The translations under genes and the position numbers were made by a program. 64,000 nucleotides of DNA, taken from contig CACGMC010000003.1 in NCBI GenBank assembly GCA_902574035.1, positions 106,154-170,153 on the forward strand, in the 5' to 3' direction. The notes under the pieces are model-generated. The model did not search any database and was not told the origin of the DNA. It was given only the letters and a program-made list of their open reading frames with translations. The first letter of the stretch is position 1. The number at the start of each line of letters is the position of its first letter. This stretch comes from an uncultured Pelagibacteraceae bacterium (lineage in GTDB: Bacteria; Pseudomonadota; Alphaproteobacteria; Pelagibacterales; Pelagibacteraceae). This document shows positions 1 to 64,000 of this stretch, one piece after another.

Positions 1-732
1 ATAATGTATTTCACCTGTCACACCATTAGCTAAATTGCTTAATAAGTACAATGCTGAGTTACCCACATCATGAATATCAACGTTTCTTTTAAGAAAGGAA
101 TGATCCTCATTCCATTTGTATAAAAATTTTGCATCTCCTATTGCAGATGCAGCTAAAGTTTTAATTGGTCCTGCGCTTATGGCATTTACTCTAATTTTTT
201 TCTTTCCTAGATCTCTAGCTAAGTATTTTACACTTGCTTCTAAAGCAGATTTACAAACTCCCATAACATTATAATTCGGAATTGCTTTGCTTGACTCATA
301 CGTAAGAGTCAACAAGCTTCCCCCATCTTTCATTATTTTAGAGGCCTCTTTTGATACTTCAGTAAAGGAAAAACAAGAAATAAGCATACTTTTCAAAAAA
401 TTTTCTCTTGAAGTATTTAAATACTCACCTGATAATTCCGATTTATCTGAAAAGGCAACTGCGTGAACCACGAAGTCGATCTCACCCCATTTAGACTTTA
501 CATTCTCAAAAAGTTTAATAACTTCATCTTTTTTTTCAACATCACAACTAAATGTAACTTTTGAATTAAGTTTTTCAGCCAAAGGTATAACTCTCCTTTT
601 TAAAGCATCTCCTAAATATGTAAAAGCTAATTCAGCACCAGCTTCTGCAAGTTTCTGGGAAATTCCCCATGCAATTGACCTCTCATTTGCAACACCCATT
701 ATCAATCCTTTTTTACCTTTCATTAAACTCAT
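1..732 (-). CDS. fabI: Enoyl-ACP reductase (NADH), C-terminus cut by window edge
   Basis: Catalyses the last reduction of each fatty-acid elongation cycle in the cytoplasm. 244 residues are visible; about 15 C-terminal residues lie beyond the left edge. The N-terminus has the FabI form of the nucleotide-binding motif (GLIMGVANERSIAWGI, about residues 9-24). The catalytic Tyr-x6-Lys is present as YNVMGVCK (Y154, K161), and the tail still shows GVTGEIHY. The start MSLMKGKKG at 732 lies 2 bases after the fabB stop; an in-frame ATG at 723 is an alternative. Third gene of the fabA-fabB-fabI operon, so all three genes serve type II fatty acid synthesis. Confidence 0.95.
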   Translation of the reverse strand, partial: MSLMKGKKGLIMGVANERSIAWGISQKLAEAGAELAFTYLGDALKRRVIPLAEKLNSKVTFSCDVEKKDEVIKLFENVKSKWGEIDFVVHAVAFSDKSELSGEYLNTSRENFLKSMLISCFSFTEVSKEASKIMKDGGSLLTLTYESSKAIPNYNVMGVCKSALEASVKYLARDLGKKKIRVNAISAGPIKTLAASAIGDAKFLYKWNEDHSFLKRNVDIHDVGNSALYLLSNLANGVTGEIHY

Positions 733-734
733 GA

Positions 735-1946
735 TTATAATTTCTCAAAAATTAAAGCAGCGTTTGTGCCTCCAAAACCAAAGCTATTAGACATTACAGT
801 ATTTAGTTTAATTCCTTTTTCAGTTTTTGTAACTATAGGGAATTTTTTTGCTTCTTCATCCATTTCATTTATATTCGCAGAACCAGCAATAAAATTATTT
901 TTCATCATAATTAAACAATAAATCGCTTCATGTACTGATGCGGCTCCTAAAGGGTGTCCCGATAAAGACTTTGTAGAACTAATTTTAGGAATTTTTTCTC
1001 CAAAAGTCTTTTGAACTGCGTTAAGCTCTGTAATATCTCCTACAGGGGTTGATGTTCCGTGTGTATTTATATAATCAATTTTGTTTCTAGCGGTAGCCAT
1101 GGCCATTTGCATACATCTTACAGCACCTTCACCAGATGGAGCAACCATGTCATAACCATCCGATGTTGCTCCATAGCCAGTTAACTCAGCATAAATTTTT
1201 GCTCCTCTAGCTTTTGCATGTTCATATTCTTCAAGCACCAATACTCCAGCTCCTCCAGCAATAACAAATCCATCCCTGGTTTTATCATAGGCCCGTGAAG
1301 CAGTTTCAGGTTTATCATTATATTTTGAGGATAGAGCAGTCATTGCATCAAACATAGCGGTCATCGCCCAATGGACTTCTTCACTTCCACCTGCAAATAT
1401 AACATCTTGCTTTCCAATTTGAATTAGTTCCATTGCATTTCCTATACAGTGCCCGCTAGTTGCACATGCAGAACTCATTGTATAATTTGTTCCTTTAATT
1501 TTAAACGGTACTGCGAGTGTAGCTGAAGCCGTACTACCCATTGTTCTAGGTACAATAAATGGACCCATTAATTTTGGAGTTTTAGCTCTTGTTTTATCAG
1601 CAGCAAGAATTACATTTTCAATAGACGGACCACCTGAACCCATAATTATTCCGGTTTTAAAGTTACTAATCTCGTTTTCCGTTAAACCAGAGTCTGAAAT
1701 TGCTTCTTTCATAGCAATATAATTATAAGCCGAACCGGATCCCATGAATCTAATTGTCTTTCTATCTACATAATCTGAAAGTTTAATATTTGGTTTTCCG
1801 TGTACATGGCTTTTAAGATTATGCTCTTTGTATTCGTCCGCATAAGAAATGCCTGATTTTGAATTTACCAAAGATTGATGTACTTCTTCTTGATTATTAC
1901 CAAGACAAGATACTATACCAAGACCTGTAATTACTACTCTTCTCAT
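735..1946 (-). CDS. fabB: Beta-ketoacyl-ACP synthase I
   Basis: Condensing enzyme that elongates acyl-ACP with malonyl-ACP and is needed for unsaturated chains. 403 residues, the normal length. The thiolase-fold triad is complete: the nucleophile Cys in [10 protein letters not shown] (about residue 160), His in [11 protein letters not shown] and His in SGHPLGAAS. The N-terminus [16 protein letters not shown] is typical of FabB. It overlaps the fabA stop region by 4 bases, which implies translational coupling. FabB rather than FabF is chosen because of the pairing with fabA. Confidence 0.96.
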
Positions 1947-2449
1947 GATCTAAACAAACCTACTTTCAAATTTTCTGCTACATAGATTACTTTTCCATCA
2001 GCATCTAATGTGCCATTAGCTAATCCTACTACAGCACCCTCTTTTTTTAAAATTCTTTTTATATTTATTTTATAAGTAGCTATCTTAACTTTTTTTAAAA
2101 CTTCACCAGTAAATTTAACCGTGCTTACTCCTAAAGCCCTCCCTTTTCCTGGCTCACCAGTCCAACCAAGATAAAAACCAACCAATTGCCACATTGCGTC
2201 TAATCCAAGACATCCTGGCATCACCGGATCTTTTTGAAAATGACATTTAAAAAACCAAAGATCATCCTTAATGTCTAATTCTGCTTCTAGATAACCTCGT
2301 TTGAAAGTTCCTGTGCTATTTTCAATTTTTGTAATTCTGTCAAACATAAGCATGGGAGGTAGTGGTAATTTTGCATTACCTTCACCAAAAAGAATACCAT
2401 TTCCACAATCAATTAAGTCTTGATAATTATAATTATTCTTTTGCTTCAT
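1943..2449 (-). CDS. fabA: 3-hydroxydecanoyl-ACP dehydratase/isomerase
   Basis: Dehydrates 3-hydroxydecanoyl-ACP and isomerises the trans-2 to the cis-3 double bond, the branch point to unsaturated fatty acids. 168 residues, close to the E. coli enzyme. The hot-dog-fold active site is intact: His70 in [13 protein letters not shown] and Asp84 in [15 protein letters not shown], the same numbers as in E. coli. First gene of fabA-fabB-fabI, transcribed away from the Irr-like regulator. The fabA-fabB-irr neighbourhood recurs in alphaproteobacteria. Confidence 0.97.
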
Positions 2450-2468
2450 TTTTTAAATATGGTTTTAC

Positions 2469-2510
2469 TTGATTAAAGTAGTTAATTATATATAAATAGT
2501 TAAAAACTAT
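2469..2510 (+). promoter_or_regulatory. Candidate irr promoter with a small palindrome
   Basis: The 77-base gap between fabA and irr holds TTGATT (2469-2474), 16 bases, then TATAAA (2491-2496). It is followed at once by the inverted repeat ATAGTT-AAA-AACTAT (2496-2510). On the minus strand a perfect TATAAT (2485-2490) could be the -10 of fabA, but no good -35 stands before it. The palindrome sits where an autoregulator could bind. In DNA this AT-rich, chance is a real alternative. Confidence 0.35.
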
Positions 2511-2526
2511 AAAGTACGCAAAATCA

Positions 2527-2946
2527 ATGATTATTAGTCATAATTTAAAAATGTATGTCCAAAAATTAAGATCCTCAAATCTTAGACCCACAAAACAGAG
2601 GTTAAAAATTTGTCAGTTTTTATTCGATAGAAAGAAAACTTTTCATTTTACGGTTGAGGCATTAAACAAAAAAATAAATAAAAATGTAGCTACCAAAGTT
2701 TCTTTGGCAACAATCTATAATACAGTCGAAGCGTTTACTAATGCTGGATATTTAAAAGAAATTTTAACTAGTAAAAATAAAAGTTATTATGATACTAACA
2801 TTAAGTCGCATCACCACTTTTATGATGAAGGAAGTAAGGAGCTTACTGATATTCATTATAGCCAAATAAAATTAAGCAGAGTTCCAGTCCCACCAAAAGG
2901 CAAAAAAATAAAAAATCTTGAAGTTGTAATCAGAATTCAAAAATAG
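2527..2946 (+). CDS. irr: Fur-family regulator, Irr-like
   Basis: Predicted iron/heme-responsive transcription factor. 139 residues: an N-terminal winged helix (RPTKQRLKICQFLF, then a recognition region VSLATIYNTVEAFTNAGYL) and a short dimerisation domain. It has the His-rich IKSHHHFYDEG of Irr proteins, where three His residues bind heme or metal, and lacks the Cys pairs of zinc-bound Fur, Zur or PerR. Divergent from fabA-fabB-fabI and upstream of katG, a context known for irr. The ATG has no clear ribosome site; MYVQKL at 2551 is a weaker alternative start. Confidence 0.85.
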   Translation: MIISHNLKMYVQKLRSSNLRPTKQRLKICQFLFDRKKTFHFTVEALNKKINKNVATKVSLATIYNTVEAFTNAGYLKEILTSKNKSYYDTNIKSHHHFYDEGSKELTDIHYSQIKLSRVPVPPKGKKIKNLEVVIRIQK

Positions 2947-2956
2947 TCATCTCTTA

Positions 2957-2988
2957 TTGACTTTCTAGTTTAGAATTATTATAAACTA
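2957..2988 (+). promoter_or_regulatory. katG promoter with overlapping palindromic operator
   Basis: TTGACT (2957-2962), 17-base spacer, TATAAA (2980-2985), 22 bases before the katG ATG. Between and over these lies TAGTTTA-N9-TAAACTA (2966-2988). Its core TTTAGAA-TTA-TTATAAA (2969-2985) is one base away from TTTAGAA-N3-TTCTAAA, which is how I recall the alphaproteobacterial Irr box. A protein bound here would cover the -10. The promoter is seen directly; the identity of the regulator is inferred. Confidence 0.6.
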
Positions 2989-3001
2989 AGTATTGAACTA
3001 A

Positions 3002-5179
<2,178 letters not shown>

Positions 5180-5180
5180 T

Positions 5181-5426
5181 ATGACTGAATTTACACAAGG
5201 TATACATGGTGCTGCTAGAAAAATTTATGAGAATAATAAAGGCTCACTATTAAGAACACTTGTTTACACTGTTGGACATTTTTGTATAGCAATAACTGTC
5301 TTGATGCTTGTAGCAGATGTATCTTTTATGATTGCTTTAACAGATGCCATAGTCGAACCATTAGCTAATACAGTTTGGTATTTTTTACTAGATAAATTTT
5401 GGGCCTCTAAAGTTTCATCAAAATAA
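5181..5426 (+). CDS. DUF2061 small membrane protein
   Basis: 81 residues with two hydrophobic segments (about 25-47 and 50-70) and the DUF2061-like pattern SLLRTLVYTVGHF followed by VWYFLLDKFW. Function unknown. It starts one base after the katG stop, so it is almost certainly cotranscribed and may share the peroxide or iron response. The 3' end meets the convergent SH3 gene two bases away, and I see no terminator between them. Confidence 0.75.
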   Translation: MTEFTQGIHGAARKIYENNKGSLLRTLVYTVGHFCIAITVLMLVADVSFMIALTDAIVEPLANTVWYFLLDKFWASKVSSK

Positions 5427-5428
5427 TT

Positions 5429-5860
5429 TTATAACCGACCCCAAATTTCATTATTTTTAATCCATCCTGAATATTTACCAGATTTAACTTTACACCATTT
5501 ATCTTTACATTTTGAAACTAAGAGTAAACGGCCAGTTTCAATATTTACCAAAGGTTTAGAATATATTGTAGGTCTATTGTATAAAATAAGATTTTTTAAC
5601 GTTATTACAGATTTTTTTTTTGATAATTGAGAAATATGTATCCACCCAGAATTATTTTCGTGATCCTGTATTTTTCTAAAATTTTCTGACTCTTCTTTTA
5701 TTAAAACTGGCAGGTATTTTTTTTTGTAGATTATTTTAATAGGATAATCAAAAGATGGACCCAACCTTAAATTAACCTTATCATTTCTTAAGGATAAAAA
5801 ATATTCTTCACTGACTAAAGTGTTGAAAATAAAATAAAAAATAAGAGTTAGTCTTAACAT
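5429..5860 (-). CDS. Exported bacterial SH3-domain protein
   Basis: 143 residues. A hydrophobic N-terminus (LTLIFYFIFNTLVS, about 3-17) looks like a signal peptide. Two SH3-like repeats follow: VNLRLGPSFDYPI with GWIHISQL, then LYNRPTIYSKP with WCKVKSGKYSGWIK. The pattern matches the SH3_4 (PF06347) proteins common in alphaproteobacteria, thought to act at the cell wall. It overlaps the 3' end of the ThiF/MoeB-like gene by 7 bases and closes the ubiE-ubiB-coaBC run. Confidence 0.75.
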   Translation of the reverse strand: MLRLTLIFYFIFNTLVSEEYFLSLRNDKVNLRLGPSFDYPIKIIYKKKYLPVLIKEESENFRKIQDHENNSGWIHISQLSKKKSVITLKNLILYNRPTIYSKPLVNIETGRLLLVSKCKDKWCKVKSGKYSGWIKNNEIWGRL

Positions 5861-6597
5861 TTATTACTACAATTTTTATTTCTACTTAGTTGTATAGATC
5901 TAAAATTCATTTTAATTGAATTAAAAACAATCATTTTTTTTTCCATATTTGAATTGAAGTTGAGTATAGAATTTACTACCTCATTAGCTTGCAAGGTACC
6001 CATGATACCAGTTATTGTTGGTATGACACCTTCTGACTCACAATTATTATTTTGTTCTGGAATTTCCGGTACAAAACATCTATAGCACGGTGTCTTTTTT
6101 TTAAAGTTAAACTTAAAAATATGACCATCAAATCCACTTACAGCCGCAGAGATTAAGATTTTTTTTTGTTTAAGAGCGTGATCATTTACTAGCAGTCTAG
6201 TTTTGAAATTATCAGTGCCATCACACACTATATCAAAATTTTTAATAAGATTCTTAATATTGGTTTTATTAACTCTGATTTTATGTGATTTAATAATTAT
6301 ATTTTTATTTATTAATTTAATTTTATTTTTTGCCACATCAACTTTATATTTTCCGAGATCGTTTATATTATAAATAATTTGTCGGTTTAAATTGGATAAC
6401 TCAACTTTATCGTTATCTACTATCCCAATTGTACCAACACCCAAACTAGCTAAATAAATTGACAGGGGACATCCTAGGCCACCCATACCTAAAACAAGTA
6501 CTTTTGCAGATTTTAACTTTTGTTGTCCAATAATTCCAATTTTCTTTAAAATTATTTGTTTTGAAAACTTTTGATATTCTTTGCTAGAAATTTTCAT
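5854..6597 (-). CDS. ThiF/MoeB/HesA-family adenylyltransferase
   Basis: E1-like enzyme that would adenylate the C-terminal glycine of a ubiquitin-like sulfur carrier (MoaD or ThiS) for molybdopterin or thiamin synthesis. 247 residues. The ATP-binding glycine loop VLVLGMGGLGCPLSIYLASLG lies near 33-53, NLNRQ at about 69-73 and DGTDNF at about 126-131. A zinc pair CYRC is present; the second, expected CxxC, appears only as CSNKC at the extreme C-terminus. No rhodanese domain follows. The carrier protein is not nearby, so MoeB versus ThiF cannot be decided here. Confidence 0.8.
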   Translation of the reverse strand: MKISSKEYQKFSKQIILKKIGIIGQQKLKSAKVLVLGMGGLGCPLSIYLASLGVGTIGIVDNDKVELSNLNRQIIYNINDLGKYKVDVAKNKIKLINKNIIIKSHKIRVNKTNIKNLIKNFDIVCDGTDNFKTRLLVNDHALKQKKILISAAVSGFDGHIFKFNFKKKTPCYRCFVPEIPEQNNNCESEGVIPTITGIMGTLQANEVVNSILNFNSNMEKKMIVFNSIKMNFRSIQLSRNKNCSNKC

Positions 6598-6599
6598 GT

Positions 6600-7826
6600 T
6601 TAATTAAGACTTTTGTCATTAATTAATAATTTTTTGATTATCTCCCCTGATATTATTGAAGCAATAAAACTTTTTTTGTTTTTTTTTATTTGAGAAACCT
6701 TACCATCTGAGCGAATAATTGTAACTGCATTATAATCTTTATTAAAACCTATATCATTTTTTGATATATCATTTGCTATGATCCAGTCAGCATTTTTATT
6801 TTTCAATTTTATTTTTGAATTATGTAAAAGTTTTTCGGTTTCAGCAGAAAACCCTATAACTAATTTTGGACGGTTTTGATTAGTTTTTCCAATATAATTC
6901 AAAATATCTATAGTTCCATCTAACTCTATTCTTTCTTTTGATTTATCTTTTTTTATTTTATTTTTTTGAAAAGTTGAAGGTTTAAAATCTGAAACAGCAG
7001 CAGTAAAAACAGCCACATCAACAGGTAAGCTTTTTTTCACTGCGCTAAACATTTCATCTGAAGTTTTTACCTTAATAACTTTTAAACCCTTTTCAATTTG
7101 AAGGTTCGATGGACCTGCTATCAAGGTAGTTTTAACACCCATCCTCTTCAAGGCTAATGCTATCTCATAACCTTGTTTTCCACTAGACTCATTTGAAATA
7201 AAACGTACTGGATCAAGATATTCTCTAGTTGGACCAGTCGTAACCAAAGCTTTAAACTTTTTATTTTTAACAATGTTCCTTTTATAAAAATAATTTTTAA
7301 TTTCCATATATATTTTTTTAGGACCTAACATTTTACCTTTTCCAAATTCTCCACATGCCATCTGTCCCTCCGTTGGACCTAGAAATTTATAACCATAAGT
7401 GATAAGTTTTTTGCAGTTTTCTTGAGTAGCTTTGTGACTCCACATTCTAACGTTCATAGCCGGCACTAAAATAATATCTTTATTTGAAGCCAACAAAATT
7501 GTTGAAGCTAAATCTTCAGCTTTACCATGGCTTAACTTGCTTATTATATTAGCTGTTGCAGGAACTACTAGAATTAAATCTGCCCATCTAGATAAAGCTA
7601 TATGATCTATTTCAGCTTCGCTATTTTTATCAAATAAATTTTCATAAATTTTTCCTCCTGATAATGAAACTAAAGATAATGGAGTTACAAATTGTTTACC
7701 ACTTTTCGTAAGAACAATTTTTATTTCATAACCATCTTTTTTTAAAAATCTTAATAGATCTAATGACTTATATGCTGATATTCCACCGCCAATTACAATT
7801 AGAATTTTTTTTCGTTTTATTTTCAT
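6600..7826 (-). CDS. coaBC: Bifunctional phosphopantothenoylcysteine decarboxylase/synthetase
   Basis: Two consecutive steps of coenzyme A synthesis. 408 residues, standard length. The CoaC flavoprotein half has GGGISAYKSLDLLR (N-terminus), HIALSRWADL with the active-site His, PAMNVRMW and MACGEFGKGKM with the essential Cys. The CoaB half begins near residue 195 (VTTGPTREYLDPVRFISNESSG) and includes AAVSDFKP and IANDIS. Two bases separate it from the following ThiF/MoeB-like gene; it lies 8 bases after ubiB. Confidence 0.96.
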   Translation of the reverse strand: MKIKRKKILIVIGGGISAYKSLDLLRFLKKDGYEIKIVLTKSGKQFVTPLSLVSLSGGKIYENLFDKNSEAEIDHIALSRWADLILVVPATANIISKLSHGKAEDLASTILLASNKDIILVPAMNVRMWSHKATQENCKKLITYGYKFLGPTEGQMACGEFGKGKMLGPKKIYMEIKNYFYKRNIVKNKKFKALVTTGPTREYLDPVRFISNESSGKQGYEIALALKRMGVKTTLIAGPSNLQIEKGLKVIKVKTSDEMFSAVKKSLPVDVAVFTAAVSDFKPSTFQKNKIKKDKSKERIELDGTIDILNYIGKTNQNRPKLVIGFSAETEKLLHNSKIKLKNKNADWIIANDISKNDIGFNKDYNAVTIIRSDGKVSQIKKNKKSFIASIISGEIIKKLLINDKSLN

Positions 7827-7834
7827 TTAATTAA

Positions 7835-9400
7835 TTAAAATACTACAAATGATATAATTACAATACCTAAAATTGAAATTAAAATATTATTTCTAAAACT
7901 TTTTAATCTTAATTTTTCTATTTCCAAAGAAGTATTGCTACTATTCGACAAGTTTAACTTTCCTTCCGCAATTAATTGTAATGCGTGGTTTGCTTTGTCC
8001 ATAAAGTCAGGAAGATCAGGTATCCTTTTTAAGATTTCCCCTGAGGTATCAATTGCACTTGTAATGGTAGCTCTTGGACCCTTTAAGCTCTCTAACCAGT
8101 TTTCAAGAACAGGTTTTGAAACATTCCATATATTTGTATCTGGATACAACTTTCTAGCCACACCCTCAACTACAACCATCGTTTTTTGCAGAAGTAAAAG
8201 CTGTGTTTGAGTTGCCATATTAAATTTTTCTGTAATCTCAAATAATTGCGAAAGTAAATTACCACCAGATATATCTTTAATATTTTGCCCAAATATAGGC
8301 TCACCAACTGACCTTAATGCTTGTGCAAATTCATCTTTGGAGGCTGTATTAGGAACTAACCCAGCTTGAAAGTGAACCTCTGCAACTTTTACATAATCTC
8401 TTTTAATGAAGCCATAAAGAATTTCTGCTAAATATTTTTTATTATATTTGTCCAGTCTTCCCATAATACCAAAGTCTACAGGAACAATATTACCCTTATT
8501 GTCGACAAATAAATTTCCCTCATGCATATCAGCATGAAAAAAACCGTCACGAACTGCTTGTCTTAAAAATTGCTGTATTAAATTTTCTGCAATATCTTTT
8601 AAATTTATATTTTTTTCTTTGAGAGCTAAATGGTCTCTAATTGAAACACCATTAACCTTATCTAAAGTTAGAACTTTTTTAGATGTATATTGCCAATAAA
8701 TTTTTGGAACTTTGAATCCTCTGTCATTTTTAGTATTCTCAAATAGCTCATTTGCCGCTGCGGCTTCAAATCTTAAATCCATTTCAATATTAGTTATTTC
8801 TCTCAAAAGATGAACTACTTCAATTAATTTAAGTCTTCTACTTTTTTTTAGTGTGGCTTCAATCATGTAAGCAAATAACATCAAGGCATCTAGTTCTTCA
8901 TTAAAGATTTTTTCAATATTGGGTCTCAAAATTTTAATGGCAACTTCATGCTCTTTATTCTCAACCTTAATTTTTGCTAAGTGTACTTGAGCAATAGAGG
9001 CAGCAGCTATTGGCTTAGAAATGTTTATGATATTTGAAAATTGCTTACTTCCCACCTCTTCTTTCAGGATTTTCTTTGCTTCATCAAAACCGAAAGGAGG
9101 TAGTTTGTCTTGTAATTTTTCCAGGTCACGAGCTAGATCATTACCAATTATATCCGGACGCGTAGCCAAGAATTGTCCTAATTTTATAAAGGTTGTTCCC
9201 ATTCCCTCAAGAGCATCGCATAACTTTTCACCGGATGATTTAGTGTGACTCACAATTTTTCTTTGAGATCCAAGCGATATTAAGTCAAAAAATATTTTTA
9301 AGATTAAAGGTAATTTATATAATTGATTTACTGTATCTAGAGCTCCTGATGAGGCCAATTTTCTAGCAATTTTAACTAATAATATGATTCTTTTAATCAT
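7835..9400 (-). CDS. ubiB: UbiB, ABC1-family atypical kinase for ubiquinone synthesis
   Basis: Membrane-anchored ATPase/kinase-like protein required for ubiquinone biosynthesis. 521 residues. It shows the family KxGQ signature (FIKLGQFLATRPD, about residue 73), the alanine-rich nucleotide loop AAASIAQVHLAKI, the catalytic-type HADMHEGNLFV and the metal-binding VDFGIMG. A C-terminal hydrophobic stretch (ISILGIVIISFVVF) is the membrane anchor. It overlaps the last base of ubiE, forming the usual ubiE-ubiB pair. Confidence 0.95.
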   Translation of the reverse strand: MIKRIILLVKIARKLASSGALDTVNQLYKLPLILKIFFDLISLGSQRKIVSHTKSSGEKLCDALEGMGTTFIKLGQFLATRPDIIGNDLARDLEKLQDKLPPFGFDEAKKILKEEVGSKQFSNIINISKPIAAASIAQVHLAKIKVENKEHEVAIKILRPNIEKIFNEELDALMLFAYMIEATLKKSRRLKLIEVVHLLREITNIEMDLRFEAAAANELFENTKNDRGFKVPKIYWQYTSKKVLTLDKVNGVSIRDHLALKEKNINLKDIAENLIQQFLRQAVRDGFFHADMHEGNLFVDNKGNIVPVDFGIMGRLDKYNKKYLAEILYGFIKRDYVKVAEVHFQAGLVPNTASKDEFAQALRSVGEPIFGQNIKDISGGNLLSQLFEITEKFNMATQTQLLLLQKTMVVVEGVARKLYPDTNIWNVSKPVLENWLESLKGPRATITSAIDTSGEILKRIPDLPDFMDKANHALQLIAEGKLNLSNSSNTSLEIEKLRLKSFRNNILISILGIVIISFVVF

Positions 9401-10107
9401 TATTCAATCTTCCAACCAGTGTGTATAGCAGCTATACCATTTGTTAAATTTCGGTATTTAACTTTGGTAAATCCAGTTAACCCAAGTTTTTTTGAAAAAT
9501 CTTCTTGAGAATAGAATTTTTCAATACTTTGAACTAAATATTCATAAGGCATATAATTACCGACAACAAATTTTCCGATGGACGGTATAATTTTTGAGTA
9601 ATTCATATAAATTTTTCTCAGGATTTCATTTTCAACCTTTGAAAATTCAAGACAAAAAAATCGTCCTCCATTTTTTAAAACTCTAAATGCTTCATCTAAA
9701 GATTTGTTTAAATTAGACACATTTCTTATACCAAAACTTATAATGTAATAATCAAAATGGTTGTTTTTAAAGGGCAGTTTTTCTGCTGGAGCCTGAATCC
9801 ACTCAAGATTTTTATATTTATTTAGTTTTTTTTTGCCATTAAGGAGCATTTTTTCATTAGGTTCCACACACTTAACTTCACACAAATTATCTGATGACTC
9901 CGAGCATAATCTTGCAATATCTCCTGTGCCAGATGCAACATCTAATATTTTGTTATTTTTTTGGGGATTTACCCATGAAACTAGATTTTTTTTCCATATC
10001 CTATGCGAACCTAGCGACATTATATCATTCATTAAATCATATTTATCATAAACTTGATTGAAAACTTTTTTTACTAGTTTAGATTTGTCCTCATTAAGTA
10101 AATTCAT
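9400..10107 (-). CDS. ubiE: Ubiquinone C-methyltransferase
   Basis: SAM-dependent C-methyltransferase that methylates the benzoquinol ring. 235 residues. Motif I is LDVASGTGDIARL (about 57-69), followed by VEPNEKML and the UbiE signatures YDKYDLMNDIMSLGSHRIWK and SFGIRNVSNL. The gene starts only 10 bases from the divergent mutM start, so the two promoters must lie inside each other's coding sequence. Confidence 0.95.
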   Translation of the reverse strand: MNLLNEDKSKLVKKVFNQVYDKYDLMNDIMSLGSHRIWKKNLVSWVNPQKNNKILDVASGTGDIARLCSESSDNLCEVKCVEPNEKMLLNGKKKLNKYKNLEWIQAPAEKLPFKNNHFDYYIISFGIRNVSNLNKSLDEAFRVLKNGGRFFCLEFSKVENEILRKIYMNYSKIIPSIGKFVVGNYMPYEYLVQSIEKFYSQEDFSKKLGLTGFTKVKYRNLTNGIAAIHTGWKIE

Positions 10108-10117
10108 AATTAATTAT

Positions 10118-10984
10118 ATGCCAGAATTACCAGAAGTTGAAGTTGTTAAAAAGTCACTTAAAAAGACCATATACGATTTAATTATTAAAAATATAGAAAT
10201 ACCCAATAAATACTTAAGATATAAGATAAACGAGTCATTAATGAAAAAAATGATTAAATCAAAAGTTTCGTCTGTTGAAAGAAGATCAAAGTACATTTTA
10301 ATAAATCTAAATAATAATTATACCATTATGATCCATTTAGGTATGACGGGTAAAATTATTTTTAAGGATGCAAAAAACAATGAATACGCAACTAGCTTTT
10401 ATTATAAAGTAAAAAATAACAACCTAAAGCATAATCATTTAATTTTTAAGTTTAATGACAATATAACACTTATTTATAATGACGTTAGGAAATTTGGTTT
10501 TATAAAAATTATTAAAACAGATGAAATACACTTAAGTTCTCATTTGAGGAACTTGGGACCAGAGCCCCTTTCAAAAAAATTCAATTTTAGCTATTTCAAA
10601 CAAAATGTTAAGAAAAGGAAAATTTTGTTAAAAGATCTTCTTATGAATCAAAAGTTTGTAGCTGGTTTAGGTAATATTTATGTAAACGAAGCAATATTCA
10701 TGAGCAAGTTAAATCCCATGATAATTTCAAGCGAAATATCAAATAAAAAGATCAAATTATTAATTTCTAAAATAAAAGAAATCTTAAAAAAAGCAATTAT
10801 TGAGGGAGGATCATCAATCAAAAACTTTGATAATATTGAGGGTAAAAAAGGAAATTTTCAGCAGTTTTTTAACGTTTATGGTAGACAGAATAAAAATTGC
10901 ACTCGGTCAAATTGCAAAGGAATAGTCAGAAGGATAAGAATATCTAATAGATCAACTTTTTTTTGTTATATTTGTCAAAAATAA
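10118..10984 (+). CDS. mutM: Formamidopyrimidine-DNA glycosylase
   Basis: Base-excision repair enzyme that removes oxidised purines and nicks the abasic site. The start is set at 10118 because the mature protein must begin PELPEVEVV, with Pro1 as nucleophile. An open frame reaches back to 10058, but that would bury the catalytic proline. 288 residues. It shows the helix-two-turn-helix region GLGNIYVNEAIF and a C-terminal zinc finger CX4C...CX2C (CTRSNC and CYIC). Directly followed by rpsT. Confidence 0.95.
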   Translation: MPELPEVEVVKKSLKKTIYDLIIKNIEIPNKYLRYKINESLMKKMIKSKVSSVERRSKYILINLNNNYTIMIHLGMTGKIIFKDAKNNEYATSFYYKVKNNNLKHNHLIFKFNDNITLIYNDVRKFGFIKIIKTDEIHLSSHLRNLGPEPLSKKFNFSYFKQNVKKRKILLKDLLMNQKFVAGLGNIYVNEAIFMSKLNPMIISSEISNKKIKLLISKIKEILKKAIIEGGSSIKNFDNIEGKKGNFQQFFNVYGRQNKNCTRSNCKGIVRRIRISNRSTFFCYICQK

Positions 10985-11028
10985 TAAGTTGACCAGGATT
11001 TACAGTGCATATATACAAATTAACAATC

Positions 11029-11283
11029 ATGCCAAATACAAAATCTGCAATAAGAAGAGTTAGAAGGGTAAAAAAACAAACTTTAGTCAATAGGATTAGA
11101 AAAAGTAAGTACAAATCATCCATTAAACACATGGAAATTTTGATTAAAAAGGGAGACAAAAAAAAAATTAAAGAATATTTTCCAAAATTTCAATCAATTC
11201 TAATGCAGGTTGCTAAAAAGGGTGTTGTTAATAGAAAAACTGCAGCGAGAAAAATTTCTAAAGTTTCAAAAAGAATTTCTTAA
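11029..11283 (+). CDS. rpsT: 30S ribosomal protein S20
   Basis: Binds 16S rRNA in the small subunit. 84 residues, close to the family length. The start at 11029 (MPNTKSAIRRVRR) matches the usual S20 N-terminus; the frame opens at a GTG at 11005 that would add eight unusual residues. Very basic throughout, with the conserved KKGVVNRKTAARKISK near the end. rpsT upstream of dnaA is a common alphaproteobacterial order. A terminator-like hairpin follows at once. Confidence 0.96.
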   Translation: MPNTKSAIRRVRRVKKQTLVNRIRKSKYKSSIKHMEILIKKGDKKKIKEYFPKFQSILMQVAKKGVVNRKTAARKISKVSKRIS

Positions 11284-11284
11284 A

Positions 11285-11313
11285 TTAAACAATTTAAAGT
11301 TGTTAATTTTTTT
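11285..11313 (+). terminator. Rho-independent terminator of rpsT
   Basis: Stem AACAA (11288-11292) with TTGTT (11300-11304), extendable on the outside by TTAA/TTAA with a bulged A, followed by seven T residues (11307-11313). It begins two bases after the rpsT stop and separates rpsT from dnaA. Confidence 0.6.
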
Positions 11314-11360
11314 AGCTTATCTAGTTTTTAAAACTAAATATAGAATTTATTTCTGTTATG

Positions 11361-11481
11361 GGTTGTAAAATTTCAAATTCTATTGGCACGCTAAGTCTAC
11401 AACCGAAATTGATTTTTTTTTTTAAAATTAAAAATAATTCTTGAAAGTTTTTTAAAAATGGAGTTTTTAGACTCTCAAGAA
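11361..11481 (+). promoter_or_regulatory. dnaA leader with two long-range inverted repeats
   Basis: The 208-base rpsT-dnaA gap holds GGTTGTA (11361-11367) paired with TACAACC (11398-11404), and TTCTTGA (11438-11444) paired with TCAAGAA (11475-11481), the latter 10 bases before the dnaA ATG. No clear DnaA box (TTATCCACA type) and no clean promoter hexamers are visible. The repeats may fold in the dnaA leader RNA or be operator sites. No conserved family is recognised. Confidence 0.3.
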
Positions 11482-11491
11482 AAATTTAATC

Positions 11492-12886
11492 ATGAAAAAC
11501 AAATCTACTCAACAAGATAAAATTTTTGTTTCGGAAGAAGAAAAAACTATTAATTGGCAGGATTTACAATCAGAATTTAAAAAAAATTTTGGTGAAGAAG
11601 TGTACAACAGTTGGTTGAAAAACGTCACATTAATAAAGGAATATAATGATTACTTAATTTTAGGTGTTCCTACGAGATTTTTTAGAGATTGGATAGTGTC
11701 CAGGTATTTAGACAAAATATTAGAACTTGTTAAAAATTTTAAATTAAGTCTAAGCAGAATAGAATTCAAAATAATTGAGGATCAAAAAAGTAACAGAGTT
11801 GATGATTTTAAAATTGAAGATTTTAATAAAGTAACAGAAATAAAAGACTCAATTTTAAATTATAACAGACTTAACCCTAACTTAAATTTTAATAATTTTA
11901 TTAAAGGCACAAGTAATGAAGTTGCTTTATCATACTCAAAAAAAGTATGTGAGCACACTTCTCGTTACAATCCACTTTATATCTACGGAGGTGTTGGCTT
12001 AGGCAAAACGCATTTACTTAATGCTATTGGGCTGGAATTACAGTCAACCAAAGAAGTGATGTTCATTTCTGCTGAAAGATTTATGTATCATTTTATTAAA
12101 TCAATAAAAAAAAATGATATGGTAAATTTTAAAGATTTTTTTAGAAAATCTTCAGTTTTTATAATTGATGATATTCAATTTATAAGAGGCAAAGAAAGCT
12201 TACAAGAAGAGTTCTTTCATACATTTAACAGCCTACTAGAAAAAGGATCACAAATTATAATTTCTGCTGATCGACCACCCTTAAAGCTTGACCGAGTACA
12301 AGAAAGAATTAAATCAAGACTCTCAGGAGGTTTAATTATCGATATAGATATCCCAGATTTGGAACTTAAGAAAAATATAATATCTAATAGAATTAATGAC
12401 ATTCAAAGTCAGTTTAAAGAACACATAAATATTTCTGAAGAGGTAATAAATTTCATTGCATCAGAAGCAAAAACCAACATAAGAGAACTGATTGGAGTAC
12501 TAAATAGAGTTGTTGCTTTTAGCCGTTTGCATAAAAGAGTATTAAATATTATTGATTGCAAGAATATTCTTAAAGATGTTTTTAGCCAAGCTAAAATTGT
12601 CACGGTTGATAAAATCCAAAATACAGTTTCAAATTATTTTAATATTAGCCTGAATGACATGTTATCTCAAAGAAGATCAAGACCGCTTGCTCGACCAAGA
12701 CAGATAGCTATGTTCCTCGCAAAAAGATTAACTACAAGATCTTTACCAGAGATTGGAAGAAGATTTGCAAATAGAGATCACACTACGGTAATACATGCGG
12801 TTAAAACAATTACAAAATTATCTGAAAAAGATGAGGAGATGAAAAAAAATCTTGTTCAGATTAAAAGCCTTTTGTTAGAAAATTAG
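11492..12886 (+). CDS. dnaA: Chromosomal replication initiator DnaA
   Basis: AAA+ initiator that binds DnaA boxes and opens oriC. 464 residues with all domains: an N-terminal interaction domain (about 20-95), a linker, Walker A GGVGLGKTHLLNAIG (about 166-180), Walker B VFIIDDIQFI, sensor/arginine-finger region RIKSRLSGGL, and a C-terminal domain IV with the DnaA signature RDHTTVIHAVKTI (about 427-439). Followed after 5 bases by dnaN. Confidence 0.97.
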   Translation: MKNKSTQQDKIFVSEEEKTINWQDLQSEFKKNFGEEVYNSWLKNVTLIKEYNDYLILGVPTRFFRDWIVSRYLDKILELVKNFKLSLSRIEFKIIEDQKSNRVDDFKIEDFNKVTEIKDSILNYNRLNPNLNFNNFIKGTSNEVALSYSKKVCEHTSRYNPLYIYGGVGLGKTHLLNAIGLELQSTKEVMFISAERFMYHFIKSIKKNDMVNFKDFFRKSSVFIIDDIQFIRGKESLQEEFFHTFNSLLEKGSQIIISADRPPLKLDRVQERIKSRLSGGLIIDIDIPDLELKKNIISNRINDIQSQFKEHINISEEVINFIASEAKTNIRELIGVLNRVVAFSRLHKRVLNIIDCKNILKDVFSQAKIVTVDKIQNTVSNYFNISLNDMLSQRRSRPLARPRQIAMFLAKRLTTRSLPEIGRRFANRDHTTVIHAVKTITKLSEKDEEMKKNLVQIKSLLLEN

Positions 12887-12891
12887 TTTCG

Positions 12892-14007
12892 ATGCAGTTT
12901 GATATCAATAGAGATTTACTACTTAAATCACTAAATTACGTTCAAGGGGTTGTTGAGAAAAAAAATACACTTCCAATTTTATCTAATGTTCTCCTGAACT
13001 TAAAAGATAATAAATTAGAAATTGTAGCGACAGATTTAGATATTGTTTTTTATGATGAAATTTCTGAATTAAAAGTAATTGAACATGGCAACACCACAAC
13101 TTCTGCAAACGTTTTATTTGATATTTTAAGAAAAATTCCTCAAGGAGCTATTATTAATTTTAGCTTAAAAAGTGAAAATAAGTTAAGTCTAAAAACCGAA
13201 AACTCTGATTTTAATTTGTTGTGTTTACCCTCAAATAATTTTCCAACATTTGAAGACAAATTTGCGGGAGAAAAAATAGAAATAAATAAAAAAAATTTTT
13301 TATCATTACTTAACAAAACAAAAATATCTATTTCAAATGATGATACGAGGCATTATTTAAATGGTATTTATTTACATGCTACTGAGTCAAATAAGAACAC
13401 ATTTTTAACGGGAGTAGCAACCGATAGTCATAGACTCTCATCAAGTAGTATCAAAGTTGACAATATAAAAAGTTTTTCTTCAATTATCGTTCCCCGAAAA
13501 ACTGTTTTTCTATTATGTTCGTTGTTAGATAATGTGGATGAAAAATTAACAATCCAAACCAGTGCTAATAAAATTAAATTTTCACTCGGAAAGTTGAATT
13601 TAATTTCAAAAGTAATTGATGGTAAATTCCCAGACTATCAAAAGGTGGTTCCAAAAGATAATACTAAAACCCTTACTGTTTCCTCTTCAGATTTTATAAA
13701 TTCTGTTGAGAGAGTAGCCTCGGTCTCTATTGATAGAAAAGAAGGTGTTAAGTTGGAATTAAGTCGAAACAAATTAAAGCTATCTGTAAATAGCACTAAT
13801 TCTGGAGATGGAAATGAGGTCGTTGAAGCAAAATATGACGGAGAAGACCTCGCCATAGGTTTTAATTCGAAATATTTAATTGATATTGCATCAGAAATAC
13901 AGGATAAAAATTTAATGTTTTGTCTTAAAAACTCTACTTCTCCAGTTCTTGTATTTGACAATTCAGATAAAAACAGTTTTTATGTCATAATGCCGATGAA
14001 AATTTAA
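12892..14007 (+). CDS. dnaN: DNA polymerase III sliding clamp (beta subunit)
   Basis: Dimeric ring that tethers polymerase III to DNA. 371 residues, three repeated clamp domains of about 120 residues. Family landmarks are LLKSLNYVQGVVEKKNTLPILSN at the start, FLTGVATDSHRLS in the middle and the C-terminal FYVIMPMKI (canonical YxVMPMRL). It lies 5 bases after dnaA, so probably cotranscribed. The next gene is gyrB; the recF gene that commonly lies between them is absent. Confidence 0.97.
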   Translation: MQFDINRDLLLKSLNYVQGVVEKKNTLPILSNVLLNLKDNKLEIVATDLDIVFYDEISELKVIEHGNTTTSANVLFDILRKIPQGAIINFSLKSENKLSLKTENSDFNLLCLPSNNFPTFEDKFAGEKIEINKKNFLSLLNKTKISISNDDTRHYLNGIYLHATESNKNTFLTGVATDSHRLSSSSIKVDNIKSFSSIIVPRKTVFLLCSLLDNVDEKLTIQTSANKIKFSLGKLNLISKVIDGKFPDYQKVVPKDNTKTLTVSSSDFINSVERVASVSIDRKEGVKLELSRNKLKLSVNSTNSGDGNEVVEAKYDGEDLAIGFNSKYLIDIASEIQDKNLMFCLKNSTSPVLVFDNSDKNSFYVIMPMKI

Positions 14008-14092
14008 AAGACTAGTTTTTATATTTTTTTCTGAAAAAATCATCTAAAACCATTGGTAATTAATAGAAATAGAAGGAAGTATCTTAAGCTGA

Positions 14093-14122
14093 TTGTATAT
14101 TGTTTAAAAAAAATGATATAAA
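14093..14122 (+). promoter_or_regulatory. Candidate gyrB promoter
   Basis: In the 135-base dnaN-gyrB gap, TTGTAT (14093-14098) and TATAAA (14117-14122) are 18 bases apart, 20 bases before the gyrB ATG. The rest of the gap is AT-rich with no other structure that I can support. Confidence 0.35.
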
Positions 14123-14142
14123 ATTAAAATTTTAAAAATTAA

Positions 14143-16212
<2,070 letters not shown>

Positions 16213-16217
16213 GTCTC

Positions 16218-17501
16218 ATGGATTTTGCTACTATTTTCAGGTTAGAAGAAAACCTTAATCTAGATAAGAAAACACTAGTCTTTCTAAGATGGATTGCAAT
16301 TTTTGGTCAACTTTTTTCAGTAAATTTAGTTTATTTTTTTCTTGATTTAAATTTTCCGGTATTACTTTGCCATATAGTTATTCTCATAGGTTTCTTAACA
16401 AATATATATTTACAATTTGGACTTAAAGCTACTTTACTTAAAGATTTATATTCTAGCTCTTTTTTAATGTATGATATCTTTCAATTGAGTATTCTTTTAT
16501 TTTTAACCGGGGGAATATTCAATCCATTTGCAATACTTTTAATTGTTCCAACAATTGTTTCTTCTACTTTTTTAAGTATGGGTAGTACTATTATACTTGG
16601 ATCGTCGACAATTTTACTATTATTTGTTTTAACATTTTTTAATTTGCCCTTACCCGGAATGGAGGAATATGTACTTTCATTTCCAAATTATTATGTGACT
16701 GGAATTTTAATTTCGCTAATCATTGGACTTGTATTTTTAAGTTACTTTGGAATACGATTTGCTGGCGAAACAAAAAAAAGATCAGATGCTTTGAGTAAAC
16801 TTCAACAAATTTTAGCAAAAGAATATGAATTAGAGTCACTAGGAGGACAAGCAGCTGCAGCAGCTCATTCGCTCGGTACACCATTAGCCACAATATCGGT
16901 TGTTGCTAAAGAAATGAGAAAAGAAGTTGGAGATAATTCAAAGCTTACTAAAGATCTAGACTTATTGATAGGCCAGACTAAAAGATGTAGTGAAATTTTA
17001 AAAAATATTTCACAAAAAAAAATTATTAATGATGAATTTCTAAGCTCTATGAGTTTTGAAGATTTGTTAGAAGAAATAATAAAATCTTTTAAAGAGTCTT
17101 CTGAAAAAAAAATTCAACTAAATACTGATAAAGATACAAATAAAATAGATATAAAGAGAAATCCCGAACTAGTTTACGGCTTAAGGAATTTTATAGGAAA
17201 TGCAGTAAAATTTGCAAACCAGAATATCCTGATATCAATAATAAGCGACAATATTAATTTGTATATTTTAATCGAAGATGACGGCCTAGGTTTTCCCGAA
17301 GATATTATTGAAGCCCTTGGAGAACCGTATATAAAATCCAGATCTAAATTATCAAAAAGTAATGCAGGACTAGGATTAGGAACTTTTTTAGGTAAAACTT
17401 TATTAGAGAGACAATCAGCTGTTATTTCTTTTGAAAATGGTAGCTCATTAGCTGGAGCTAAAGTAAAAATCAAGTGGAGTATAAACGATTTAGCTATCTA
17501 G
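16218..17501 (+). CDS. regB: Redox sensor histidine kinase RegB/PrrB/ActS
   Basis: Membrane kinase that senses the quinone pool and controls energy metabolism through RegA. 427 residues. Six hydrophobic segments occupy about residues 25-180. They include GGIFNPF, which matches the GGxxNPF quinone-binding heptapeptide. The phosphorylated His is in AAAAHSLGTPLATISV. A Cys in KRCSEILKNIS matches the redox-active Cys of RegB. ATPase boxes: GNAVKFA, IEDDGLGFP and GLGLGTFLG. It follows gyrB by 5 bases. Its partner regA is 4.3 kb away across the polyamine operon. Confidence 0.93.
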   Translation: MDFATIFRLEENLNLDKKTLVFLRWIAIFGQLFSVNLVYFFLDLNFPVLLCHIVILIGFLTNIYLQFGLKATLLKDLYSSSFLMYDIFQLSILLFLTGGIFNPFAILLIVPTIVSSTFLSMGSTIILGSSTILLLFVLTFFNLPLPGMEEYVLSFPNYYVTGILISLIIGLVFLSYFGIRFAGETKKRSDALSKLQQILAKEYELESLGGQAAAAAHSLGTPLATISVVAKEMRKEVGDNSKLTKDLDLLIGQTKRCSEILKNISQKKIINDEFLSSMSFEDLLEEIIKSFKESSEKKIQLNTDKDTNKIDIKRNPELVYGLRNFIGNAVKFANQNILISIISDNINLYILIEDDGLGFPEDIIEALGEPYIKSRSKLSKSNAGLGLGTFLGKTLLERQSAVISFENGSSLAGAKVKIKWSINDLAI

Positions 17502-18540
17502 GCTCTTGTTGAGTCATACAATGTATTGCCCCTAATCCCCAAATAAGAGTTGAACAATCAATCGGTATAATTTTTCTATTTTTAAAGTGTTTTTTAAATA
17601 CTTTTAGAGCAAATTTATCATTTTCATCTTTATACGTAGGTACCAAAACAACTTTATTTGCAATGTAAAAATTTAGATAAGAAGCTGGAACTCTGGTACC
17701 CTCTATGTATTTGGCTTTGGGCATGGGTATCTTAATAACTTTAAGTTTTTTAGAAATATTTAATTTTTTTATAATCTTAAAATTGTTTCTAAGTGTTTTA
17801 TAATTTAAATCTTTTTTATTACTTTCATATGCTAAAAATATTTTATTTTCTGAAACAAATCTAGCTAGATCATCTATATGACCGTGAGTATCATCACCCA
17901 TAATACCTTTTTTAAGCCATATAATTTTTTTTGCTCCTAAATAATTTAGAAATATCTTTTCATAATCTTTTTTTTTTAATCCAGGATTTCGTTGCTGAAC
18001 CTTACTTAGAAGACATTCTTCAGTTGTAATAAGAGCCCCTTTACCGTTTACGTCTATTGCGCCACCCTCTAGAACAACTTCCTTTTTATATAATCTAGGC
18101 GAGATTACTCTTAAATTTAAAATTTTTTTAATTTTATAAATGATACTGTTGTCTTTCTTAAAATTATTATATTTTGCCCATGAATTAAATTTCCAATTAA
18201 TTAAAATTTTTTCATTTTGGTTGTTTTTAACGAATATTGGAAACGAGTCTCTTAACCATACTCTATCAGTTTGACAAAACTTAAATTTAATATTAGAAAA
18301 ATTAACCTTAAAATTTCTTAAAATTAAAATAGCTCTTTTTTTTAAAATGTTATTTTCAACTAAAATGTTGACAATTTGGTCCTTAGAAATATGAAAAATT
18401 ATTTTAGCAAATATTTCTGGAATCAAATCAAATTTATTAGGCCAGTCTTTATCATTGTGAGGCCAGGCTATCCAAGTCGACTTTTGTTTTTCCCACTCAG
18501 CTGGCATTCTTAAATTTTCTGAATTAGAAAATTTAGTCAT
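17494..18540 (-). CDS. aguA: Agmatine deiminase family protein
   Basis: Hydrolyses agmatine, or another guanidino compound, to the N-carbamoyl amine and ammonia. 348 residues, the usual length. Family motifs: PAEWEKQKSTWIAWPHN at the N-terminus, DRVWLRDSFPIF, DDTHGHIDDLARFV and the nucleophile Cys341 in GAIHCMTQQEP. Last gene of the polyamine operon; it overlaps aguB by 8 bases. Its tail also overlaps the convergent regB tail by 8 bases. The pairing with aguB makes a two-step guanidine-to-amine conversion likely. In this cluster the natural substrate may be a guanidino-polyamine rather than agmatine. Confidence 0.9.
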   Translation of the reverse strand: MTKFSNSENLRMPAEWEKQKSTWIAWPHNDKDWPNKFDLIPEIFAKIIFHISKDQIVNILVENNILKKRAILILRNFKVNFSNIKFKFCQTDRVWLRDSFPIFVKNNQNEKILINWKFNSWAKYNNFKKDNSIIYKIKKILNLRVISPRLYKKEVVLEGGAIDVNGKGALITTEECLLSKVQQRNPGLKKKDYEKIFLNYLGAKKIIWLKKGIMGDDTHGHIDDLARFVSENKIFLAYESNKKDLNYKTLRNNFKIIKKLNISKKLKVIKIPMPKAKYIEGTRVPASYLNFYIANKVVLVPTYKDENDKFALKVFKKHFKNRKIIPIDCSTLIWGLGAIHCMTQQEPR

Positions 18541-19408
18541 CTTTAGGATTTTTCAAAATACTTTTATATGAGTCTATTCGCCTATCTCTAAAAAAAGGCC
18601 AATGTCTTCTAACAGCATCAATTTTCTTTAAATTAATATCGCAAATTAAAATTTGTTCGCCTAAATTTCCTTTTCTTAAAATGTTTCCACTTGGATCAAA
18701 TATTACACTGTTTCCCCAAAATTCTAATTTCTTATTACCTTGTTTTTCAATGCCTACTCTATTTGTGGCTGCAACATAAACACCATTAGCTATAGCGTGT
18801 GATCTTTGCACAGTTAACCAAGATTCCAGTTGTGATTTGCCAAATTTTTTTTTCTCGTTGGGATGCCAACCTATTGCTGTTGGATAAAATAAAATTTCAG
18901 CACCTTTTAAAGCTGTTAGTCTAGCTGCTTCTGGAAACCACTGGTCCCAACAAATCAGCGTACCTAAATTTCCTTTTTTTGTTTTAAAGCATTTGAACCC
19001 AAGATCTCCAGGAGTAAAATAAAATTTTTCATAATATTGAGGATCATCTGGTATATGCATTTTTCTATACTTTCCTAAAATTTTTCCATTCTCGTTAATT
19101 ACTACACTTGTATTATGATAAAGACCTGATGTTTTTTTCTCAAAAATTGAGATAAGCAAAATTAAATTCAACTTTTTGGCCAATAGAGAAAAAATTTCTG
19201 TTGTGGGTCCAGGAATATTTTCTGCCAAGTTAAAATTTGAATGTTTCTCTATTTGACAAAAATAGTTTGTTAAGAATAACTCTGGTAAACAGACTATATT
19301 TGCACCTTTTTTTTTTGCTATTTTAATTTTTGAAATTGCTTTAGCCAAATTCTTTTCTTTATTGGATGACATTTTCATCTGTATTAGTGCCAATCGTGTT
19401 TTATTCAT
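18533..19408 (-). CDS. aguB: N-carbamoylputrescine amidase (nitrilase family)
   Basis: Cleaves N-carbamoylputrescine to putrescine, CO2 and ammonia. The start is placed at 19408 (MNKTRLALIQMKM). The frame runs back to 19483, but that would overlap the preceding gene by 71 bases and add 25 atypical residues. 291 residues as expected. The Glu-Lys-Cys triad of nitrilases is seen in CLPELFLTNYF, YRKMHIPDDP and LICWDQWFPEAAR. Also YPTAIGWHP, typical of AguB. Four bases after the deoxyhypusine-synthase-like gene. Confidence 0.92.
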   Translation of the reverse strand: MNKTRLALIQMKMSSNKEKNLAKAISKIKIAKKKGANIVCLPELFLTNYFCQIEKHSNFNLAENIPGPTTEIFSLLAKKLNLILLISIFEKKTSGLYHNTSVVINENGKILGKYRKMHIPDDPQYYEKFYFTPGDLGFKCFKTKKGNLGTLICWDQWFPEAARLTALKGAEILFYPTAIGWHPNEKKKFGKSQLESWLTVQRSHAIANGVYVAATNRVGIEKQGNKKLEFWGNSVIFDPSGNILRKGNLGEQILICDINLKKIDAVRRHWPFFRDRRIDSYKSILKNPKDD

Positions 19409-19412
19409 ATTA

Positions 19413-20456
19413 TTAAAATATTTTTTGAAAATTTCTTCTTTGTCTTTTTTTCCAATTTTGCCTATGAAAAGCATCGCTAGCAATTAATGGTAAAACACTT
19501 GTCGCTTCAGCGAAAACCATTTGTTCCTTAGATACGTCGACTTTACCCCATGAACTTGCTTCCTTAAGAGTCGAACTGCTGCAAGCACCATCCCTAGCAT
19601 CAGCCACCGTTATCTGAACTGCATATTTATGCATATCAACTTTTTTACCTAATAGTTCGGCACAAACAACTGTGTCCTGTATAAAATTCTTCGGAACTCC
19701 ACCACCAACCATCAGCAAACCAGATTGTTTTGATTTAAGTTTGATTTCAGTTAATTCCCTAAATTCTCTTATGGAGTCAATTGTTATGTGTTTTTTTGGA
19801 TTTTGTTCTTGGTGCATCACCAGTCCAAAACCTGCAGAACTATCTGTAAATGCGGGGCAAAAAATCGGGACACCATTATCGTAGGCAGTTTCGATCAAAG
19901 AGTCTTTCTTTTTAGAATTTTTTTTTAAATATTTTCCCATTTCATAAATGAATTCCCTTGAAGTATAGGATTTAGGCTGCAAGGAGTTTGCAATATCGCA
20001 TATTTTTTGATCACAGGCCTGTAACTCTTCCTCATCAATATAAGTGTCATATATTCTATCAACATAGTTTTCCCTTAATTTTGTATCGTCTTCAAACTGT
20101 GAACCTTGATAATGTTTAAAACCAAGAGCTTCGAAAAAGTCCATATCAACAATGGAGGCTCCTGTAGAGACGATAGCATCTACCATATTATATTTGACCA
20201 AATCTGAATATAATTTCATACAACCGCCCGCTGAAGTCGAACCTGCTAGTGTTAAAAAAATAGAGCAGGATTTATCTTCAATCATCTCATTGAATATTTT
20301 TGAAGCATTGGCAGTATCTCTTGAAGTAAATGACATTTTGCTCATAGACTCAATTATTTCTCGAGCGTCAAATTTTGTGATGTCTATATGCTCAATAGGC
20401 TTATTAAGAAATGATTTTTTATTATGTCCTGAAGCAGGACTATTTTTATTATTCAT
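19413..20456 (-). CDS. Deoxyhypusine-synthase-like protein (homospermidine-type synthase)
   Basis: Belongs to the bacterial deoxyhypusine synthase (DHS) fold family. Bacteria have no eIF5A, so the family is thought to join two polyamine units through an aminobutyl transfer that uses NAD. 347 residues. Motifs: LTLAGSTSAGGCMKLYSDL, VSTGASIVDMDF, HYQGSQF, MVGGGVPKNF and the segment EASSWGKVDV, whose Lys aligns with the catalytic Lys of DHS. It shares one base with the decarboxylase upstream and precedes aguB-aguA. Members have been named homospermidine synthase or 1,9-bis(guanidino)-5-aza-nonane synthase; the aguA-aguB context favours the guanidino substrate. Confidence 0.85.
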   Translation of the reverse strand: MNNKNSPASGHNKKSFLNKPIEHIDITKFDAREIIESMSKMSFTSRDTANASKIFNEMIEDKSCSIFLTLAGSTSAGGCMKLYSDLVKYNMVDAIVSTGASIVDMDFFEALGFKHYQGSQFEDDTKLRENYVDRIYDTYIDEEELQACDQKICDIANSLQPKSYTSREFIYEMGKYLKKNSKKKDSLIETAYDNGVPIFCPAFTDSSAGFGLVMHQEQNPKKHITIDSIREFRELTEIKLKSKQSGLLMVGGGVPKNFIQDTVVCAELLGKKVDMHKYAVQITVADARDGACSSSTLKEASSWGKVDVSKEQMVFAEATSVLPLIASDAFHRQNWKKRQRRNFQKIF

Positions 20457-21634
20457 TAAGCTACTAAGTAATTAAATTTACCAGAATTATTGTACAATGA
20501 CATTATAGGTTTGTCATTTAGCTCAACAATTGTATCTGAATAAAAACCATTAAATTTAGTTCTAAAAGTTAGCCCATAAGCTCCTAATTGACCAAGTTCA
20601 ATGTAGTCACCTTCCTTAATGTTGTTTGGTAATAAGAATGGTCCCTTCATATAATCCAAGCTATCACAAGTTGGACCATAAAATTGAAACGCAGTAATTT
20701 TTTTTGATTGAATTCTTCCAATTGTAATCATTCTTGTTGGCAGTATAAAATTTGGCACACCTGCATCGAATAAGGACCCGTAGGTACCATCATTTATATA
20801 CAGTTTATTTTTCTTTCTTAGATTAATTCGAACAATAGTTGACCCACTTTCAGCCACCAAAGCTCTACCAGGTTCACAGATAACTTCAGGTAGTTTTTCA
20901 AGTTTTAAATGGCTTAGTCCAAGTTTAATTTCATTAAAATAATTTTCTAGAGGCTCAGGTCTTAGATCTGGATAAATGGAAGGAAATCCTCCCCCAACAT
21001 TAATAGTGTCAGGAATAATTTTTGTTTTTTTTATTATATTTGCAATTTCTTTTAATCCTTTTGAAAAAGAAATTTTGTGCATACATTGTGAGCCAACATG
21101 GAAACTAATACCTAACTTTTTTGCATGCTGCTTACAAAGTCTTACTAAACCCAATGCTTCATTTGTTAAAGCACCAAACTTCCTTGAAAGATCTAACTCC
21201 GCATGTTCATTAGACACGGCAACTCTCACAAATAAATTCAAATCTTTTGCATTTTTTGTTGAATCTAAAATTTTCATTAGCTCTTCTTTTGTATCTAAAG
21301 AGAAATCTTTTACATTATAATCAAAATATGCTGAAGCAATATCCTCCCTACTTTTTATAGGATGCATAAAATATAATTTAGATTTTGGACAAAGTTTTCT
21401 TATAAACTTAACTTCGTTAATTGAGGCAACATCAAATCTGTCCACACCACTTTTAATAATATGTTTAAGCACATATTCATTTGGATTTGTCTTTACCGCA
21501 TATAATATTTTTCCTGGAAACTTATCTTTAAAAATTTTAATTGAATTTTTTATGCTTTCTGGGCGTATACAGTATATAGGATTTACTGGTTTAAGCTTGT
21601 TAACTAATTCGTTAACGTTACTAAATTTTTCCAT
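20456..21634 (-). CDS. PLP-dependent ODC-fold amino-acid decarboxylase
   Basis: Fold-type III decarboxylase of the eukaryotic ornithine decarboxylase kind. 392 residues: an N-terminal PLP barrel with the Schiff-base Lys in LYAVKTNPNEYVLK (about residue 48), HVGSQC and GGGFPSIYPDL, then a C-terminal beta domain with CEPGRALVAESG, INDGTYGSLFDAG and the catalytic Cys in GPTCDSLDYMKG. By motif the likeliest substrate is ornithine. First gene of the polyamine operon. The downstream aguA-aguB would only be needed if a guanidino product such as agmatine is made, so arginine must be kept as an option. Confidence 0.88.
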   Translation of the reverse strand: MEKFSNVNELVNKLKPVNPIYCIRPESIKNSIKIFKDKFPGKILYAVKTNPNEYVLKHIIKSGVDRFDVASINEVKFIRKLCPKSKLYFMHPIKSREDIASAYFDYNVKDFSLDTKEELMKILDSTKNAKDLNLFVRVAVSNEHAELDLSRKFGALTNEALGLVRLCKQHAKKLGISFHVGSQCMHKISFSKGLKEIANIIKKTKIIPDTINVGGGFPSIYPDLRPEPLENYFNEIKLGLSHLKLEKLPEVICEPGRALVAESGSTIVRINLRKKNKLYINDGTYGSLFDAGVPNFILPTRMITIGRIQSKKITAFQFYGPTCDSLDYMKGPFLLPNNIKEGDYIELGQLGAYGLTFRTKFNGFYSDTIVELNDKPIMSLYNNSGKFNYLVA

Positions 21635-21752
21635 TTCATGTGTCCCCGATTAATTAACACAAAAGAGCTTTCAAAAAATTTATAAAAAACTCTTATTTGT
21701 TCGTATTTAGTGTTTTTTCACCTTATGTAAAGAAAAAAATGCATAGCTGACA

Positions 21753-21761
21753 TGTTATAAT
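21753..21761 (+). promoter_or_regulatory. Extended -10 promoter element of regA
   Basis: TG (21753-21754), one base, then a perfect TATAAT (21756-21761), 50 bases before the regA ATG, in the 177-base gap between the polyamine operon and regA. There is no good -35, which suits an extended -10 promoter. Nothing else in this gap could be assigned; I could not recognise a polyamine-type leader on the other strand. Confidence 0.45.
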
Positions 21762-21811
21762 CTTTTAATAAGAAGGTTGAAAATATCCTCAGAGCACCTA
21801 TATGAACTAAT

Positions 21812-22384
21812 ATGAGAAAGACGAATTTGCAAACTCCACAGCTAAATTTGAGTGATTTTCAAGACAAATCCTTGTTAATTCTTGATGATGACGATCCTCT
21901 TAGAGGAAGGTTATCAAGAGCTATGGAAAAAAAGGGTTTTGAGGTAAAAGAAGCCAAATCAGTAGCTGAAGGGCTTGAATTAGTTAAAAAATCACCTCCA
22001 AACTTCGCAGTTGTAGATCTGAGGCTAGAAGATGGAAATGGGCTTGATGTTATAAAAGAGCTATCTAAACTTAAATCAGATAGTCGAATAGTGATGCTTA
22101 CCGGATATGGAAACTTACCCACTGCTGTTGCAGCTGTTAAAGCTGGGGCCATAGATTATATAGCTAAACCTGTGGATGCAGACGATGTAGAATCAGCTTT
22201 ATTAGCTGCTCCTGAATCAAAAGCCAAACCACCAGAAAACCCAATGTCAGCAGATAGGGTGAAGTGGGAACACATACATAGAGTTTTCGAGTTATGTAAC
22301 AGAAATGTATCAGAAACTGCTAGACGTTTAAAAATGCACAGAAGAACTTTACAAAGAATTCTTTCCAAAAGATCACCAAGATAA
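21812..22384 (+). CDS. regA: Response regulator RegA/PrrA/ActR
   Basis: Partner of RegB; activates or represses redox-dependent genes. 190 residues. The receiver domain (about 20-130) has the acidic pocket LLILDDDDPLR, phospho-Asp in FAVVDLRLEDGNG and KPVDADD. A linker (PPENPMSADRVKW) leads to a short Fis-type helix-turn-helix (NRNVSETARRLKMHRRTLQRILSKR) typical of RegA. Three bases separate its stop from the convergent bioY. regB lies beyond the polyamine operon at 16.2-17.5 kb. Confidence 0.94.
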   Translation: MRKTNLQTPQLNLSDFQDKSLLILDDDDPLRGRLSRAMEKKGFEVKEAKSVAEGLELVKKSPPNFAVVDLRLEDGNGLDVIKELSKLKSDSRIVMLTGYGNLPTAVAAVKAGAIDYIAKPVDADDVESALLAAPESKAKPPENPMSADRVKWEHIHRVFELCNRNVSETARRLKMHRRTLQRILSKRSPR

Positions 22385-22386
22385 TC

Positions 22387-22950
22387 TTACAACCATTTTT
22401 TAAAAACAGACAATTTATCGTTGAATAAAGTTACGATTAATGAGAGCAAACCTATTTTAAAAAGCTCTGCTAATAAAAAAGGAGTTACTCCTAAATTAAT
22501 TATTGGCTTATCCCAGCCGAGCAATGTACCAAGCCAAATTACTCCAAAAAAATAAATAATACTTACACTTAAAACTAGTTTTAGAAAATTAAAAATAATA
22601 TTTTTATCAAAATTAAAAGAACCGCTAAGCATTGCTGAAAAAATAAATCCTATAAGATATCCCATAGTTGGACCAACAAAATATGCTATACCTAATCCTT
22701 TTTCAGGAGTACCAGAAAATACAGGTAATCCAATTAACCCTTCTAACAAATAAAAAATAATAATAGCTCCACCTAATCTCCAACCAAAACACACGCCTAT
22801 TAAAAGTACTACAAATGTCTGCATTGTCATGGGAACAGGATAAAATGGTATTTTTAATTTTGCTGAAATAGCTAATAAAATAGAACTTAATAAAATTATC
22901 AAAAAATATTTTAAAATATTTATTTGTTTAAAATTTTTAACTATTTCCAT
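22387..22950 (-). CDS. bioY: BioY biotin transporter (ECF S component)
   Basis: Substrate-binding membrane component for biotin uptake. 187 residues, about six membrane segments. Motifs: IPFYPVPMTMQTFVVLL near the N-terminus, YLLEGLIGLPVF, YFVGPTMGYLIGF. No bioM/bioN energising subunits lie nearby; BioY can work with a shared ECF module or alone in some bacteria. The next gene upstream on the same strand is an ABC ATPase, 31 bases away, but that is an ABC-2 exporter type rather than an ECF ATPase. Confidence 0.9.
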   Translation of the reverse strand: MEIVKNFKQINILKYFLIILLSSILLAISAKLKIPFYPVPMTMQTFVVLLIGVCFGWRLGGAIIIFYLLEGLIGLPVFSGTPEKGLGIAYFVGPTMGYLIGFIFSAMLSGSFNFDKNIIFNFLKLVLSVSIIYFFGVIWLGTLLGWDKPIINLGVTPFLLAELFKIGLLSLIVTLFNDKLSVFKKWL

Positions 22951-22981
22951 ATTTTAATTTACCTTTATTTCAACAAATTAT

Positions 22982-23914
22982 CTAGTTTTTTGTTAATTGA
23001 ATAAAAACATCTTCGAGGTCTCCCTCATCTATTGAAATATCAAGTATATTCAAGTTTTTTTCTTTAAAATAATTTATCAGTTGTTCAAAGTCAATTGCCT
23101 CCTTTTCATAATTTACCACAATCGTATTATTGGACTCAATAGAAAATTTTACATTTTTTAGGGCGAGGGAAATACTAGAGTCAATTTTTTTCAATTTGAA
23201 TATAATTTTTTTGGTTTTTATTCTCTCTAAAAGTTTATTTGTTGTATCTAGAGCAACTAAATCTCCGTTATTAATAATTGCTATTCTGTCACACATTTCT
23301 TGAGCTTCGAACAAGTAATGAGTAGTTAAAATTATTGTTACTCCTATTTTGTTAAGTTCTTTTACGTTTTCCCATAAGTTTTTTCTCAATTCAACATCAA
23401 CTCCTGCAGTTGGTTCATCCAAAACAAGAATTGGTGGTTGGTGCACCATAGCTTTGGCAATTAGCAGTCTTCTTTTCATACCACCAGATAAATTTCTAGA
23501 ATAACTGTCTGCTTGATCATTTAAAGAAACTAATTTTAAAATTGTTTCTGTTATTTTTTGACTATTTTTAATACCATAAAGTCCTGCCTGCAAATCTAGT
23601 AATTTTTTGGGACTAAAAAAAGCATCTAAATTTACTTCTTGAGGAACTATCCCAATTGATGCTCTAACCTGTCTTGGATTTTTATCAAGATCAAATCCCC
23701 AAACATTTACCTTACCGTCAGTTTTAATGACTGTGCCAGCTAATATACTCAAAAACGTTGTCTTGCCTGCACCGTTAGGCCCTAACAAACCAAAAATTTC
23801 ACCCTGCTTTACTTCTAGAGTTATGTTATTTAATGCATTTATTCGAGATCCTCTTTTTTTATCTCGCATGTATACTTTTGAGAGGTTTTCAACAGATAAA
23901 GCAGTTTTAATCAT
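22982..23914 (-). CDS. ABC-2 type transporter ATP-binding protein
   Basis: Cytoplasmic ATPase of an ABC exporter. 310 residues: Walker A GLLGPNGAGKTTFLSILAG (about 43-61), Q-loop VPQEVN, signature LSGGMKRRLLIAKAM, Walker B LVLDEPTAGVD and switch His in LTTHYLFEAQEM. A C-terminal extension of about 90 residues is the regulatory domain of DrrA/CcmA-like exporters. No permease gene is adjacent, so its partner must be elsewhere. Divergent from polA with 39 bases between. Confidence 0.88.
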   Translation of the reverse strand: MIKTALSVENLSKVYMRDKKRGSRINALNNITLEVKQGEIFGLLGPNGAGKTTFLSILAGTVIKTDGKVNVWGFDLDKNPRQVRASIGIVPQEVNLDAFFSPKKLLDLQAGLYGIKNSQKITETILKLVSLNDQADSYSRNLSGGMKRRLLIAKAMVHQPPILVLDEPTAGVDVELRKNLWENVKELNKIGVTIILTTHYLFEAQEMCDRIAIINNGDLVALDTTNKLLERIKTKKIIFKLKKIDSSISLALKNVKFSIESNNTIVVNYEKEAIDFEQLINYFKEKNLNILDISIDEGDLEDVFIQLTKN

Positions 23915-23953
23915 AAAATTTTATTATAGCACTAATTTTAGGTATTATAAATT

Positions 23954-26722
23954 ATGAGCAAAATAAAAAAGTCAGATCATTTTTATCTAATTGATGGCTC
24001 AGGCTATATTTTTAGAGCTTATTACGCTTTACCACCCCTTTCTCGAAAAAGTGATGGTTTGCCAACTGGAGCAGTGAGTGGATTTTGCTCTATGCTTTTT
24101 AAACTATTAGAGGATGCAAGAGCTGATGATAGCAAGGAAAGGCCTACCCATTTTGCAGTAATTTTTGACTCATCAAGAAAAAATTTTAGAAATGAAATTT
24201 ACAAAGATTATAAAGCGAACAGGAGCGAAGCGCCTGAAGACTTAGCTCCACAATTTGAGTATATAAGAAAATCTGTAAAGGCTTTTAATTTACCGTCAAT
24301 AGAACTATTAAATTACGAAGCTGACGATTTAATAGCAACTTATGCAAAACAAATTACTAATTTGGGAGCAAAAGTAACAATTATTTCTTCTGACAAGGAT
24401 TTAATGCAACTCGTTTCAAAAGGTATAAGACTGTATGATCCAATGAAAAGTAAAGTTATTGGAGAAAAGGAAGTAGTAGAGAAGTTTGGGGTAAAACCCA
24501 CACAAGTTGTAGATGTCCAATCGTTAGCAGGTGACTCTTCCGATAATATTCCAGGCGTTCCTGGAATTGGCATTAAAACTGCCGCTGAACTTATAAATAA
24601 ATATAAGAATCTAGATACTTTATTGAATAAAGCCTCTGAAATTAAACAAAATAAAAGAAGAGAAACACTATTAGAAAATAAAGATAAAGCTTTATTAAGT
24701 AGAGAATTAGTAACTTTAAAATCTGATGTTCCAATTAAAGATGAATTAAATAGTTTTATTTTAAAGGATGTAAACAAAGAGACTCTGTTTAATTTTTTAA
24801 GAGAGATGGAGTTTAATAGATTATTAAGTCAAGCTATAGGTTATTACGGTGAAAGCAATAAGGGTTTAGAAAAAAAGAAAAATGAAAATAAAATATCAAA
24901 AGTCGATACAAACACTTATAAAAATATTCTTAGTGAGACTGATCTAGATGACTTAATAAAAAATTTGAATGAAAAATCAATAATATCAGTTGATTGTGAA
25001 ACTTCATCTTTAAATCCAATTAATGCTGAACTTGTGGGTATTTCTTTTAGTTATGATATTAATAAAGCTTATTATATTCCTATTGCTCATAAAAATGTTA
25101 AAAGTTTAAGTAAAGAAATTGTAATCAAAAAGATAAAAAAAATTCTTCAAGATCCAAGTATAAAAAAAATCGGTCAAAATATAAAATATGATTTCATGGT
25201 TTTTAAAAAATATGGAATTGATATTGAGCCAATAGAGGACACAATGCTTCTTTCATATACATTAGATGCAGGAAATAACAGACACAATATGGATATCTTG
25301 TCAGAGATTCACCTAGGCCATAAAACAATATCATATAAAGAAATAGTAGGTTCGGGTAAAAAACAGCTAAATTTTTCCGATGTAAATCTTAAAGAAGCTA
25401 CAAAGTATGCTGCAGAAGATGCTGACATCACTTTACGTCTTTACCATATTTTAAAAAAAAGAGTGGATGATGCAAAACTTAATAAAATATATGAGATATT
25501 TGAAAAACCAATGATCAAATTATTATCTAAATTAGAAATGAATGGAATAAAAATTGATGATGCCTACTTAAAAAAGTTATCTAAAAAATTTAAGGAAAGA
25601 TTAATTAAAAAAGAAAAAGAGATTTATAAACTCTCGGGAAAAGAATTTAATATAGGTTCTCCAAAACAGTTGGGAGAAATAATTTATAATGATTTAAAGA
25701 TTGCAAAACTTAAGAAAACAAAGAAAGGTAGCCTCGCTACTAGTGCTAAAGTGCTTGAAGATCTAGCATCAACAGGACATAAATTTCCAAAACTCATCAT
25801 CGAGTGGAGACAAGACTCTAAACTAAAAAGTACTTACACTGATGCTTTGCAAGATCATATAAATAAAAAAACAAAAAGAGTTCATACTTCATTTTTACTA
25901 GCTGCCACTAATACTGGCAGACTTGCATCTAGTGATCCAAATCTGCAAAACATACCAATTAAGTCTGCTGATGGTAAAGAAATTAGAAAAGCGTTTGTAG
26001 CGGATAAAGGTAATATTCTTATTTCTGCTGATTATAATCAAATAGAAATGAGAATACTTGCGGATATGGCAGACGTGAAAGAACTCAAAAAAGCCTTCAA
26101 AAATAATGAGGACATTCACTCTTTAACTGCTAGTCAAGTTTTTAACATTTCTATTAAAAAGATTAATGAAGATTTAAGAAGAAAAGCAAAAGCAATAAAT
26201 TTTGGTATTATATATGGAATTACTCAATATGGTTTAGCAAAACAAATTTCAGTTTCAAATCAAGAGGCTCAAGATTTTATTAATCAATACTTTAAAAAAT
26301 TTCCCGAAATCAAAGACTACATGAACAGTACAATAAATTTCTGTAGAAAAAATGGATATGTAAATAACATTTTTGGAAGAAGAATTCATTTAAGAAGTAT
26401 AAACGATAAAAATTTTAGCATTAGATCATTTCAAGAAAGAGCAGCGATTAATGCTCCTATTCAAGGTTCCGCTGCAGATATAATTAGATTGGCTATGATA
26501 GAAATTGATAGAGTTACAGAAGAGGAAAAAAAAATTAGTGCAAAAATGTTACTTCAAATACATGATGAATTAGTTTTCGAAAGTTCAATAAAAGATCAAA
26601 AAAACAATGAGAAATTGATAAAAAAGGTTATGAGTTCAGTTTCTTCTTCCGAGCATCATATGTTTTCAATTCCATTGGAAGTAAGCGTAAATTCAGGATA
26701 TAATTGGGGTGAAGCTCATTAA
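23954..26722 (+). CDS. polA: DNA polymerase I
   Basis: Repair and Okazaki-fragment polymerase. 922 residues with three domains. The 5'-3' exonuclease covers about 1-290 (LIDGSGYIFRAYYALPPL, YEADDLIATYA, GDSSDNIPGVPGIGIKTA). The 3'-5' exonuclease covers about 320-510 (VDCETSSLNP, IGQNIKYD, YAAEDADITLRL, so it looks active). The polymerase domain has TGRLASSDPNLQNIP, SADYNQIEMRILA, RRKAKAINFGIIYG and IHDELVFE. Nothing unusual. Confidence 0.97.
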   Translation: MSKIKKSDHFYLIDGSGYIFRAYYALPPLSRKSDGLPTGAVSGFCSMLFKLLEDARADDSKERPTHFAVIFDSSRKNFRNEIYKDYKANRSEAPEDLAPQFEYIRKSVKAFNLPSIELLNYEADDLIATYAKQITNLGAKVTIISSDKDLMQLVSKGIRLYDPMKSKVIGEKEVVEKFGVKPTQVVDVQSLAGDSSDNIPGVPGIGIKTAAELINKYKNLDTLLNKASEIKQNKRRETLLENKDKALLSRELVTLKSDVPIKDELNSFILKDVNKETLFNFLREMEFNRLLSQAIGYYGESNKGLEKKKNENKISKVDTNTYKNILSETDLDDLIKNLNEKSIISVDCETSSLNPINAELVGISFSYDINKAYYIPIAHKNVKSLSKEIVIKKIKKILQDPSIKKIGQNIKYDFMVFKKYGIDIEPIEDTMLLSYTLDAGNNRHNMDILSEIHLGHKTISYKEIVGSGKKQLNFSDVNLKEATKYAAEDADITLRLYHILKKRVDDAKLNKIYEIFEKPMIKLLSKLEMNGIKIDDAYLKKLSKKFKERLIKKEKEIYKLSGKEFNIGSPKQLGEIIYNDLKIAKLKKTKKGSLATSAKVLEDLASTGHKFPKLIIEWRQDSKLKSTYTDALQDHINKKTKRVHTSFLLAATNTGRLASSDPNLQNIPIKSADGKEIRKAFVADKGNILISADYNQIEMRILADMADVKELKKAFKNNEDIHSLTASQVFNISIKKINEDLRRKAKAINFGIIYGITQYGLAKQISVSNQEAQDFINQYFKKFPEIKDYMNSTINFCRKNGYVNNIFGRRIHLRSINDKNFSIRSFQERAAINAPIQGSAADIIRLAMIEIDRVTEEEKKISAKMLLQIHDELVFESSIKDQKNNEKLIKKVMSSVSSSEHHMFSIPLEVSVNSGYNWGEAH

Positions 26723-26772
26723 TAAATATGATGCCGCCTAAATTTTGACAATTTAATTATGAAAATTTAAAT

Positions 26773-27471
26773 ATGACTCAGACTATTGCTTTAGTAGACG
26801 ATGACAGAAATCTTTTAACAAGTATTAGTATTGCCCTAGAAAGAGAAGGTTTCAAAGTTCAAACTTATATTGATGGAGAGTCAGCACTAATAGGTCTTAC
26901 AAGAAATCCACCTGACCTTGCTATTTTAGATATTAAAATGCCAAGAATGGACGGGGAAGAATTACTAAAAAAAATTAGAAAAAAAATGTCTATACCGATT
27001 ATTTTTTTAACATCTAAGGATGAGGAAGTAGATGAACTACTAGGGTTAAAGTTAGGAGCAGATGATTTTGTAAAAAAATCTGGAGGTTTTTCTATGAAAA
27101 TACTAGTTGAGAGAATAAGAGTACAATTGAGAAAAAAAACAGATAAAGTCGAAGATACGAAAAATATTATTACTCATGGGAAGTTGAAATTAGATCCCTC
27201 CCAGTTAGAATGTGAATGGAATGGAAAAGCACTTCCTGACAAACTTACTACTACTGAATTTCTTATTGTAAAAGAATTAGCCAAAAGACCTGGCGTAATT
27301 AAAGAAAGAGCCCATTTAATGGATATAGCTTATAAAGAAAATACAGAAATAGAAGACAGAACTATCGATAGCCATGTTAAAAGAATTCGTAAAAAATTTA
27401 AAAAAGTGGATGAAAAATTTTCGGCAATTGAAACTAGATACGGAAGTGGATATAGATGGAATGTTAGTTAA
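26773..27471 (+). CDS. chvI: OmpR-type response regulator, ChvI-like
   Basis: Transcription factor paired with the following kinase; ChvI regulators govern envelope and acid responses in alphaproteobacteria. 232 residues. Receiver: ALVDDDRNLLTSI, phospho-Asp in LAILDIKMPRMDG. Winged helix: LTTTEFLIVKELAKRPG, RTIDSHVKRIRKKFK and ETRYGSGYRW. Odd: where the family has K-P-F-S after GADDF, this protein reads KKSGGFS, so the conserved Pro is replaced and two Gly are inserted. It shares one base with the kinase gene. Confidence 0.88.
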   Translation: MTQTIALVDDDRNLLTSISIALEREGFKVQTYIDGESALIGLTRNPPDLAILDIKMPRMDGEELLKKIRKKMSIPIIFLTSKDEEVDELLGLKLGADDFVKKSGGFSMKILVERIRVQLRKKTDKVEDTKNIITHGKLKLDPSQLECEWNGKALPDKLTTTEFLIVKELAKRPGVIKERAHLMDIAYKENTEIEDRTIDSHVKRIRKKFKKVDEKFSAIETRYGSGYRWNVS

Positions 27472-28988
27472 TGAAAAAAAAAAATTCATCAATTTTAAGA
27501 AAATTTCTACTTTTTAATCTATCAATTTTCTCTGTTTTGGGCTTGTTTACCATTATTTACCTTAATGCCATACAGCCAAATTTAGTAAAAAAAGTTTCTA
27601 CAAATCATTTTATAATAATAAATAATACTTCTGATCACATAGAAAGATTGGGTGTTGTGTTTAATGAAGAGGGCATTAAACAGTTTTTGCTATCTACAAG
27701 ATTTCTTTTTCAAGGACTTGACAGAGTTCAATTTTTCTCCAAAAATGCTGACTTAATAGGCGATACTAATATTTTAGATTTAGATACAAGTGTTTTTGAA
27801 AAATCAGAAGAAGTTATAGAAGAAGGTGTCGAAAAAAAACAATCAAAATCAGAACCACTTTTGTCAAAAGGGTCTACAGAAAGTTCCATAAGCACAATTA
27901 TAAAAAATAAATATCAAGATCAACCAATTACTATCGAAAGCGAATTTAATAACTCATTTTTTGTAAGCACTATCAGTGAACTTAAATTGAAAAATATCAC
28001 AGTTGGCTACATAGTGGTTACAAATGAAGCGAATGACATCTTAATAGCTGTAGCGGAAAGAAAAAATTTTATAATAAGAACAGTTTTAGCTATAGCTCTA
28101 GTGATTTTAATTTTTTCATTATTCTTAAATAAATATATTTTGAAACCAATTGGATTTTTAGTCTCGTTTACCGAAGCTATTAAAAATAAGTCAGATCAGA
28201 ATATTGATATACAAAAATTTTTTGTAAGAGAAGATGAAGTAGGTAAACTCACGAAATCAATAGACGAAATGACAAAAGAACTTCAAAAAAGAACTAAAAG
28301 AGCAGAGACATTTTCTACAGATTTAGCACATGAAATTAGAAATCCACTAGCCTCTCTAAAAAGTGCATCAGAGCTTTTAGATAAGACGGACAAACAACAA
28401 GACAGAAATAAACTTTTTGAAATTATTAATCATGATGTAGAAAGAATTGAAAGATTAATTACAGACTATTCACAAATGCTTAAGGATGAAGCATCATTAT
28501 CAAGAGAAAAAATGATGAAAGTAAATTTAATGCAAATTATATCAAACGTTGTCGAAGATTTTAGGCAAGATTTAGTAAATCAAAACAAAAAAATAGAAAT
28601 ATTAACTAATTTTTCCAGCAAAGAAGAGAAAAATTATTTTATAGTTGGAATTGAGAATAGACTTGAACAGGTTATAGCCAACCTTCTTGATAACGCTATT
28701 TCTTTTAGTAATGATCAACAAAAGATCGAAATTGATCTTACTGAAACTTCAAATAATTTTGTTATGACCATAAAAGACCAAGGTCCTGGTTTTACAGAAG
28801 CATCACCACAGAAAATTTTTAAGAGATTTTATAGTAATAGACCTTCTAGCTTTGGAGAACATTCTGGCTTAGGCCTAAATATTGCTAAAAATATAGTAGA
28901 GCTTCATAAGGGTGCTATAGCCGCATCAAATAGAATTAATCAAAAAGGGGCTCAAGTAGAAGTCTTGCTACCAAAAATATTATCTTAG
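27471..28988 (+). CDS. chvG: Sensor histidine kinase, ChvG-like
   Basis: 505 residues. An N-terminal membrane segment (FLLFNLSIFSVLGLFTIIYL, about 12-31) and a second at about 203-218 enclose a periplasmic domain of about 170 residues. A HAMP linker follows (LKPIGFLVSFTEAI), then the phospho-His in DLAHEIRNPLASLKSASELL. ATPase boxes: NLLDNAISFS, IKDQGPGF and GEHSGLGLNIAKNIVE. Identified as ChvG from gene order, architecture and the SFGEHSGLGL tail. It overlaps chvI by one base. Confidence 0.88.
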   Translation: MKKKNSSILRKFLLFNLSIFSVLGLFTIIYLNAIQPNLVKKVSTNHFIIINNTSDHIERLGVVFNEEGIKQFLLSTRFLFQGLDRVQFFSKNADLIGDTNILDLDTSVFEKSEEVIEEGVEKKQSKSEPLLSKGSTESSISTIIKNKYQDQPITIESEFNNSFFVSTISELKLKNITVGYIVVTNEANDILIAVAERKNFIIRTVLAIALVILIFSLFLNKYILKPIGFLVSFTEAIKNKSDQNIDIQKFFVREDEVGKLTKSIDEMTKELQKRTKRAETFSTDLAHEIRNPLASLKSASELLDKTDKQQDRNKLFEIINHDVERIERLITDYSQMLKDEASLSREKMMKVNLMQIISNVVEDFRQDLVNQNKKIEILTNFSSKEEKNYFIVGIENRLEQVIANLLDNAISFSNDQQKIEIDLTETSNNFVMTIKDQGPGFTEASPQKIFKRFYSNRPSSFGEHSGLGLNIAKNIVELHKGAIAASNRINQKGAQVEVLLPKILS

Positions 28989-29031
28989 TTCTTGCTTGAT
29001 TAGGGAACTTTATATTGTTAAAAACCGTTGA

Positions 29032-30333
<1,302 letters not shown>

Positions 30334-30335
30334 TA

Positions 30336-30779
30336 ATGATTATAAAATCTATAGATCAACTTAACTCTTTTTCAAAAAAAGTAGCAGATCACATAAAAGA
30401 AAAAGATTGCATTTTTTTGATTGGCGAAATTGGAGTTGGAAAAACTACATTTACGAAACTTTTAATAAATTATTTACAAAGAAAAGATAACTTAAAACCT
30501 TCTGAGGTATTGAGCCCCACTTTTAACTTATTATATGAATATGATTTAAAAAAATTTAAAATAATGCATTACGATCTTTACCGACTTAAGGAGGAAAAAG
30601 AGCTTAGAAATCTAGGAATATTTAAAGATAATCAAAATGCAATAAAAATTATAGAATGGCCAGATTTAATTAAAATTCCTATAACTGATAAATTAGAAAT
30701 TTACTTAAATTATACTAAAGGCGATAATGAAAGAGAGCTAAAATTAGTAGGAACAGGTAAATGGAAAAATTTTAAATGA
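30336..30779 (+). CDS. tsaE: tRNA threonylcarbamoyladenosine synthesis ATPase TsaE
   Basis: P-loop ATPase of the TsaBDE complex that makes t6A37 in ANN-decoding tRNAs. 147 residues. Walker A is FLIGEIGVGKTTFTKLLI (about 29-46), followed by EVLSPTFNLLYEY, MHYDLYRL and IIEWPD. It overlaps the following kinase gene by 4 bases; tsaE next to amgK-murU is a common alphaproteobacterial order. Confidence 0.95.
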   Translation: MIIKSIDQLNSFSKKVADHIKEKDCIFLIGEIGVGKTTFTKLLINYLQRKDNLKPSEVLSPTFNLLYEYDLKKFKIMHYDLYRLKEEKELRNLGIFKDNQNAIKIIEWPDLIKIPITDKLEIYLNYTKGDNERELKLVGTGKWKNFK

Positions 30780-31732
30780 ACTTTAGATTAAAAAAAATTT
30801 CTGGAGACGCTTCTTTTAGGGAATTCTATAGATTAAAAAAAGGTAATAATACCTCAATTATAGTTCAAGCAAATAAAGAAAAATTCAAAAATTTAATTAC
30901 TTACGCGATAATTAATAAATTACTGAGAACAAATAACATTAATGCACCAAAACTTATAAGCAATCATTATCAGCATAATATGATTGAAATTTCAGACTTA
31001 GGGGAAAAAACATTTTATGATTTAGTTTTAAAAAAAAAGAATAAATTTAATTATTATAAAGATTTAATAAAAATTATTATCAAATTACAAAAAATCAAAA
31101 TTAAAGAAAAATATTTCTTAGGAAAATACAAATTGAAACTACAAAAATATTCTTTGAAAAATCTTCATAAGGAGTCTGACTTATTTTTTGATTGGTACCT
31201 CAAATTTAACTCAAAAAAAAAGGAAAATAGTAAAATCAAAAGAATTTTAAAAAAAGAACTTAACAGGTTGTACAAAAAACTTCATTTTAAAAATAATACT
31301 TTTGTTCATAGAGATTTTCATGCATCAAATATAATCGTAAAAAAAAAAACTTTTGGTTTGGTTGACAGTCAAGACGCAATAATTGGCAATCCTCTTTATG
31401 ATGTCGTTTCGTTAATTGATGACGTCAGAATTAAATTACCTAGTAATTTACAAGATAAGTTACTTAAGTATTTCTATTCAAAATCAAAATTAAAAGGTGA
31501 AAATTACCAGAACTTAAAAAACGATTATGATGTTTTGTCAATCCAAAGAAATTTTAAAATTTTGGGAATATTTATTAGGTTGAGCAAAAGAGATAATAAG
31601 TCGATATATTTAAAATATTTACCACATACTTGGAAATTAATTAATAGAAGACTTAAAAACCCTATTTTTAAAGATTTCCAATTTTTGTTAAATAAATATG
31701 TCAAAATAAAAAAATTTAAAAGAATTACTTAA
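30776..31732 (+). CDS. amgK: AmgK-like sugar kinase (APH family)
   Basis: Phosphotransferase of the aminoglycoside-kinase fold; AmgK phosphorylates the anomeric OH of N-acetylmuramate and N-acetylglucosamine in peptidoglycan recycling. 318 residues, very lysine-rich. Catalytic loop: FVHRDFHASNII (about 179-190). Metal-binding motif: GLVDSQDAIIGNPLYDVVSL, where family members usually have IDFQDA. Between tsaE (4-base overlap) and murU (2-base gap), the classic AmgK-MurU pair. Identification leans partly on this context. Confidence 0.85.
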   Translation: MNFRLKKISGDASFREFYRLKKGNNTSIIVQANKEKFKNLITYAIINKLLRTNNINAPKLISNHYQHNMIEISDLGEKTFYDLVLKKKNKFNYYKDLIKIIIKLQKIKIKEKYFLGKYKLKLQKYSLKNLHKESDLFFDWYLKFNSKKKENSKIKRILKKELNRLYKKLHFKNNTFVHRDFHASNIIVKKKTFGLVDSQDAIIGNPLYDVVSLIDDVRIKLPSNLQDKLLKYFYSKSKLKGENYQNLKNDYDVLSIQRNFKILGIFIRLSKRDNKSIYLKYLPHTWKLINRRLKNPIFKDFQFLLNKYVKIKKFKRIT

Positions 31733-31734
31733 TC

Positions 31735-32433
31735 ATGAGAATAAAACATGCAATGATATTAGCGGCAGGTCTCGGAACACGAATGAAACCTTTAACTTTA
31801 AAAACACCCAAACCGCTAATAAAAATAGGTAAAAGGAATTTGCTAGAGAGATCTATTGAACTTTTAGAAAATCATGGAGTAGAGCAAATAATTATAAATG
31901 TTCATCATCTAGCTAACCAAATTGAAACATTTATTACAGATTTAAAACCGAAAGTAAGAATTACTATCTCAAGTGAAAAAGATTTACTTCTTGATACCGG
32001 TGGTGGGGTAAAAAAGGGTACGAAAATCTTTGACGAAAAACCTTTTTTTATTCTTAATCCAGATACATTGTGGTCAAGTAAATATTTAGAAGAAATGAAG
32101 TCACTAGAGAAAATTTATTTTAAAATAAAAAAACCTTGTTTGCTATTGGTTAAAAAAAAACTATCCTTAGATAATTCTTTTAAAGGAGACTTTAATCTTA
32201 ATAATAATATTGTATCGAAAGGTAAGGAGAACGATTTTATTTTTACAGGCCTTCAATTAATAGAGAGAAACTATATAGACTCTATTGATAAAAAAATTTT
32301 TTCAATGACAGAAGTTTGGAATAGGTTAATAAACGAGAATAAACTTTATGGTTTAGAGAGCAATCAAAGGTTTTATCATCTTAATACAGAGAAAATGTAC
32401 AAAAAAATTTTAAGTTTAAATATTACTGATTAA
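31735..32433 (+). CDS. murU: Nucleotidyltransferase MurU-like
   Basis: Transfers UMP to MurNAc-1-phosphate to give UDP-MurNAc, so recycled wall sugar bypasses de novo MurA/MurB synthesis. 232 residues. Sugar-nucleotidyltransferase signature: MILAAGLGTRMKPLTLKTPKPLIKIG (about 7-32), then LDTGGGVKKG and ILNPDTLW with the metal-binding Asp. Two bases after amgK. Its 3' end overlaps the convergent gpmA by 11 bases. Confidence 0.88.
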   Translation: MRIKHAMILAAGLGTRMKPLTLKTPKPLIKIGKRNLLERSIELLENHGVEQIIINVHHLANQIETFITDLKPKVRITISSEKDLLLDTGGGVKKGTKIFDEKPFFILNPDTLWSSKYLEEMKSLEKIYFKIKKPCLLLVKKKLSLDNSFKGDFNLNNNIVSKGKENDFIFTGLQLIERNYIDSIDKKIFSMTEVWNRLINENKLYGLESNQRFYHLNTEKMYKKILSLNITD

Positions 32434-33142
32434 AAATTATATTTTTAGCTCTTTTTTCATCCAAATAAAAATATTTTTTAATTTCTAAATCTGTTTCAAA
32501 TTCAATAACTAATGGGTTGCCAGTTGGAATTTCTAATTCATTAATTCTTGTATCTGAAATTCTAAATAAATATTTACATAATGCTCTTAAAGAATTTCCA
32601 TGCGCTGAAACTAGAATATTCTTACCATTAGTCAAATTTTTTTTAACTTCTTTTTCATAAAATGGGATTACCCTTTCATAAGTATTTTTTAAAGATTCAG
32701 TGTATGGTGTCATACCAATCGGAATGCCTCCATTAAGAGGACTAAAATTTGACAGATATTTACTATCTTTAGACATCGGAGGTGGAGATATATCCCAAGA
32801 TCTTCTATATTTTTTAAACTGATCTTCACCTATTTTCTTTTTAGTTTCCTCTTTATTCAGTCCGGTTAATGAACCGTAATGTCTCTCATTTAACTGCCAG
32901 GCAGTGTTAAATTCAAGATTTAGTTTATTTTTTTTAAGTATTGTTGTTAAAGTTTTAATTGCTCTTTTCAAGAAGGATGTATAAGAAACATCAATTTTTA
33001 TATTTAATTTTTTTATTAACTCTCCTGATTTTTCCGCTTCTTTTACCCCTTTCGCAGAAAGATCTACATCTACCCATCCTGTAAATCTATTTTCTGCATT
33101 CCAAGTGCTTTGACCGTGTCTAGTTAGGATTAATTTACTCAT
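32423..33142 (-). CDS. gpmA: 2,3-bisphosphoglycerate-dependent phosphoglycerate mutase
   Basis: Interconverts 3- and 2-phosphoglycerate in glycolysis and gluconeogenesis. 239 residues. Active-site motifs: LILTRHGQSTWNAENRFTGW with the phosphorylated His at residue 9, RAIKT, LNERHYGSLTGLNK and VSAHGNSLRAL with the second His. Divergent from a VanZ-like gene only about 40 bases away. Confidence 0.95.
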   Translation of the reverse strand: MSKLILTRHGQSTWNAENRFTGWVDVDLSAKGVKEAEKSGELIKKLNIKIDVSYTSFLKRAIKTLTTILKKNKLNLEFNTAWQLNERHYGSLTGLNKEETKKKIGEDQFKKYRRSWDISPPPMSKDSKYLSNFSPLNGGIPIGMTPYTESLKNTYERVIPFYEKEVKKNLTNGKNILVSAHGNSLRALCKYLFRISDTRINELEIPTGNPLVIEFETDLEIKKYFYLDEKRAKNIIFNQ

Positions 33143-33182
33143 AATAGTTAATTCAATTATTTTGTACTATAATAATATCAAA

Positions 33183-33581
33183 ATGAAAAATATAATATTT
33201 AAAACAGTAAAATATATATATTATTTGTCGTTTATAATTTTATTAGTTTTATACTTGTTCCCTGGGAGTTTAGTCGGTTTTTTTTTATATAATGATCTTG
33301 CAAAACAACCTAATCTAATTTCTAATCCCTTCGGCACTTCAATAAACCATACGATGTTCTTTTTTTATTTGAGTATTCAGGCTTTTATTATTAACATCAA
33401 ATATAAAAAATTTATTTATAGTTTCCCTTTCTTGCTTTGTGTTTCAATTTTATTTGAGCTATTTCACATAATTATTCCTAATAGAGCATTTGAGGCAATT
33501 GATCTTTTTGGCAATATCACTGGAGTAGTGCTTGCCTATTTGATTACAAATATTATAAAAAAAATAGAAATTAATCTATGA
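33183..33581 (+). CDS. VanZ-like small membrane protein
   Basis: 132 residues, four hydrophobic segments. The start at ATG 33183 is preferred to an in-frame TTG at 33162. VanZ-like features: NPFGTSINHTMFFFYLSI and FELFHIIIPNRAFEAIDLFGNITGV, the conserved E...H...P...D...GN pattern of the family. Role unknown; such proteins are linked to envelope or glycopeptide traits. It overlaps the nuclease gene by 4 bases. Confidence 0.7.
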   Translation: MKNIIFKTVKYIYYLSFIILLVLYLFPGSLVGFFLYNDLAKQPNLISNPFGTSINHTMFFFYLSIQAFIINIKYKKFIYSFPFLLCVSILFELFHIIIPNRAFEAIDLFGNITGVVLAYLITNIIKKIEINL

Positions 33582-34069
33582 GATTAATAATTATATTTTT
33601 AATGTTTACATTTAATCTGATGGCTGAAGAAATAATTGGAGTTCCTAAAATTGTTGATGGTGATACTGTAACCATTGATAATTTTAAAATAAGATTGGAA
33701 GGTATTGATGCCCCTGAAATTAAGCAAACATGTAAAAAAGAAAAACTTAAAATTTCATCAATCATAGGTTATACCTTTTATGAAGATTACCATTGTGGAA
33801 AAGTTTCAAAAAAAAATCTTGAGACAAAGGTTGATGGATCTAAGATCAAGTGTATTTCTTCTTCTAAAGATAGGTATAAAAGATACCTAGCTACGTGCTA
33901 CAAAAATAAAATCAATTTAAATCAATGGATGGTTAGAAACGGTCATGCGGTAGCTTATATACGATATTCAAAAAAATACCTACTTGATGAAGATTTCGCT
34001 AAACAAAATAAGCTTGGTTTATGGCAAGGTAAATTTTTAAACCCAGAAAAATGGAGAAAAGTTAATTGA
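33578..34069 (+). CDS. Secreted thermonuclease-like (SNase) protein
   Basis: 163 residues. A signal peptide (LIIIFLMFTFNLMA, about 3-16) ends in MAEE. The staphylococcal-nuclease fold is marked by VDGDTVTIDNFKIRLEGIDAPEIKQ (Asp and Arg of the active site) and LATCYKNKINLNQWMVRNGHAVAYIRYSKKY. The catalytic region DRYKRYLA holds the second Arg. Four Cys residues could form disulfides, as expected outside the cytoplasm. Likely acts on extracellular or periplasmic nucleic acid. Confidence 0.85.
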   Translation: MRLIIIFLMFTFNLMAEEIIGVPKIVDGDTVTIDNFKIRLEGIDAPEIKQTCKKEKLKISSIIGYTFYEDYHCGKVSKKNLETKVDGSKIKCISSSKDRYKRYLATCYKNKINLNQWMVRNGHAVAYIRYSKKYLLDEDFAKQNKLGLWQGKFLNPEKWRKVN

Positions 34070-34089
34070 ATTTTAGTATAAATTAATTA

Positions 34090-34689
34090 ATGATTCTTTT
34101 TCGAAAAAATTTAATTATATTTCTTTTTTTAATTCTATCAGCATGCTCCTCAATTCCAAAAAATACCCAGAATAGTTGTGCAATATTTGAGGAAAGATAT
34201 CTTTGGTACAAACATGCTAAAGCATCATATGAGAAATGGGGCGCACCCATACATTTACAATTGGCATTTGTAAAAAAAGAAAGTGATTTTAATTGGTTGG
34301 CTAAACCACCACGACAAAAGCTGTTCAAAGTTATCCCTTTTAAAAGACCCTCATCATCATTCGGGTACTCGCAGGCAGTTAAAGGAACTTGGGAACAATA
34401 TAAACGAGAGATTAAAAATCCTTTGGCCACAAGAGCAAGATTTAGAGATTCAGTTGATTTTATTGGATGGTATATAAATAAGACAAATAAAATTCTTAAA
34501 ATTTCAAAAAAAGATGCCTATAAACAATATTTAGCTTATTATAAGGGTTGGGGTGATTATAAAAACTACTCTAAAGATAAAAAAGCCATTATTTACGCAA
34601 AATCAGTGAAAGATATGGCATCAAAATACAGAAAACAATTAACTATTTGTAAAAAAAATCTAGATAAAAATAAGTATATTATTTTTTAA
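34090..34689 (+). CDS. Lipoprotein, lytic-transglycosylase-like
   Basis: 199 residues. The signal peptide ends in a lipobox LSAC (Cys about 19), so it is a probable lipoprotein. The segment HLQLAFVKKESDFNW, followed by SSFGYSQAVKGTWEQYKR, resembles the SLT/lysozyme-like fold with Glu as acid (ES near residue 62). The rest is basic. It would cut or remodel peptidoglycan in the periplasm. It sits after the nuclease gene and overlaps the RND pump 3' end by 11 bases. Confidence 0.7.
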   Translation: MILFRKNLIIFLFLILSACSSIPKNTQNSCAIFEERYLWYKHAKASYEKWGAPIHLQLAFVKKESDFNWLAKPPRQKLFKVIPFKRPSSSFGYSQAVKGTWEQYKREIKNPLATRARFRDSVDFIGWYINKTNKILKISKKDAYKQYLAYYKGWGDYKNYSKDKKAIIYAKSVKDMASKYRKQLTICKKNLDKNKYIIF

Positions 34690-37600
34690 GCTGTTTTTTT
34701 AATTCGATTTCAACAGCGTCAATTCTTTGGGTTCCTTTACCAACTATAGTGTAAACAGTCGGTATCACATATAAAGTGAAAAAAGTAGAAAACAACATAC
34801 CACCAAATATTGTTATACCTACTGTTAGTCTGCTTGCTGCTCCTGGACCAGTTCCTAAAATAAGGGGTAGAACACCAATAATTGTTGATATACTTGTCAT
34901 AAGAATTGGTCTTAATCTAATTGATGCAGCTTCAAAAACAGCAACTTCTAAATTTTTTCCCTCTTTTCTCAGCTGATTTGCGAACTCAACAATAAGAATT
35001 CCATTTTTAGCAGATAAACCAATTAAAATAATCAAAGCAATTTGACTATAAACATTTAGCGACGATCCAACTACTAAGAGACCTAATAAACCACCTAATA
35101 TCGCCATCGGAACAGTTAACATAATTGTAAGTGGGTGTCTCCAGCTCTCAAACTGTGCACTCATTGCTAAATAGGCAGTTATTAAAGCGAGGGCAAATAT
35201 TACATAAAGTTCAGTATTAGTTTTTTTATATTCTTCGCTTTCACCTTTGTAAGCAATTCTAGCTTGTGGAGTATTCTGTTCGACAACTCCAACTAAAAAC
35301 TTCAATGCTTCATCTAAAGAGTAATCTCCAACGAGTCTTGCTGAAATTGTTACAGCTTTTTGTCTATTGTATCTTGCTAAGAAAGGCGATTGACCTTCCT
35401 CATTATAAGCTACTAAATTGGATACAGATACAAGTTTTCCATTATTTTTAGATCTGACAAAAACTTTACTTATACTGTCCGGTTGTTGTCTATCTTTAAT
35501 GTCTCCTTGTAAAATTATGGAGTATTCTTTCCCATCTCTTGTAAAATTTGTAACTCTTTTAGAGCCAAATATTGTCTCTATAGTTTTACCTATATCTTCA
35601 GTAGAAACTCCTAAATCAGCAGCCTTTTTTTGATCAATTTTTACATTGAGTTGGGGCTTATTTAAATCAAAGTCATCTTGAATTGATGTAAGGCCAGAAT
35701 TTTTTCTTGCCTCTTTCTTAATAATTTCTTTCCACTCAATTAACTGTTCGTAAGTATTTCCTAAAATTACGAATTGAACAGGACTTTCTATCCCACCAGT
35801 TCTTATTCCTTGAGGCATTATCGGAAAGGCTAAAACCCCAGGTACTTTACCTATTTCTCTAAAAGACTCCCTCATAATTTCAACCCCATGACGATCTCTC
35901 TTTTTCCAAGGCTCCAAAAGAACAATAATGAATCCACTGTTAACCTGCTTTGCAGATTTTCCAAAACCTGGAACACGCATTATTAATCTTCTATATTCAC
36001 CATTTCCCACTTTTGGTAGTAATAATTTTTCAATTTCTTCTGCTCTATCTTTGGTAAAGTTAAAACCAGAGCTCTGAGGAGCTTTCACTATTACAAAGAA
36101 AGCACCTCTATCTTCAGGCGCTATCAATTCTTTTTTTGCAAAGTTAAAAAAGAAAATAGTGAGAGCTAGTGTGCCTAATAAAAAAATTGTTATTGTTTTT
36201 CTTTTTCTTATCCACTCTAATAATGAAATTTTATAAAGATAAGTAAGATTTTTTAAAAAATTCTCAAATTTAACAACCAGTTTAGACTTTTTCATATTTT
36301 TCCGAAGAAACTTGCTAGCTAGCATTGGACTTAGAGAAAGGGCAACAAAACTTGATATGATTACAGCTGAAGCAAGAGTTATTGCAGTCTGAGTGAATAG
36401 CACACCTGTAATACCCTTAATGAAAATCAAAGGAACAAAAACAGCCACAAGAACTACAGTAGTTGCTATAATTGCAAAAGAAACTTGCTTAGCTCCTTTA
36501 TAGGCTGCAACTAAAGGTGTATCTCCTAATTCTATTCTTCTTACAATATTTTCTAACATTACTATTGCATCATCAACCACTATTCCGATCGCAAGTACTA
36601 AAGCCATCAAAGTAAAAAGATTTATCGAAAAATCAAAAATATATATCGATAAGAAAGTTGAAATTAAGGACACAGGAAGTGCTACTAAAGGAACGATTAG
36701 AGCTCTTATGTTACCTAAAAATAAGTAAATAATAACTGTAACCAGCAATAATGCTATAATTAAAGTTTTATAAACTTCTTTAATTGCAGTTTTAATGTAG
36801 TTACTTCTGTCAAAAGACACTTCAAGAGTTGTATTAGGCGGCAAACTTGGTTTTAATTCTTTAATTTTTGCTTTAATACCATTAGCTACTGCAATAGTGT
36901 TCGCATCTGATTGCTGGTATATACCTATTCCAACCACTTGTTTTCCGTTCCCTTTAAATAATGTTCTTGTTGACTCGGCGCCTAATTCTATTCTTGAAAC
37001 ATCAGACAAAGTAATTATTGATCCATCTTTAGCTCTCTTAAGTGGTAAATTCTTAAAGTTTTCTATATCTTCATACGCTTTGTCTAATTTAATTGTTAAG
37101 TCTATATCTTTTGACTCAATTCTACCTGCTGGAAATTCTACGTTTTCTTTTCGCAAAATTAATTCAACTTCTTGAGTTGTCAAATCTCTTGCAGCCAAAG
37201 CCAACGGGTCAAGCCAAATTCTTAAAGAAAGTTCTCTTTCACCCCCGAGTCTTACGCGTCCGACACCGTCAACGGTGGAGAAAGTATCTGTTAAGTATCT
37301 ATCAGCATAATCAGTCAATTCTAAATCTGTCATTGTCTCTGAACTAAAAGACAACCACATTGTAGTCCGCATTTGACCACTTTGTTTGAATATTTCGGGT
37401 TGTTCAGCTCCGTCAGGTAAATTGTCCAAAACTCTCGAAACTGAACTTCTTACGTCATTTGTAACATCGTCAAGATCTAAATTCGTTTCAAAAGTTAAAG
37501 TAATTCTTGAACTTTCATCTTCGCTAAAAGAATCAATAGTTTCTAAACCCGGTGTTCCTCCAACAAAGTCCTCAATCTTTTGAGTTATTTGAGTGTCTAC

Positions 37601-37774
37601 AATTTCTGCAGATGCACCTTTATATTCAGTTTGTATAGTAACCACAGGCGGCTGCACATCTGGCAACTCATCAGTTGGTATCTCTTGAAAAGTTACAAGT
37701 CCAAAAATCACAAGTACTAAACTCATGACAGAGGCTACAACAGGTCTTTTTATAGATAGGTCTGTTAAAAACAT
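34679..37774 (-). CDS. RND efflux pump inner-membrane subunit (AcrB/HAE-1 type)
   Basis: Proton-driven exporter. 1031 residues, twelve membrane segments with two large periplasmic loops. It starts FLTDLSIKRPVVASVMSLVLVIFGL. Proton-relay residues are present: DD in IGIVVDDAIVMLENIVRR (fourth membrane helix) and Lys in GLSAKNGILIVEF. The DD pair and loop layout fit the hydrophobe/amphiphile group rather than metal pumps. Its membrane-fusion partner is next, but there is no outer-membrane channel gene here. Last of the msrA-sseA-MFP-RND run. Confidence 0.94.
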   Translation of the reverse strand: MFLTDLSIKRPVVASVMSLVLVIFGLVTFQEIPTDELPDVQPPVVTIQTEYKGASAEIVDTQITQKIEDFVGGTPGLETIDSFSEDESSRITLTFETNLDLDDVTNDVRSSVSRVLDNLPDGAEQPEIFKQSGQMRTTMWLSFSSETMTDLELTDYADRYLTDTFSTVDGVGRVRLGGERELSLRIWLDPLALAARDLTTQEVELILRKENVEFPAGRIESKDIDLTIKLDKAYEDIENFKNLPLKRAKDGSIITLSDVSRIELGAESTRTLFKGNGKQVVGIGIYQQSDANTIAVANGIKAKIKELKPSLPPNTTLEVSFDRSNYIKTAIKEVYKTLIIALLLVTVIIYLFLGNIRALIVPLVALPVSLISTFLSIYIFDFSINLFTLMALVLAIGIVVDDAIVMLENIVRRIELGDTPLVAAYKGAKQVSFAIIATTVVLVAVFVPLIFIKGITGVLFTQTAITLASAVIISSFVALSLSPMLASKFLRKNMKKSKLVVKFENFLKNLTYLYKISLLEWIRKRKTITIFLLGTLALTIFFFNFAKKELIAPEDRGAFFVIVKAPQSSGFNFTKDRAEEIEKLLLPKVGNGEYRRLIMRVPGFGKSAKQVNSGFIIVLLEPWKKRDRHGVEIMRESFREIGKVPGVLAFPIMPQGIRTGGIESPVQFVILGNTYEQLIEWKEIIKKEARKNSGLTSIQDDFDLNKPQLNVKIDQKKAADLGVSTEDIGKTIETIFGSKRVTNFTRDGKEYSIILQGDIKDRQQPDSISKVFVRSKNNGKLVSVSNLVAYNEEGQSPFLARYNRQKAVTISARLVGDYSLDEALKFLVGVVEQNTPQARIAYKGESEEYKKTNTELYVIFALALITAYLAMSAQFESWRHPLTIMLTVPMAILGGLLGLLVVGSSLNVYSQIALIILIGLSAKNGILIVEFANQLRKEGKNLEVAVFEAASIRLRPILMTSISTIIGVLPLILGTGPGAASRLTVGITIFGGMLFSTFFTLYVIPTVYTIVGKGTQRIDAVEIELKKQLKK

Positions 37775-37780
37775 TTTATT

Positions 37781-38647
37781 TTAAGGGTTTAAAATTTTAA
37801 CTTTTGCTTTATCTCTTACTTTTGATACACCTTCAGTTATTACAAAATCACCTTCATTAATTCCTGACAAAACTGAAACTTTCCCAAAGTTTCTTTTTCC
37901 TAATTTAATATTTTTTTTTTCAGCTATTTCATCATTTACGACGTATACAAACGCTGTTTTACCTTGTATCGTTACGGCGCTTTCAGGAACACCAATTTCA
38001 TCAGTTTCTTCGTAAATAATCTTAACAGTCATTAATTGACCCGGTATTATCTCAAATTTTGAATTGTCTACTATTACTCTTGTTAAAATGGATCTTGTAG
38101 ATGGGTCTATTCGAGAACTTATAGTTTCTATTTTACCTTTGAATACTTTATTAAACGCCGAGCTTGTAATTTCTGCCTTCAATCCAGGCTTAAGAACTCC
38201 CACATAATTTTCTGGAACTTTGATATCTATTATAATTTTCCTTAAATCATCTAACGTTATTATTAAACTATTTGACCCTAGAACACCTTGAGCAATTTCT
38301 CTTTTACCAATTTTACCTTCAAAGTCAGCAATAATATTTTTTTCGTCTTTAAGTGCAATTATTATTTCACCTTCTTTAACAAATCTATCCTCAATTTTTA
38401 AATTTCCAATAACATCGTTTTTTGTAACTCTATACGTTTTAGATTTTTGAGCGATCGCTGTACCAAAAGTCTCAATACTTTTATAAAAATTAGATTTTTC
38501 TACCTCTTTAACAATTACTCCTGGCGCCGGTCTTACACTAAATTTTTTTTGAAAATGTAGACCTATAAAATGACGAGCTGCAATTATTACAAAAATAGCA
38601 ACAAAGAAAATGATTAAAAAAGTTTTTAGTTTTGTTGAAGCTTTCAT
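37781..38647 (-). CDS. RND periplasmic membrane-fusion protein
   Basis: Periplasmic adaptor of the adjacent pump. 288 residues, short for this family (usually 350-400). An N-terminal membrane anchor (FLIIFFVAIFVIIAARHFIG, about 10-29) is followed by barrel-sandwich and beta-barrel parts (EGEIIIALKDE, VPENYVGVLKPGLKAEI, STRSILTRVIVDN, GVPESAVTIQGKTAFVYVV). A long coiled-coil hairpin seems absent, which explains the length. One base overlap with sseA and 6 bases from the pump gene. Confidence 0.9.
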   Translation of the reverse strand: MKASTKLKTFLIIFFVAIFVIIAARHFIGLHFQKKFSVRPAPGVIVKEVEKSNFYKSIETFGTAIAQKSKTYRVTKNDVIGNLKIEDRFVKEGEIIIALKDEKNIIADFEGKIGKREIAQGVLGSNSLIITLDDLRKIIIDIKVPENYVGVLKPGLKAEITSSAFNKVFKGKIETISSRIDPSTRSILTRVIVDNSKFEIIPGQLMTVKIIYEETDEIGVPESAVTIQGKTAFVYVVNDEIAEKKNIKLGKRNFGKVSVLSGINEGDFVITEGVSKVRDKAKVKILNP

Positions 38648-39462
38648 TATTTTTTTAAACCGTATTCAGCCCAGGAACCATCATATATTTTTGGATTTGT
38701 ATCAGTTATTAGAGAATTAGCCAGCCCTAATACAGTAGCAGTCACTCCTGATCCGCAAAGAAAAGCCTTATCTTGTTTTATGTTAATTTTTTTTTCTTCA
38801 AAAATACGCTTTAATTCATCAACTTTTTTAAAAGTCCTATCTTTATTAATTAATAATTGAAATGGTAAATTTATAGAGCCTTCTACATGACCGCTTCTCA
38901 AACCCTCTCTAGGCTCAGGCTGAAGTCCTAGAAATCGTTTTTCTCCTCTTGCGTCAATTAATTGAAATTTTTTATTTTTAATATTTTGGTTTACTTGATC
39001 TTTATTAATCACTAAAGAAGTATCTTCTACAGCCTTATATTCTGACTTAACAATCTTTAATATATCTTTAGATGTCGATTTTTTTTCTTTAATCCATTTT
39101 TTTAAACCACCATCTAGTACAGAAATTAAATTAGGATCATGCCCAAAGTAAATAAAAGTGTACCAAACTCGACATGCACTAAATACATCTGAGTCGTCAT
39201 AAACAATAATATGATCAGAATTTTTAATTCCAAGGCAAGATACAATATTTTCCCATTCATTTTTATTAGGTAACATATGAGGTAATGATGAATTTTGATT
39301 TGAGTATTTATCAATATCAAAAAAAATTGATCTATTAATATGATTTAATTTATACTCTTCCTCAGCTTTTCTATTTGAATTTGGAAGATGCCATGATGCA
39401 TCAAAAATTTTAACTTTATCTATATTTTTTTCTAGCCAATCCGTAGAAACTAATTGTTTCAT
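38647..39462 (-). CDS. sseA: Thiosulfate/3-mercaptopyruvate sulfurtransferase
   Basis: Two-rhodanese enzyme that transfers sulfane sulfur to a thiol acceptor. 271 residues. The inactive first rhodanese has FDASWHLPNSNRKAEEEY and the second QLIDARGEKRFLG. The active-site loop is FLCGSGVTATVLGLA, a CGSGVT loop that fits 3-mercaptopyruvate or thiosulfate as donor. Also GHVEGSINLPFQ. It overlaps msrA by 4 bases and the membrane-fusion gene by one. Confidence 0.92.
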   Translation of the reverse strand: MKQLVSTDWLEKNIDKVKIFDASWHLPNSNRKAEEEYKLNHINRSIFFDIDKYSNQNSSLPHMLPNKNEWENIVSCLGIKNSDHIIVYDDSDVFSACRVWYTFIYFGHDPNLISVLDGGLKKWIKEKKSTSKDILKIVKSEYKAVEDTSLVINKDQVNQNIKNKKFQLIDARGEKRFLGLQPEPREGLRSGHVEGSINLPFQLLINKDRTFKKVDELKRIFEEKKINIKQDKAFLCGSGVTATVLGLANSLITDTNPKIYDGSWAEYGLKK

Positions 39463-39908
39463 CGTCTATTCTTTTCAATATATCTTTGATGATATTCCTC
39501 CGCTTTGCAATAGTTTTTTATTGGAGAAATGTTTGTTTCAATTTTATTATTATAAACTTTGTTAAAATTATCTTTTACCTTAATTGCAATTTTTTTTTGC
39601 TCATCATTGTCATAAAATATTTCACTTCTATATTGAGTTCCGACATCTGGAAATTGCATATCTTTTTGAGTTGGATCATGCATTTTAAAAAAGAGCTCTA
39701 ATATTTTTTCATAAGTTATAATTTTTTCATCGAATGACAATCTCACTATTTCAGCATGTCCAGTGTTCCCCTGACAAACCTCTTCATAAGTAACTTTTGA
39801 TTTATATCCACCGGCGTATCCTACTTCAGTATCAATAATGCCTTTTTGAGATTTGAATTTTTCTTCAGGTTTCCAAAAACAACCCAAAGCTAAGTAACAT
39901 TTTTGCAT
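39459..39908 (-). CDS. msrA: Peptide methionine sulfoxide reductase A
   Basis: Repairs S-methionine sulfoxide in proteins. 149 residues, slightly short. The catalytic Cys is in LALGCFWKPEEKF (residue 9); the family usually has GCFWG. Other motifs: GYAGGYKSKVTYEEVCQGNTGHAE, HDPTQKDMQFPDVGTQYRS, and a downstream Cys in KNYCKAEEYHQ as resolving residue. First gene of the minus-strand run; its start is 39 bases from the divergent EamA gene. Confidence 0.92.
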   Translation of the reverse strand: MQKCYLALGCFWKPEEKFKSQKGIIDTEVGYAGGYKSKVTYEEVCQGNTGHAEIVRLSFDEKIITYEKILELFFKMHDPTQKDMQFPDVGTQYRSEIFYDNDEQKKIAIKVKDNFNKVYNNKIETNISPIKNYCKAEEYHQRYIEKNRR

Positions 39909-39947
39909 AAGTAATTTTTTATGTTATGAAGTTATGAGGATAATAAA

Positions 39948-40829
39948 TTGCTAAGTAAAAATCAAATAGGCGTATTGTACATGGTAGGAAGCGTAATTTG
40001 CTTTTCTGTAATGGATATCTGTGTAAAGTGGCTTGATTATTATCCTGTGGGACAAGTTTTATTTTTAAGATTTTTTATAGGCTTTATACCAATTTTTTTC
40101 ATTATACCTAGGGACAGATTATTAAATTTTTACAAAACATCTAGACCAGGCCTTCATGCATTTCGTGCTATTACTGGTGCAGCAGCTATCATTGCATTAT
40201 TTATTGGATTAAGGGAATTACCTTTAGCTGATGTAGTGTCTTTAACTTTCGGAGGACCAATATTTGTTACCGTTGCTTCAATTTTCTTTTTATCTGAGAA
40301 GGTTGGGATAAAAAGATGGTCAGCTGTATTTTTAGGTTTTATAGGAATGTTATTAATAGTCCAGCCAGCTTTTATAGATTTAAATTTTTACTATATCACT
40401 CCAATAATCTTTTGTATTTTTTTTGCTTGTGTGGCAATTAGCGTTAGGTCTTTATCTAAAACTGAACCAAATTACAGAATCGCTTTTTACTTTACGGTAC
40501 TTTGTTCAGCGCTGGGTCTCGCAACTATCTTTAAAGGTGATTGGGTTTTACCTTCTAAAATAGATTTTGCAATTTTTATGATAATGGGTTTATGTGGTAG
40601 TGTTGCTAATTTATTACTCACCCAAAGTTATAGATTAGCAGAGGCATCTTTGGTAACGCCAATTAAGTATTTAAGTCTAGTTTTTGCAATTGTCTTCGGT
40701 TTCTTAATTTGGAGTGAGGTACCAAAGATATTGACACTTTTTGGGGCATTACTAGTTATAACAAGTTCTCTGATAATATTTATGAGAGAGAATAAATTAA
40801 AAAAACAAATTATAAATCCAAGAGCATGA
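39948..40829 (+). CDS. DMT-superfamily (EamA) transporter
   Basis: Drug/metabolite transporter, inner membrane. 293 residues, ten hydrophobic segments in two EamA repeats. The start is a TTG (39948): a GAGGA ribosome site lies at 39936-39940, 7 bases upstream, and the alternative ATG at 39981 would cut into the first membrane helix. Substrate not inferable; S-adenosylmethionine or amino-acid export is typical of relatives. Overlaps alkA by 4 bases. Confidence 0.85.
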   Translation: MLSKNQIGVLYMVGSVICFSVMDICVKWLDYYPVGQVLFLRFFIGFIPIFFIIPRDRLLNFYKTSRPGLHAFRAITGAAAIIALFIGLRELPLADVVSLTFGGPIFVTVASIFFLSEKVGIKRWSAVFLGFIGMLLIVQPAFIDLNFYYITPIIFCIFFACVAISVRSLSKTEPNYRIAFYFTVLCSALGLATIFKGDWVLPSKIDFAIFMIMGLCGSVANLLLTQSYRLAEASLVTPIKYLSLVFAIVFGFLIWSEVPKILTLFGALLVITSSLIIFMRENKLKKQIINPRA

Positions 40830-41452
40830 AAAGACCTCCAATTTATTGGAATAAAGCTAAAAAAATATTATCAAAAAAAGATAAAGTAATGGCTAAATTA
40901 ATATCAAACTATAAAGATGGATCCTTAATTACTAGGAACGATGTATTTTTTTCATTGTGTAAAAGTATAATTGGACAACAAATAAGTGTTGTTGCTGCTA
41001 ACTCGGTTTTCTTTAAATTTAAAAAAAAATGTAAAGGAAAAATAAATCCTAAAATTGTAAATAAATTGTCAGTCTCTAGTCTTAAAAGTTGTGGTTTAAG
41101 CAAGCAAAAAGTAAAAGGTATTAAAGAACTTGCAAAAAAACTCACATTAAAGGAGTTTAAACCGGAATTAATAAAAGAAATGAGCGATGAAGAGGCAATA
41201 GAATATTTATCAAGTTTAAGACAAATAGGTAAATGGTCGGCTGAAATGATTCTTTTATTTACATTTAATAGATCAAATATCTGGCCTCTGCAGGATATCG
41301 GTTTGCTAAGAGCTATTTCTAATAATTATAAAAAAAAATATTTTCCACCAAAAAAATTTTTAATTAAACTTTATAAGAGATTTTCGCCCTACTGCTCAGT
41401 TGCAACTTGGTACTTATGGAGATCAATTGACGACGAGCCAATACAATATTAA
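40826..41452 (+). CDS. alkA: DNA-3-methyladenine glycosylase II
   Basis: Excises alkylated bases. 208 residues, lacking the N-terminal beta domain of E. coli AlkA but normal for the short group. Helix-hairpin-helix-GPD motif: LRQIGKWSAEMILLFTFNRSNIWPLQDIGLLRAI, with the catalytic Asp in PLQDIGL (about residue 157). Upstream SIIGQQISVVAANSVFFKF is also typical. Its tail overlaps the convergent DUF1330 gene by 4 bases. Confidence 0.9.
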   Translation: MKRPPIYWNKAKKILSKKDKVMAKLISNYKDGSLITRNDVFFSLCKSIIGQQISVVAANSVFFKFKKKCKGKINPKIVNKLSVSSLKSCGLSKQKVKGIKELAKKLTLKEFKPELIKEMSDEEAIEYLSSLRQIGKWSAEMILLFTFNRSNIWPLQDIGLLRAISNNYKKKYFPPKKFLIKLYKRFSPYCSVATWYLWRSIDDEPIQY

Positions 41453-41736
41453 ACACCCTCTACTAATTGAAATTGACGTTCTACATGTCCTTTTAAGATA
41501 GAATGAGCATCTTGATATTCTTTAGATTGATAAAAAGTAATAGCTTCATTGTACGACGGAAATTCAATTACAACAGTACGTGGCGATTTATCTCCTTCTT
41601 CTATTGTAGACTTTCCACCTCTTATTAAAAATTTACCTTTAAATTTTTCAACTGCTACTTTAGCTTTAATTGCATATTCCTTTAACTTTTCCTCATTTGC
41701 AATACTTTTATAAACACAAACAACGTAACCTTTCAT
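41449..41736 (-). CDS. DUF1330 family protein
   Basis: 95 residues, a small ferredoxin-like alpha/beta barrel family. The pattern GYVVCVYKSI, FLIRGGKSTIEEGD, VVIEFPSYNEAITFYQSKEYQDA is clear DUF1330. The function of the family is unknown. A good ribosome site AAAGGAG lies 6 bases before the ATG. Divergent from the phosphoribosyltransferase gene with 33 bases between. Confidence 0.85.
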   Translation of the reverse strand: MKGYVVCVYKSIANEEKLKEYAIKAKVAVEKFKGKFLIRGGKSTIEEGDKSPRTVVIEFPSYNEAITFYQSKEYQDAHSILKGHVERQFQLVEGV

Positions 41737-41769
41737 TTACAACTCCTTTAAAATAAATTAGTTTTTTTT

Positions 41770-42291
41770 ATGGCTAATAAACTAATTATAGATTGGAAAG
41801 AGTATAATCTAATTGTAGAGAAGCTTGCAATACAGATTCACGATAGTGGATATAAACCCAATATTCTTATAGGTATAATGAGGGGCGGCGCTCCTATTAT
41901 AGATGTTTTGAGCAGAGTATTTAAGCTTAAGTGTGCTTACTTAGCAGTAGAGTCTTATTCAGGAGAAAATATCGAGGACCAACAAGGAGAATTAGTTTTT
42001 TCTCGAGAACTAAGTTCAACAGTTCAAGATATGAGTGGAAATATTTTATTATGTGATGATTTATCTGATACTGGAATCACCTTGAACAGAAGCATTGATT
42101 GGCTAAAAAAATATCCACCTTTAAAAGGTAAAATTAGAGCAATTAAAACAGCTGTTTTATGGAAAAAAGCAGACTCAACTTTTGAACCAGATTTTTGTGC
42201 TCAAAGACTTAAAGATAATCCTTGGATAGTACAACCCTTCGAGAAATATGAAGAAATTAGAGTAGAGGATTTAAAAAAAAGTCAGAAGTAA
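41770..42291 (+). CDS. Purine-type phosphoribosyltransferase
   Basis: Probably makes a purine nucleotide from a free base and PRPP. 173 residues. The PRPP-binding loop is ILLCDDLSDTGITLNRSI (about 95-112) and IGIMRGGAPIIDVLS binds pyrophosphate. Closest in form to xanthine-guanine or hypoxanthine PRTases. It is tail-to-tail with a guanine/hypoxanthine-type permease, which supports a purine base as substrate. Confidence 0.8.
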   Translation: MANKLIIDWKEYNLIVEKLAIQIHDSGYKPNILIGIMRGGAPIIDVLSRVFKLKCAYLAVESYSGENIEDQQGELVFSRELSSTVQDMSGNILLCDDLSDTGITLNRSIDWLKKYPPLKGKIRAIKTAVLWKKADSTFEPDFCAQRLKDNPWIVQPFEKYEEIRVEDLKKSQK

Positions 42292-42315
42292 AAAGGGCCA
42301 GTTTCCCAGCCCTTT
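42292..42315. terminator. Bidirectional terminator between PRTase and purine permease
   Basis: AAAGGGC (42292-42298), a 10-base loop, GCCCTTT (42309-42315), directly after the phosphoribosyltransferase stop and 6 bases before the permease stop. The A/T-flanked stem can work in both directions for the two convergent genes. Confidence 0.6.
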
Positions 42316-42321
42316 AATTAT

Positions 42322-43632
42322 TTAAGCTACAGCAAAACTTGCAACACTTAACGCAGCTATCAACCAAATAGCTGGTGAAGTAGTGTTAAATTTCCCTGTA
42401 AAAATTTTAATTAATGCATAAGCGATAAAACTTAAAGCAATTCCATGACTTATAGAATAAGTCAAAGGCATAGCAATAAAAGCAACCACCGCAGGTGCAG
42501 ACTCTGCAATATCATTCCACTCTATATCTGTTAAGTTTCTTACAAATAAAACAGCAACATACAACAAAGCTGCCCCATCTATTTCTTTAGGCAATGAAGT
42601 AGCTAGAGGAGAAAAGAACAAACAAGCTAAGAATAACACACCTATAACAAGTGATGTCATTCCTGTTCTTCCGCCTGCTTTTACACCAGCACCAGACTCA
42701 ACATAACTTGTGACAGTAGTTGTCCCCATAAATGCTCCAGCGACAGTACCAACGCTATCAGAAAGCATGGCTTTATTAATATCTTTCACTTTTCCATCTT
42801 TGCCGACTTTACCAGCAACATTTGCAACAGAAGTCAAAGTTCCAGCAGTATCAAAAAAGTCAATAAATAATAAAGTAAATATCACTGTTGACATTCCTGC
42901 TGTAAAAGCAGCTCCCAAATCAAATGCAAAAAGGTAAGTCATTGGCGGAGGAGTACTTACTACCCCATTAAATTTAGCAAGACCAGTTACCCAAGCGATA
43001 ACACTGAAGATGAGTATTCCAATTATTATATTTCCACGTATTTTCATTTTTTCCATTACGACCATTGAAACAAATGCCAAACAACCAAGTAGAACCAATG
43101 GATTTTTAATGTCTCCCAAAGTTACCAAGGTAACGGGATGATCTCCAACTACTCCCATAATTTCCAATCCTATAATTGCAAGAAAACCACCTATTCCAGC
43201 CCCAATTCCTAACTTCAAACTTTTTGGGATAGAATTTATTAACCAAGCTCTTATTGGAGTTAAAGAAATTAATAAGAACAATACCCCAGCAACTAACACA
43301 GCACCCAAAGCTTCTTGAGGAGTGTAACCCATTCCAGCCACAACGCCGAAAGCAACAAATGCGTTTATTCCCATCCCAGGAGCTAAACCGATTGGCCAAG
43401 TTTTTCCGTAAAAAGCCATTATAAAACAAGCTATGGCTGTAGCTATTATTGTTGCAGTAAAGACAGCACCAAAATCAAAAAATCCTTTTTCAGGTCCTGC
43501 AAACTCCCCTGATAAAATAAAAGGATTTAAGAACATTATGTATGCCATCGTTAGAAAAGTGGTAACCCCAGCAATTACTTCTGTTCTAAAATTTGTTTTG
43601 TGTTTTTTGTATTCAAAATATTTTTCAAGCAT
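42322..43632 (-). CDS. NCS2 nucleobase permease (guanine/hypoxanthine type)
   Basis: Proton symporter of the AzgA/PbuG group. 436 residues, about 13 membrane segments. Motifs: FRTEVIAGVTTFLTMAYIMFLNP, GMGINAFVAFGVV, FFDTAGTLTSVA (a binding-site Asp/Thr segment) and ESGAGVKAGGRTGMTSLVIG. A strong ribosome site AGGAGG precedes the ATG by 5 bases. Convergent with the PRTase gene: uptake and phosphoribosylation of purine bases in one locus. I found no purine riboswitch in its leader. Confidence 0.92.
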   Translation of the reverse strand: MLEKYFEYKKHKTNFRTEVIAGVTTFLTMAYIMFLNPFILSGEFAGPEKGFFDFGAVFTATIIATAIACFIMAFYGKTWPIGLAPGMGINAFVAFGVVAGMGYTPQEALGAVLVAGVLFLLISLTPIRAWLINSIPKSLKLGIGAGIGGFLAIIGLEIMGVVGDHPVTLVTLGDIKNPLVLLGCLAFVSMVVMEKMKIRGNIIIGILIFSVIAWVTGLAKFNGVVSTPPPMTYLFAFDLGAAFTAGMSTVIFTLLFIDFFDTAGTLTSVANVAGKVGKDGKVKDINKAMLSDSVGTVAGAFMGTTTVTSYVESGAGVKAGGRTGMTSLVIGVLFLACLFFSPLATSLPKEIDGAALLYVAVLFVRNLTDIEWNDIAESAPAVVAFIAMPLTYSISHGIALSFIAYALIKIFTGKFNTTSPAIWLIAALSVASFAVA

Positions 43633-43766
43633 AAAACCTCCTAATAATTGTGCTTACAATGATTCTTTGGATAAATCTTTGAAAAAACTGCCCCTAATAT
43701 AAAATTACAACCTATAATAAATATTTCTGTTTATAAGATTCAGGTATATTCTACAATTAGTTGAAA

Positions 43767-44066
43767 ATGAAATTATTTTTAATATTTACTTTTTTAATAA
43801 TCAGCCTTTTTTCGTGTCAAACGGTATCGAAAAAGATTGATGAAAAAGTTTCAGAAGAAGAGGCCCAACTAAGTCAATGGTTAAATAGATCAGAAGAGGA
43901 CTTAAAAATAGAATTTGGCAAACCCAATCAAATTAAATTTAAAAATAATTCAAGAAATAGGTTTTATGTTTATACTAATGAAAAGTTAAAGATAAAATGC
44001 GAAAGAATTTTTGAAATTAGCTCAGCAAACAAGGTAGTAGGTTTTACAAGTAAAAACTGTTTTTAG
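43767..44066 (+). CDS. Small lipoprotein of unknown function
   Basis: 99 residues from ATG 43767; a TTG at 43761 in the same frame is a less likely start. The N-terminus KLFLIFTFLIISLFSC ends in a lipobox with Cys. A short acidic helix (KKIDEKVSEEEAQLSQWL) follows, then the SmpA/BamE-like pattern EEDLKIEFGKPNQIKFKNNSRNRFYVY. That suggests an envelope role but no specific function. Its 3' end overlaps the convergent DUF4396 gene by 4 bases. Confidence 0.7.
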   Translation: MKLFLIFTFLIISLFSCQTVSKKIDEKVSEEEAQLSQWLNRSEEDLKIEFGKPNQIKFKNNSRNRFYVYTNEKLKIKCERIFEISSANKVVGFTSKNCF

Positions 44067-44503
44067 TGACAAGCCTTATTGAATTTTTTAAGTCTCCAAT
44101 AATTGTAAGGCCATGGTGTTAAAAATCCTACTAGCAACATTATAGGCACTACCCACCACACAAGTTTTGCAGAGCCTACTATTAAATAATCTGTGAGGTT
44201 CATCGCTAATTCCATAGAAACCATACTTATAAGTGACATTCCACAGGCAATTTTAAAGGCTTCTATTAACTTAAATTTTTGTTTTAATAAAATTATAGTT
44301 TCAAGAATTATAGAAGTAATTATCCCATTAATTATAGCAATTAGCATAACTAAAAAAACTGAAAGAGAGTGAGGAGTTATCTGAAAATAATAAATAGTTC
44401 CAAAGTCGCCTATAGAGCAACCGATAAGACACCATAATGTATTGTACGCACTTTTGGACCAAGTTGTTCTACAAAACCAATCAAATTTGTCAGCTATTTG
44501 CAT
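44063..44503 (-). CDS. DUF4396 membrane protein
   Basis: 146 residues, four hydrophobic segments. The pattern YNTLWCLIGCSIGDFGTIYY, ACGMSLISMVSMELAMNLTDY and WWVVPIMLLVGFLTPWPYNYWRLKKF matches DUF4396, an uncharacterised integral-membrane family. Met/Trp-rich helices have led others to suggest metal or cation handling, which I cannot test here. It follows the hsp20 terminator. Confidence 0.75.
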   Translation of the reverse strand: MQIADKFDWFCRTTWSKSAYNTLWCLIGCSIGDFGTIYYFQITPHSLSVFLVMLIAIINGIITSIILETIILLKQKFKLIEAFKIACGMSLISMVSMELAMNLTDYLIVGSAKLVWWVVPIMLLVGFLTPWPYNYWRLKKFNKACH

Positions 44504-44513
44504 AATTTAAAAT

Positions 44514-44541
44514 TTACTTGCGGAGATTACTCCGCAAGTAA
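44514..44541 (-). terminator. hsp20 terminator hairpin
   Basis: Twelve-base perfect stem TTACTTGCGGAG (44514-44525), loop ATTA, CTCCGCAAGTAA (44530-44541), 7 bases after the hsp20 stop on the minus strand. It is by far the most GC-rich hairpin in the area. The T run after it on the minus strand is short (TTTT), and the DUF4396 start lies only 11 bases further. Confidence 0.65.
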
Positions 44542-44548
44542 GGTAAAC

Positions 44549-44992
44549 TTATTTTATCTCAATAAGTCTTTTTTTCTTTGCTTCTGGCACGATTTTTTCA
44601 CAGGAGATCGTCAAAAGTCCATCTTTTAACTCGGCACCACCCACTTTTACATCATCTGCAATTGTAAATGATCTGGCAAAAGATCTTTGAGAAATACCTC
44701 TATGAATTATTTCATCACCATCTTTTTTTTCAGAACTTTTAACTTGTTTTGTCTTAACAGTTAAAAGATTATCTTCGTATTCTACTTCAACATCATCTTT
44801 ATTAAAGCCAGCAACTGCTACTTCAATAGCATACTTATCTTTGCCTGCTTTTCGAATGTTGTATGGCGGATAATTGCTTTGTACAGCAAGACTACCATTA
44901 CCAAGCATCGACTCGAATTGATCAAACATATCGTCGAATCCAATGCTAAAAGGTCTAAGTGAATTAAAGATCGATAGATCCTTACTTGTCAT
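44549..44992 (-). CDS. hsp20: Small heat-shock protein Hsp20/IbpA
   Basis: ATP-independent holdase chaperone in the cytoplasm. The start is placed at 44992 (MTSKDLSIFN) because GGAGG lies 4 bases upstream; an in-frame ATG at 45037 has no such site. 147 residues. Alpha-crystallin domain about 40-130: YPPYNIRKAGKDKYAIEVAVAGF, GLLTISCEK. The N-terminal SLRPFSIGFDDMFDQFESML and C-terminal RLIEIK are IbpA-like. It has a heat-shock-type promoter, a folded leader and a strong terminator, so it is a monocistronic stress gene. Confidence 0.93.
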   Translation of the reverse strand: MTSKDLSIFNSLRPFSIGFDDMFDQFESMLGNGSLAVQSNYPPYNIRKAGKDKYAIEVAVAGFNKDDVEVEYEDNLLTVKTKQVKSSEKKDGDEIIHRGISQRSFARSFTIADDVKVGGAELKDGLLTISCEKIVPEAKKKRLIEIK

Positions 44993-45043
44993 ATTTCCTC
45001 CTTTGTTAGCAAGGTTAATGTTGATCCCATTTGGCAATCAACA
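44990..45043 (-). promoter_or_regulatory. ROSE-like RNA thermometer in the hsp20 leader (candidate)
   Basis: Minus-strand leader. Near the start codon, CTTGCT (45013-45008), loop AACAA, AGGAGG (45002-44997): the ribosome site pairs with UUGCU, leaving a G opposite a G, which is the signature of ROSE elements in rhizobial small heat-shock genes. A first hairpin, TGTTGAT (45043-45037) with ATCAACA (45025-45019), carries an inner CC/GG pair. The ATG at 44992-44990 follows. Pairing was read by eye; no folding energy was computed. Confidence 0.5.
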
Positions 45044-45047
45044 AATT

Positions 45048-45077
45048 ATATATGGTATTTTTTTTTTTATTTTCAAG
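45048..45077 (-). promoter_or_regulatory. RpoH (sigma-32) type promoter of hsp20
   Basis: On the minus strand CTTGAAA (45077-45071), 15 bases, CCATATAT (45055-45048). The sigma-32 consensus is CTTGAAA then CCCCATNT with a similar spacing, so the -35 is perfect and the -10 lacks only the first two C. It lies 8 bases after the end of the peptidase gene. The transcript would start near 45041, at the first leader hairpin. Confidence 0.65.
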
Positions 45078-45084
45078 AGGGTTT

Positions 45085-47166
45085 TTAAATTTTTGCGTTT
45101 TTTAAAATAAAACTATATTCTTCCGCTAATTCTTTTATAGCATTATCTCTACCACTCATACCTCCATGACCGGCTGCTTCCATCTTACATTTTAATAATT
45201 GTTCATTGTCATCTTCTTTAACGTCTCTTAGCTTAGCAATATATTTTATAGGCTCAGAATATAAAACTCTATTATCAAATATTGAAGACGTGATTAACAT
45301 GGGCGGGTATTTTTTTTTACCCAGATTGTTGTAAGGAGAATAAGAGAGTATGTAATCAAAATATTCTTTACTTTTTATTGGATTTCCCCAAAGTTCCCAC
45401 TCAGCAGGTGTAAGTGGAAGTTTTTCATTTAACATCGTTGTCATTGTGTCTACAAAAGGCACAAGTAAAAGCATTGCAAAAAATAATTCTGGGGCCATAT
45501 TAGCGACACTACCACCTGTAAGTCCCCCAGCACTTCCCCCATAAAAACATAATCCTCCTTTATGTGTATATCTTTGCTCAATGAGATGATTTGCACACGC
45601 AATATAATCAAGAAAGGTATTTTTCTTAAGTTTCTTTTTTCCTTCGGTGTGCCAATTGTCTCCTAAATCTCCTCCACCTCTTATATGAGCAATAGCAAAA
45701 GTAATACCTCTATCAACCAAACAAAATCTTGAAGCACTAAACGATGGTGATACACTATGTTTATATGCTCCATATGCATATAATAACACTTTTGAATTTC
45801 CATCCTGTTTTGAATTTTTTAGTCTTACAAGGCTAATAGGTATCATACGACCATCGTGTGACTTAGCCTTTATTCTTTCGACAACATATTTGCTTGGATC
45901 ATGACCTGATGGTATTTCCACTTCCTTAACTAATTTTTTTTCTTTTGTTTTAATATCATATTCAAATACTTTCCCTGGTGTGGCCATACTTTCCCAACTA
46001 ATTCTAATTTTTGAGGTATTAGTATCCTTTTGCATCAAAGCAGCCCCTGGAACACCAATTGGCTCATCAGAGATTTTAATTTCCTCCTCGTGATTTGTAC
46101 TAATATTTCTTACATATAACTTTGGTATCGCATCAGATTTTTCCGCTCTTATAATAAAGTCATCTAAAAAATCCAAACCACCAATAACAGTGTTTTTTTT
46201 TGATGGAACGAATTCCTCCAGATTTTTAATATTATCTATTTTGCATCTTAAAATTTTATAGTCTCTAGCATTTTCATTTGTGTGCAAATAAAAATAATTT
46301 TTCCAAGAGTCCAAAGAATAACGTACATCTTTTTTTCTCTTTCTAAAAAGTTGAGGCTTTATGTCATAACTGCTTGATTCAAAAAAATACTCTTCAGTAG
46401 TAATATGATCAGAAGTAGAAATTATGAAGTATTTTTCATCAGATGTTAATCCAATACCGCATGTAAAAGTCTCATCTTTTTCCTCGAAAATAAGCTTGTC
46501 ATCTTCTATGGGTGTACCTAAAAAATGTTTATAAATTTTCCTTGGTCTATGAAACTTATCTAGTTTGGAATAAAAAAAACTTTTACTATCTAAAGACCAA
46601 GTAATACTTCCACTAGTATTTTCAATTTGATCAGGTAAATTTTTATTATTTGTTAAATCTCTTAAATAAATCGTGTAATATTCAGAACCTTTTAAATCTA
46701 AAGAATATGCCATTAAGTCATCATTGTGTGAAACACTTATACTACCAAGGCCAAAGTACTCCGAACCTGTTTTTTTCTTTTCCAAATCGCCATCAAAATA
46801 AATTTCTTCAGGTTTAGATTTATCTATTATCTGTCTTAATCTCTTACCATAATTTCCTTCAGCTTCAGTCTTACTCCAATAAAAATACCTTCGATCTTTA
46901 AACTTTAAAGATGTGTCATCAAGTTTGATTTTTGATTTTATTTCTTTAAAAAGATCTTTTTGTAAATCTTTAACATCCTTAAAATATTCTTCAGTTAATA
47001 AGTTGTTTTCCTCAATATATTTTTTTACTTCAGGATGTAATTTTTGAGGGTTTTTTAGTACGTCTAAAATATCAGGCTGATCGACCCAAGAATAATCATC
47101 TTTTAAAGCGATATTGTGATACTTTTTCTCGCTCTTTATTTTTTTTAATTTTGGTATATTCATCAT
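45085..47166 (-). CDS. Prolyl oligopeptidase family serine peptidase (oligopeptidase B-like)
   Basis: Cuts short peptides, probably after basic residues. 693 residues: an N-terminal beta-propeller (about 70-415) and a C-terminal alpha/beta hydrolase. The nucleophile Ser is in CFYGGSAGGLTGGSVANM, the Asp in SIFDNRVLYSEP and the His in AAGHGGMSGR. AHIRGGGDLGDNWHTEGKK is a family signature. Length and motifs fit oligopeptidase B (PtrB). The start is ATG 47166 or 47163. Divergent from the J-domain gene at 11 bases. Confidence 0.92.
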   Translation of the reverse strand: MMNIPKLKKIKSEKKYHNIALKDDYSWVDQPDILDVLKNPQKLHPEVKKYIEENNLLTEEYFKDVKDLQKDLFKEIKSKIKLDDTSLKFKDRRYFYWSKTEAEGNYGKRLRQIIDKSKPEEIYFDGDLEKKKTGSEYFGLGSISVSHNDDLMAYSLDLKGSEYYTIYLRDLTNNKNLPDQIENTSGSITWSLDSKSFFYSKLDKFHRPRKIYKHFLGTPIEDDKLIFEEKDETFTCGIGLTSDEKYFIISTSDHITTEEYFFESSSYDIKPQLFRKRKKDVRYSLDSWKNYFYLHTNENARDYKILRCKIDNIKNLEEFVPSKKNTVIGGLDFLDDFIIRAEKSDAIPKLYVRNISTNHEEEIKISDEPIGVPGAALMQKDTNTSKIRISWESMATPGKVFEYDIKTKEKKLVKEVEIPSGHDPSKYVVERIKAKSHDGRMIPISLVRLKNSKQDGNSKVLLYAYGAYKHSVSPSFSASRFCLVDRGITFAIAHIRGGGDLGDNWHTEGKKKLKKNTFLDYIACANHLIEQRYTHKGGLCFYGGSAGGLTGGSVANMAPELFFAMLLLVPFVDTMTTMLNEKLPLTPAEWELWGNPIKSKEYFDYILSYSPYNNLGKKKYPPMLITSSIFDNRVLYSEPIKYIAKLRDVKEDDNEQLLKCKMEAAGHGGMSGRDNAIKELAEEYSFILKNAKI

Positions 47167-47177
47167 AGAATAATTAT

Positions 47178-47678
47178 ATGAATTGGTTTTTAATTGGAAT
47201 TATCATATTTGTCATTGTTTATTTATTTCTTAACTGGTTTGCTAAAACAAGCACTAAAAAAATCGCCCAGTTTTTAAAAAGATTAGCTATAATAATATCC
47301 ATCTTTTTAGCTACAGTCTTAGCAATTGGCGGTAAATACATATTTTCATTACCATTTTTATTGATACTCTTGAGTGGATTAAAGATAAAAGGGTTTACTG
47401 CCTTACAATTATTTCAATTATGGAGACTCATACAAGTTTTAAGAAGTTCGGGAAGATTTGGAAATAAAGGCTCACAAGCGACCACAAGTATATCTACTGA
47501 GGAGAGTTATAAAATTTTAGGTTTAAAAAAAGGATGCTCTAAAGAAGATGTATTAAAAACCGCTGCAAAATTACAAAAAAAAATTCATCCAGACATGAAT
47601 CGTGACCTGAATTCAGAGCGATTAAGCCAATTAGTAAATGAAGCTAAAGATAAAATTTTGAAGACTGATTTCAGTTAA
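47178..47678 (+). CDS. Membrane-anchored J-domain protein
   Basis: 166 residues. Two or three hydrophobic segments occupy the first 75 residues, then a linker. A C-terminal J-domain (about 108-160) reads SYKILGLKKGCSKEDVLKTAAKLQKKIHPDMN, with the HPD motif that stimulates DnaK. This layout, with the J-domain at the C-terminus after membrane helices, is common in alphaproteobacteria and recalls mitochondrial Tim14. The client is unknown. The tail overlaps the convergent glycosyltransferase by 4 bases. Confidence 0.8.
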   Translation: MNWFLIGIIIFVIVYLFLNWFAKTSTKKIAQFLKRLAIIISIFLATVLAIGGKYIFSLPFLLILLSGLKIKGFTALQLFQLWRLIQVLRSSGRFGNKGSQATTSISTEESYKILGLKKGCSKEDVLKTAAKLQKKIHPDMNRDLNSERLSQLVNEAKDKILKTDFS

Positions 47679-48619
47679 CTTAAGTGGTTAATTGCTATTT
47701 TTAAAACTTTCTTAAAAGAAATTTTTTCTTTACCTAACGTATCATGAGTTGTACTCTCAACTGTTTCCCCTTCAGGAACTATTGGAAATATTTTTTTTGA
47801 ATAACCACTATAAGAATATGCGGGGGAGTCAGTAAAAATACTAATTGATTTTACTCCTAAGGCAGCACTCATGTGCATGAATCCAGTATCGTTTCCAATG
47901 TATAAATCACAATTTTTAATTATTGGCAAAATATCTGCGATAGGTAAATTTTCTAGCGTGATACAAGTAGCGCTTATTTTAGATGCCCGTATTCTTTCAA
48001 TTATTTCTAAATCGTTTTTACCTGCTGCGATAAAAAATTTACATTTTTTGTGTTCGTTTAACTGTGATGCTAATTTAATATAATTTTCTAAACCCCATCT
48101 TTTTGTTGGTCCAGAGGCGGAAATACCTAGAACAATATTTTTTGTCTCATTATTTATATTGAAGGTTTTCTTTGCTTTAATAACATCTTCATTTTTTAAT
48201 AACAAATGTGGCTCTGTAGAAAGAATTTTTCCTATATGAGTTTCAGTAAACACTTTTGCTGTTTGGAATATAACATCTTTGGAAGTGAAAAGAGGGTATT
48301 GATATATATTTTTTATACCAGCAAAAATTGCTAAAAGCCTGTACCTCACGGAACCGTTAAATATATAAACTTTATCAAATTTTCTTTTTCTAATTTCTTT
48401 TGATAATTTAAAAAATCCTAACATTCCATCATTAGTAGAATCTAAATTTATAATTTCATCTAACAAGTTTTCTCCAAAAAACAGATCTGATGATCTAGAG
48501 GTTCTTTTTGCCAATAGAGAAATTTTTACATTATTTGATTCTGAAATAGCCTTTAGATAAGGTAAAAATATCAGCATATCCCCTATCCCATATCTTTGCT
48601 GTATAACAAGAACTTTCAT
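47675..48619 (-). CDS. Glycosyltransferase family 9 (heptosyltransferase-like)
   Basis: 314 residues. GT-B fold with the family 9 start LVIQQRYGIGDMLIFLPYLKAI. The donor-binding part has GISASGPTKRWGLENYIKLASQL and LYIGNDTGFMHMSAALGVKSISIF. Family 9 enzymes add heptose or related sugars to the inner core of lipopolysaccharide. It stands alone here; no other LPS genes are nearby, so acceptor and donor are unknown. Confidence 0.85.
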   Translation of the reverse strand: MKVLVIQQRYGIGDMLIFLPYLKAISESNNVKISLLAKRTSRSSDLFFGENLLDEIINLDSTNDGMLGFFKLSKEIRKRKFDKVYIFNGSVRYRLLAIFAGIKNIYQYPLFTSKDVIFQTAKVFTETHIGKILSTEPHLLLKNEDVIKAKKTFNINNETKNIVLGISASGPTKRWGLENYIKLASQLNEHKKCKFFIAAGKNDLEIIERIRASKISATCITLENLPIADILPIIKNCDLYIGNDTGFMHMSAALGVKSISIFTDSPAYSYSGYSKKIFPIVPEGETVESTTHDTLGKEKISFKKVLKIAINHLS

Positions 48620-48666
48620 TTTGAAATATATTATTATAACTTAGACAAATAAATTTAGGTAAGATT

Positions 48667-49551
48667 ATGATGAAAAAAGGTGTATATGCTGCAACACTAA
48701 GCGTTTTAGATGAAAATGGTTCATTAGATATTGATGAAACAGTATCTCATGCTGAAAACATAATTAAAGAGGGTTTGCACGGCGTTTTCTTTTTTGGCTC
48801 CACAGGACAAAGTCAATTAATTTCAATGGCTGAAAAAAAGGAGCTTGTCTCTAAACTTCCATTAAGTAAATTTAAAAAGAATTTTCACCTAGGCACTGGT
48901 TGTAATTCATTAAAAGAAACTATTGAGTTTATTAAATATTCAATTGAATACGATTTTCAAAATTTTCTCATTATGCCGCCAGCATACTATAAAGGTAACT
49001 TAGAAGCAGGTGTTTTTGAATTTTATGCAAAAATAATTCAAAATATTCCTAAAGTAAAAATTATTTTATATAATTTTGAAAAACTTAGTGGTTTTAAATT
49101 TGAAGTAAATTTTGTAAAAAAATTAGTAGACTCATTTCCAAAAAATATAATTGGTTGCAAGGATTCCACTTATAATTTGTATGAAAATCTCAAAATAAAA
49201 AATTTCCTAATCTTCCCAGGAGATGAATCAAAACTACTGAAAGGTTTGGAAATCGGATGCTCTGGGTGCATATCTGCTATTGCAAACGTCACCCATAAAC
49301 TAGCTAGAGAGGTTTTTGATAACTTTGAAAAAAACAAACCTCAAACCACAAATGAAAAACTAATTATGGTAAGACACATTTTTGATAATTATAACTTAAT
49401 TTCAGGTTTACATAGCTACATGTCTACTAAAAATTCTAAATTTAAAAATTTATTACCTCCATTAACATTATTGAATTCAAAAGATAGCAAAGAATTAAAT
49501 AAGAAACTTGAGAATATAAAATTTGATCTCAACAAAAACATCGCAGCTTAA
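48667..49551 (+). CDS. DapA/NanA-family aldolase or dehydratase
   Basis: 294 residues, class I aldolase TIM barrel. Schiff-base Lys in IIGCKDSTYNLYENL and the Tyr in IILYNFEKLSGFKF. The phosphate/pyruvate-binding loop reads FFGSTGQSQLISMAEKKEL where DapA has GTTGES. These changes argue against dihydrodipicolinate synthase proper and for a paralogue acting on another 2-keto acid. The second ATG of ATGATG could also serve. Followed by cfa after 3 bases. Confidence 0.82.
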   Translation: MMKKGVYAATLSVLDENGSLDIDETVSHAENIIKEGLHGVFFFGSTGQSQLISMAEKKELVSKLPLSKFKKNFHLGTGCNSLKETIEFIKYSIEYDFQNFLIMPPAYYKGNLEAGVFEFYAKIIQNIPKVKIILYNFEKLSGFKFEVNFVKKLVDSFPKNIIGCKDSTYNLYENLKIKNFLIFPGDESKLLKGLEIGCSGCISAIANVTHKLAREVFDNFEKNKPQTTNEKLIMVRHIFDNYNLISGLHSYMSTKNSKFKNLLPPLTLLNSKDSKELNKKLENIKFDLNKNIAA

Positions 49552-49554
49552 GAT

Positions 49555-50760
49555 ATGATTTTAGCAAAAGTTTTAAGTAAAATTTATAAAAAAAATGGAA
49601 TTATCCTAGAAGATTCCTCTGGTCAAAAATATATTTGCGGTGACCCTCAAAAAGAAAAACCAATAACGATTAAATTATTAAAAGAAAATTTAAAATGGAA
49701 ATTAATTCTTGATCCCGAGCTAGAGTTTCCAGAAGCATATATGCGAAATGAAATTTTAATTGAGAACGGAAGCTTAGAAGAATTCTTAATGTCTCTTATA
49801 GAAAATTTAGGTAGAGAAGAAATAACAACTGCTAGCTATTTATCGAAAAAAATTTATCAATCAGTTAGATTTATTTCAAATTTTAATTTACCTGGCAAAG
49901 CAAGAAAAAATGTAGAACACCATTATGATATCGGAGGTGACAAAGGGGAAAAATTATATGACATTTTTTTAGACACAAAGCATAGGCAATATTCCTGTGG
50001 TTATTGGAAAAAAGATACAAAGACTTTAGAAGAAGCACAACAGAATAAAATTGATCATATAATAAAAAAACTAAACATAAAAAGCGGTCAAAAAATTTTA
50101 GAAGTAGGTTGTGGATGGGGAGGTATGGCTTTTGAAATAGCAAGACAAAAAGGTTGCGAGGTGAAGGGAATATCGTTAAGTAAAAACCAAATTAATTATT
50201 GCAATAGAAAAGCAAAAGAATTGAAATTAGATAACCAAGTTTCATTTGAATTGGCTGATTACAGGGAAGTAAAAGGTGAATATGATAGAATCTACTCAGT
50301 AGGAATGTTCGAACACGTTGGGAAAAAATTTTATAATGCTTTTTTCAAATCAATAAATAAACTTCTTAAAGAGAACGGAATATTTTTATTACATACTATT
50401 GGTGTTGTAGATAAACCTTCTCCCCCAAATAAATTTATTAATAAGTACATTTTTCCTGGGGGTGTTTGCCCGTCATTAAGTCAAATTGTTAAACCAATAG
50501 AAAAAACTGGATTGATAGTAGCTGACACTGAAACTCTCATTCGTCATTATGACAAAACACTTTTAAGTTGGTTAAACAGATTTATGGAAAAAAAAGATTT
50601 AGTCAAAGATATGTTTGATGAGAAATTTGTAAAAATGTGGTCTTTTTATCTAGCAAGTTGTGCTGCAGCTTTTAGATATAGAGACCTAGCGGTATTTCAA
50701 TTACAAATTGTGAAGAACTTTAATGCAGCTCGACCGACAAGAGACTATATATATTCATAA
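49555..50760 (+). CDS. cfa: Cyclopropane-fatty-acyl-phospholipid synthase family protein
   Basis: SAM-dependent methylene transfer to unsaturated acyl chains in membrane phospholipids. 401 residues. N-terminal lipid-binding domain (to about 110), then VEHHYDIGGDKGEKLYDIFLDTKHRQYSCGYWK, SAM motif ILEVGCGWGGMAFEIA (about 182-197), VGMFEHVGKKFYN and ACAAAFRYRDLAVFQLQ. The conserved Cys in YSCGYW fits. It may act on the products of the fabA-fabB route. Related methyltransferases with other lipid products cannot be excluded. Confidence 0.9.
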   Translation: MILAKVLSKIYKKNGIILEDSSGQKYICGDPQKEKPITIKLLKENLKWKLILDPELEFPEAYMRNEILIENGSLEEFLMSLIENLGREEITTASYLSKKIYQSVRFISNFNLPGKARKNVEHHYDIGGDKGEKLYDIFLDTKHRQYSCGYWKKDTKTLEEAQQNKIDHIIKKLNIKSGQKILEVGCGWGGMAFEIARQKGCEVKGISLSKNQINYCNRKAKELKLDNQVSFELADYREVKGEYDRIYSVGMFEHVGKKFYNAFFKSINKLLKENGIFLLHTIGVVDKPSPPNKFINKYIFPGGVCPSLSQIVKPIEKTGLIVADTETLIRHYDKTLLSWLNRFMEKKDLVKDMFDEKFVKMWSFYLASCAAAFRYRDLAVFQLQIVKNFNAARPTRDYIYS

Positions 50761-50786
50761 AAACTGATATTTAATAATTATCAGGT

Positions 50787-51968
50787 ATGAAAAAAAAGAA
50801 AAAGAAAATTAGAAAAAAGTCTAGATTAAGAAAAAAACTTAAAAATCAAATAAGAGCAAAAAGAAGATCTAAATTTAAAAGAAAAGCTAGAAAAACAAAA
50901 AAACGCTTTTTACGGAAAAAGTTCAAAATTTTAGCAAAAAAAAGAAAAGCTAAATCAAAAAAAAGAAAAAGCTCGTCAAAAGAAACTTTTAGAAAAATTA
51001 TTAGACTAACAGATAAACTTAGTTTTAAGTTTAAAATTACGTTCAATTTAGATCAAAAACTTCAAAGTTTTTTTCAAAATATATCAGATAAAATCAGATC
51101 CTTTAAAAAAGTAATTGAAGAAGAAAGAGATAGAAAAAGGAAAGAAGAACTCAGGAAAATGAAAAAGGAAAAAGATGAAATTGTCAGAAGAGATAAAAAG
51201 ATGAAACAGGAGGAGTTAAAGGCAAAACAAATTGAAGTTAAAGAAGAAATTAAACTAGTTAAAGAGAGAAAAATTGAATTAAAGAAATTTATTCGAGAGG
51301 AGCAGGCCCAGGTAAGAAAAGAACAAGCTGAAAAACAAAGATTATTTTACGAAAAGATCAAACTCGAGAAAAAAATTGAACAATTCAGAAAAAGAGAAGC
51401 CTTAGAAATAAAAAATTTAGAAAAGATCGTTTTAAATCAAGAAAGAGAAAATTATGAAGAAGTACAAGCAAGAATTGAAAAAATAAAATTAAAATATCAA
51501 GCTATTAGAGATCAAAAGATAAGAGAAAGAATTGAACAGTTAGGTATAGAGGTTTCAGATGATGATACTAGATCGGATCTACTTGAAAAAGAAAGACAAT
51601 TTAATATTGCTAGAGAAAAAATTGAAAATAATTTAGAAAGCTTTTATAGAAGTATGGCTTCTTGTGTTTTTCAGCTTAACAGACGATGGTTACCAAAAAA
51701 AATGTCATTACTAAGGGTAATAGATAGACGGTATGAGACTTCTGAAATATTTATTAAATTAGATGAGGAGATAGATGAAAACTGGATTATGTTAGTGTAT
51801 TTGAAAGATAATGATCCGACTTCTAATATAATTGTTGAAGATAAAACCAACCCAGCGAAAAGTCAGTCTAATGAATATAAACCGAATGAAATTTTTAAGT
51901 TTTCCGACTCTCTTGTTGACTCTTTGACTTCAATGATAGACAGAGAGTATAAAAAAAAATTAAATTAA
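50787..51968 (+). CDS. Lysine/arginine-rich coiled-coil protein of unknown function
   Basis: 393 residues, no family recognised. Residues 1-70 are about half Lys and Arg in runs such as KKRFLRKKFKI. Residues 95-270 form a long, highly charged predicted coiled coil. Residues 270-393 look globular: SFYRSMASCVFQLNRRWLPKK and EIFIKLDEEIDENWIMLVYLKDN, ending VDSLTSMIDREYKKKLN. There is no signal peptide or membrane helix. The basic head could bind nucleic acid or acidic lipid. It lies 26 bases after cfa and convergent to the MBL gene with a 4-base overlap. Confidence 0.75.
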   Translation: MKKKKKKIRKKSRLRKKLKNQIRAKRRSKFKRKARKTKKRFLRKKFKILAKKRKAKSKKRKSSSKETFRKIIRLTDKLSFKFKITFNLDQKLQSFFQNISDKIRSFKKVIEEERDRKRKEELRKMKKEKDEIVRRDKKMKQEELKAKQIEVKEEIKLVKERKIELKKFIREEQAQVRKEQAEKQRLFYEKIKLEKKIEQFRKREALEIKNLEKIVLNQERENYEEVQARIEKIKLKYQAIRDQKIRERIEQLGIEVSDDDTRSDLLEKERQFNIAREKIENNLESFYRSMASCVFQLNRRWLPKKMSLLRVIDRRYETSEIFIKLDEEIDENWIMLVYLKDNDPTSNIIVEDKTNPAKSQSNEYKPNEIFKFSDSLVDSLTSMIDREYKKKLN

Positions 51969-53014
51969 TATAAGACCTCAGATAATTTTGTCACCTGCCC
52001 GATTTTAAAAATAATTGCGTCATTTTTCTTAAAACCAAATTTCCCTGCATTATTTTTAAATCTTTCAGGTGGTTCCATTATTGGTTCTAAAGAGAGAATA
52101 ACCGTCCCCCAGTGCATACCTATTACTTTTTTACTTTTAAGATCTCTTGCTACACCCAAAGCTTCCTCTGGATTAGTATGATAAACTGACTTATCTTTTT
52201 GGGGCATTATTGGAAAAAAATTGTATGCTCCAATATTTATAAAAGTAATATCTATCGGGCCATATTTGTCCCCAAGTTTTTTGTAAATATTTCCAACACC
52301 AGTATCACAAGCAAACAAAATTTTTTTGTCTTTGTACTCGATTAGATAGTTCCCCCATAAAGTTTTGTTAGTATCAAACAAACTTCTTTTCGACCAATGA
52401 ACAGCTGGTAAAAGTGTAATTTTTAATTCTTCATTAATTTTAATTGTTTCGTACCAGTCTAATTCATTAACGTCTTTGTAACGATTAAAATATTTTGATA
52501 ATTTTAATGGAGTAATTACTTTTGCATCTTTATGCGGAAAGTTCCTTACAGCATTAACATCTAGATGATCATAGTGATTATGTGTGAGTAAAAAAATATC
52601 CGTTTTAGGGACCTCTTTTAAATTTATAGCTGGTTCAACATATCTTTTTGGACCAAAAATTAATGGTCCTGTATTTTTTGAGAACAATGGGTCGGTAATA
52701 ATTGTTGTATTTCCAAGTTTAATTAAAAATGTAGCATGCCCTATCCAAGCAATATAATCATTTTTTAAATTATCATTAAGGTCCTTAAGAACCTTGCCTC
52801 TTGGAACAACATGATCCTCGGGAAAATTGATTTTAATTTTTTTTCTTTCATCATTGAAAATTTTATAAGACCATTTTATATTTGGGTCTCTTTTTGGTGA
52901 CCCTTCAGGATTTCTAAAGGTTCCGTCTGCTAGGTGATGATATGGTTTTTCTGCCATAGCATTAACTGAGATTAATATATTTAAAACTAAAAAATATATG
53001 AAATACAATTTCAT
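51965..53014 (-). CDS. Exported MBL-fold metallohydrolase (NAPE-PLD/UlaG-like)
   Basis: 349 residues. Signal peptide: YFIYFLVLNILISVNAMA (about 4-21). The metallo-beta-lactamase motif is LLTHNHYDHLDVNAV, with further metal ligands in AVHWSKRSLFD, CDTGVGNIY and IGMHWGT. YIAWIGHATFLIKLG is the usual first strand of the NAPE-PLD-like group. The likely reaction is phosphodiester or lactone hydrolysis outside the cytoplasm. Its ATG overlaps the stop of the 56-residue small gene (TAATG). Confidence 0.85.
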   Translation of the reverse strand: MKLYFIYFLVLNILISVNAMAEKPYHHLADGTFRNPEGSPKRDPNIKWSYKIFNDERKKIKINFPEDHVVPRGKVLKDLNDNLKNDYIAWIGHATFLIKLGNTTIITDPLFSKNTGPLIFGPKRYVEPAINLKEVPKTDIFLLTHNHYDHLDVNAVRNFPHKDAKVITPLKLSKYFNRYKDVNELDWYETIKINEELKITLLPAVHWSKRSLFDTNKTLWGNYLIEYKDKKILFACDTGVGNIYKKLGDKYGPIDITFINIGAYNFFPIMPQKDKSVYHTNPEEALGVARDLKSKKVIGMHWGTVILSLEPIMEPPERFKNNAGKFGFKKNDAIIFKIGQVTKLSEVLY

Positions 53015-53184
53015 TAATGTTTTTTATTTCTAGTATTATCATTTATTTTTTTTCCATATTCCTTAATTTTATCCCATTCACCTAAACTTTTTGAACTGTT
53101 TTCTGCTTTTCTACTAATTATTAATGGCACCATAATTAATAATATGAATAAGAATATTATAGCAATAATAAGGGATAATGACAT
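53014..53184 (-). CDS. Small single-pass membrane protein, 56 residues
   Basis: Too short for usual cut-offs. It starts MSLSLIIAIIFLFILLIMV, one membrane helix of about 20 residues. A charged tail follows (SRKAENSSKSLGEWDKIKEYGKK). Its TAA overlaps the ATG of the MBL hydrolase, the coupling typical of real genes in this chromosome. The start codon lies inside a long perfect palindrome (53166-53196). Function unknown; the coupling suggests a partner of the hydrolase. Confidence 0.65.
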   Translation of the reverse strand: MSLSLIIAIIFLFILLIMVPLIISRKAENSSKSLGEWDKIKEYGKKINDNTRNKKH

Positions 53185-53196
53185 TATCCCTTATTA
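53166..53196. repeat. Perfect 15-base inverted repeat over a start codon
   Basis: TAATAAGGGATAATG (53166-53180), one base, then its exact reverse complement (53182-53196). As RNA it gives about 14 pairs with a 3-base loop. On the plus strand it is followed by T-rich sequence, so it could stop antisense transcription. On the minus strand it hides the ATG of the 56-residue gene and could end the small-lipoprotein transcript or control translation. Confidence 0.7.
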
Positions 53197-53224
53197 GCAC
53201 ATTTTTGTTTTTTTTCTAAATAAA

Positions 53225-53428
53225 TTAACTATTTAAACAATGTTTTTTATTGATTCTTTTATCGAAGTCATCAAGCGCCTCTTTAGACACGAACCAGATA
53301 AGTGAGGACTCTTGAATTTGTTTTGAATCAGCAACTGTACATTTTTTGCCTAATTTGATTTTTGCTACGTTACCACCGGCACAGTTTGTCAACATAAGAA
53401 GTAAAGCTGCAATTGATAATATTTTCAT
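53225..53428 (-). CDS. Small lipoprotein, 67 residues
   Basis: N-terminus MKILSIAALLLMLTNCAGG with a lipobox (LTNC, Cys16). The mature part has two Cys (KKCTVADSK and NKKHC), possibly a disulfide. No family recognised. Lies upstream of the 56-residue membrane gene on the same strand, with the long palindrome between them. Confidence 0.65.
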   Translation of the reverse strand: MKILSIAALLLMLTNCAGGNVAKIKLGKKCTVADSKQIQESSLIWFVSKEALDDFDKRINKKHCLNS

Positions 53429-53539
53429 AATTAATTATTTAAAGTCAGATTTGGTAGATTGGTTGTCATAAAATTGTTCAAAATAAGAAAGAAATTCAAG
53501 CAAGTTGAAGTTGTATCAATAAGAACATATATTCATCTG

Positions 53540-53929
53540 ATGGATCATAAATATAGAGTGAGAATATATTACGAGGACACAGATGCAGGAGGAGTAGTCT
53601 TTTACGCTAATTATTTTAAATTCACTGAAAGGGCTAGAACAGAACTTATTTATGAAAAATTAAAACTTAAACACATTGAGCTTAAAGAGAAATTTGATGT
53701 CATTTTTGTGGTAAAATCATTATCATCTAAATATATCGCTCCAGCTAAATTTGAAGATGATTTAATAGTTATTTCAAAAATATTAGAAAAAAGCCCTGTT
53801 AGACTAGTTCTTGAACAAAATATCGAAAAAGGCAAAAAACTGATCTTTACATCCAAAATTGAATTAGCTGTAGTTTCTTCAAAAGGTAAAATTACCAAAT
53901 TACCAGATCAGCTACTGTCTTTAATTTAA
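53540..53929 (+). CDS. ybgC: Acyl-CoA thioesterase YbgC-like
   Basis: Hot-dog-fold thioesterase, often linked to the Tol-Pal system. The start at 53540 (MDHKYRVRIYYEDTDAGG) is chosen from the family. The frame is open back to a TTG at 53459, which would add 27 atypical basic residues. 129 residues. The active-site Asp is in YYEDTDAGGVVFYANYFKFTERAR. No tol genes are visible nearby. Confidence 0.88.
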   Translation: MDHKYRVRIYYEDTDAGGVVFYANYFKFTERARTELIYEKLKLKHIELKEKFDVIFVVKSLSSKYIAPAKFEDDLIVISKILEKSPVRLVLEQNIEKGKKLIFTSKIELAVVSSKGKITKLPDQLLSLI

Positions 53930-53979
53930 TCTTTTAAATGCTCTATTGTATTTTTCTTAAAAATTGTTAAAAATGTTTT

Positions 53980-54462
53980 GTGAAAGCAAATTCTCCAAAT
54001 AAAGTAGCAATAATTATGGGTAGTAAAAACGACTATCCAGTCATGAAAAAATGTGAGCAAATTTTAAGAAAATTTAAAGTAAAAAATGATGTTTTGATAG
54101 TAAGTGCTCATAGAACTCCCGACAGACTTTTTAAATTTGCAAAAAATGCGCATAAAAATTACTCAGTTATTTGTGCGGGCGCAGGACGAGCTGCTCATTT
54201 AGCAGGAATGTGTGCGTCTTTAACAAAAATTCCAGTAATAGGTGTTCCAATAAAAGATAAAAAAACAGAGGGAATTTCGGCTTTATTTTCAGTAGCAGAA
54301 ATGCCAAATGGGATTCCTGTTGCAACAACTGCTATAAATGGATCCCTTAATGCTGGGCTATTAGCAATTTCAATCATTGCTCTGCAAGATAAAAAAGTAA
54401 GAAATAAACTTGAAAACTACAGAGCAAGACAAACTAAATCAGTTAAAAAAAGACCAAGGTAA
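53980..54462 (+). CDS. purE: N5-carboxyaminoimidazole ribonucleotide mutase
   Basis: Purine synthesis: converts N5-CAIR to CAIR. 160 residues from a GTG start; the next ATG would remove the substrate loop. Motifs: IIMGSKNDYPVMKKC, SAHRTPDRLFKFA, AGAGRAAHLAGM and MPNGIPVATTAINGS. The purK ATG follows its stop directly. Confidence 0.96.
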   Translation: MKANSPNKVAIIMGSKNDYPVMKKCEQILRKFKVKNDVLIVSAHRTPDRLFKFAKNAHKNYSVICAGAGRAAHLAGMCASLTKIPVIGVPIKDKKTEGISALFSVAEMPNGIPVATTAINGSLNAGLLAISIIALQDKKVRNKLENYRARQTKSVKKRPR

Positions 54463-55509
54463 ATGTCTAAATCTATATGTCTAGGAGTGATTGGTGGAGG
54501 TCAATTAGGCTCACTTTTGTGCTCTGCTGCAAAAAAATTAAAAGTAAAAACAGTTGTACTTTCAGACGATAAAGATGGACCAGCACAACATTTTTGTGAT
54601 GAATTCATTCATAGCAAGTATGACGATAATGCAAAAGTTAAGGAGTTTATAAGTAAAGTTAATTTTGTAACCTACGAGTTTGAAAACATTCCAGTGGATT
54701 TTTTAAACCTAATTCAGAAAGAAAAGAAAGTATTACCCTCTCCTAAAATAAATAAAATTGCTCAAAATAGAAAACTTGAGAAGAATTTTATAAATGAATT
54801 AGGAATTAATACTACCGATTGGGTTTTCATTAAATCAGCAGAAGATATTAAGAAAAATCAACACCTTCTTCCTGGAATACTTAAATCTAATACTTTAGGC
54901 TATGACGGAAAAGGTCAGTTTGTTTTAAACTCCTTAGATGACGTTAAACAAGATTGGTGTTTTACAAATGATTATATTCTCGAAAAAAAAGTAAATTTAA
55001 AGAAAGAAATTTCTGTTGTTATTGCTAGATATTCAAATGGGACAATGTCAAGCTATGAGCCAATTGAAAATGTTCATAAAAATCAAATTTTATACAAATC
55101 TAAAATACCTGCTGATATAAGTGACAGGATATTTAAAAGCGCTATTCAACATGCAAAAAAAATTGCTGAAAACTTTTCATACGTGGGTGTATTGACTGTA
55201 GAATTTTTTATTACACAAAATAATGAATTATTAGTAAATGAAATTGCTCCACGTTTTCACAATTCAGGCCATCTTACTATTGAAGCTTTTAATATATCTC
55301 AATTTGAAAATCATGTAAGGGCTGTTTGTAATTTAGAGACAATACCTGTCAAAAAAATTTCTAACGCAGAAATGCTAAATATTTTAGGTTTTGAGATTAA
55401 TGATTTTAAGAATAGAAGTTTTAAGAAAAATGAGTTTTTTTATGATTATTTAAAAAAAGAACCTAGAGAAGGTCGAAAAATGGGACACCTTACTACTCTC
55501 AAAGATTAG
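54463..55509 (+). CDS. purK: N5-carboxyaminoimidazole ribonucleotide synthase
   Basis: ATP-grasp enzyme that carboxylates AIR, feeding PurE. 348 residues. N-terminal VIGGGQLGSLLCSAAKKL, ATP-grasp elements GILKSNTLGYDGKGQF, VEFFITQNNELLVNEIAPRFHNSGH. Starts on the base after purE, so they form one translational unit. Ends one base before the convergent TauD gene. Confidence 0.95.
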   Translation: MSKSICLGVIGGGQLGSLLCSAAKKLKVKTVVLSDDKDGPAQHFCDEFIHSKYDDNAKVKEFISKVNFVTYEFENIPVDFLNLIQKEKKVLPSPKINKIAQNRKLEKNFINELGINTTDWVFIKSAEDIKKNQHLLPGILKSNTLGYDGKGQFVLNSLDDVKQDWCFTNDYILEKKVNLKKEISVVIARYSNGTMSSYEPIENVHKNQILYKSKIPADISDRIFKSAIQHAKKIAENFSYVGVLTVEFFITQNNELLVNEIAPRFHNSGHLTIEAFNISQFENHVRAVCNLETIPVKKISNAEMLNILGFEINDFKNRSFKKNEFFYDYLKKEPREGRKMGHLTTLKD

Positions 55510-56307
55510 TTACTGAACAGTTATTCTAAACATTTTCCTATCACCGTTAAAAGCAGTAGCAGCATGTAACATGCATCGATTTGACCACAAAGCAATATCA
55601 CCAGGACTCCAACAAAAACTATAAGTAAACTCTGATTTAATCTGGTGAGATAATAAAAAACTAATTAATTTTTTTTGATCAGTCTCACAATTTAAAAGTT
55701 CAATTAAATGACCAGGTGAGCAATAAATTGTTTTTTTTCCATTAATTGTTTGAACAATACTATGTGTAGATCTTATTTCCTTTACATCACTGGTTCCATG
55801 CTCTTTTTCTCTTAGGACTCTAGTACTTGCAATTTTACCTTTAGATGAAAATATACCTTTAATTTTTTCAATCTTATTTTTTAATTTATTTGGTAAAGCC
55901 TCATAAGCTAAAAATTGATTAGCAAATAGAGTGTTTCCTTGTCCTTCCTTTGGAACATTTATAGCTTGGAGAAAAGTATATCTCGGTGGTTTTTCTAGAT
56001 ATTGAGAGTCAGTATGATAACCTTCTCCAAAACTTTTACCGCTATCCTCTTTTTTTCTTTCAATAACATAAATATCCTTAAAATCTTTATGCGGTTTCAA
56101 CATTGGGTATTTAGCTGGTGTACCAAAGTTCGAGGAAAAATCTAAATATTCTTTTGGGCTCAAATTTTGATTTTTAAAAAAAAGCACCCCAAACTTATCT
56201 AATAAATTTTGGATAATTTTAATTTGTGAATTATTTACGAGCTTTAAATTAACTTTAATATAACAGCCAACGTTATTAAGGGTGGGCCTAAATTCAAATT
56301 TATTCAT
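55510..56307 (-). CDS. TauD/TfdA-family Fe(II)/2-oxoglutarate dioxygenase
   Basis: 265 residues. Double-stranded beta-helix oxygenase with metal ligands His and Asp in GYHTDSQYLEKPPRYTFL and the distal His in SNRCMLHAATAF, then an Arg (RKMFRITVQ) for 2-oxoglutarate. VLFFKNQNLSPKEYLDF is typical of the family. The substrate cannot be told from motifs; taurine is only one option. It begins 8 bases after the radical SAM gene, so it probably acts in the same pathway. Confidence 0.85.
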   Translation of the reverse strand: MNKFEFRPTLNNVGCYIKVNLKLVNNSQIKIIQNLLDKFGVLFFKNQNLSPKEYLDFSSNFGTPAKYPMLKPHKDFKDIYVIERKKEDSGKSFGEGYHTDSQYLEKPPRYTFLQAINVPKEGQGNTLFANQFLAYEALPNKLKNKIEKIKGIFSSKGKIASTRVLREKEHGTSDVKEIRSTHSIVQTINGKKTIYCSPGHLIELLNCETDQKKLISFLLSHQIKSEFTYSFCWSPGDIALWSNRCMLHAATAFNGDRKMFRITVQ

Positions 56308-56315
56308 AATTATCG

Positions 56316-58439
56316 TTAATTTGATAATGCGTATTTAGTAAATAATTCTGTAGTTTTTTTGTATATATCTCTCGGAGTTTTGATTTCAGAACTTCTTATT
56401 TTTCTAAATTGACTTTCTAAATTACTTATTCTTGTAACAATTTTTGATAACGCATTGATATCTTTACCATATCTCTCAAAATAATCATTTCTATTATTTA
56501 CTTGTTCTTTTGTAAATTCAAAATAATAACATTTTTTATCTTTTAATTTAAAATCAGAAAATTTCTTTATACCTAGTTGGTCGATCCATTCTAGCACATC
56601 ATATTTGAACTCATGTTTTACTGTTTCTAATTTAGACCCAGATTCTAATAAACTTTGCATTTTGAGAGTAGTAAACATTTTAATTTCTTCAATTTCTTTC
56701 TTAATTTCACTAATATTAATTCCAAGAAACTCATTTTGTATATATTTAACTAGCTGGTCTGAAATAAAATCAATCCACCCTACTTTTGCAACTGTTAGGC
56801 TTTTAGATTTATATTTATATATTAAGTTTCCTCCTACTTTACCTTCTTTTAACAACTTGTAATTTTTTTCATCTTCATAAAATTTAATTAAGTCTTTTTC
56901 CGAATCCCAAAGCTCACCTTTAGTCTCATTGATAAAATCATTAAAAACTGTTTTCACTGACACCGGGGCTTGATCTATGTTATCATAAAGAAAATTTAAA
57001 AAGGTTGCAGATTTTATCTTAAATTGTTTTGCATAAAGAAAAAATTCTTCATAAGGTTTTCCATTATGTAGAGACTCCACCATCAAAGCTATAGACCTAA
57101 GTGAAAGATAATCATCAAAATTTAAATCTTTAGTTGAAATACCTACCTCTTCAACATCAAACATTTTCTTTCCATCGTATTCTCCAAAATTTAAAGGAAC
57201 AATTCTATATTTACCATTATACTGGTATTTTTCCCGAAATGCTGGAGTTTTAAACTCTGTTCCGTGTAACATCATTAAAGTATAAATCGTAACTGATGAG
57301 GCATTAGAATCTAAAACTGTATTCAGTCCGTCAATAAAAGATTTTTTTGTCTCCCCAGGTAGAGGGACAATTAATTCAGCTTTAGTTGATCGTCCAGCAG
57401 CTCTTAGGTGATTATTCACCGCAATCATGTCTTCGTGTCTAATATTTGATCTTTTAATATTTTCTAATACTGTCTCACTCATCGATTGAAGTGACATGTT
57501 AACAGAAAACATATTTCCTAGAACGCTAGTAATTTCCATTACTCTTTTTTTACTATTTTTTCCAGTTGTAGCCATAATTTGAAGTGGCCATCCAAATTTA
57601 TTTTTACTTTCAAGCAAATACTCACAAACTAATTTATCTTGTGGGTACATTCCAAAATTAACATCTGCCATATGTAAATTTGTTATACCTAATTGGTTAG
57701 ATTTTTTTCCTATATACTCTATTTCTGATTTTACTCTATTTTGAGAAAACTTGTTGAGCTTATGATAATAGTTTGCACCAGTGTGGCAAAAGGAGCAAGT
57801 AAATGGACAACCTCTATTAGTTTCCAAAAAAGGGGTTAATTTTCCGTCAAAAAACTTATCTAGCATTCCATTTAAATATGGCGAAGGAATCTCATCCAAG
57901 TCTTTTATTCTCTCAAGATATTTTCCAGTAATCAAAACTGGTTTGTTCTCCCTTGTTTTTGGATCAATAAAAACACAACCATCAATCGGGTTATTAAAAA
58001 AAGTATTTAAATCTTTTCTAGTATCCAAATATCTCTGTACAACATTCAAAGCTGATCTCTCTCCCTCATAAAGAGCGTAAATATCTGTAGATGGCCTATT
58101 TAAAAGAAATTCTTTTTGTTGGTCACTCTCATGAGGAAAATTCGTACCACCTTGTAATACTATACATTTAGGATTTAATTTTTTTGCAATTTTTGCAAAA
58201 TGCTCAGATAAATTACTATTCCAGGAGTAATTACTTAGTCCTAAAATATCTGGCGGCTGCGATTTGATTTTTTTTAAAAGATCATTTGGATATTTAAAAA
58301 GTTCAATATCTATTTTATCTTTTAAATTATTTTTAAGGTAACTTCCTATGAAACCTATATTGATAGGAATTGTGTCTGATACAAGTATTATTGTATCGTA
58401 AGTTAAGTCACATAAATATATTTTACATGGTTTATTCAT
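56316..58439 (-). CDS. B12-binding-type radical SAM protein
   Basis: 707 residues. N-terminal cobalamin-binding-like Rossmann domain (about 1-160: IPINIGFIGSYLKNNL, PDILGLSNYSWNS, VLQGGTNFP). Radical SAM domain from about 205: the cluster motif CX3CX2C in NRGCPFTCSFCHTG, then MADVNFGMYPQDK and ELIVPLPGET. A C-terminal extension of about 250 residues has no family I know. It probably carries out a methylation or rearrangement. Between the DUF6580-like transporter (5 bases) and TauD (8 bases). Whether it really binds B12 is open, since the usual DxHxxG is not evident. Confidence 0.85.
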   Translation of the reverse strand: MNKPCKIYLCDLTYDTIILVSDTIPINIGFIGSYLKNNLKDKIDIELFKYPNDLLKKIKSQPPDILGLSNYSWNSNLSEHFAKIAKKLNPKCIVLQGGTNFPHESDQQKEFLLNRPSTDIYALYEGERSALNVVQRYLDTRKDLNTFFNNPIDGCVFIDPKTRENKPVLITGKYLERIKDLDEIPSPYLNGMLDKFFDGKLTPFLETNRGCPFTCSFCHTGANYYHKLNKFSQNRVKSEIEYIGKKSNQLGITNLHMADVNFGMYPQDKLVCEYLLESKNKFGWPLQIMATTGKNSKKRVMEITSVLGNMFSVNMSLQSMSETVLENIKRSNIRHEDMIAVNNHLRAAGRSTKAELIVPLPGETKKSFIDGLNTVLDSNASSVTIYTLMMLHGTEFKTPAFREKYQYNGKYRIVPLNFGEYDGKKMFDVEEVGISTKDLNFDDYLSLRSIALMVESLHNGKPYEEFFLYAKQFKIKSATFLNFLYDNIDQAPVSVKTVFNDFINETKGELWDSEKDLIKFYEDEKNYKLLKEGKVGGNLIYKYKSKSLTVAKVGWIDFISDQLVKYIQNEFLGINISEIKKEIEEIKMFTTLKMQSLLESGSKLETVKHEFKYDVLEWIDQLGIKKFSDFKLKDKKCYYFEFTKEQVNNRNDYFERYGKDINALSKIVTRISNLESQFRKIRSSEIKTPRDIYKKTTELFTKYALSN

Positions 58440-58444
58440 TATTT

Positions 58445-58930
58445 TTAACTTGTATATTTTAATTTTAGTTTTGCAAGATAGTAAATTAACTCAATAATAC
58501 AACTAAATATAATTGTAGATACTATATTATATCCATAAAACGGTAGTCCCATTAAATAAGATTCCATTAAACCTTTCAGACTTTGATCATACATACCATT
58601 AAGCCAAACCCCATAATTAGTTATTATGAAAAATAAAGTTGCACCACCCATAGCCCCAAATATTCTTAAGATAATCGAGCTATTTAAATATTTAGACAAA
58701 AGCCCAATAGCAATTACACTTCCCCAAGTAAAAAAAATTGTGTTGTGCAATCCTATAAATAAATCAGTCAATACATAACTTATTAAAACTAAAGGTAAAA
58801 ATCTTAATCCAAAAATCGCTGGAACATAAAAACTTAACGCAATTAAACTCGTAAAGTTTGGTGGATGAGGTATAAATCTTGTAAAAGCCAAAATTAAAAA
58901 TATGCCAAGACCGATATAAAATCTATTCAT
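58445..58930 (-). CDS. DUF6580-like membrane protein, possible transporter
   Basis: 161 residues, five or six hydrophobic segments. The N-terminus AFTRFIPHPPNFTSLIALSFY carries the R-x-I-P-H-P-P-N-F signature that I associate with the DUF6580 putative transport family. It resembles ECF substrate components in size and layout. It sits 10 bases after the TonB receptor gene and 5 before the radical SAM gene, which suggests it moves the same substrate across the inner membrane. The substrate is unknown. Confidence 0.7.
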   Translation of the reverse strand: MNRFYIGLGIFLILAFTRFIPHPPNFTSLIALSFYVPAIFGLRFLPLVLISYVLTDLFIGLHNTIFFTWGSVIAIGLLSKYLNSSIILRIFGAMGGATLFFIITNYGVWLNGMYDQSLKGLMESYLMGLPFYGYNIVSTIIFSCIIELIYYLAKLKLKYTS

Positions 58931-58940
58931 TACGTAATTA

Positions 58941-60794
58941 TTAATATTTAGATTTAAAAGACAAGCCTATTCTTCTACCATCCTGATTATAGGTATCTGG
59001 CCGCTGATATTTTTCATCTGTTAGGTTAGTTATATTTAAAGATATAGTATTTCCTAGGATTTCTTTAGAAAATGACAAATCCATAATATCCGAACTATCG
59101 ACTTTAGCTAAATAAGTTCCTTTTTTCCAATCCTCGACTTTACCAATATGTCTATAATTATAGTTAAGATTAAAAGGACCAATAAAATTATTTTTTAGTG
59201 ATTTGTTGAATTTAATTCCGAATTGTTTTTCAGGCCTTCGTTGTTGAGGATCACCATCTCCCTCTCTACTTTTAGAAAATACGCTTGATAATAAAATACG
59301 ATGGCTTTTATTTTTTATTTCAAAATTACTTTCTAGACCTTCTTGTTTAATATCGATAATTTCGTTGTATCCATGCGTTGAGGTACCCCTGTTAAGAACA
59401 TCAGAAACTTTACCTTTATAAGCAACTGTATTAAAATTTAAATTTTCGTTGATATCATAATTAACCGAAAGTTCACGTGTTAAACTTTTTTCAGGCTTTG
59501 TAGTTTTCATTGCTTTAAAACTACCACTAGGATTTACCCCATGTAAGACGTATAAATCAGGATGTCTTATGCCTGTAGACTCAGATAAACTAAAAGTAAA
59601 TTTATCTATCAATTTTGTTGCATTCAATCTGTAAGTTAAACTTTCCTGACTGTATTTATGACTGTCACCTCTTAAATGCATGGAAAAAATTGTTGAATCA
59701 TTTAATTTGTACCCGGAGTTTGTATAAATACCTATGTTATCTGAATGACCTTTAGCAGAAGAACCCCAATTTCCTTTAACTTGAAAATTACCTTTATTGT
59801 AATTGTAATCACTCCCGAATCCTAAAGAAAAACTCTCTGCAATATTTAGTTTTCTTTCAGCTTTAAGTACATACGATTTAGAATAATATTTATTTTTAAC
59901 TGCGGTATCGTAGTATCGATCGTGAATATGCATGTGAGTTGTGAAAGTATCTTCAATGTTATCTTTTTTATTTTCTATACTCGTTTGAATTGCATACATT
60001 ATATTATCTGCGTTTGCGTTTGCATCATCCCAGCTATCGTAACCAGTATCAGTTTTTCTTGCATAACTAGATATTTTAAATTTTAAGTTATCATTTAAAA
60101 ATTTTTGAGAGTTATAACTTACAGACAAGTTTTTTGTTCCATCCAAATCTTTTTGTGAATTTTGAGCACTAACATATTCATCTTGAGAAGAACCCCCTTT
60201 AATATTATGTTGCCAACCGTTTTCTGTTATATAAGTATAATTTCCACTTATTAAATTATTTCTACTATCTGATCCACTCAGAGTTAAGGAATTTTCGTAA
60301 TCAATATCCGTAATAAAATTTATTGCACCACCTATAGCCGCTGGTCCAAAAATAGCTCCACTTGCGCCCTTATAAACTTCAATTTGTTGCAAACCCTGTA
60401 AAAAATCATAACCAAAATCAAACATTGCCTTGGGTGAGCTTTGGTCGTTTATAGCAATACCATTTAATAAAACCAGCGTGTGATTAGAGTTCATGCCTCT
60501 CAAAAATACTGATGTTTTTTGTCCTCTTGGTCCATCGCTATAAACGTCTAAACCTAAAACGTTTTCTAAAACACCTCTAACATCTTTATAGCCCGACTCA
60601 TTCATTTGCTTTTTTGTAATTACGATCTTTCCAATTGTGCTTTCTGAAACTTTTGAAGTATTTGGAGCGGAGAAAATTGTAATACAGGGTATACCTTTTT
60701 CATTTTTCCATTCACACACCTCTGTCTCTTTAGCATAAGAGGAAAAGTGCATTAGAAAGATTAGAGTGCAAAATAAAACTTTCTTTTTGATCAT
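58941..60794 (-). CDS. TonB-dependent outer-membrane receptor
   Basis: 617 residues from ATG 60794; a TTG at 60815 is less likely. Signal peptide: KKVLFCTLIFLMHFSSYA. The plug domain (about 50-165) has GVLENVLGLDVYSDGPRGQKTSVFLRGMNSNHTLVLLNG and IEVYKGASGAIFGPAAIGGAINFIT. It is followed by a 22-strand-type barrel ending RIGLSFKSKY with a terminal Tyr. The plug is BtuB-like. No tonB-exbB-exbD nearby. TonB receptors are sparse in streamlined SAR11-like genomes, which makes its neighbours informative. Confidence 0.92.
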   Translation of the reverse strand: MIKKKVLFCTLIFLMHFSSYAKETEVCEWKNEKGIPCITIFSAPNTSKVSESTIGKIVITKKQMNESGYKDVRGVLENVLGLDVYSDGPRGQKTSVFLRGMNSNHTLVLLNGIAINDQSSPKAMFDFGYDFLQGLQQIEVYKGASGAIFGPAAIGGAINFITDIDYENSLTLSGSDSRNNLISGNYTYITENGWQHNIKGGSSQDEYVSAQNSQKDLDGTKNLSVSYNSQKFLNDNLKFKISSYARKTDTGYDSWDDANANADNIMYAIQTSIENKKDNIEDTFTTHMHIHDRYYDTAVKNKYYSKSYVLKAERKLNIAESFSLGFGSDYNYNKGNFQVKGNWGSSAKGHSDNIGIYTNSGYKLNDSTIFSMHLRGDSHKYSQESLTYRLNATKLIDKFTFSLSESTGIRHPDLYVLHGVNPSGSFKAMKTTKPEKSLTRELSVNYDINENLNFNTVAYKGKVSDVLNRGTSTHGYNEIIDIKQEGLESNFEIKNKSHRILLSSVFSKSREGDGDPQQRRPEKQFGIKFNKSLKNNFIGPFNLNYNYRHIGKVEDWKKGTYLAKVDSSDIMDLSFSKEILGNTISLNITNLTDEKYQRPDTYNQDGRRIGLSFKSKY

Positions 60795-60817
60795 TTTTAA
60801 ATAAGAATAAAGCAATT

Positions 60818-61447
60818 CTATAAAGGTTCAATAAGTTTTTCAAAGTTATTTTTAGGATTATTTACTTCTAGACTTATTCGGTGGTATGAAAGATTTGGTG
60901 GTTTGATAGAATTTAAAACGTCAACGGCATCGTTTTTTACATTAAGAAAATCATTTATTTTCGATTTACCTATTATCAGTGGTTGGCGATGATGAATTTT
61001 AGAATTTTCTTTTGTTGCCTCTCTCGTGATGATACTAAACTCATTATTTTCGAAAATTCCAGCAAAATACATTATTTCATTATTTATTTTATTCTTAAAA
61101 CAATATGGAACTTTTTTATTTTCTTCAGATCTAGACCACTCGTAAAAATAATTACAAGGTACTAACAAACGATTTTTTGAAATTAATCTTTTAAAATATG
61201 GTTTAACCAAACTTTCTAATCTTGTATTAAAAAGGCGTTTAAAACCTTCTTTGTCTTTTGCCCAGCTGGGTAGAATACTCCAATGACCAAGTTCTAAAGC
61301 CCGTCCATTACTATATTTTTTTATGACGGCCGCTTCTTGGCCAGGACTTATATTGAAATTTTCTATGTTTTCTACTTTTCCAATAAACGTTTTGGCTATA
61401 TCCGATGTAGATTTAATTATGTTAGTTTGAGCAAACCTTCCACACAT
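60818..61447 (-). CDS. yedK: SRAP-family abasic-site protein (YedK/HMCES)
   Basis: Forms a covalent thiazolidine link with abasic sites in single-stranded DNA. 209 residues. Cys2 in MCGRFAQ is the reactive residue after Met removal. NTRLESL, CNYFYEWSR (catalytic-type Glu) and the HHRQPLII segment are conserved. Between a small membrane gene (7 bases) and the TonB receptor (23 bases); the functional link to them is not obvious. Confidence 0.92.
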   Translation of the reverse strand: MCGRFAQTNIIKSTSDIAKTFIGKVENIENFNISPGQEAAVIKKYSNGRALELGHWSILPSWAKDKEGFKRLFNTRLESLVKPYFKRLISKNRLLVPCNYFYEWSRSEENKKVPYCFKNKINNEIMYFAGIFENNEFSIITREATKENSKIHHRQPLIIGKSKINDFLNVKNDAVDVLNSIKPPNLSYHRISLEVNNPKNNFEKLIEPL

Positions 61448-61454
61448 TAAGATT

Positions 61455-61901
61455 TTATTTTACAAATTCTTTTATTCTCTCCAAAGTAGATTTGGCCGGA
61501 CCGTCGTATTCTATTGAATATGAATTAGTTCTTGTAAGAACATCAATACCTTTAGTGAATATGAAGATAAAAAATATTATAAAAAAGACAACAAATATTT
61601 TGGCTGGATTATAATTTCCTGTTTCAAAAACACTTTTCTTTTCAATATTTGCTTTGTGAAAAAATTTAAAAGTAATATAAACAGCAATTATCAAACCGAT
61701 ATGTGCCAAAACAACACCAGCCCATCCCCAAATGAAACTTGTTAAACTAAATACGTATAAACTAAAAACTGTTGACCAAATAAAAGATAATACAATTAAA
61801 ATTTGAAGTCTTACAGATTTTGGTAATGACCTTAAATCATTTTTGCTATCATCAAACATTATGTTTGCAGTTTCAACCATCCAGTTTTTTAAACTTTCCA
61901 T
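61455..61901 (-). CDS. Membrane protein of unknown function
   Basis: 148 residues. Three hydrophobic segments: about 31-50, 55-78 and 103-123. N-terminal amphipathic part, MESLKNWMVETANIMFDDSKNDLRSLPKSV, and a C-terminal extra-membrane tail SIEYDGPAKSTLERIKEF. I recognise no family. It is 7 bases before the SRAP gene and 36 after the quinone-reductase-like gene. Confidence 0.65.
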   Translation of the reverse strand: MESLKNWMVETANIMFDDSKNDLRSLPKSVRLQILIVLSFIWSTVFSLYVFSLTSFIWGWAGVVLAHIGLIIAVYITFKFFHKANIEKKSVFETGNYNPAKIFVVFFIIFFIFIFTKGIDVLTRTNSYSIEYDGPAKSTLERIKEFVK

Positions 61902-61937
61902 AATTGACTTATATACTTTTTATTTAAAAATTTAAAT

Positions 61938-62513
61938 TTATAATTTTCTTGCTAAATTTCTTACTCTAGCCATATGCTTTTCAAACTTTTCCTGCGACAT
62001 TCCAGGTAAAACTTCATAAAATCTAATATAACTTGTTTTCATTCCTCCAAGCTTTAAAACACCAGCTTTTATTCTTCTAAATGGAATATTTTGAAACCAT
62101 GTTTGTATAGAAAACCAATTACCTCCATATGTCATTGACATAATAGCTCTTTTATTCTTCATGGCTCCCGCAACTGGGTATCCCCAATTACCAACTAACC
62201 TTTTAAAAGAAAAAAACCATTTTGGCGCAAGAACGAGATCAATCCAATTTTCCAATATAGCTGTAGCTCTTAAATTATAACAAGGAGAGATCATAAAAAG
62301 TACATCACTTTGTTCTAATCTTTTTCTATAATTTAAAATTTGCTCACTGGGTTCAGATCCGTCGTAAAAAGGAATTGGTTTTTCTGCATGCAAATTTATT
62401 AGATCAATTTCGTGACCTAACTTTTTTGCCTCTGAACAAAAAGCATCTCTTATTTCTTTATTAAAACTTTTGTCTAAGTTGTGATGTCCATAAACAACAA
62501 ATATTTTACTCAT
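61938..62513 (-). CDS. Flavodoxin-like NAD(P)H quinone oxidoreductase (KefF/MdaB type)
   Basis: 191 residues. Flavodoxin-like FMN-binding fold: IFVVYGHHNLDKSFNKEIRDAF at the start, VLFMISPCYNLRATAILENWIDLVLAPKWFFSF as flavin and dimer region, and MSMTYGGNW. It probably reduces quinones or electrophiles. 36 bases before the next membrane gene on the same strand. Confidence 0.85.
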   Translation of the reverse strand: MSKIFVVYGHHNLDKSFNKEIRDAFCSEAKKLGHEIDLINLHAEKPIPFYDGSEPSEQILNYRKRLEQSDVLFMISPCYNLRATAILENWIDLVLAPKWFFSFKRLVGNWGYPVAGAMKNKRAIMSMTYGGNWFSIQTWFQNIPFRRIKAGVLKLGGMKTSYIRFYEVLPGMSQEKFEKHMARVRNLARKL

Positions 62514-62525
62514 ATAAAATTTTCT

Positions 62526-62741
62526 CTACCTTTTAAAATAATTAATTATTTCCTGTATCCTAATAAATTTTACACCAAAGACAAATCCTAAACCAACACC
62601 ATACCAAACAGCTCCAGCTAAACCATATCCATCATTACTGATATCAACCTCATAATAAGTTTGAATTTTCCTTACAAAATAATAGAAAATTAAAGAGCCA
62701 ATTATTCCATTTATAAAAAAAAATTTATTTATCTTCTTCAT
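62526..62741 (-). CDS. Small membrane protein, 71 residues
   Basis: Start set at 62741 (MKKINKFFFINGIIG). The frame extends to 62780, but that would overlap the preceding small gene by 56 bases; with the chosen start the overlap is 17. Two hydrophobic segments (about 8-24 and 38-56, GYGLAGAVWYGVGLGFVFG). No family recognised. 12 bases before the quinone-reductase-like gene. Confidence 0.6.
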   Translation of the reverse strand: MKKINKFFFINGIIGSLIFYYFVRKIQTYYEVDISNDGYGLAGAVWYGVGLGFVFGVKFIRIQEIINYFKR

Positions 62742-62883
62742 TTTCAACTTTATCCTTCCAAAAAAATATTCCAGTTCCACCGCCTATAAGAATAGCTGAC
62801 ACAATCCAAGCCGATTCGTGTTTCACAAACACGGTAATCACACCTGCTAGTACTAAAAGTATACCTAAATGTCTATTTTTCAT
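62725..62883 (-). CDS. Small membrane protein, 52 residues
   Basis: A frame too short for usual cut-offs: MKNRHLGILLVLAGVITVFV, then VKHESAWIVSAILIGGGTGIFFWKD and a charged end (VENEEDK). Two clear membrane segments and a short acidic tail. It overlaps the next small membrane gene by 17 bases, as neighbours here often do. Function unknown. A TTGACA promoter for the opposite strand begins 14 bases away. Confidence 0.6.
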   Translation of the reverse strand: MKNRHLGILLVLAGVITVFVKHESAWIVSAILIGGGTGIFFWKDKVENEEDK

Positions 62884-62896
62884 TATTTATCCTATA

Positions 62897-62926
62897 TTGA
62901 CATGTATTAAGGTTATACAATAGAAT
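62897..62926 (+). promoter_or_regulatory. Promoter of the 63-residue small gene
   Basis: A perfect TTGACA (62897-62902), 18 bases, TAGAAT (62921-62926). TACAAT (62916-62921) is closer to consensus but only 13 bases from the -35. The gene start is 80 bases further, leaving a leader of about 70 bases. Confidence 0.5.
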
Positions 62927-62932
62927 TAATTC

Positions 62933-62970
62933 ACCATCCACATGGTCAGAAAGTGGCTCATCTACATGAG
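62933..62970 (+). promoter_or_regulatory. Two look-alike hairpins in the small-gene leader
   Basis: ACCAT-CCAC-ATGGT (62933-62946) and CTCAT-CTAC-ATGAG (62957-62970): each a 5-pair stem with a 4-base loop, ten bases apart. The 12 central positions are nearly the same (CCATCCACATGG and TCATCTACATGA). This may be a tandem protein- or RNA-binding element. No known riboswitch class recognised. Confidence 0.4.
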
Positions 62971-63006
62971 TTAAAAGTAGGTTGAATAAACTAACAAGGA
63001 GATTGT

Positions 63007-63198
63007 ATGGATAGACATACAAAATTGTTAAAAGAATTCAGCCGAAGTAAAACACAGGCTGAACTCTTAAATAAACTAGGTAAATCCAGAAAAGCCATTA
63101 ACACTGGTAACTCAGGAACTTTTGGCTACAGGTTAAAAGAAGGAACCAATGCTGGAAAAGTTATTAAACATTTAAAAAAGACTTCAGATAATATTTAA
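63007..63198 (+). CDS. Small basic protein of unknown function, 63 residues
   Basis: Has a full set of gene signals: promoter, structured leader, ribosome site AAGGAG 7 bases before the ATG, and a terminator hairpin after the stop. The product is soluble and basic: helical starts MDRHTKLLKEFSRSKTQAELLNKL, then GNSGTFGYRLKEGTNAGKVIKHLKK. No membrane segment, Cys or known motif. It is less AT-rich than its surroundings. Possibly nucleic-acid-binding from its charge; this is a guess. Confidence 0.75.
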   Translation: MDRHTKLLKEFSRSKTQAELLNKLGKSRKAINTGNSGTFGYRLKEGTNAGKVIKHLKKTSDNI

Positions 63199-63204
63199 CT
63201 CTTG

Positions 63205-63228
63205 TAGGGGTAGTTAGATCTACCCCTA
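63205..63228 (+). terminator. Terminator hairpin after the 63-residue gene
   Basis: TAGGGGTAG (63205-63213), loop TTAGAT, CTACCCCTA (63220-63228), starting 7 bases after the stop. A GC-rich 9-pair stem in a very AT-rich region; a T run appears only about 15 bases later. Confidence 0.6.
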
Positions 63229-63289
63229 TAAATAATATTAATCTTTTTAAATTTTCATATTATTTATCAACAATCCAAAATATAATGAC

Positions 63290-63317
63290 TTGAAAATTTT
63301 TTTATAATCTTTATAAC
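63290..63317 (+). promoter_or_regulatory. Candidate promoter for the rmuC transcript
   Basis: TTGAAA (63290-63295), 16 bases, TATAAC (63312-63317), about 42 bases before the 38-residue ORF. Other TATAAT strings at 63303 and 63324 have no -35 at a fitting distance. Confidence 0.35.
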
Positions 63318-63332
63318 CATGATTATAATAGT

Positions 63333-63354
63333 TTGTTGAAACCCAACAAGGAGG
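63333..63354 (+). promoter_or_regulatory. Hairpin abutting a strong ribosome binding site
   Basis: TTGTTG (63333-63338), loop AAACC, CAACAA (63344-63349), followed without a gap by GGAGG (63350-63354), which is 4 bases before the ATG of the 38-residue ORF. The ribosome site itself stays single-stranded. It could protect the mRNA 5' end or be a protein target. Confidence 0.4.
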
Positions 63355-63358
63355 CTAT

Positions 63359-63475
63359 ATGAACAAATTATCAAACTTTTATTTTCTTACCCAAAAATTA
63401 ATATTTAAAAACAATTTTTTCACGACTAAAGAGGATAATGAATTTGTGAGGTATATTAAATCATGGATACGTTAA
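63359..63475 (+). CDS. Possible 38-residue leader ORF before rmuC
   Basis: MNKLSNFYFLTQKLIFKNN to KSWIR, below usual size limits. Support is the AAGGAGG ribosome site, one of the best in the window, and a 13-base overlap with the rmuC start, which would couple the two. There is no sequence family to judge by. It may be a true small protein or only a device to load ribosomes for rmuC. Confidence 0.45.
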   Translation: MNKLSNFYFLTQKLIFKNNFFTTKEDNEFVRYIKSWIR

Positions 63476-64000
63476 TTATAATTCTTGTTTCACTTTTAGT
63501 GATTATTAATCTTGGCGCAGTTATTTTTTTGGTCAAAAATAAATCTGAAAAACCATTAAATCCTGAGCAGACTTTTAAAGATGAATTTAATTCTTTCAAA
63601 GAAACTTTTGGAAAATCTTTTGGATCAATGAGCAAAGAGATCGCAAAAGATATGACTGGAGCTCTCACCAAAGTTGATGAAAAAGTCTCTGTTTTTAACC
63701 AACAAGTCAGCGAATTAAATAAAAGCCAAGATAATTTTAGTAAAATTTTAAGTGGAGTAAAATCATATGGAACATTAGCAGAATTTGGATTGGGCTCTCT
63801 TCTTAAGGATTTGCTACCAGCATCTCAATTTATTTCTAATATGAAAATGAAAGATGACACATCCGAAACTGTTGAATTTGCAATTAAACTTCAAGATGTT
63901 CTACTACCTATTGACAGCCACTGGCCAGTTGAAAAATATAAAGCGATCGATGACGCTTATAACGCAAACGATAAAGAAGCTCAGGCAGAAGCTAGAAAAG
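63463..64000 (+). CDS. rmuC: DNA recombination protein RmuC, C-terminus beyond window
   Basis: Putative nuclease-fold protein that limits DNA inversions. 179 residues are visible. N-terminal membrane anchor (LIIILVSLLVIINLGAVIFLV, about 4-24), a coiled-coil stretch (about 30-90), then the RmuC domain: YGTLAEFGLGSLLKDLLPASQF, VEFAIKLQ and LLPIDSHWPVEKY. The last residues mark the start of the PD-(D/E)XK-like core. The frame is open to the window end. The start at 63463 is chosen because it places the anchor at the N-terminus. Confidence 0.88.
   Translation, partial: MDTLIIILVSLLVIINLGAVIFLVKNKSEKPLNPEQTFKDEFNSFKETFGKSFGSMSKEIAKDMTGALTKVDEKVSVFNQQVSELNKSQDNFSKILSGVKSYGTLAEFGLGSLLKDLLPASQFISNMKMKDDTSETVEFAIKLQDVLLPIDSHWPVEKYKAIDDAYNANDKEAQAEARK

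Follow-up and report, generated by a model that had tools for sequence, protein, structure and literature searches.

The window, a 64,000-nucleotide stretch of the genome of an uncultured Pelagibacteraceae bacterium, contains a gene for a small heat-shock protein that is preceded by a short leader and an RpoH-like promoter (Table 1). The predicted protein scores 70.9 bits against Pfam HSP20 (cut-off 20.8) and is 41% identical to IbpA of E. coli. Against the NCBIfam IbpA equivalog it scores 103.5, below the cut-off of 212. The ATG lies at 44992-44990 on the minus strand. An hsp20 gene is found in 342 of the 397 genomes of the order and in 104 of the 169 genomes of the genus, including 13 of the 14 that are at least 90% complete. 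Directly past the stop codon is a 12-base inverted repeat followed by T-rich sequence (44541-44514), likely a terminator.

Table 1. Features of the hsp20 locus, in window coordinates
Feature	Position	Strand	Basis
hsp20, small heat-shock protein of 147 aa (P0001)	44549..44992	-	Pfam HSP20 match
Coding hairpin III, AAGGAUC-UAUC-GAUCUUU, codons 4-9, clade-specific	44966..44983	-	Folds and minority codons
Codons 3-5, AGUAAGG, alternative 7-pair partner of CCUUGCU (helix B)	44980..44986	-	Fold and codon lock
Ribosome-binding site AGGAGG, 3' arm of hairpin II	44997..45002	-	Six pairs with CCUU(G)CU
Anti-ribosome-site strand CCUUGCU with ROSE motif UUGCU, G 45010 drawn as bulged	45008..45014	-	Motif conservation
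Hairpin I, UGUUGAUU(G)CC-AAAU-GGGAUCAACA, bulged G 45035	45019..45043	-	Fold and covariation
-10-like element CCATAT	45050..45055	-	15 bases past CTTGAAA; exact in 76 of 113 distinct family leaders
-35-like element CTTGAAA, RpoH type	45071..45077	-	Exact in 101 of 113 distinct family leaders

Promoter and leader set

Comparison across the order was based on 147 leaders, 125 of them distinct. Their sources were named Pelagibacteraceae contigs, 80 in number and the best of 560 relatives, together with searches and 20 chosen places; loci L003-L031 are not among them. Before the motif count, L145, L151, L160, and L161 were dropped for having partial genes or truncated leaders, and L083, whose start had been misplaced by the script, was excluded from later counts. 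From the hairpin I foot to the ATG, the 113 distinct leaders of the window's family measure 51-60 nt.

The promoter elements are kept across the family. The first-pass annotation had proposed a promoter close to the RpoH consensus ahead of hsp20, and the sequence CTTGAAA-N15-CCATAT agrees with this. The spacing of 15 bases recurs in 97 of the 113 distinct family leaders, and hairpin I begins 5 bases past the -10 element in 87 of them; no -35-like string was found in three. A search of the genome with CTTGAAA-N12-18-CCATAT returned two matches, the hsp20 leader and a site within a coding gene, and the reversed control pattern returned one. The genome has an rpoH gene (359 bits, cut-off 323). 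The region upstream of rpoH (L182, G000:C5) contains two CTTGAAA strings within about 75 bases of the start, possibly a sign of autoregulation. Placed from the promoter only, the hsp20 transcript would start at about 45043-45041, which coincides with the 5' end of hairpin I.

Structure of the leader

Hairpin I is supported by covariation. The hairpin of seven pairs described in the first-pass annotation is present and is a little longer than stated, with 10 pairs and one bulged G in the predicted fold. The 54-nt leader has a folding z-score of -2.09, and 6 of 200 shuffled sequences fold equally well. Alignment A1 consists of 47 non-redundant leaders taken from the 113 distinct family leaders at an 86% identity cut. 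In this alignment, both-sided changes are seen at seven of nine hairpin I pairs, and 98.3% of the cells are paired. The two-hairpin structure as a whole exceeds all of 500 shuffled alignments on all five measures. The loop end of hairpin I has the form YGCY with a bulged G opposite RGG, a likeness to the ROSE motif itself. RNAalifold predicts hairpin I from the SAR11 leaders and does not predict hairpin II.

The ROSE motif in hairpin II is conserved throughout the order. U(U/C)GCU precedes the ribosome site in all 125 distinct leaders (124 by rule and one by eye), so the UUGCU noted in the first-pass annotation is kept. It is found 2-7 bases ahead of (A)GGAG in the 124 leaders that follow the rule, and thus the spacing varies. 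The motif has become UCGCU in genus g4, in one of the two g5 sequences, and in a second family (f2), and these variants stay inside the published ROSE motif U(U/C)GCU as given in PMC3669281. The special G of the anti-site strand is invariant in all 47 leaders of A1. In the window the two strands enclose the loop AACAA (45007-45003), and the combined pattern of anti-site and ribosome site, CYTTGCTNNNNNAGGAGG, occurs once, at this leader, and in none of 100 shuffled sequences.

Within SAR11 hairpin II is nearly invariant, and therefore its support there is motif conservation rather than covariation. Three of its six pairs show no variation in the 47 leaders. One pair changes from U-G to C-G in three sequences, another is lost in one, and the outer pair (columns 38-57) is C-G in 28, A-U in 1, and unpaired in 16.

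Covariation of the ribosome-site helix is found in other Alphaproteobacteria. Leaders of 87 hsp20 genes outside the order were picked by protein similarity and not by motif, and in 81 of them U(U/C)GCU lies no more than 45 nt from the start that the script had picked. In 75 leaders with a following AGGA (the 3'-most AGGA was used), the flanks of the UYGCU:AGGA helix were compared with shuffled flanks. Pairing at the first four flank positions is 89, 80, 65, and 61% in the leaders and 61, 56, 48, and 37% in the shuffled set; the less favourable of two measures gives p ≤ 0.0004, with statistics that ignore relatedness. At the fifth position the difference is not significant (41 versus 35%) in these 75 leaders. 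Family f2 fits the register of this test in 11 of 11 leaders. The window's family is unpaired in that register and uses the AGGA one step upstream. In the window register, 86 of 112 family leaders have a C-G or A-U pair adjoining CUUGCU; in ten outside leaders with this register the pair is U-A in five, A-U in three, C-G in one, and unpaired in one. Compensating changes are thus strong in hairpin I and are also seen in the hairpin II flanks of other Alphaproteobacteria.

The ROSE motif with its flank and the register comparisons with outside leaders are the reasons for preferring a bulged G. The pairs would then be, in A1 columns, C38-G57, C39-G56, U40-A55, U41-G54, [G42], C43-G53, and U44-A52. 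The pairing of UUGCU with the ribosome site described in the first-pass annotation stands, while its register, with G opposite G, is probably shifted by one step.

Pairing with the coding region

In the window's clade the first codons of hsp20 can compete for the anti-site strand. Among 102 sequences from the window's genus and near relatives (11 distinct f2 and 12 distant or odd sequences were excluded), all 101 serines at codon 3 are encoded by AGT, and 100 of the 101 lysines at codon 4 by AAG. In the genes of the window AGT makes up 21% of serine use and AAG 14% of lysine use. The choice of AAG over AAA creates structure, and therefore structure avoidance at gene starts would not explain this codon lock. 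Coding hairpin III, which is incompatible with the full helix B, likewise uses minority codons, with CTA, TCG, and ATC in 79, 70, and 73 of the 102 sequences. Relative to a synonymous-codon null, helix B reaches about 0.03-0.07 per sequence in 11 sequences tested from the genus of the window and genera close to it; the values for one g5 sequence and for g8 are 0.043 and 0.0035. No such excess is seen in f2, in g2, g4, and g7, or in the second g5 sequence, showing that helix B is clade-specific.

Energy modelling does not decide between hairpin II and helix B, as the favoured pairing shifts with the length of coding region included. At 25 C and with 9 nt of coding region, the ribosome site is paired with the anti-site strand in 105 of the 113 leaders. 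With 21 nt the coding pairing is favoured in 102 of the 113 and the ribosome site is mostly unpaired, and with 60 nt a coding pairing is seen in 85. Helix B is the minimum-energy fold of the window sequence with 13 nt of coding region, the two folds are about 1 kcal/mol apart with 27 nt, and hairpin II is better by about 2 kcal/mol with 45 nt. The folding model predicts only a slight opening of the leader between 5 and 45 C.

These results bear on an alternative in which helix B is the main regulatory fold, with the ribosome site and AUG in its loop. The leader would then be a lock or switch of the start region and would resemble ROSE less than it does the messages of E. coli rpoH or lambda cIII. 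In favour of this are the folds with 13 and 21 nt of coding region, the codon lock, and the excess over the null in the window's genus, close genera, one g5 sequence, and g8. Against it stand the groups in which helix B does not exceed the null, all of which keep U(U/C)GCU, the covariation of the ribosome-site helix outside the order, and the fold with 45 nt, and this alternative is considered rather doubtful. A ROSE-like leader with a contribution from the gene is another matter. Since the anti-site strand is able to pair with codons 3-5, the 5' end of hsp20 probably takes part in some way, and a thermometer whose coding end participates has, for the window's clade, a chance that comes close to even. 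To judge from the codon lock, a thermometer may extend past the start codon into the gene.

Covariance models

The leader scores below the cut-offs of the Rfam ROSE models. In the window the leader matches no Rfam family at the gathering cut-off and no ROSE family even at E ≤ 10, and the ROSE models have no match in 18 relatives. When RF00435 was run on 12 genomes of the order, the single hit at E ≤ 10 was the hsp20 leader of one genome (G171; 19.7 bits, E 0.77, cut-off 45), and sub-threshold hits of this model also occur in 3 of 14 control genomes. RF01832 (ROSE_2) hits no hsp20 leader, and its hits elsewhere are chance-like. The strongest of them, at 23892-23960 across the start of polA (22.9 bits, cut-off 65), was taken as chance. 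The cut-offs of RF00435, RF01832, and RF02523 (ROSE_3, presumably the family of the Pseudomonas ibpA thermometers) were reached nowhere tested. The ROSE-like assignment made in the first-pass annotation is therefore not carried by these models, and the leader is not filed in any of the three families.

A model trained on SAR11 leaders only (R1) picks out mostly leaders of heat-shock genes outside the order. It was searched in 385 genomes of the class and gave hits at E ≤ 0.1 in 22 of them, five in the order and 17 outside, with none in the other 363. Eleven of the 17 outside hits lie upstream of hsp20, two upstream of dnaK, and one upstream of rpoH, and the DnaK and RpoH genes score above their NCBIfam cut-offs. 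Ten of the hsp20 hits end at the start codon and the remaining one (L207) ends about 35 nt further up. The last three hits precede an open reading frame without an NCBIfam match (L203) or no clear gene (L199 and L205). Apart from the hsp20 leader, the genome of the window has no R1 hit better than E 1.75, and R1 does not hit the E. coli ibpA leader. The hits ahead of dnaK and rpoH in other Alphaproteobacteria (L204:1501-1554, L206:1501-1561, and L201:1501-1565) have UUGCU before the start.

Leaders in marine phages

Similar leaders precede hsp20 genes in viral sequences. The string CTTGCTTAACAAAGGAGG, which is present in related SAR11, is found in 24 IMG/VR contigs, and every one of these has an R1 match of 35-58 bits and an hsp20 relative directly downstream. 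A further 71 viral hsp20 contigs were obtained as the closest relatives of one CTTGCTTAACAAAGGAGG contig (80 loci, nine of them already counted), and 60 of the 71 have an R1 hit at E ≤ 0.1. The string CTTGCTAACAAAGGAGG from the window's genus gave one viral hit, which is not at hsp20 (17.3 bits) and was taken as chance.

Named phage genomes also carry the leader. A phage collection of 50,697 records includes 506 in which an hsp20 relative is present (E ≤ 1e-5). R1 matches the hsp20 leader in 12 of the first 14 records, namely HTVC008M (weak, 17.6 bits), Mosig, HTVC115P, HTVC103P, HTVC104P, Melnitz-3, P-SSM4, S-RSM4, S-PM2, P-TIM40, and two single-cell viruses; the hsp20 leaders of S-B68 and AG-345-D19 have no R1 match. 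A second sample of 15 was chosen from 30 rows spread down the hsp20 ranking. All 13 cyanophages in it match, Pseudomonas phage Deifobo matches weakly (13.4 bits), and Vibrio phage PWH3a-P1 has no R1 match. Whole records were searched with stricter filters for 27 of the 29 phages (L411 and L414 were excluded). Hits at E ≤ 1 were obtained in 22 of the 27, and each of these 22 records has its top hit at the hsp20 leader. The records without a hit in this search are HTVC103P, S-RSM4, S-B68, and the Vibrio and Pseudomonas phages; the leaders of HTVC103P and S-RSM4 were matched in the leader search yet missed under the stricter filters. RF02523, whose cut-off is 43, gives lower-scoring hits on two of 13 cyanophage leaders (29.2 bits, E 0.011; 21.1 bits, E 1.2).

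The phage leaders retain hairpin I, and many show a TATAAATA-like string where the host has its heat-shock promoter. The 129 viral loci count seven contigs twice, and 23 of them failed the motif rule. The motif core of the phage leaders is set by this selection rule, and therefore only hairpin I and the flanks are informative. MAFFT placed the ribosome site of phage leaders wrongly, and pairs were therefore counted with an anchored script in 43 non-redundant leaders out of 45 (L401 and L408 were excluded, also from alignment A2); the script could not read hairpin I in five of the 43. Across the remaining 38 leaders, pairing at the four inner flank positions of hairpin I reaches 100, 100, 97, and 84%, compared with 39-54% in shuffled sequences (p ≤ 0.0002). 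A TATAAATA-like string, which is taken here to be a T4-type late promoter, is found a short way upstream of 58 of 106 viral leaders (16 of the 43 non-redundant ones) and in 2.8% of background windows. CTTGAAA is found in 3 of the 106. Viral hsp20 loci with a two-hairpin leader (L299-L322 and L401-L427) belong to pelagiphages, a Methylophilales phage, and cyanophages.

The distribution of the leader and the phylogeny of Hsp20 point to movement between cells and viruses. A tree of 96 Hsp20 proteins has eight changes of phage label, at least five of them on well-supported branches, although it is based on few columns and the support values are rough. In this tree HTVC008M, Mosig, and one viral contig group with SAR11, and another contig groups with other Alphaproteobacteria. 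Fragments of host genomes may be present among the IMG/VR contigs but not among the named phage genomes. It is likely that marine phages (pelagiphages, a Methylophilales phage, and cyanomyoviruses) carry ROSE-like thermometers before hsp20, many of them under a TATAAATA-like promoter, and that Alphaproteobacteria and phages have exchanged gene and thermometer on several occasions, giving the phages temperature control of a chaperone without the host sigma factor. A like leader stands before hsp20 in SAR11 and in phages, so hosts and viruses have probably passed this temperature control of translation between them. A ROSE-like sequence is described on one small heat-shock gene of the cyanobacterium Anabaena in PMC4166951, and so a cyanobacterial source may apply to the cyanophage leaders.

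Discussion

The hsp20 leader is very probably a short, two-hairpin, ROSE-like RNA thermometer, a putative assignment made by comparison of sequences. Motif conservation, covariation, and the specificity of R1 for heat-shock leaders all argue for this reading, which was already put forward in the first-pass annotation. Transcription would start from the RpoH-type promoter at the foot of hairpin I, and hairpin I, given its covariation, would be a stable folding module. At normal sea temperature CCUU(G)CU would pair with AGGAGG through six pairs with a bulged G, as the comparisons indicate, and would hide the ribosome site. On warming, hairpin II would let go. In the window's clade the 5' end of the coding region may form a second lock around the start codon, or it may be a competitor that frees the ribosome site. 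A leader of like kind stands before hsp20 in other Alphaproteobacteria and in marine phages.

The closest known systems are the short ROSE-like thermometers of Pseudomonas. These proved thermometers are described in PMC3669281 as having two hairpins in a leader of 61-62 nt, the motif U(U/C)GCU, and sigma-32 control, and according to the same source deletion of the special G alters control. The SAR11 leader shares with Pseudomonas ibpA the two hairpins, the pairing of U(U/C)GCU with the ribosome site and the bulged G (both predicted here), a sigma-32-type promoter (here by sequence), and a small heat-shock gene. It differs in that it is slightly shorter and AT-rich, has a partner in the coding region and a hairpin I with its own YGCY and bulged G, scores below the Rfam cut-off, and is also borne by phages. 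The leader is short, as the first-pass annotation had said of a ROSE of about 50 bases, but its size is not new in view of the Pseudomonas leaders (PMC3669281). With the rhizobial ROSE elements (RF00435) it has in common UYGCU opposite the ribosome site, the special G, a small heat-shock gene, and an origin in Alphaproteobacteria. Unlike the SAR11 leader, classical rhizobial ROSE has three to four hairpins by the account in PMC3669281.

Control by the protein itself is another possible function of the leader. Under this hypothesis the leader would be mainly a binding site for Hsp20, which would repress its own translation like IbpA of E. coli, and temperature would enter through titration of Hsp20 by unfolded proteins. 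PMC10474464 reports that IbpA represses itself through its own 5' UTR and links Arg93 and Tyr34 to this repression by mRNA binding, and the window Hsp20 has an arginine and a tyrosine at both aligned places, so a protein layer of control may be added. Such repression is compatible with a thermometer; as the sole explanation it would leave the pairing of U(U/C)GCU with the ribosome site unexplained, and as the main function of the leader it seems unlikely. AGGAGG is a strong ribosome site, but the idea that it and the promoter are kept merely for expression level, with incidental hairpins, is highly improbable in view of the covariation in hairpin I and the flanks, the minority codons that create rather than avoid structure, and the specificity of R1 for heat-shock genes and phage hsp20.

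The ROSE-like reading places the phage leaders beside a few known phage thermometers, which in the account given by PMC11182007 are lambda cIII, SPbeta blyA, and the sigma-70 leader of a gut phage. As in these cases, the hsp20 element is a message leader in a phage, and its temperature dependence is predicted. The gut-phage sigma-70 leader is called a fourU element (PMC11182007) and lambda cIII is said in PMC4166951 to switch between two folds, whereas the leader on phage hsp20 is ROSE-like. Unlike all three, it recurs across cyanophages and pelagiphages. Among the open-licence matches listed, no title or opening of an abstract reports this element on phage hsp20. For SAR11, the main text of a screen of P. 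ubique (PMC2704228), searched by term, does not mention a heat-shock gene or a thermometer, and a 2019 screen of strain HIMB5 (PMC6429828) lists 'a possible RNA thermometer', which may be the hsp20 leader. The new points are how deeply the leader is conserved in SAR11, its partner in the coding region, and, most of all, its occurrence on phage hsp20.

SAR11 bacteria, which count among the most numerous cells of the ocean, possess only a small set of regulators. A conserved thermometer acting on translation would give them one of the few means by which they sense temperature directly, a point of relevance to warming oceans. The phage leaders are natural experiments in which the leader is kept and the promoter replaced, and with them cyanophages and pelagiphages would sense temperature by means of RNA.
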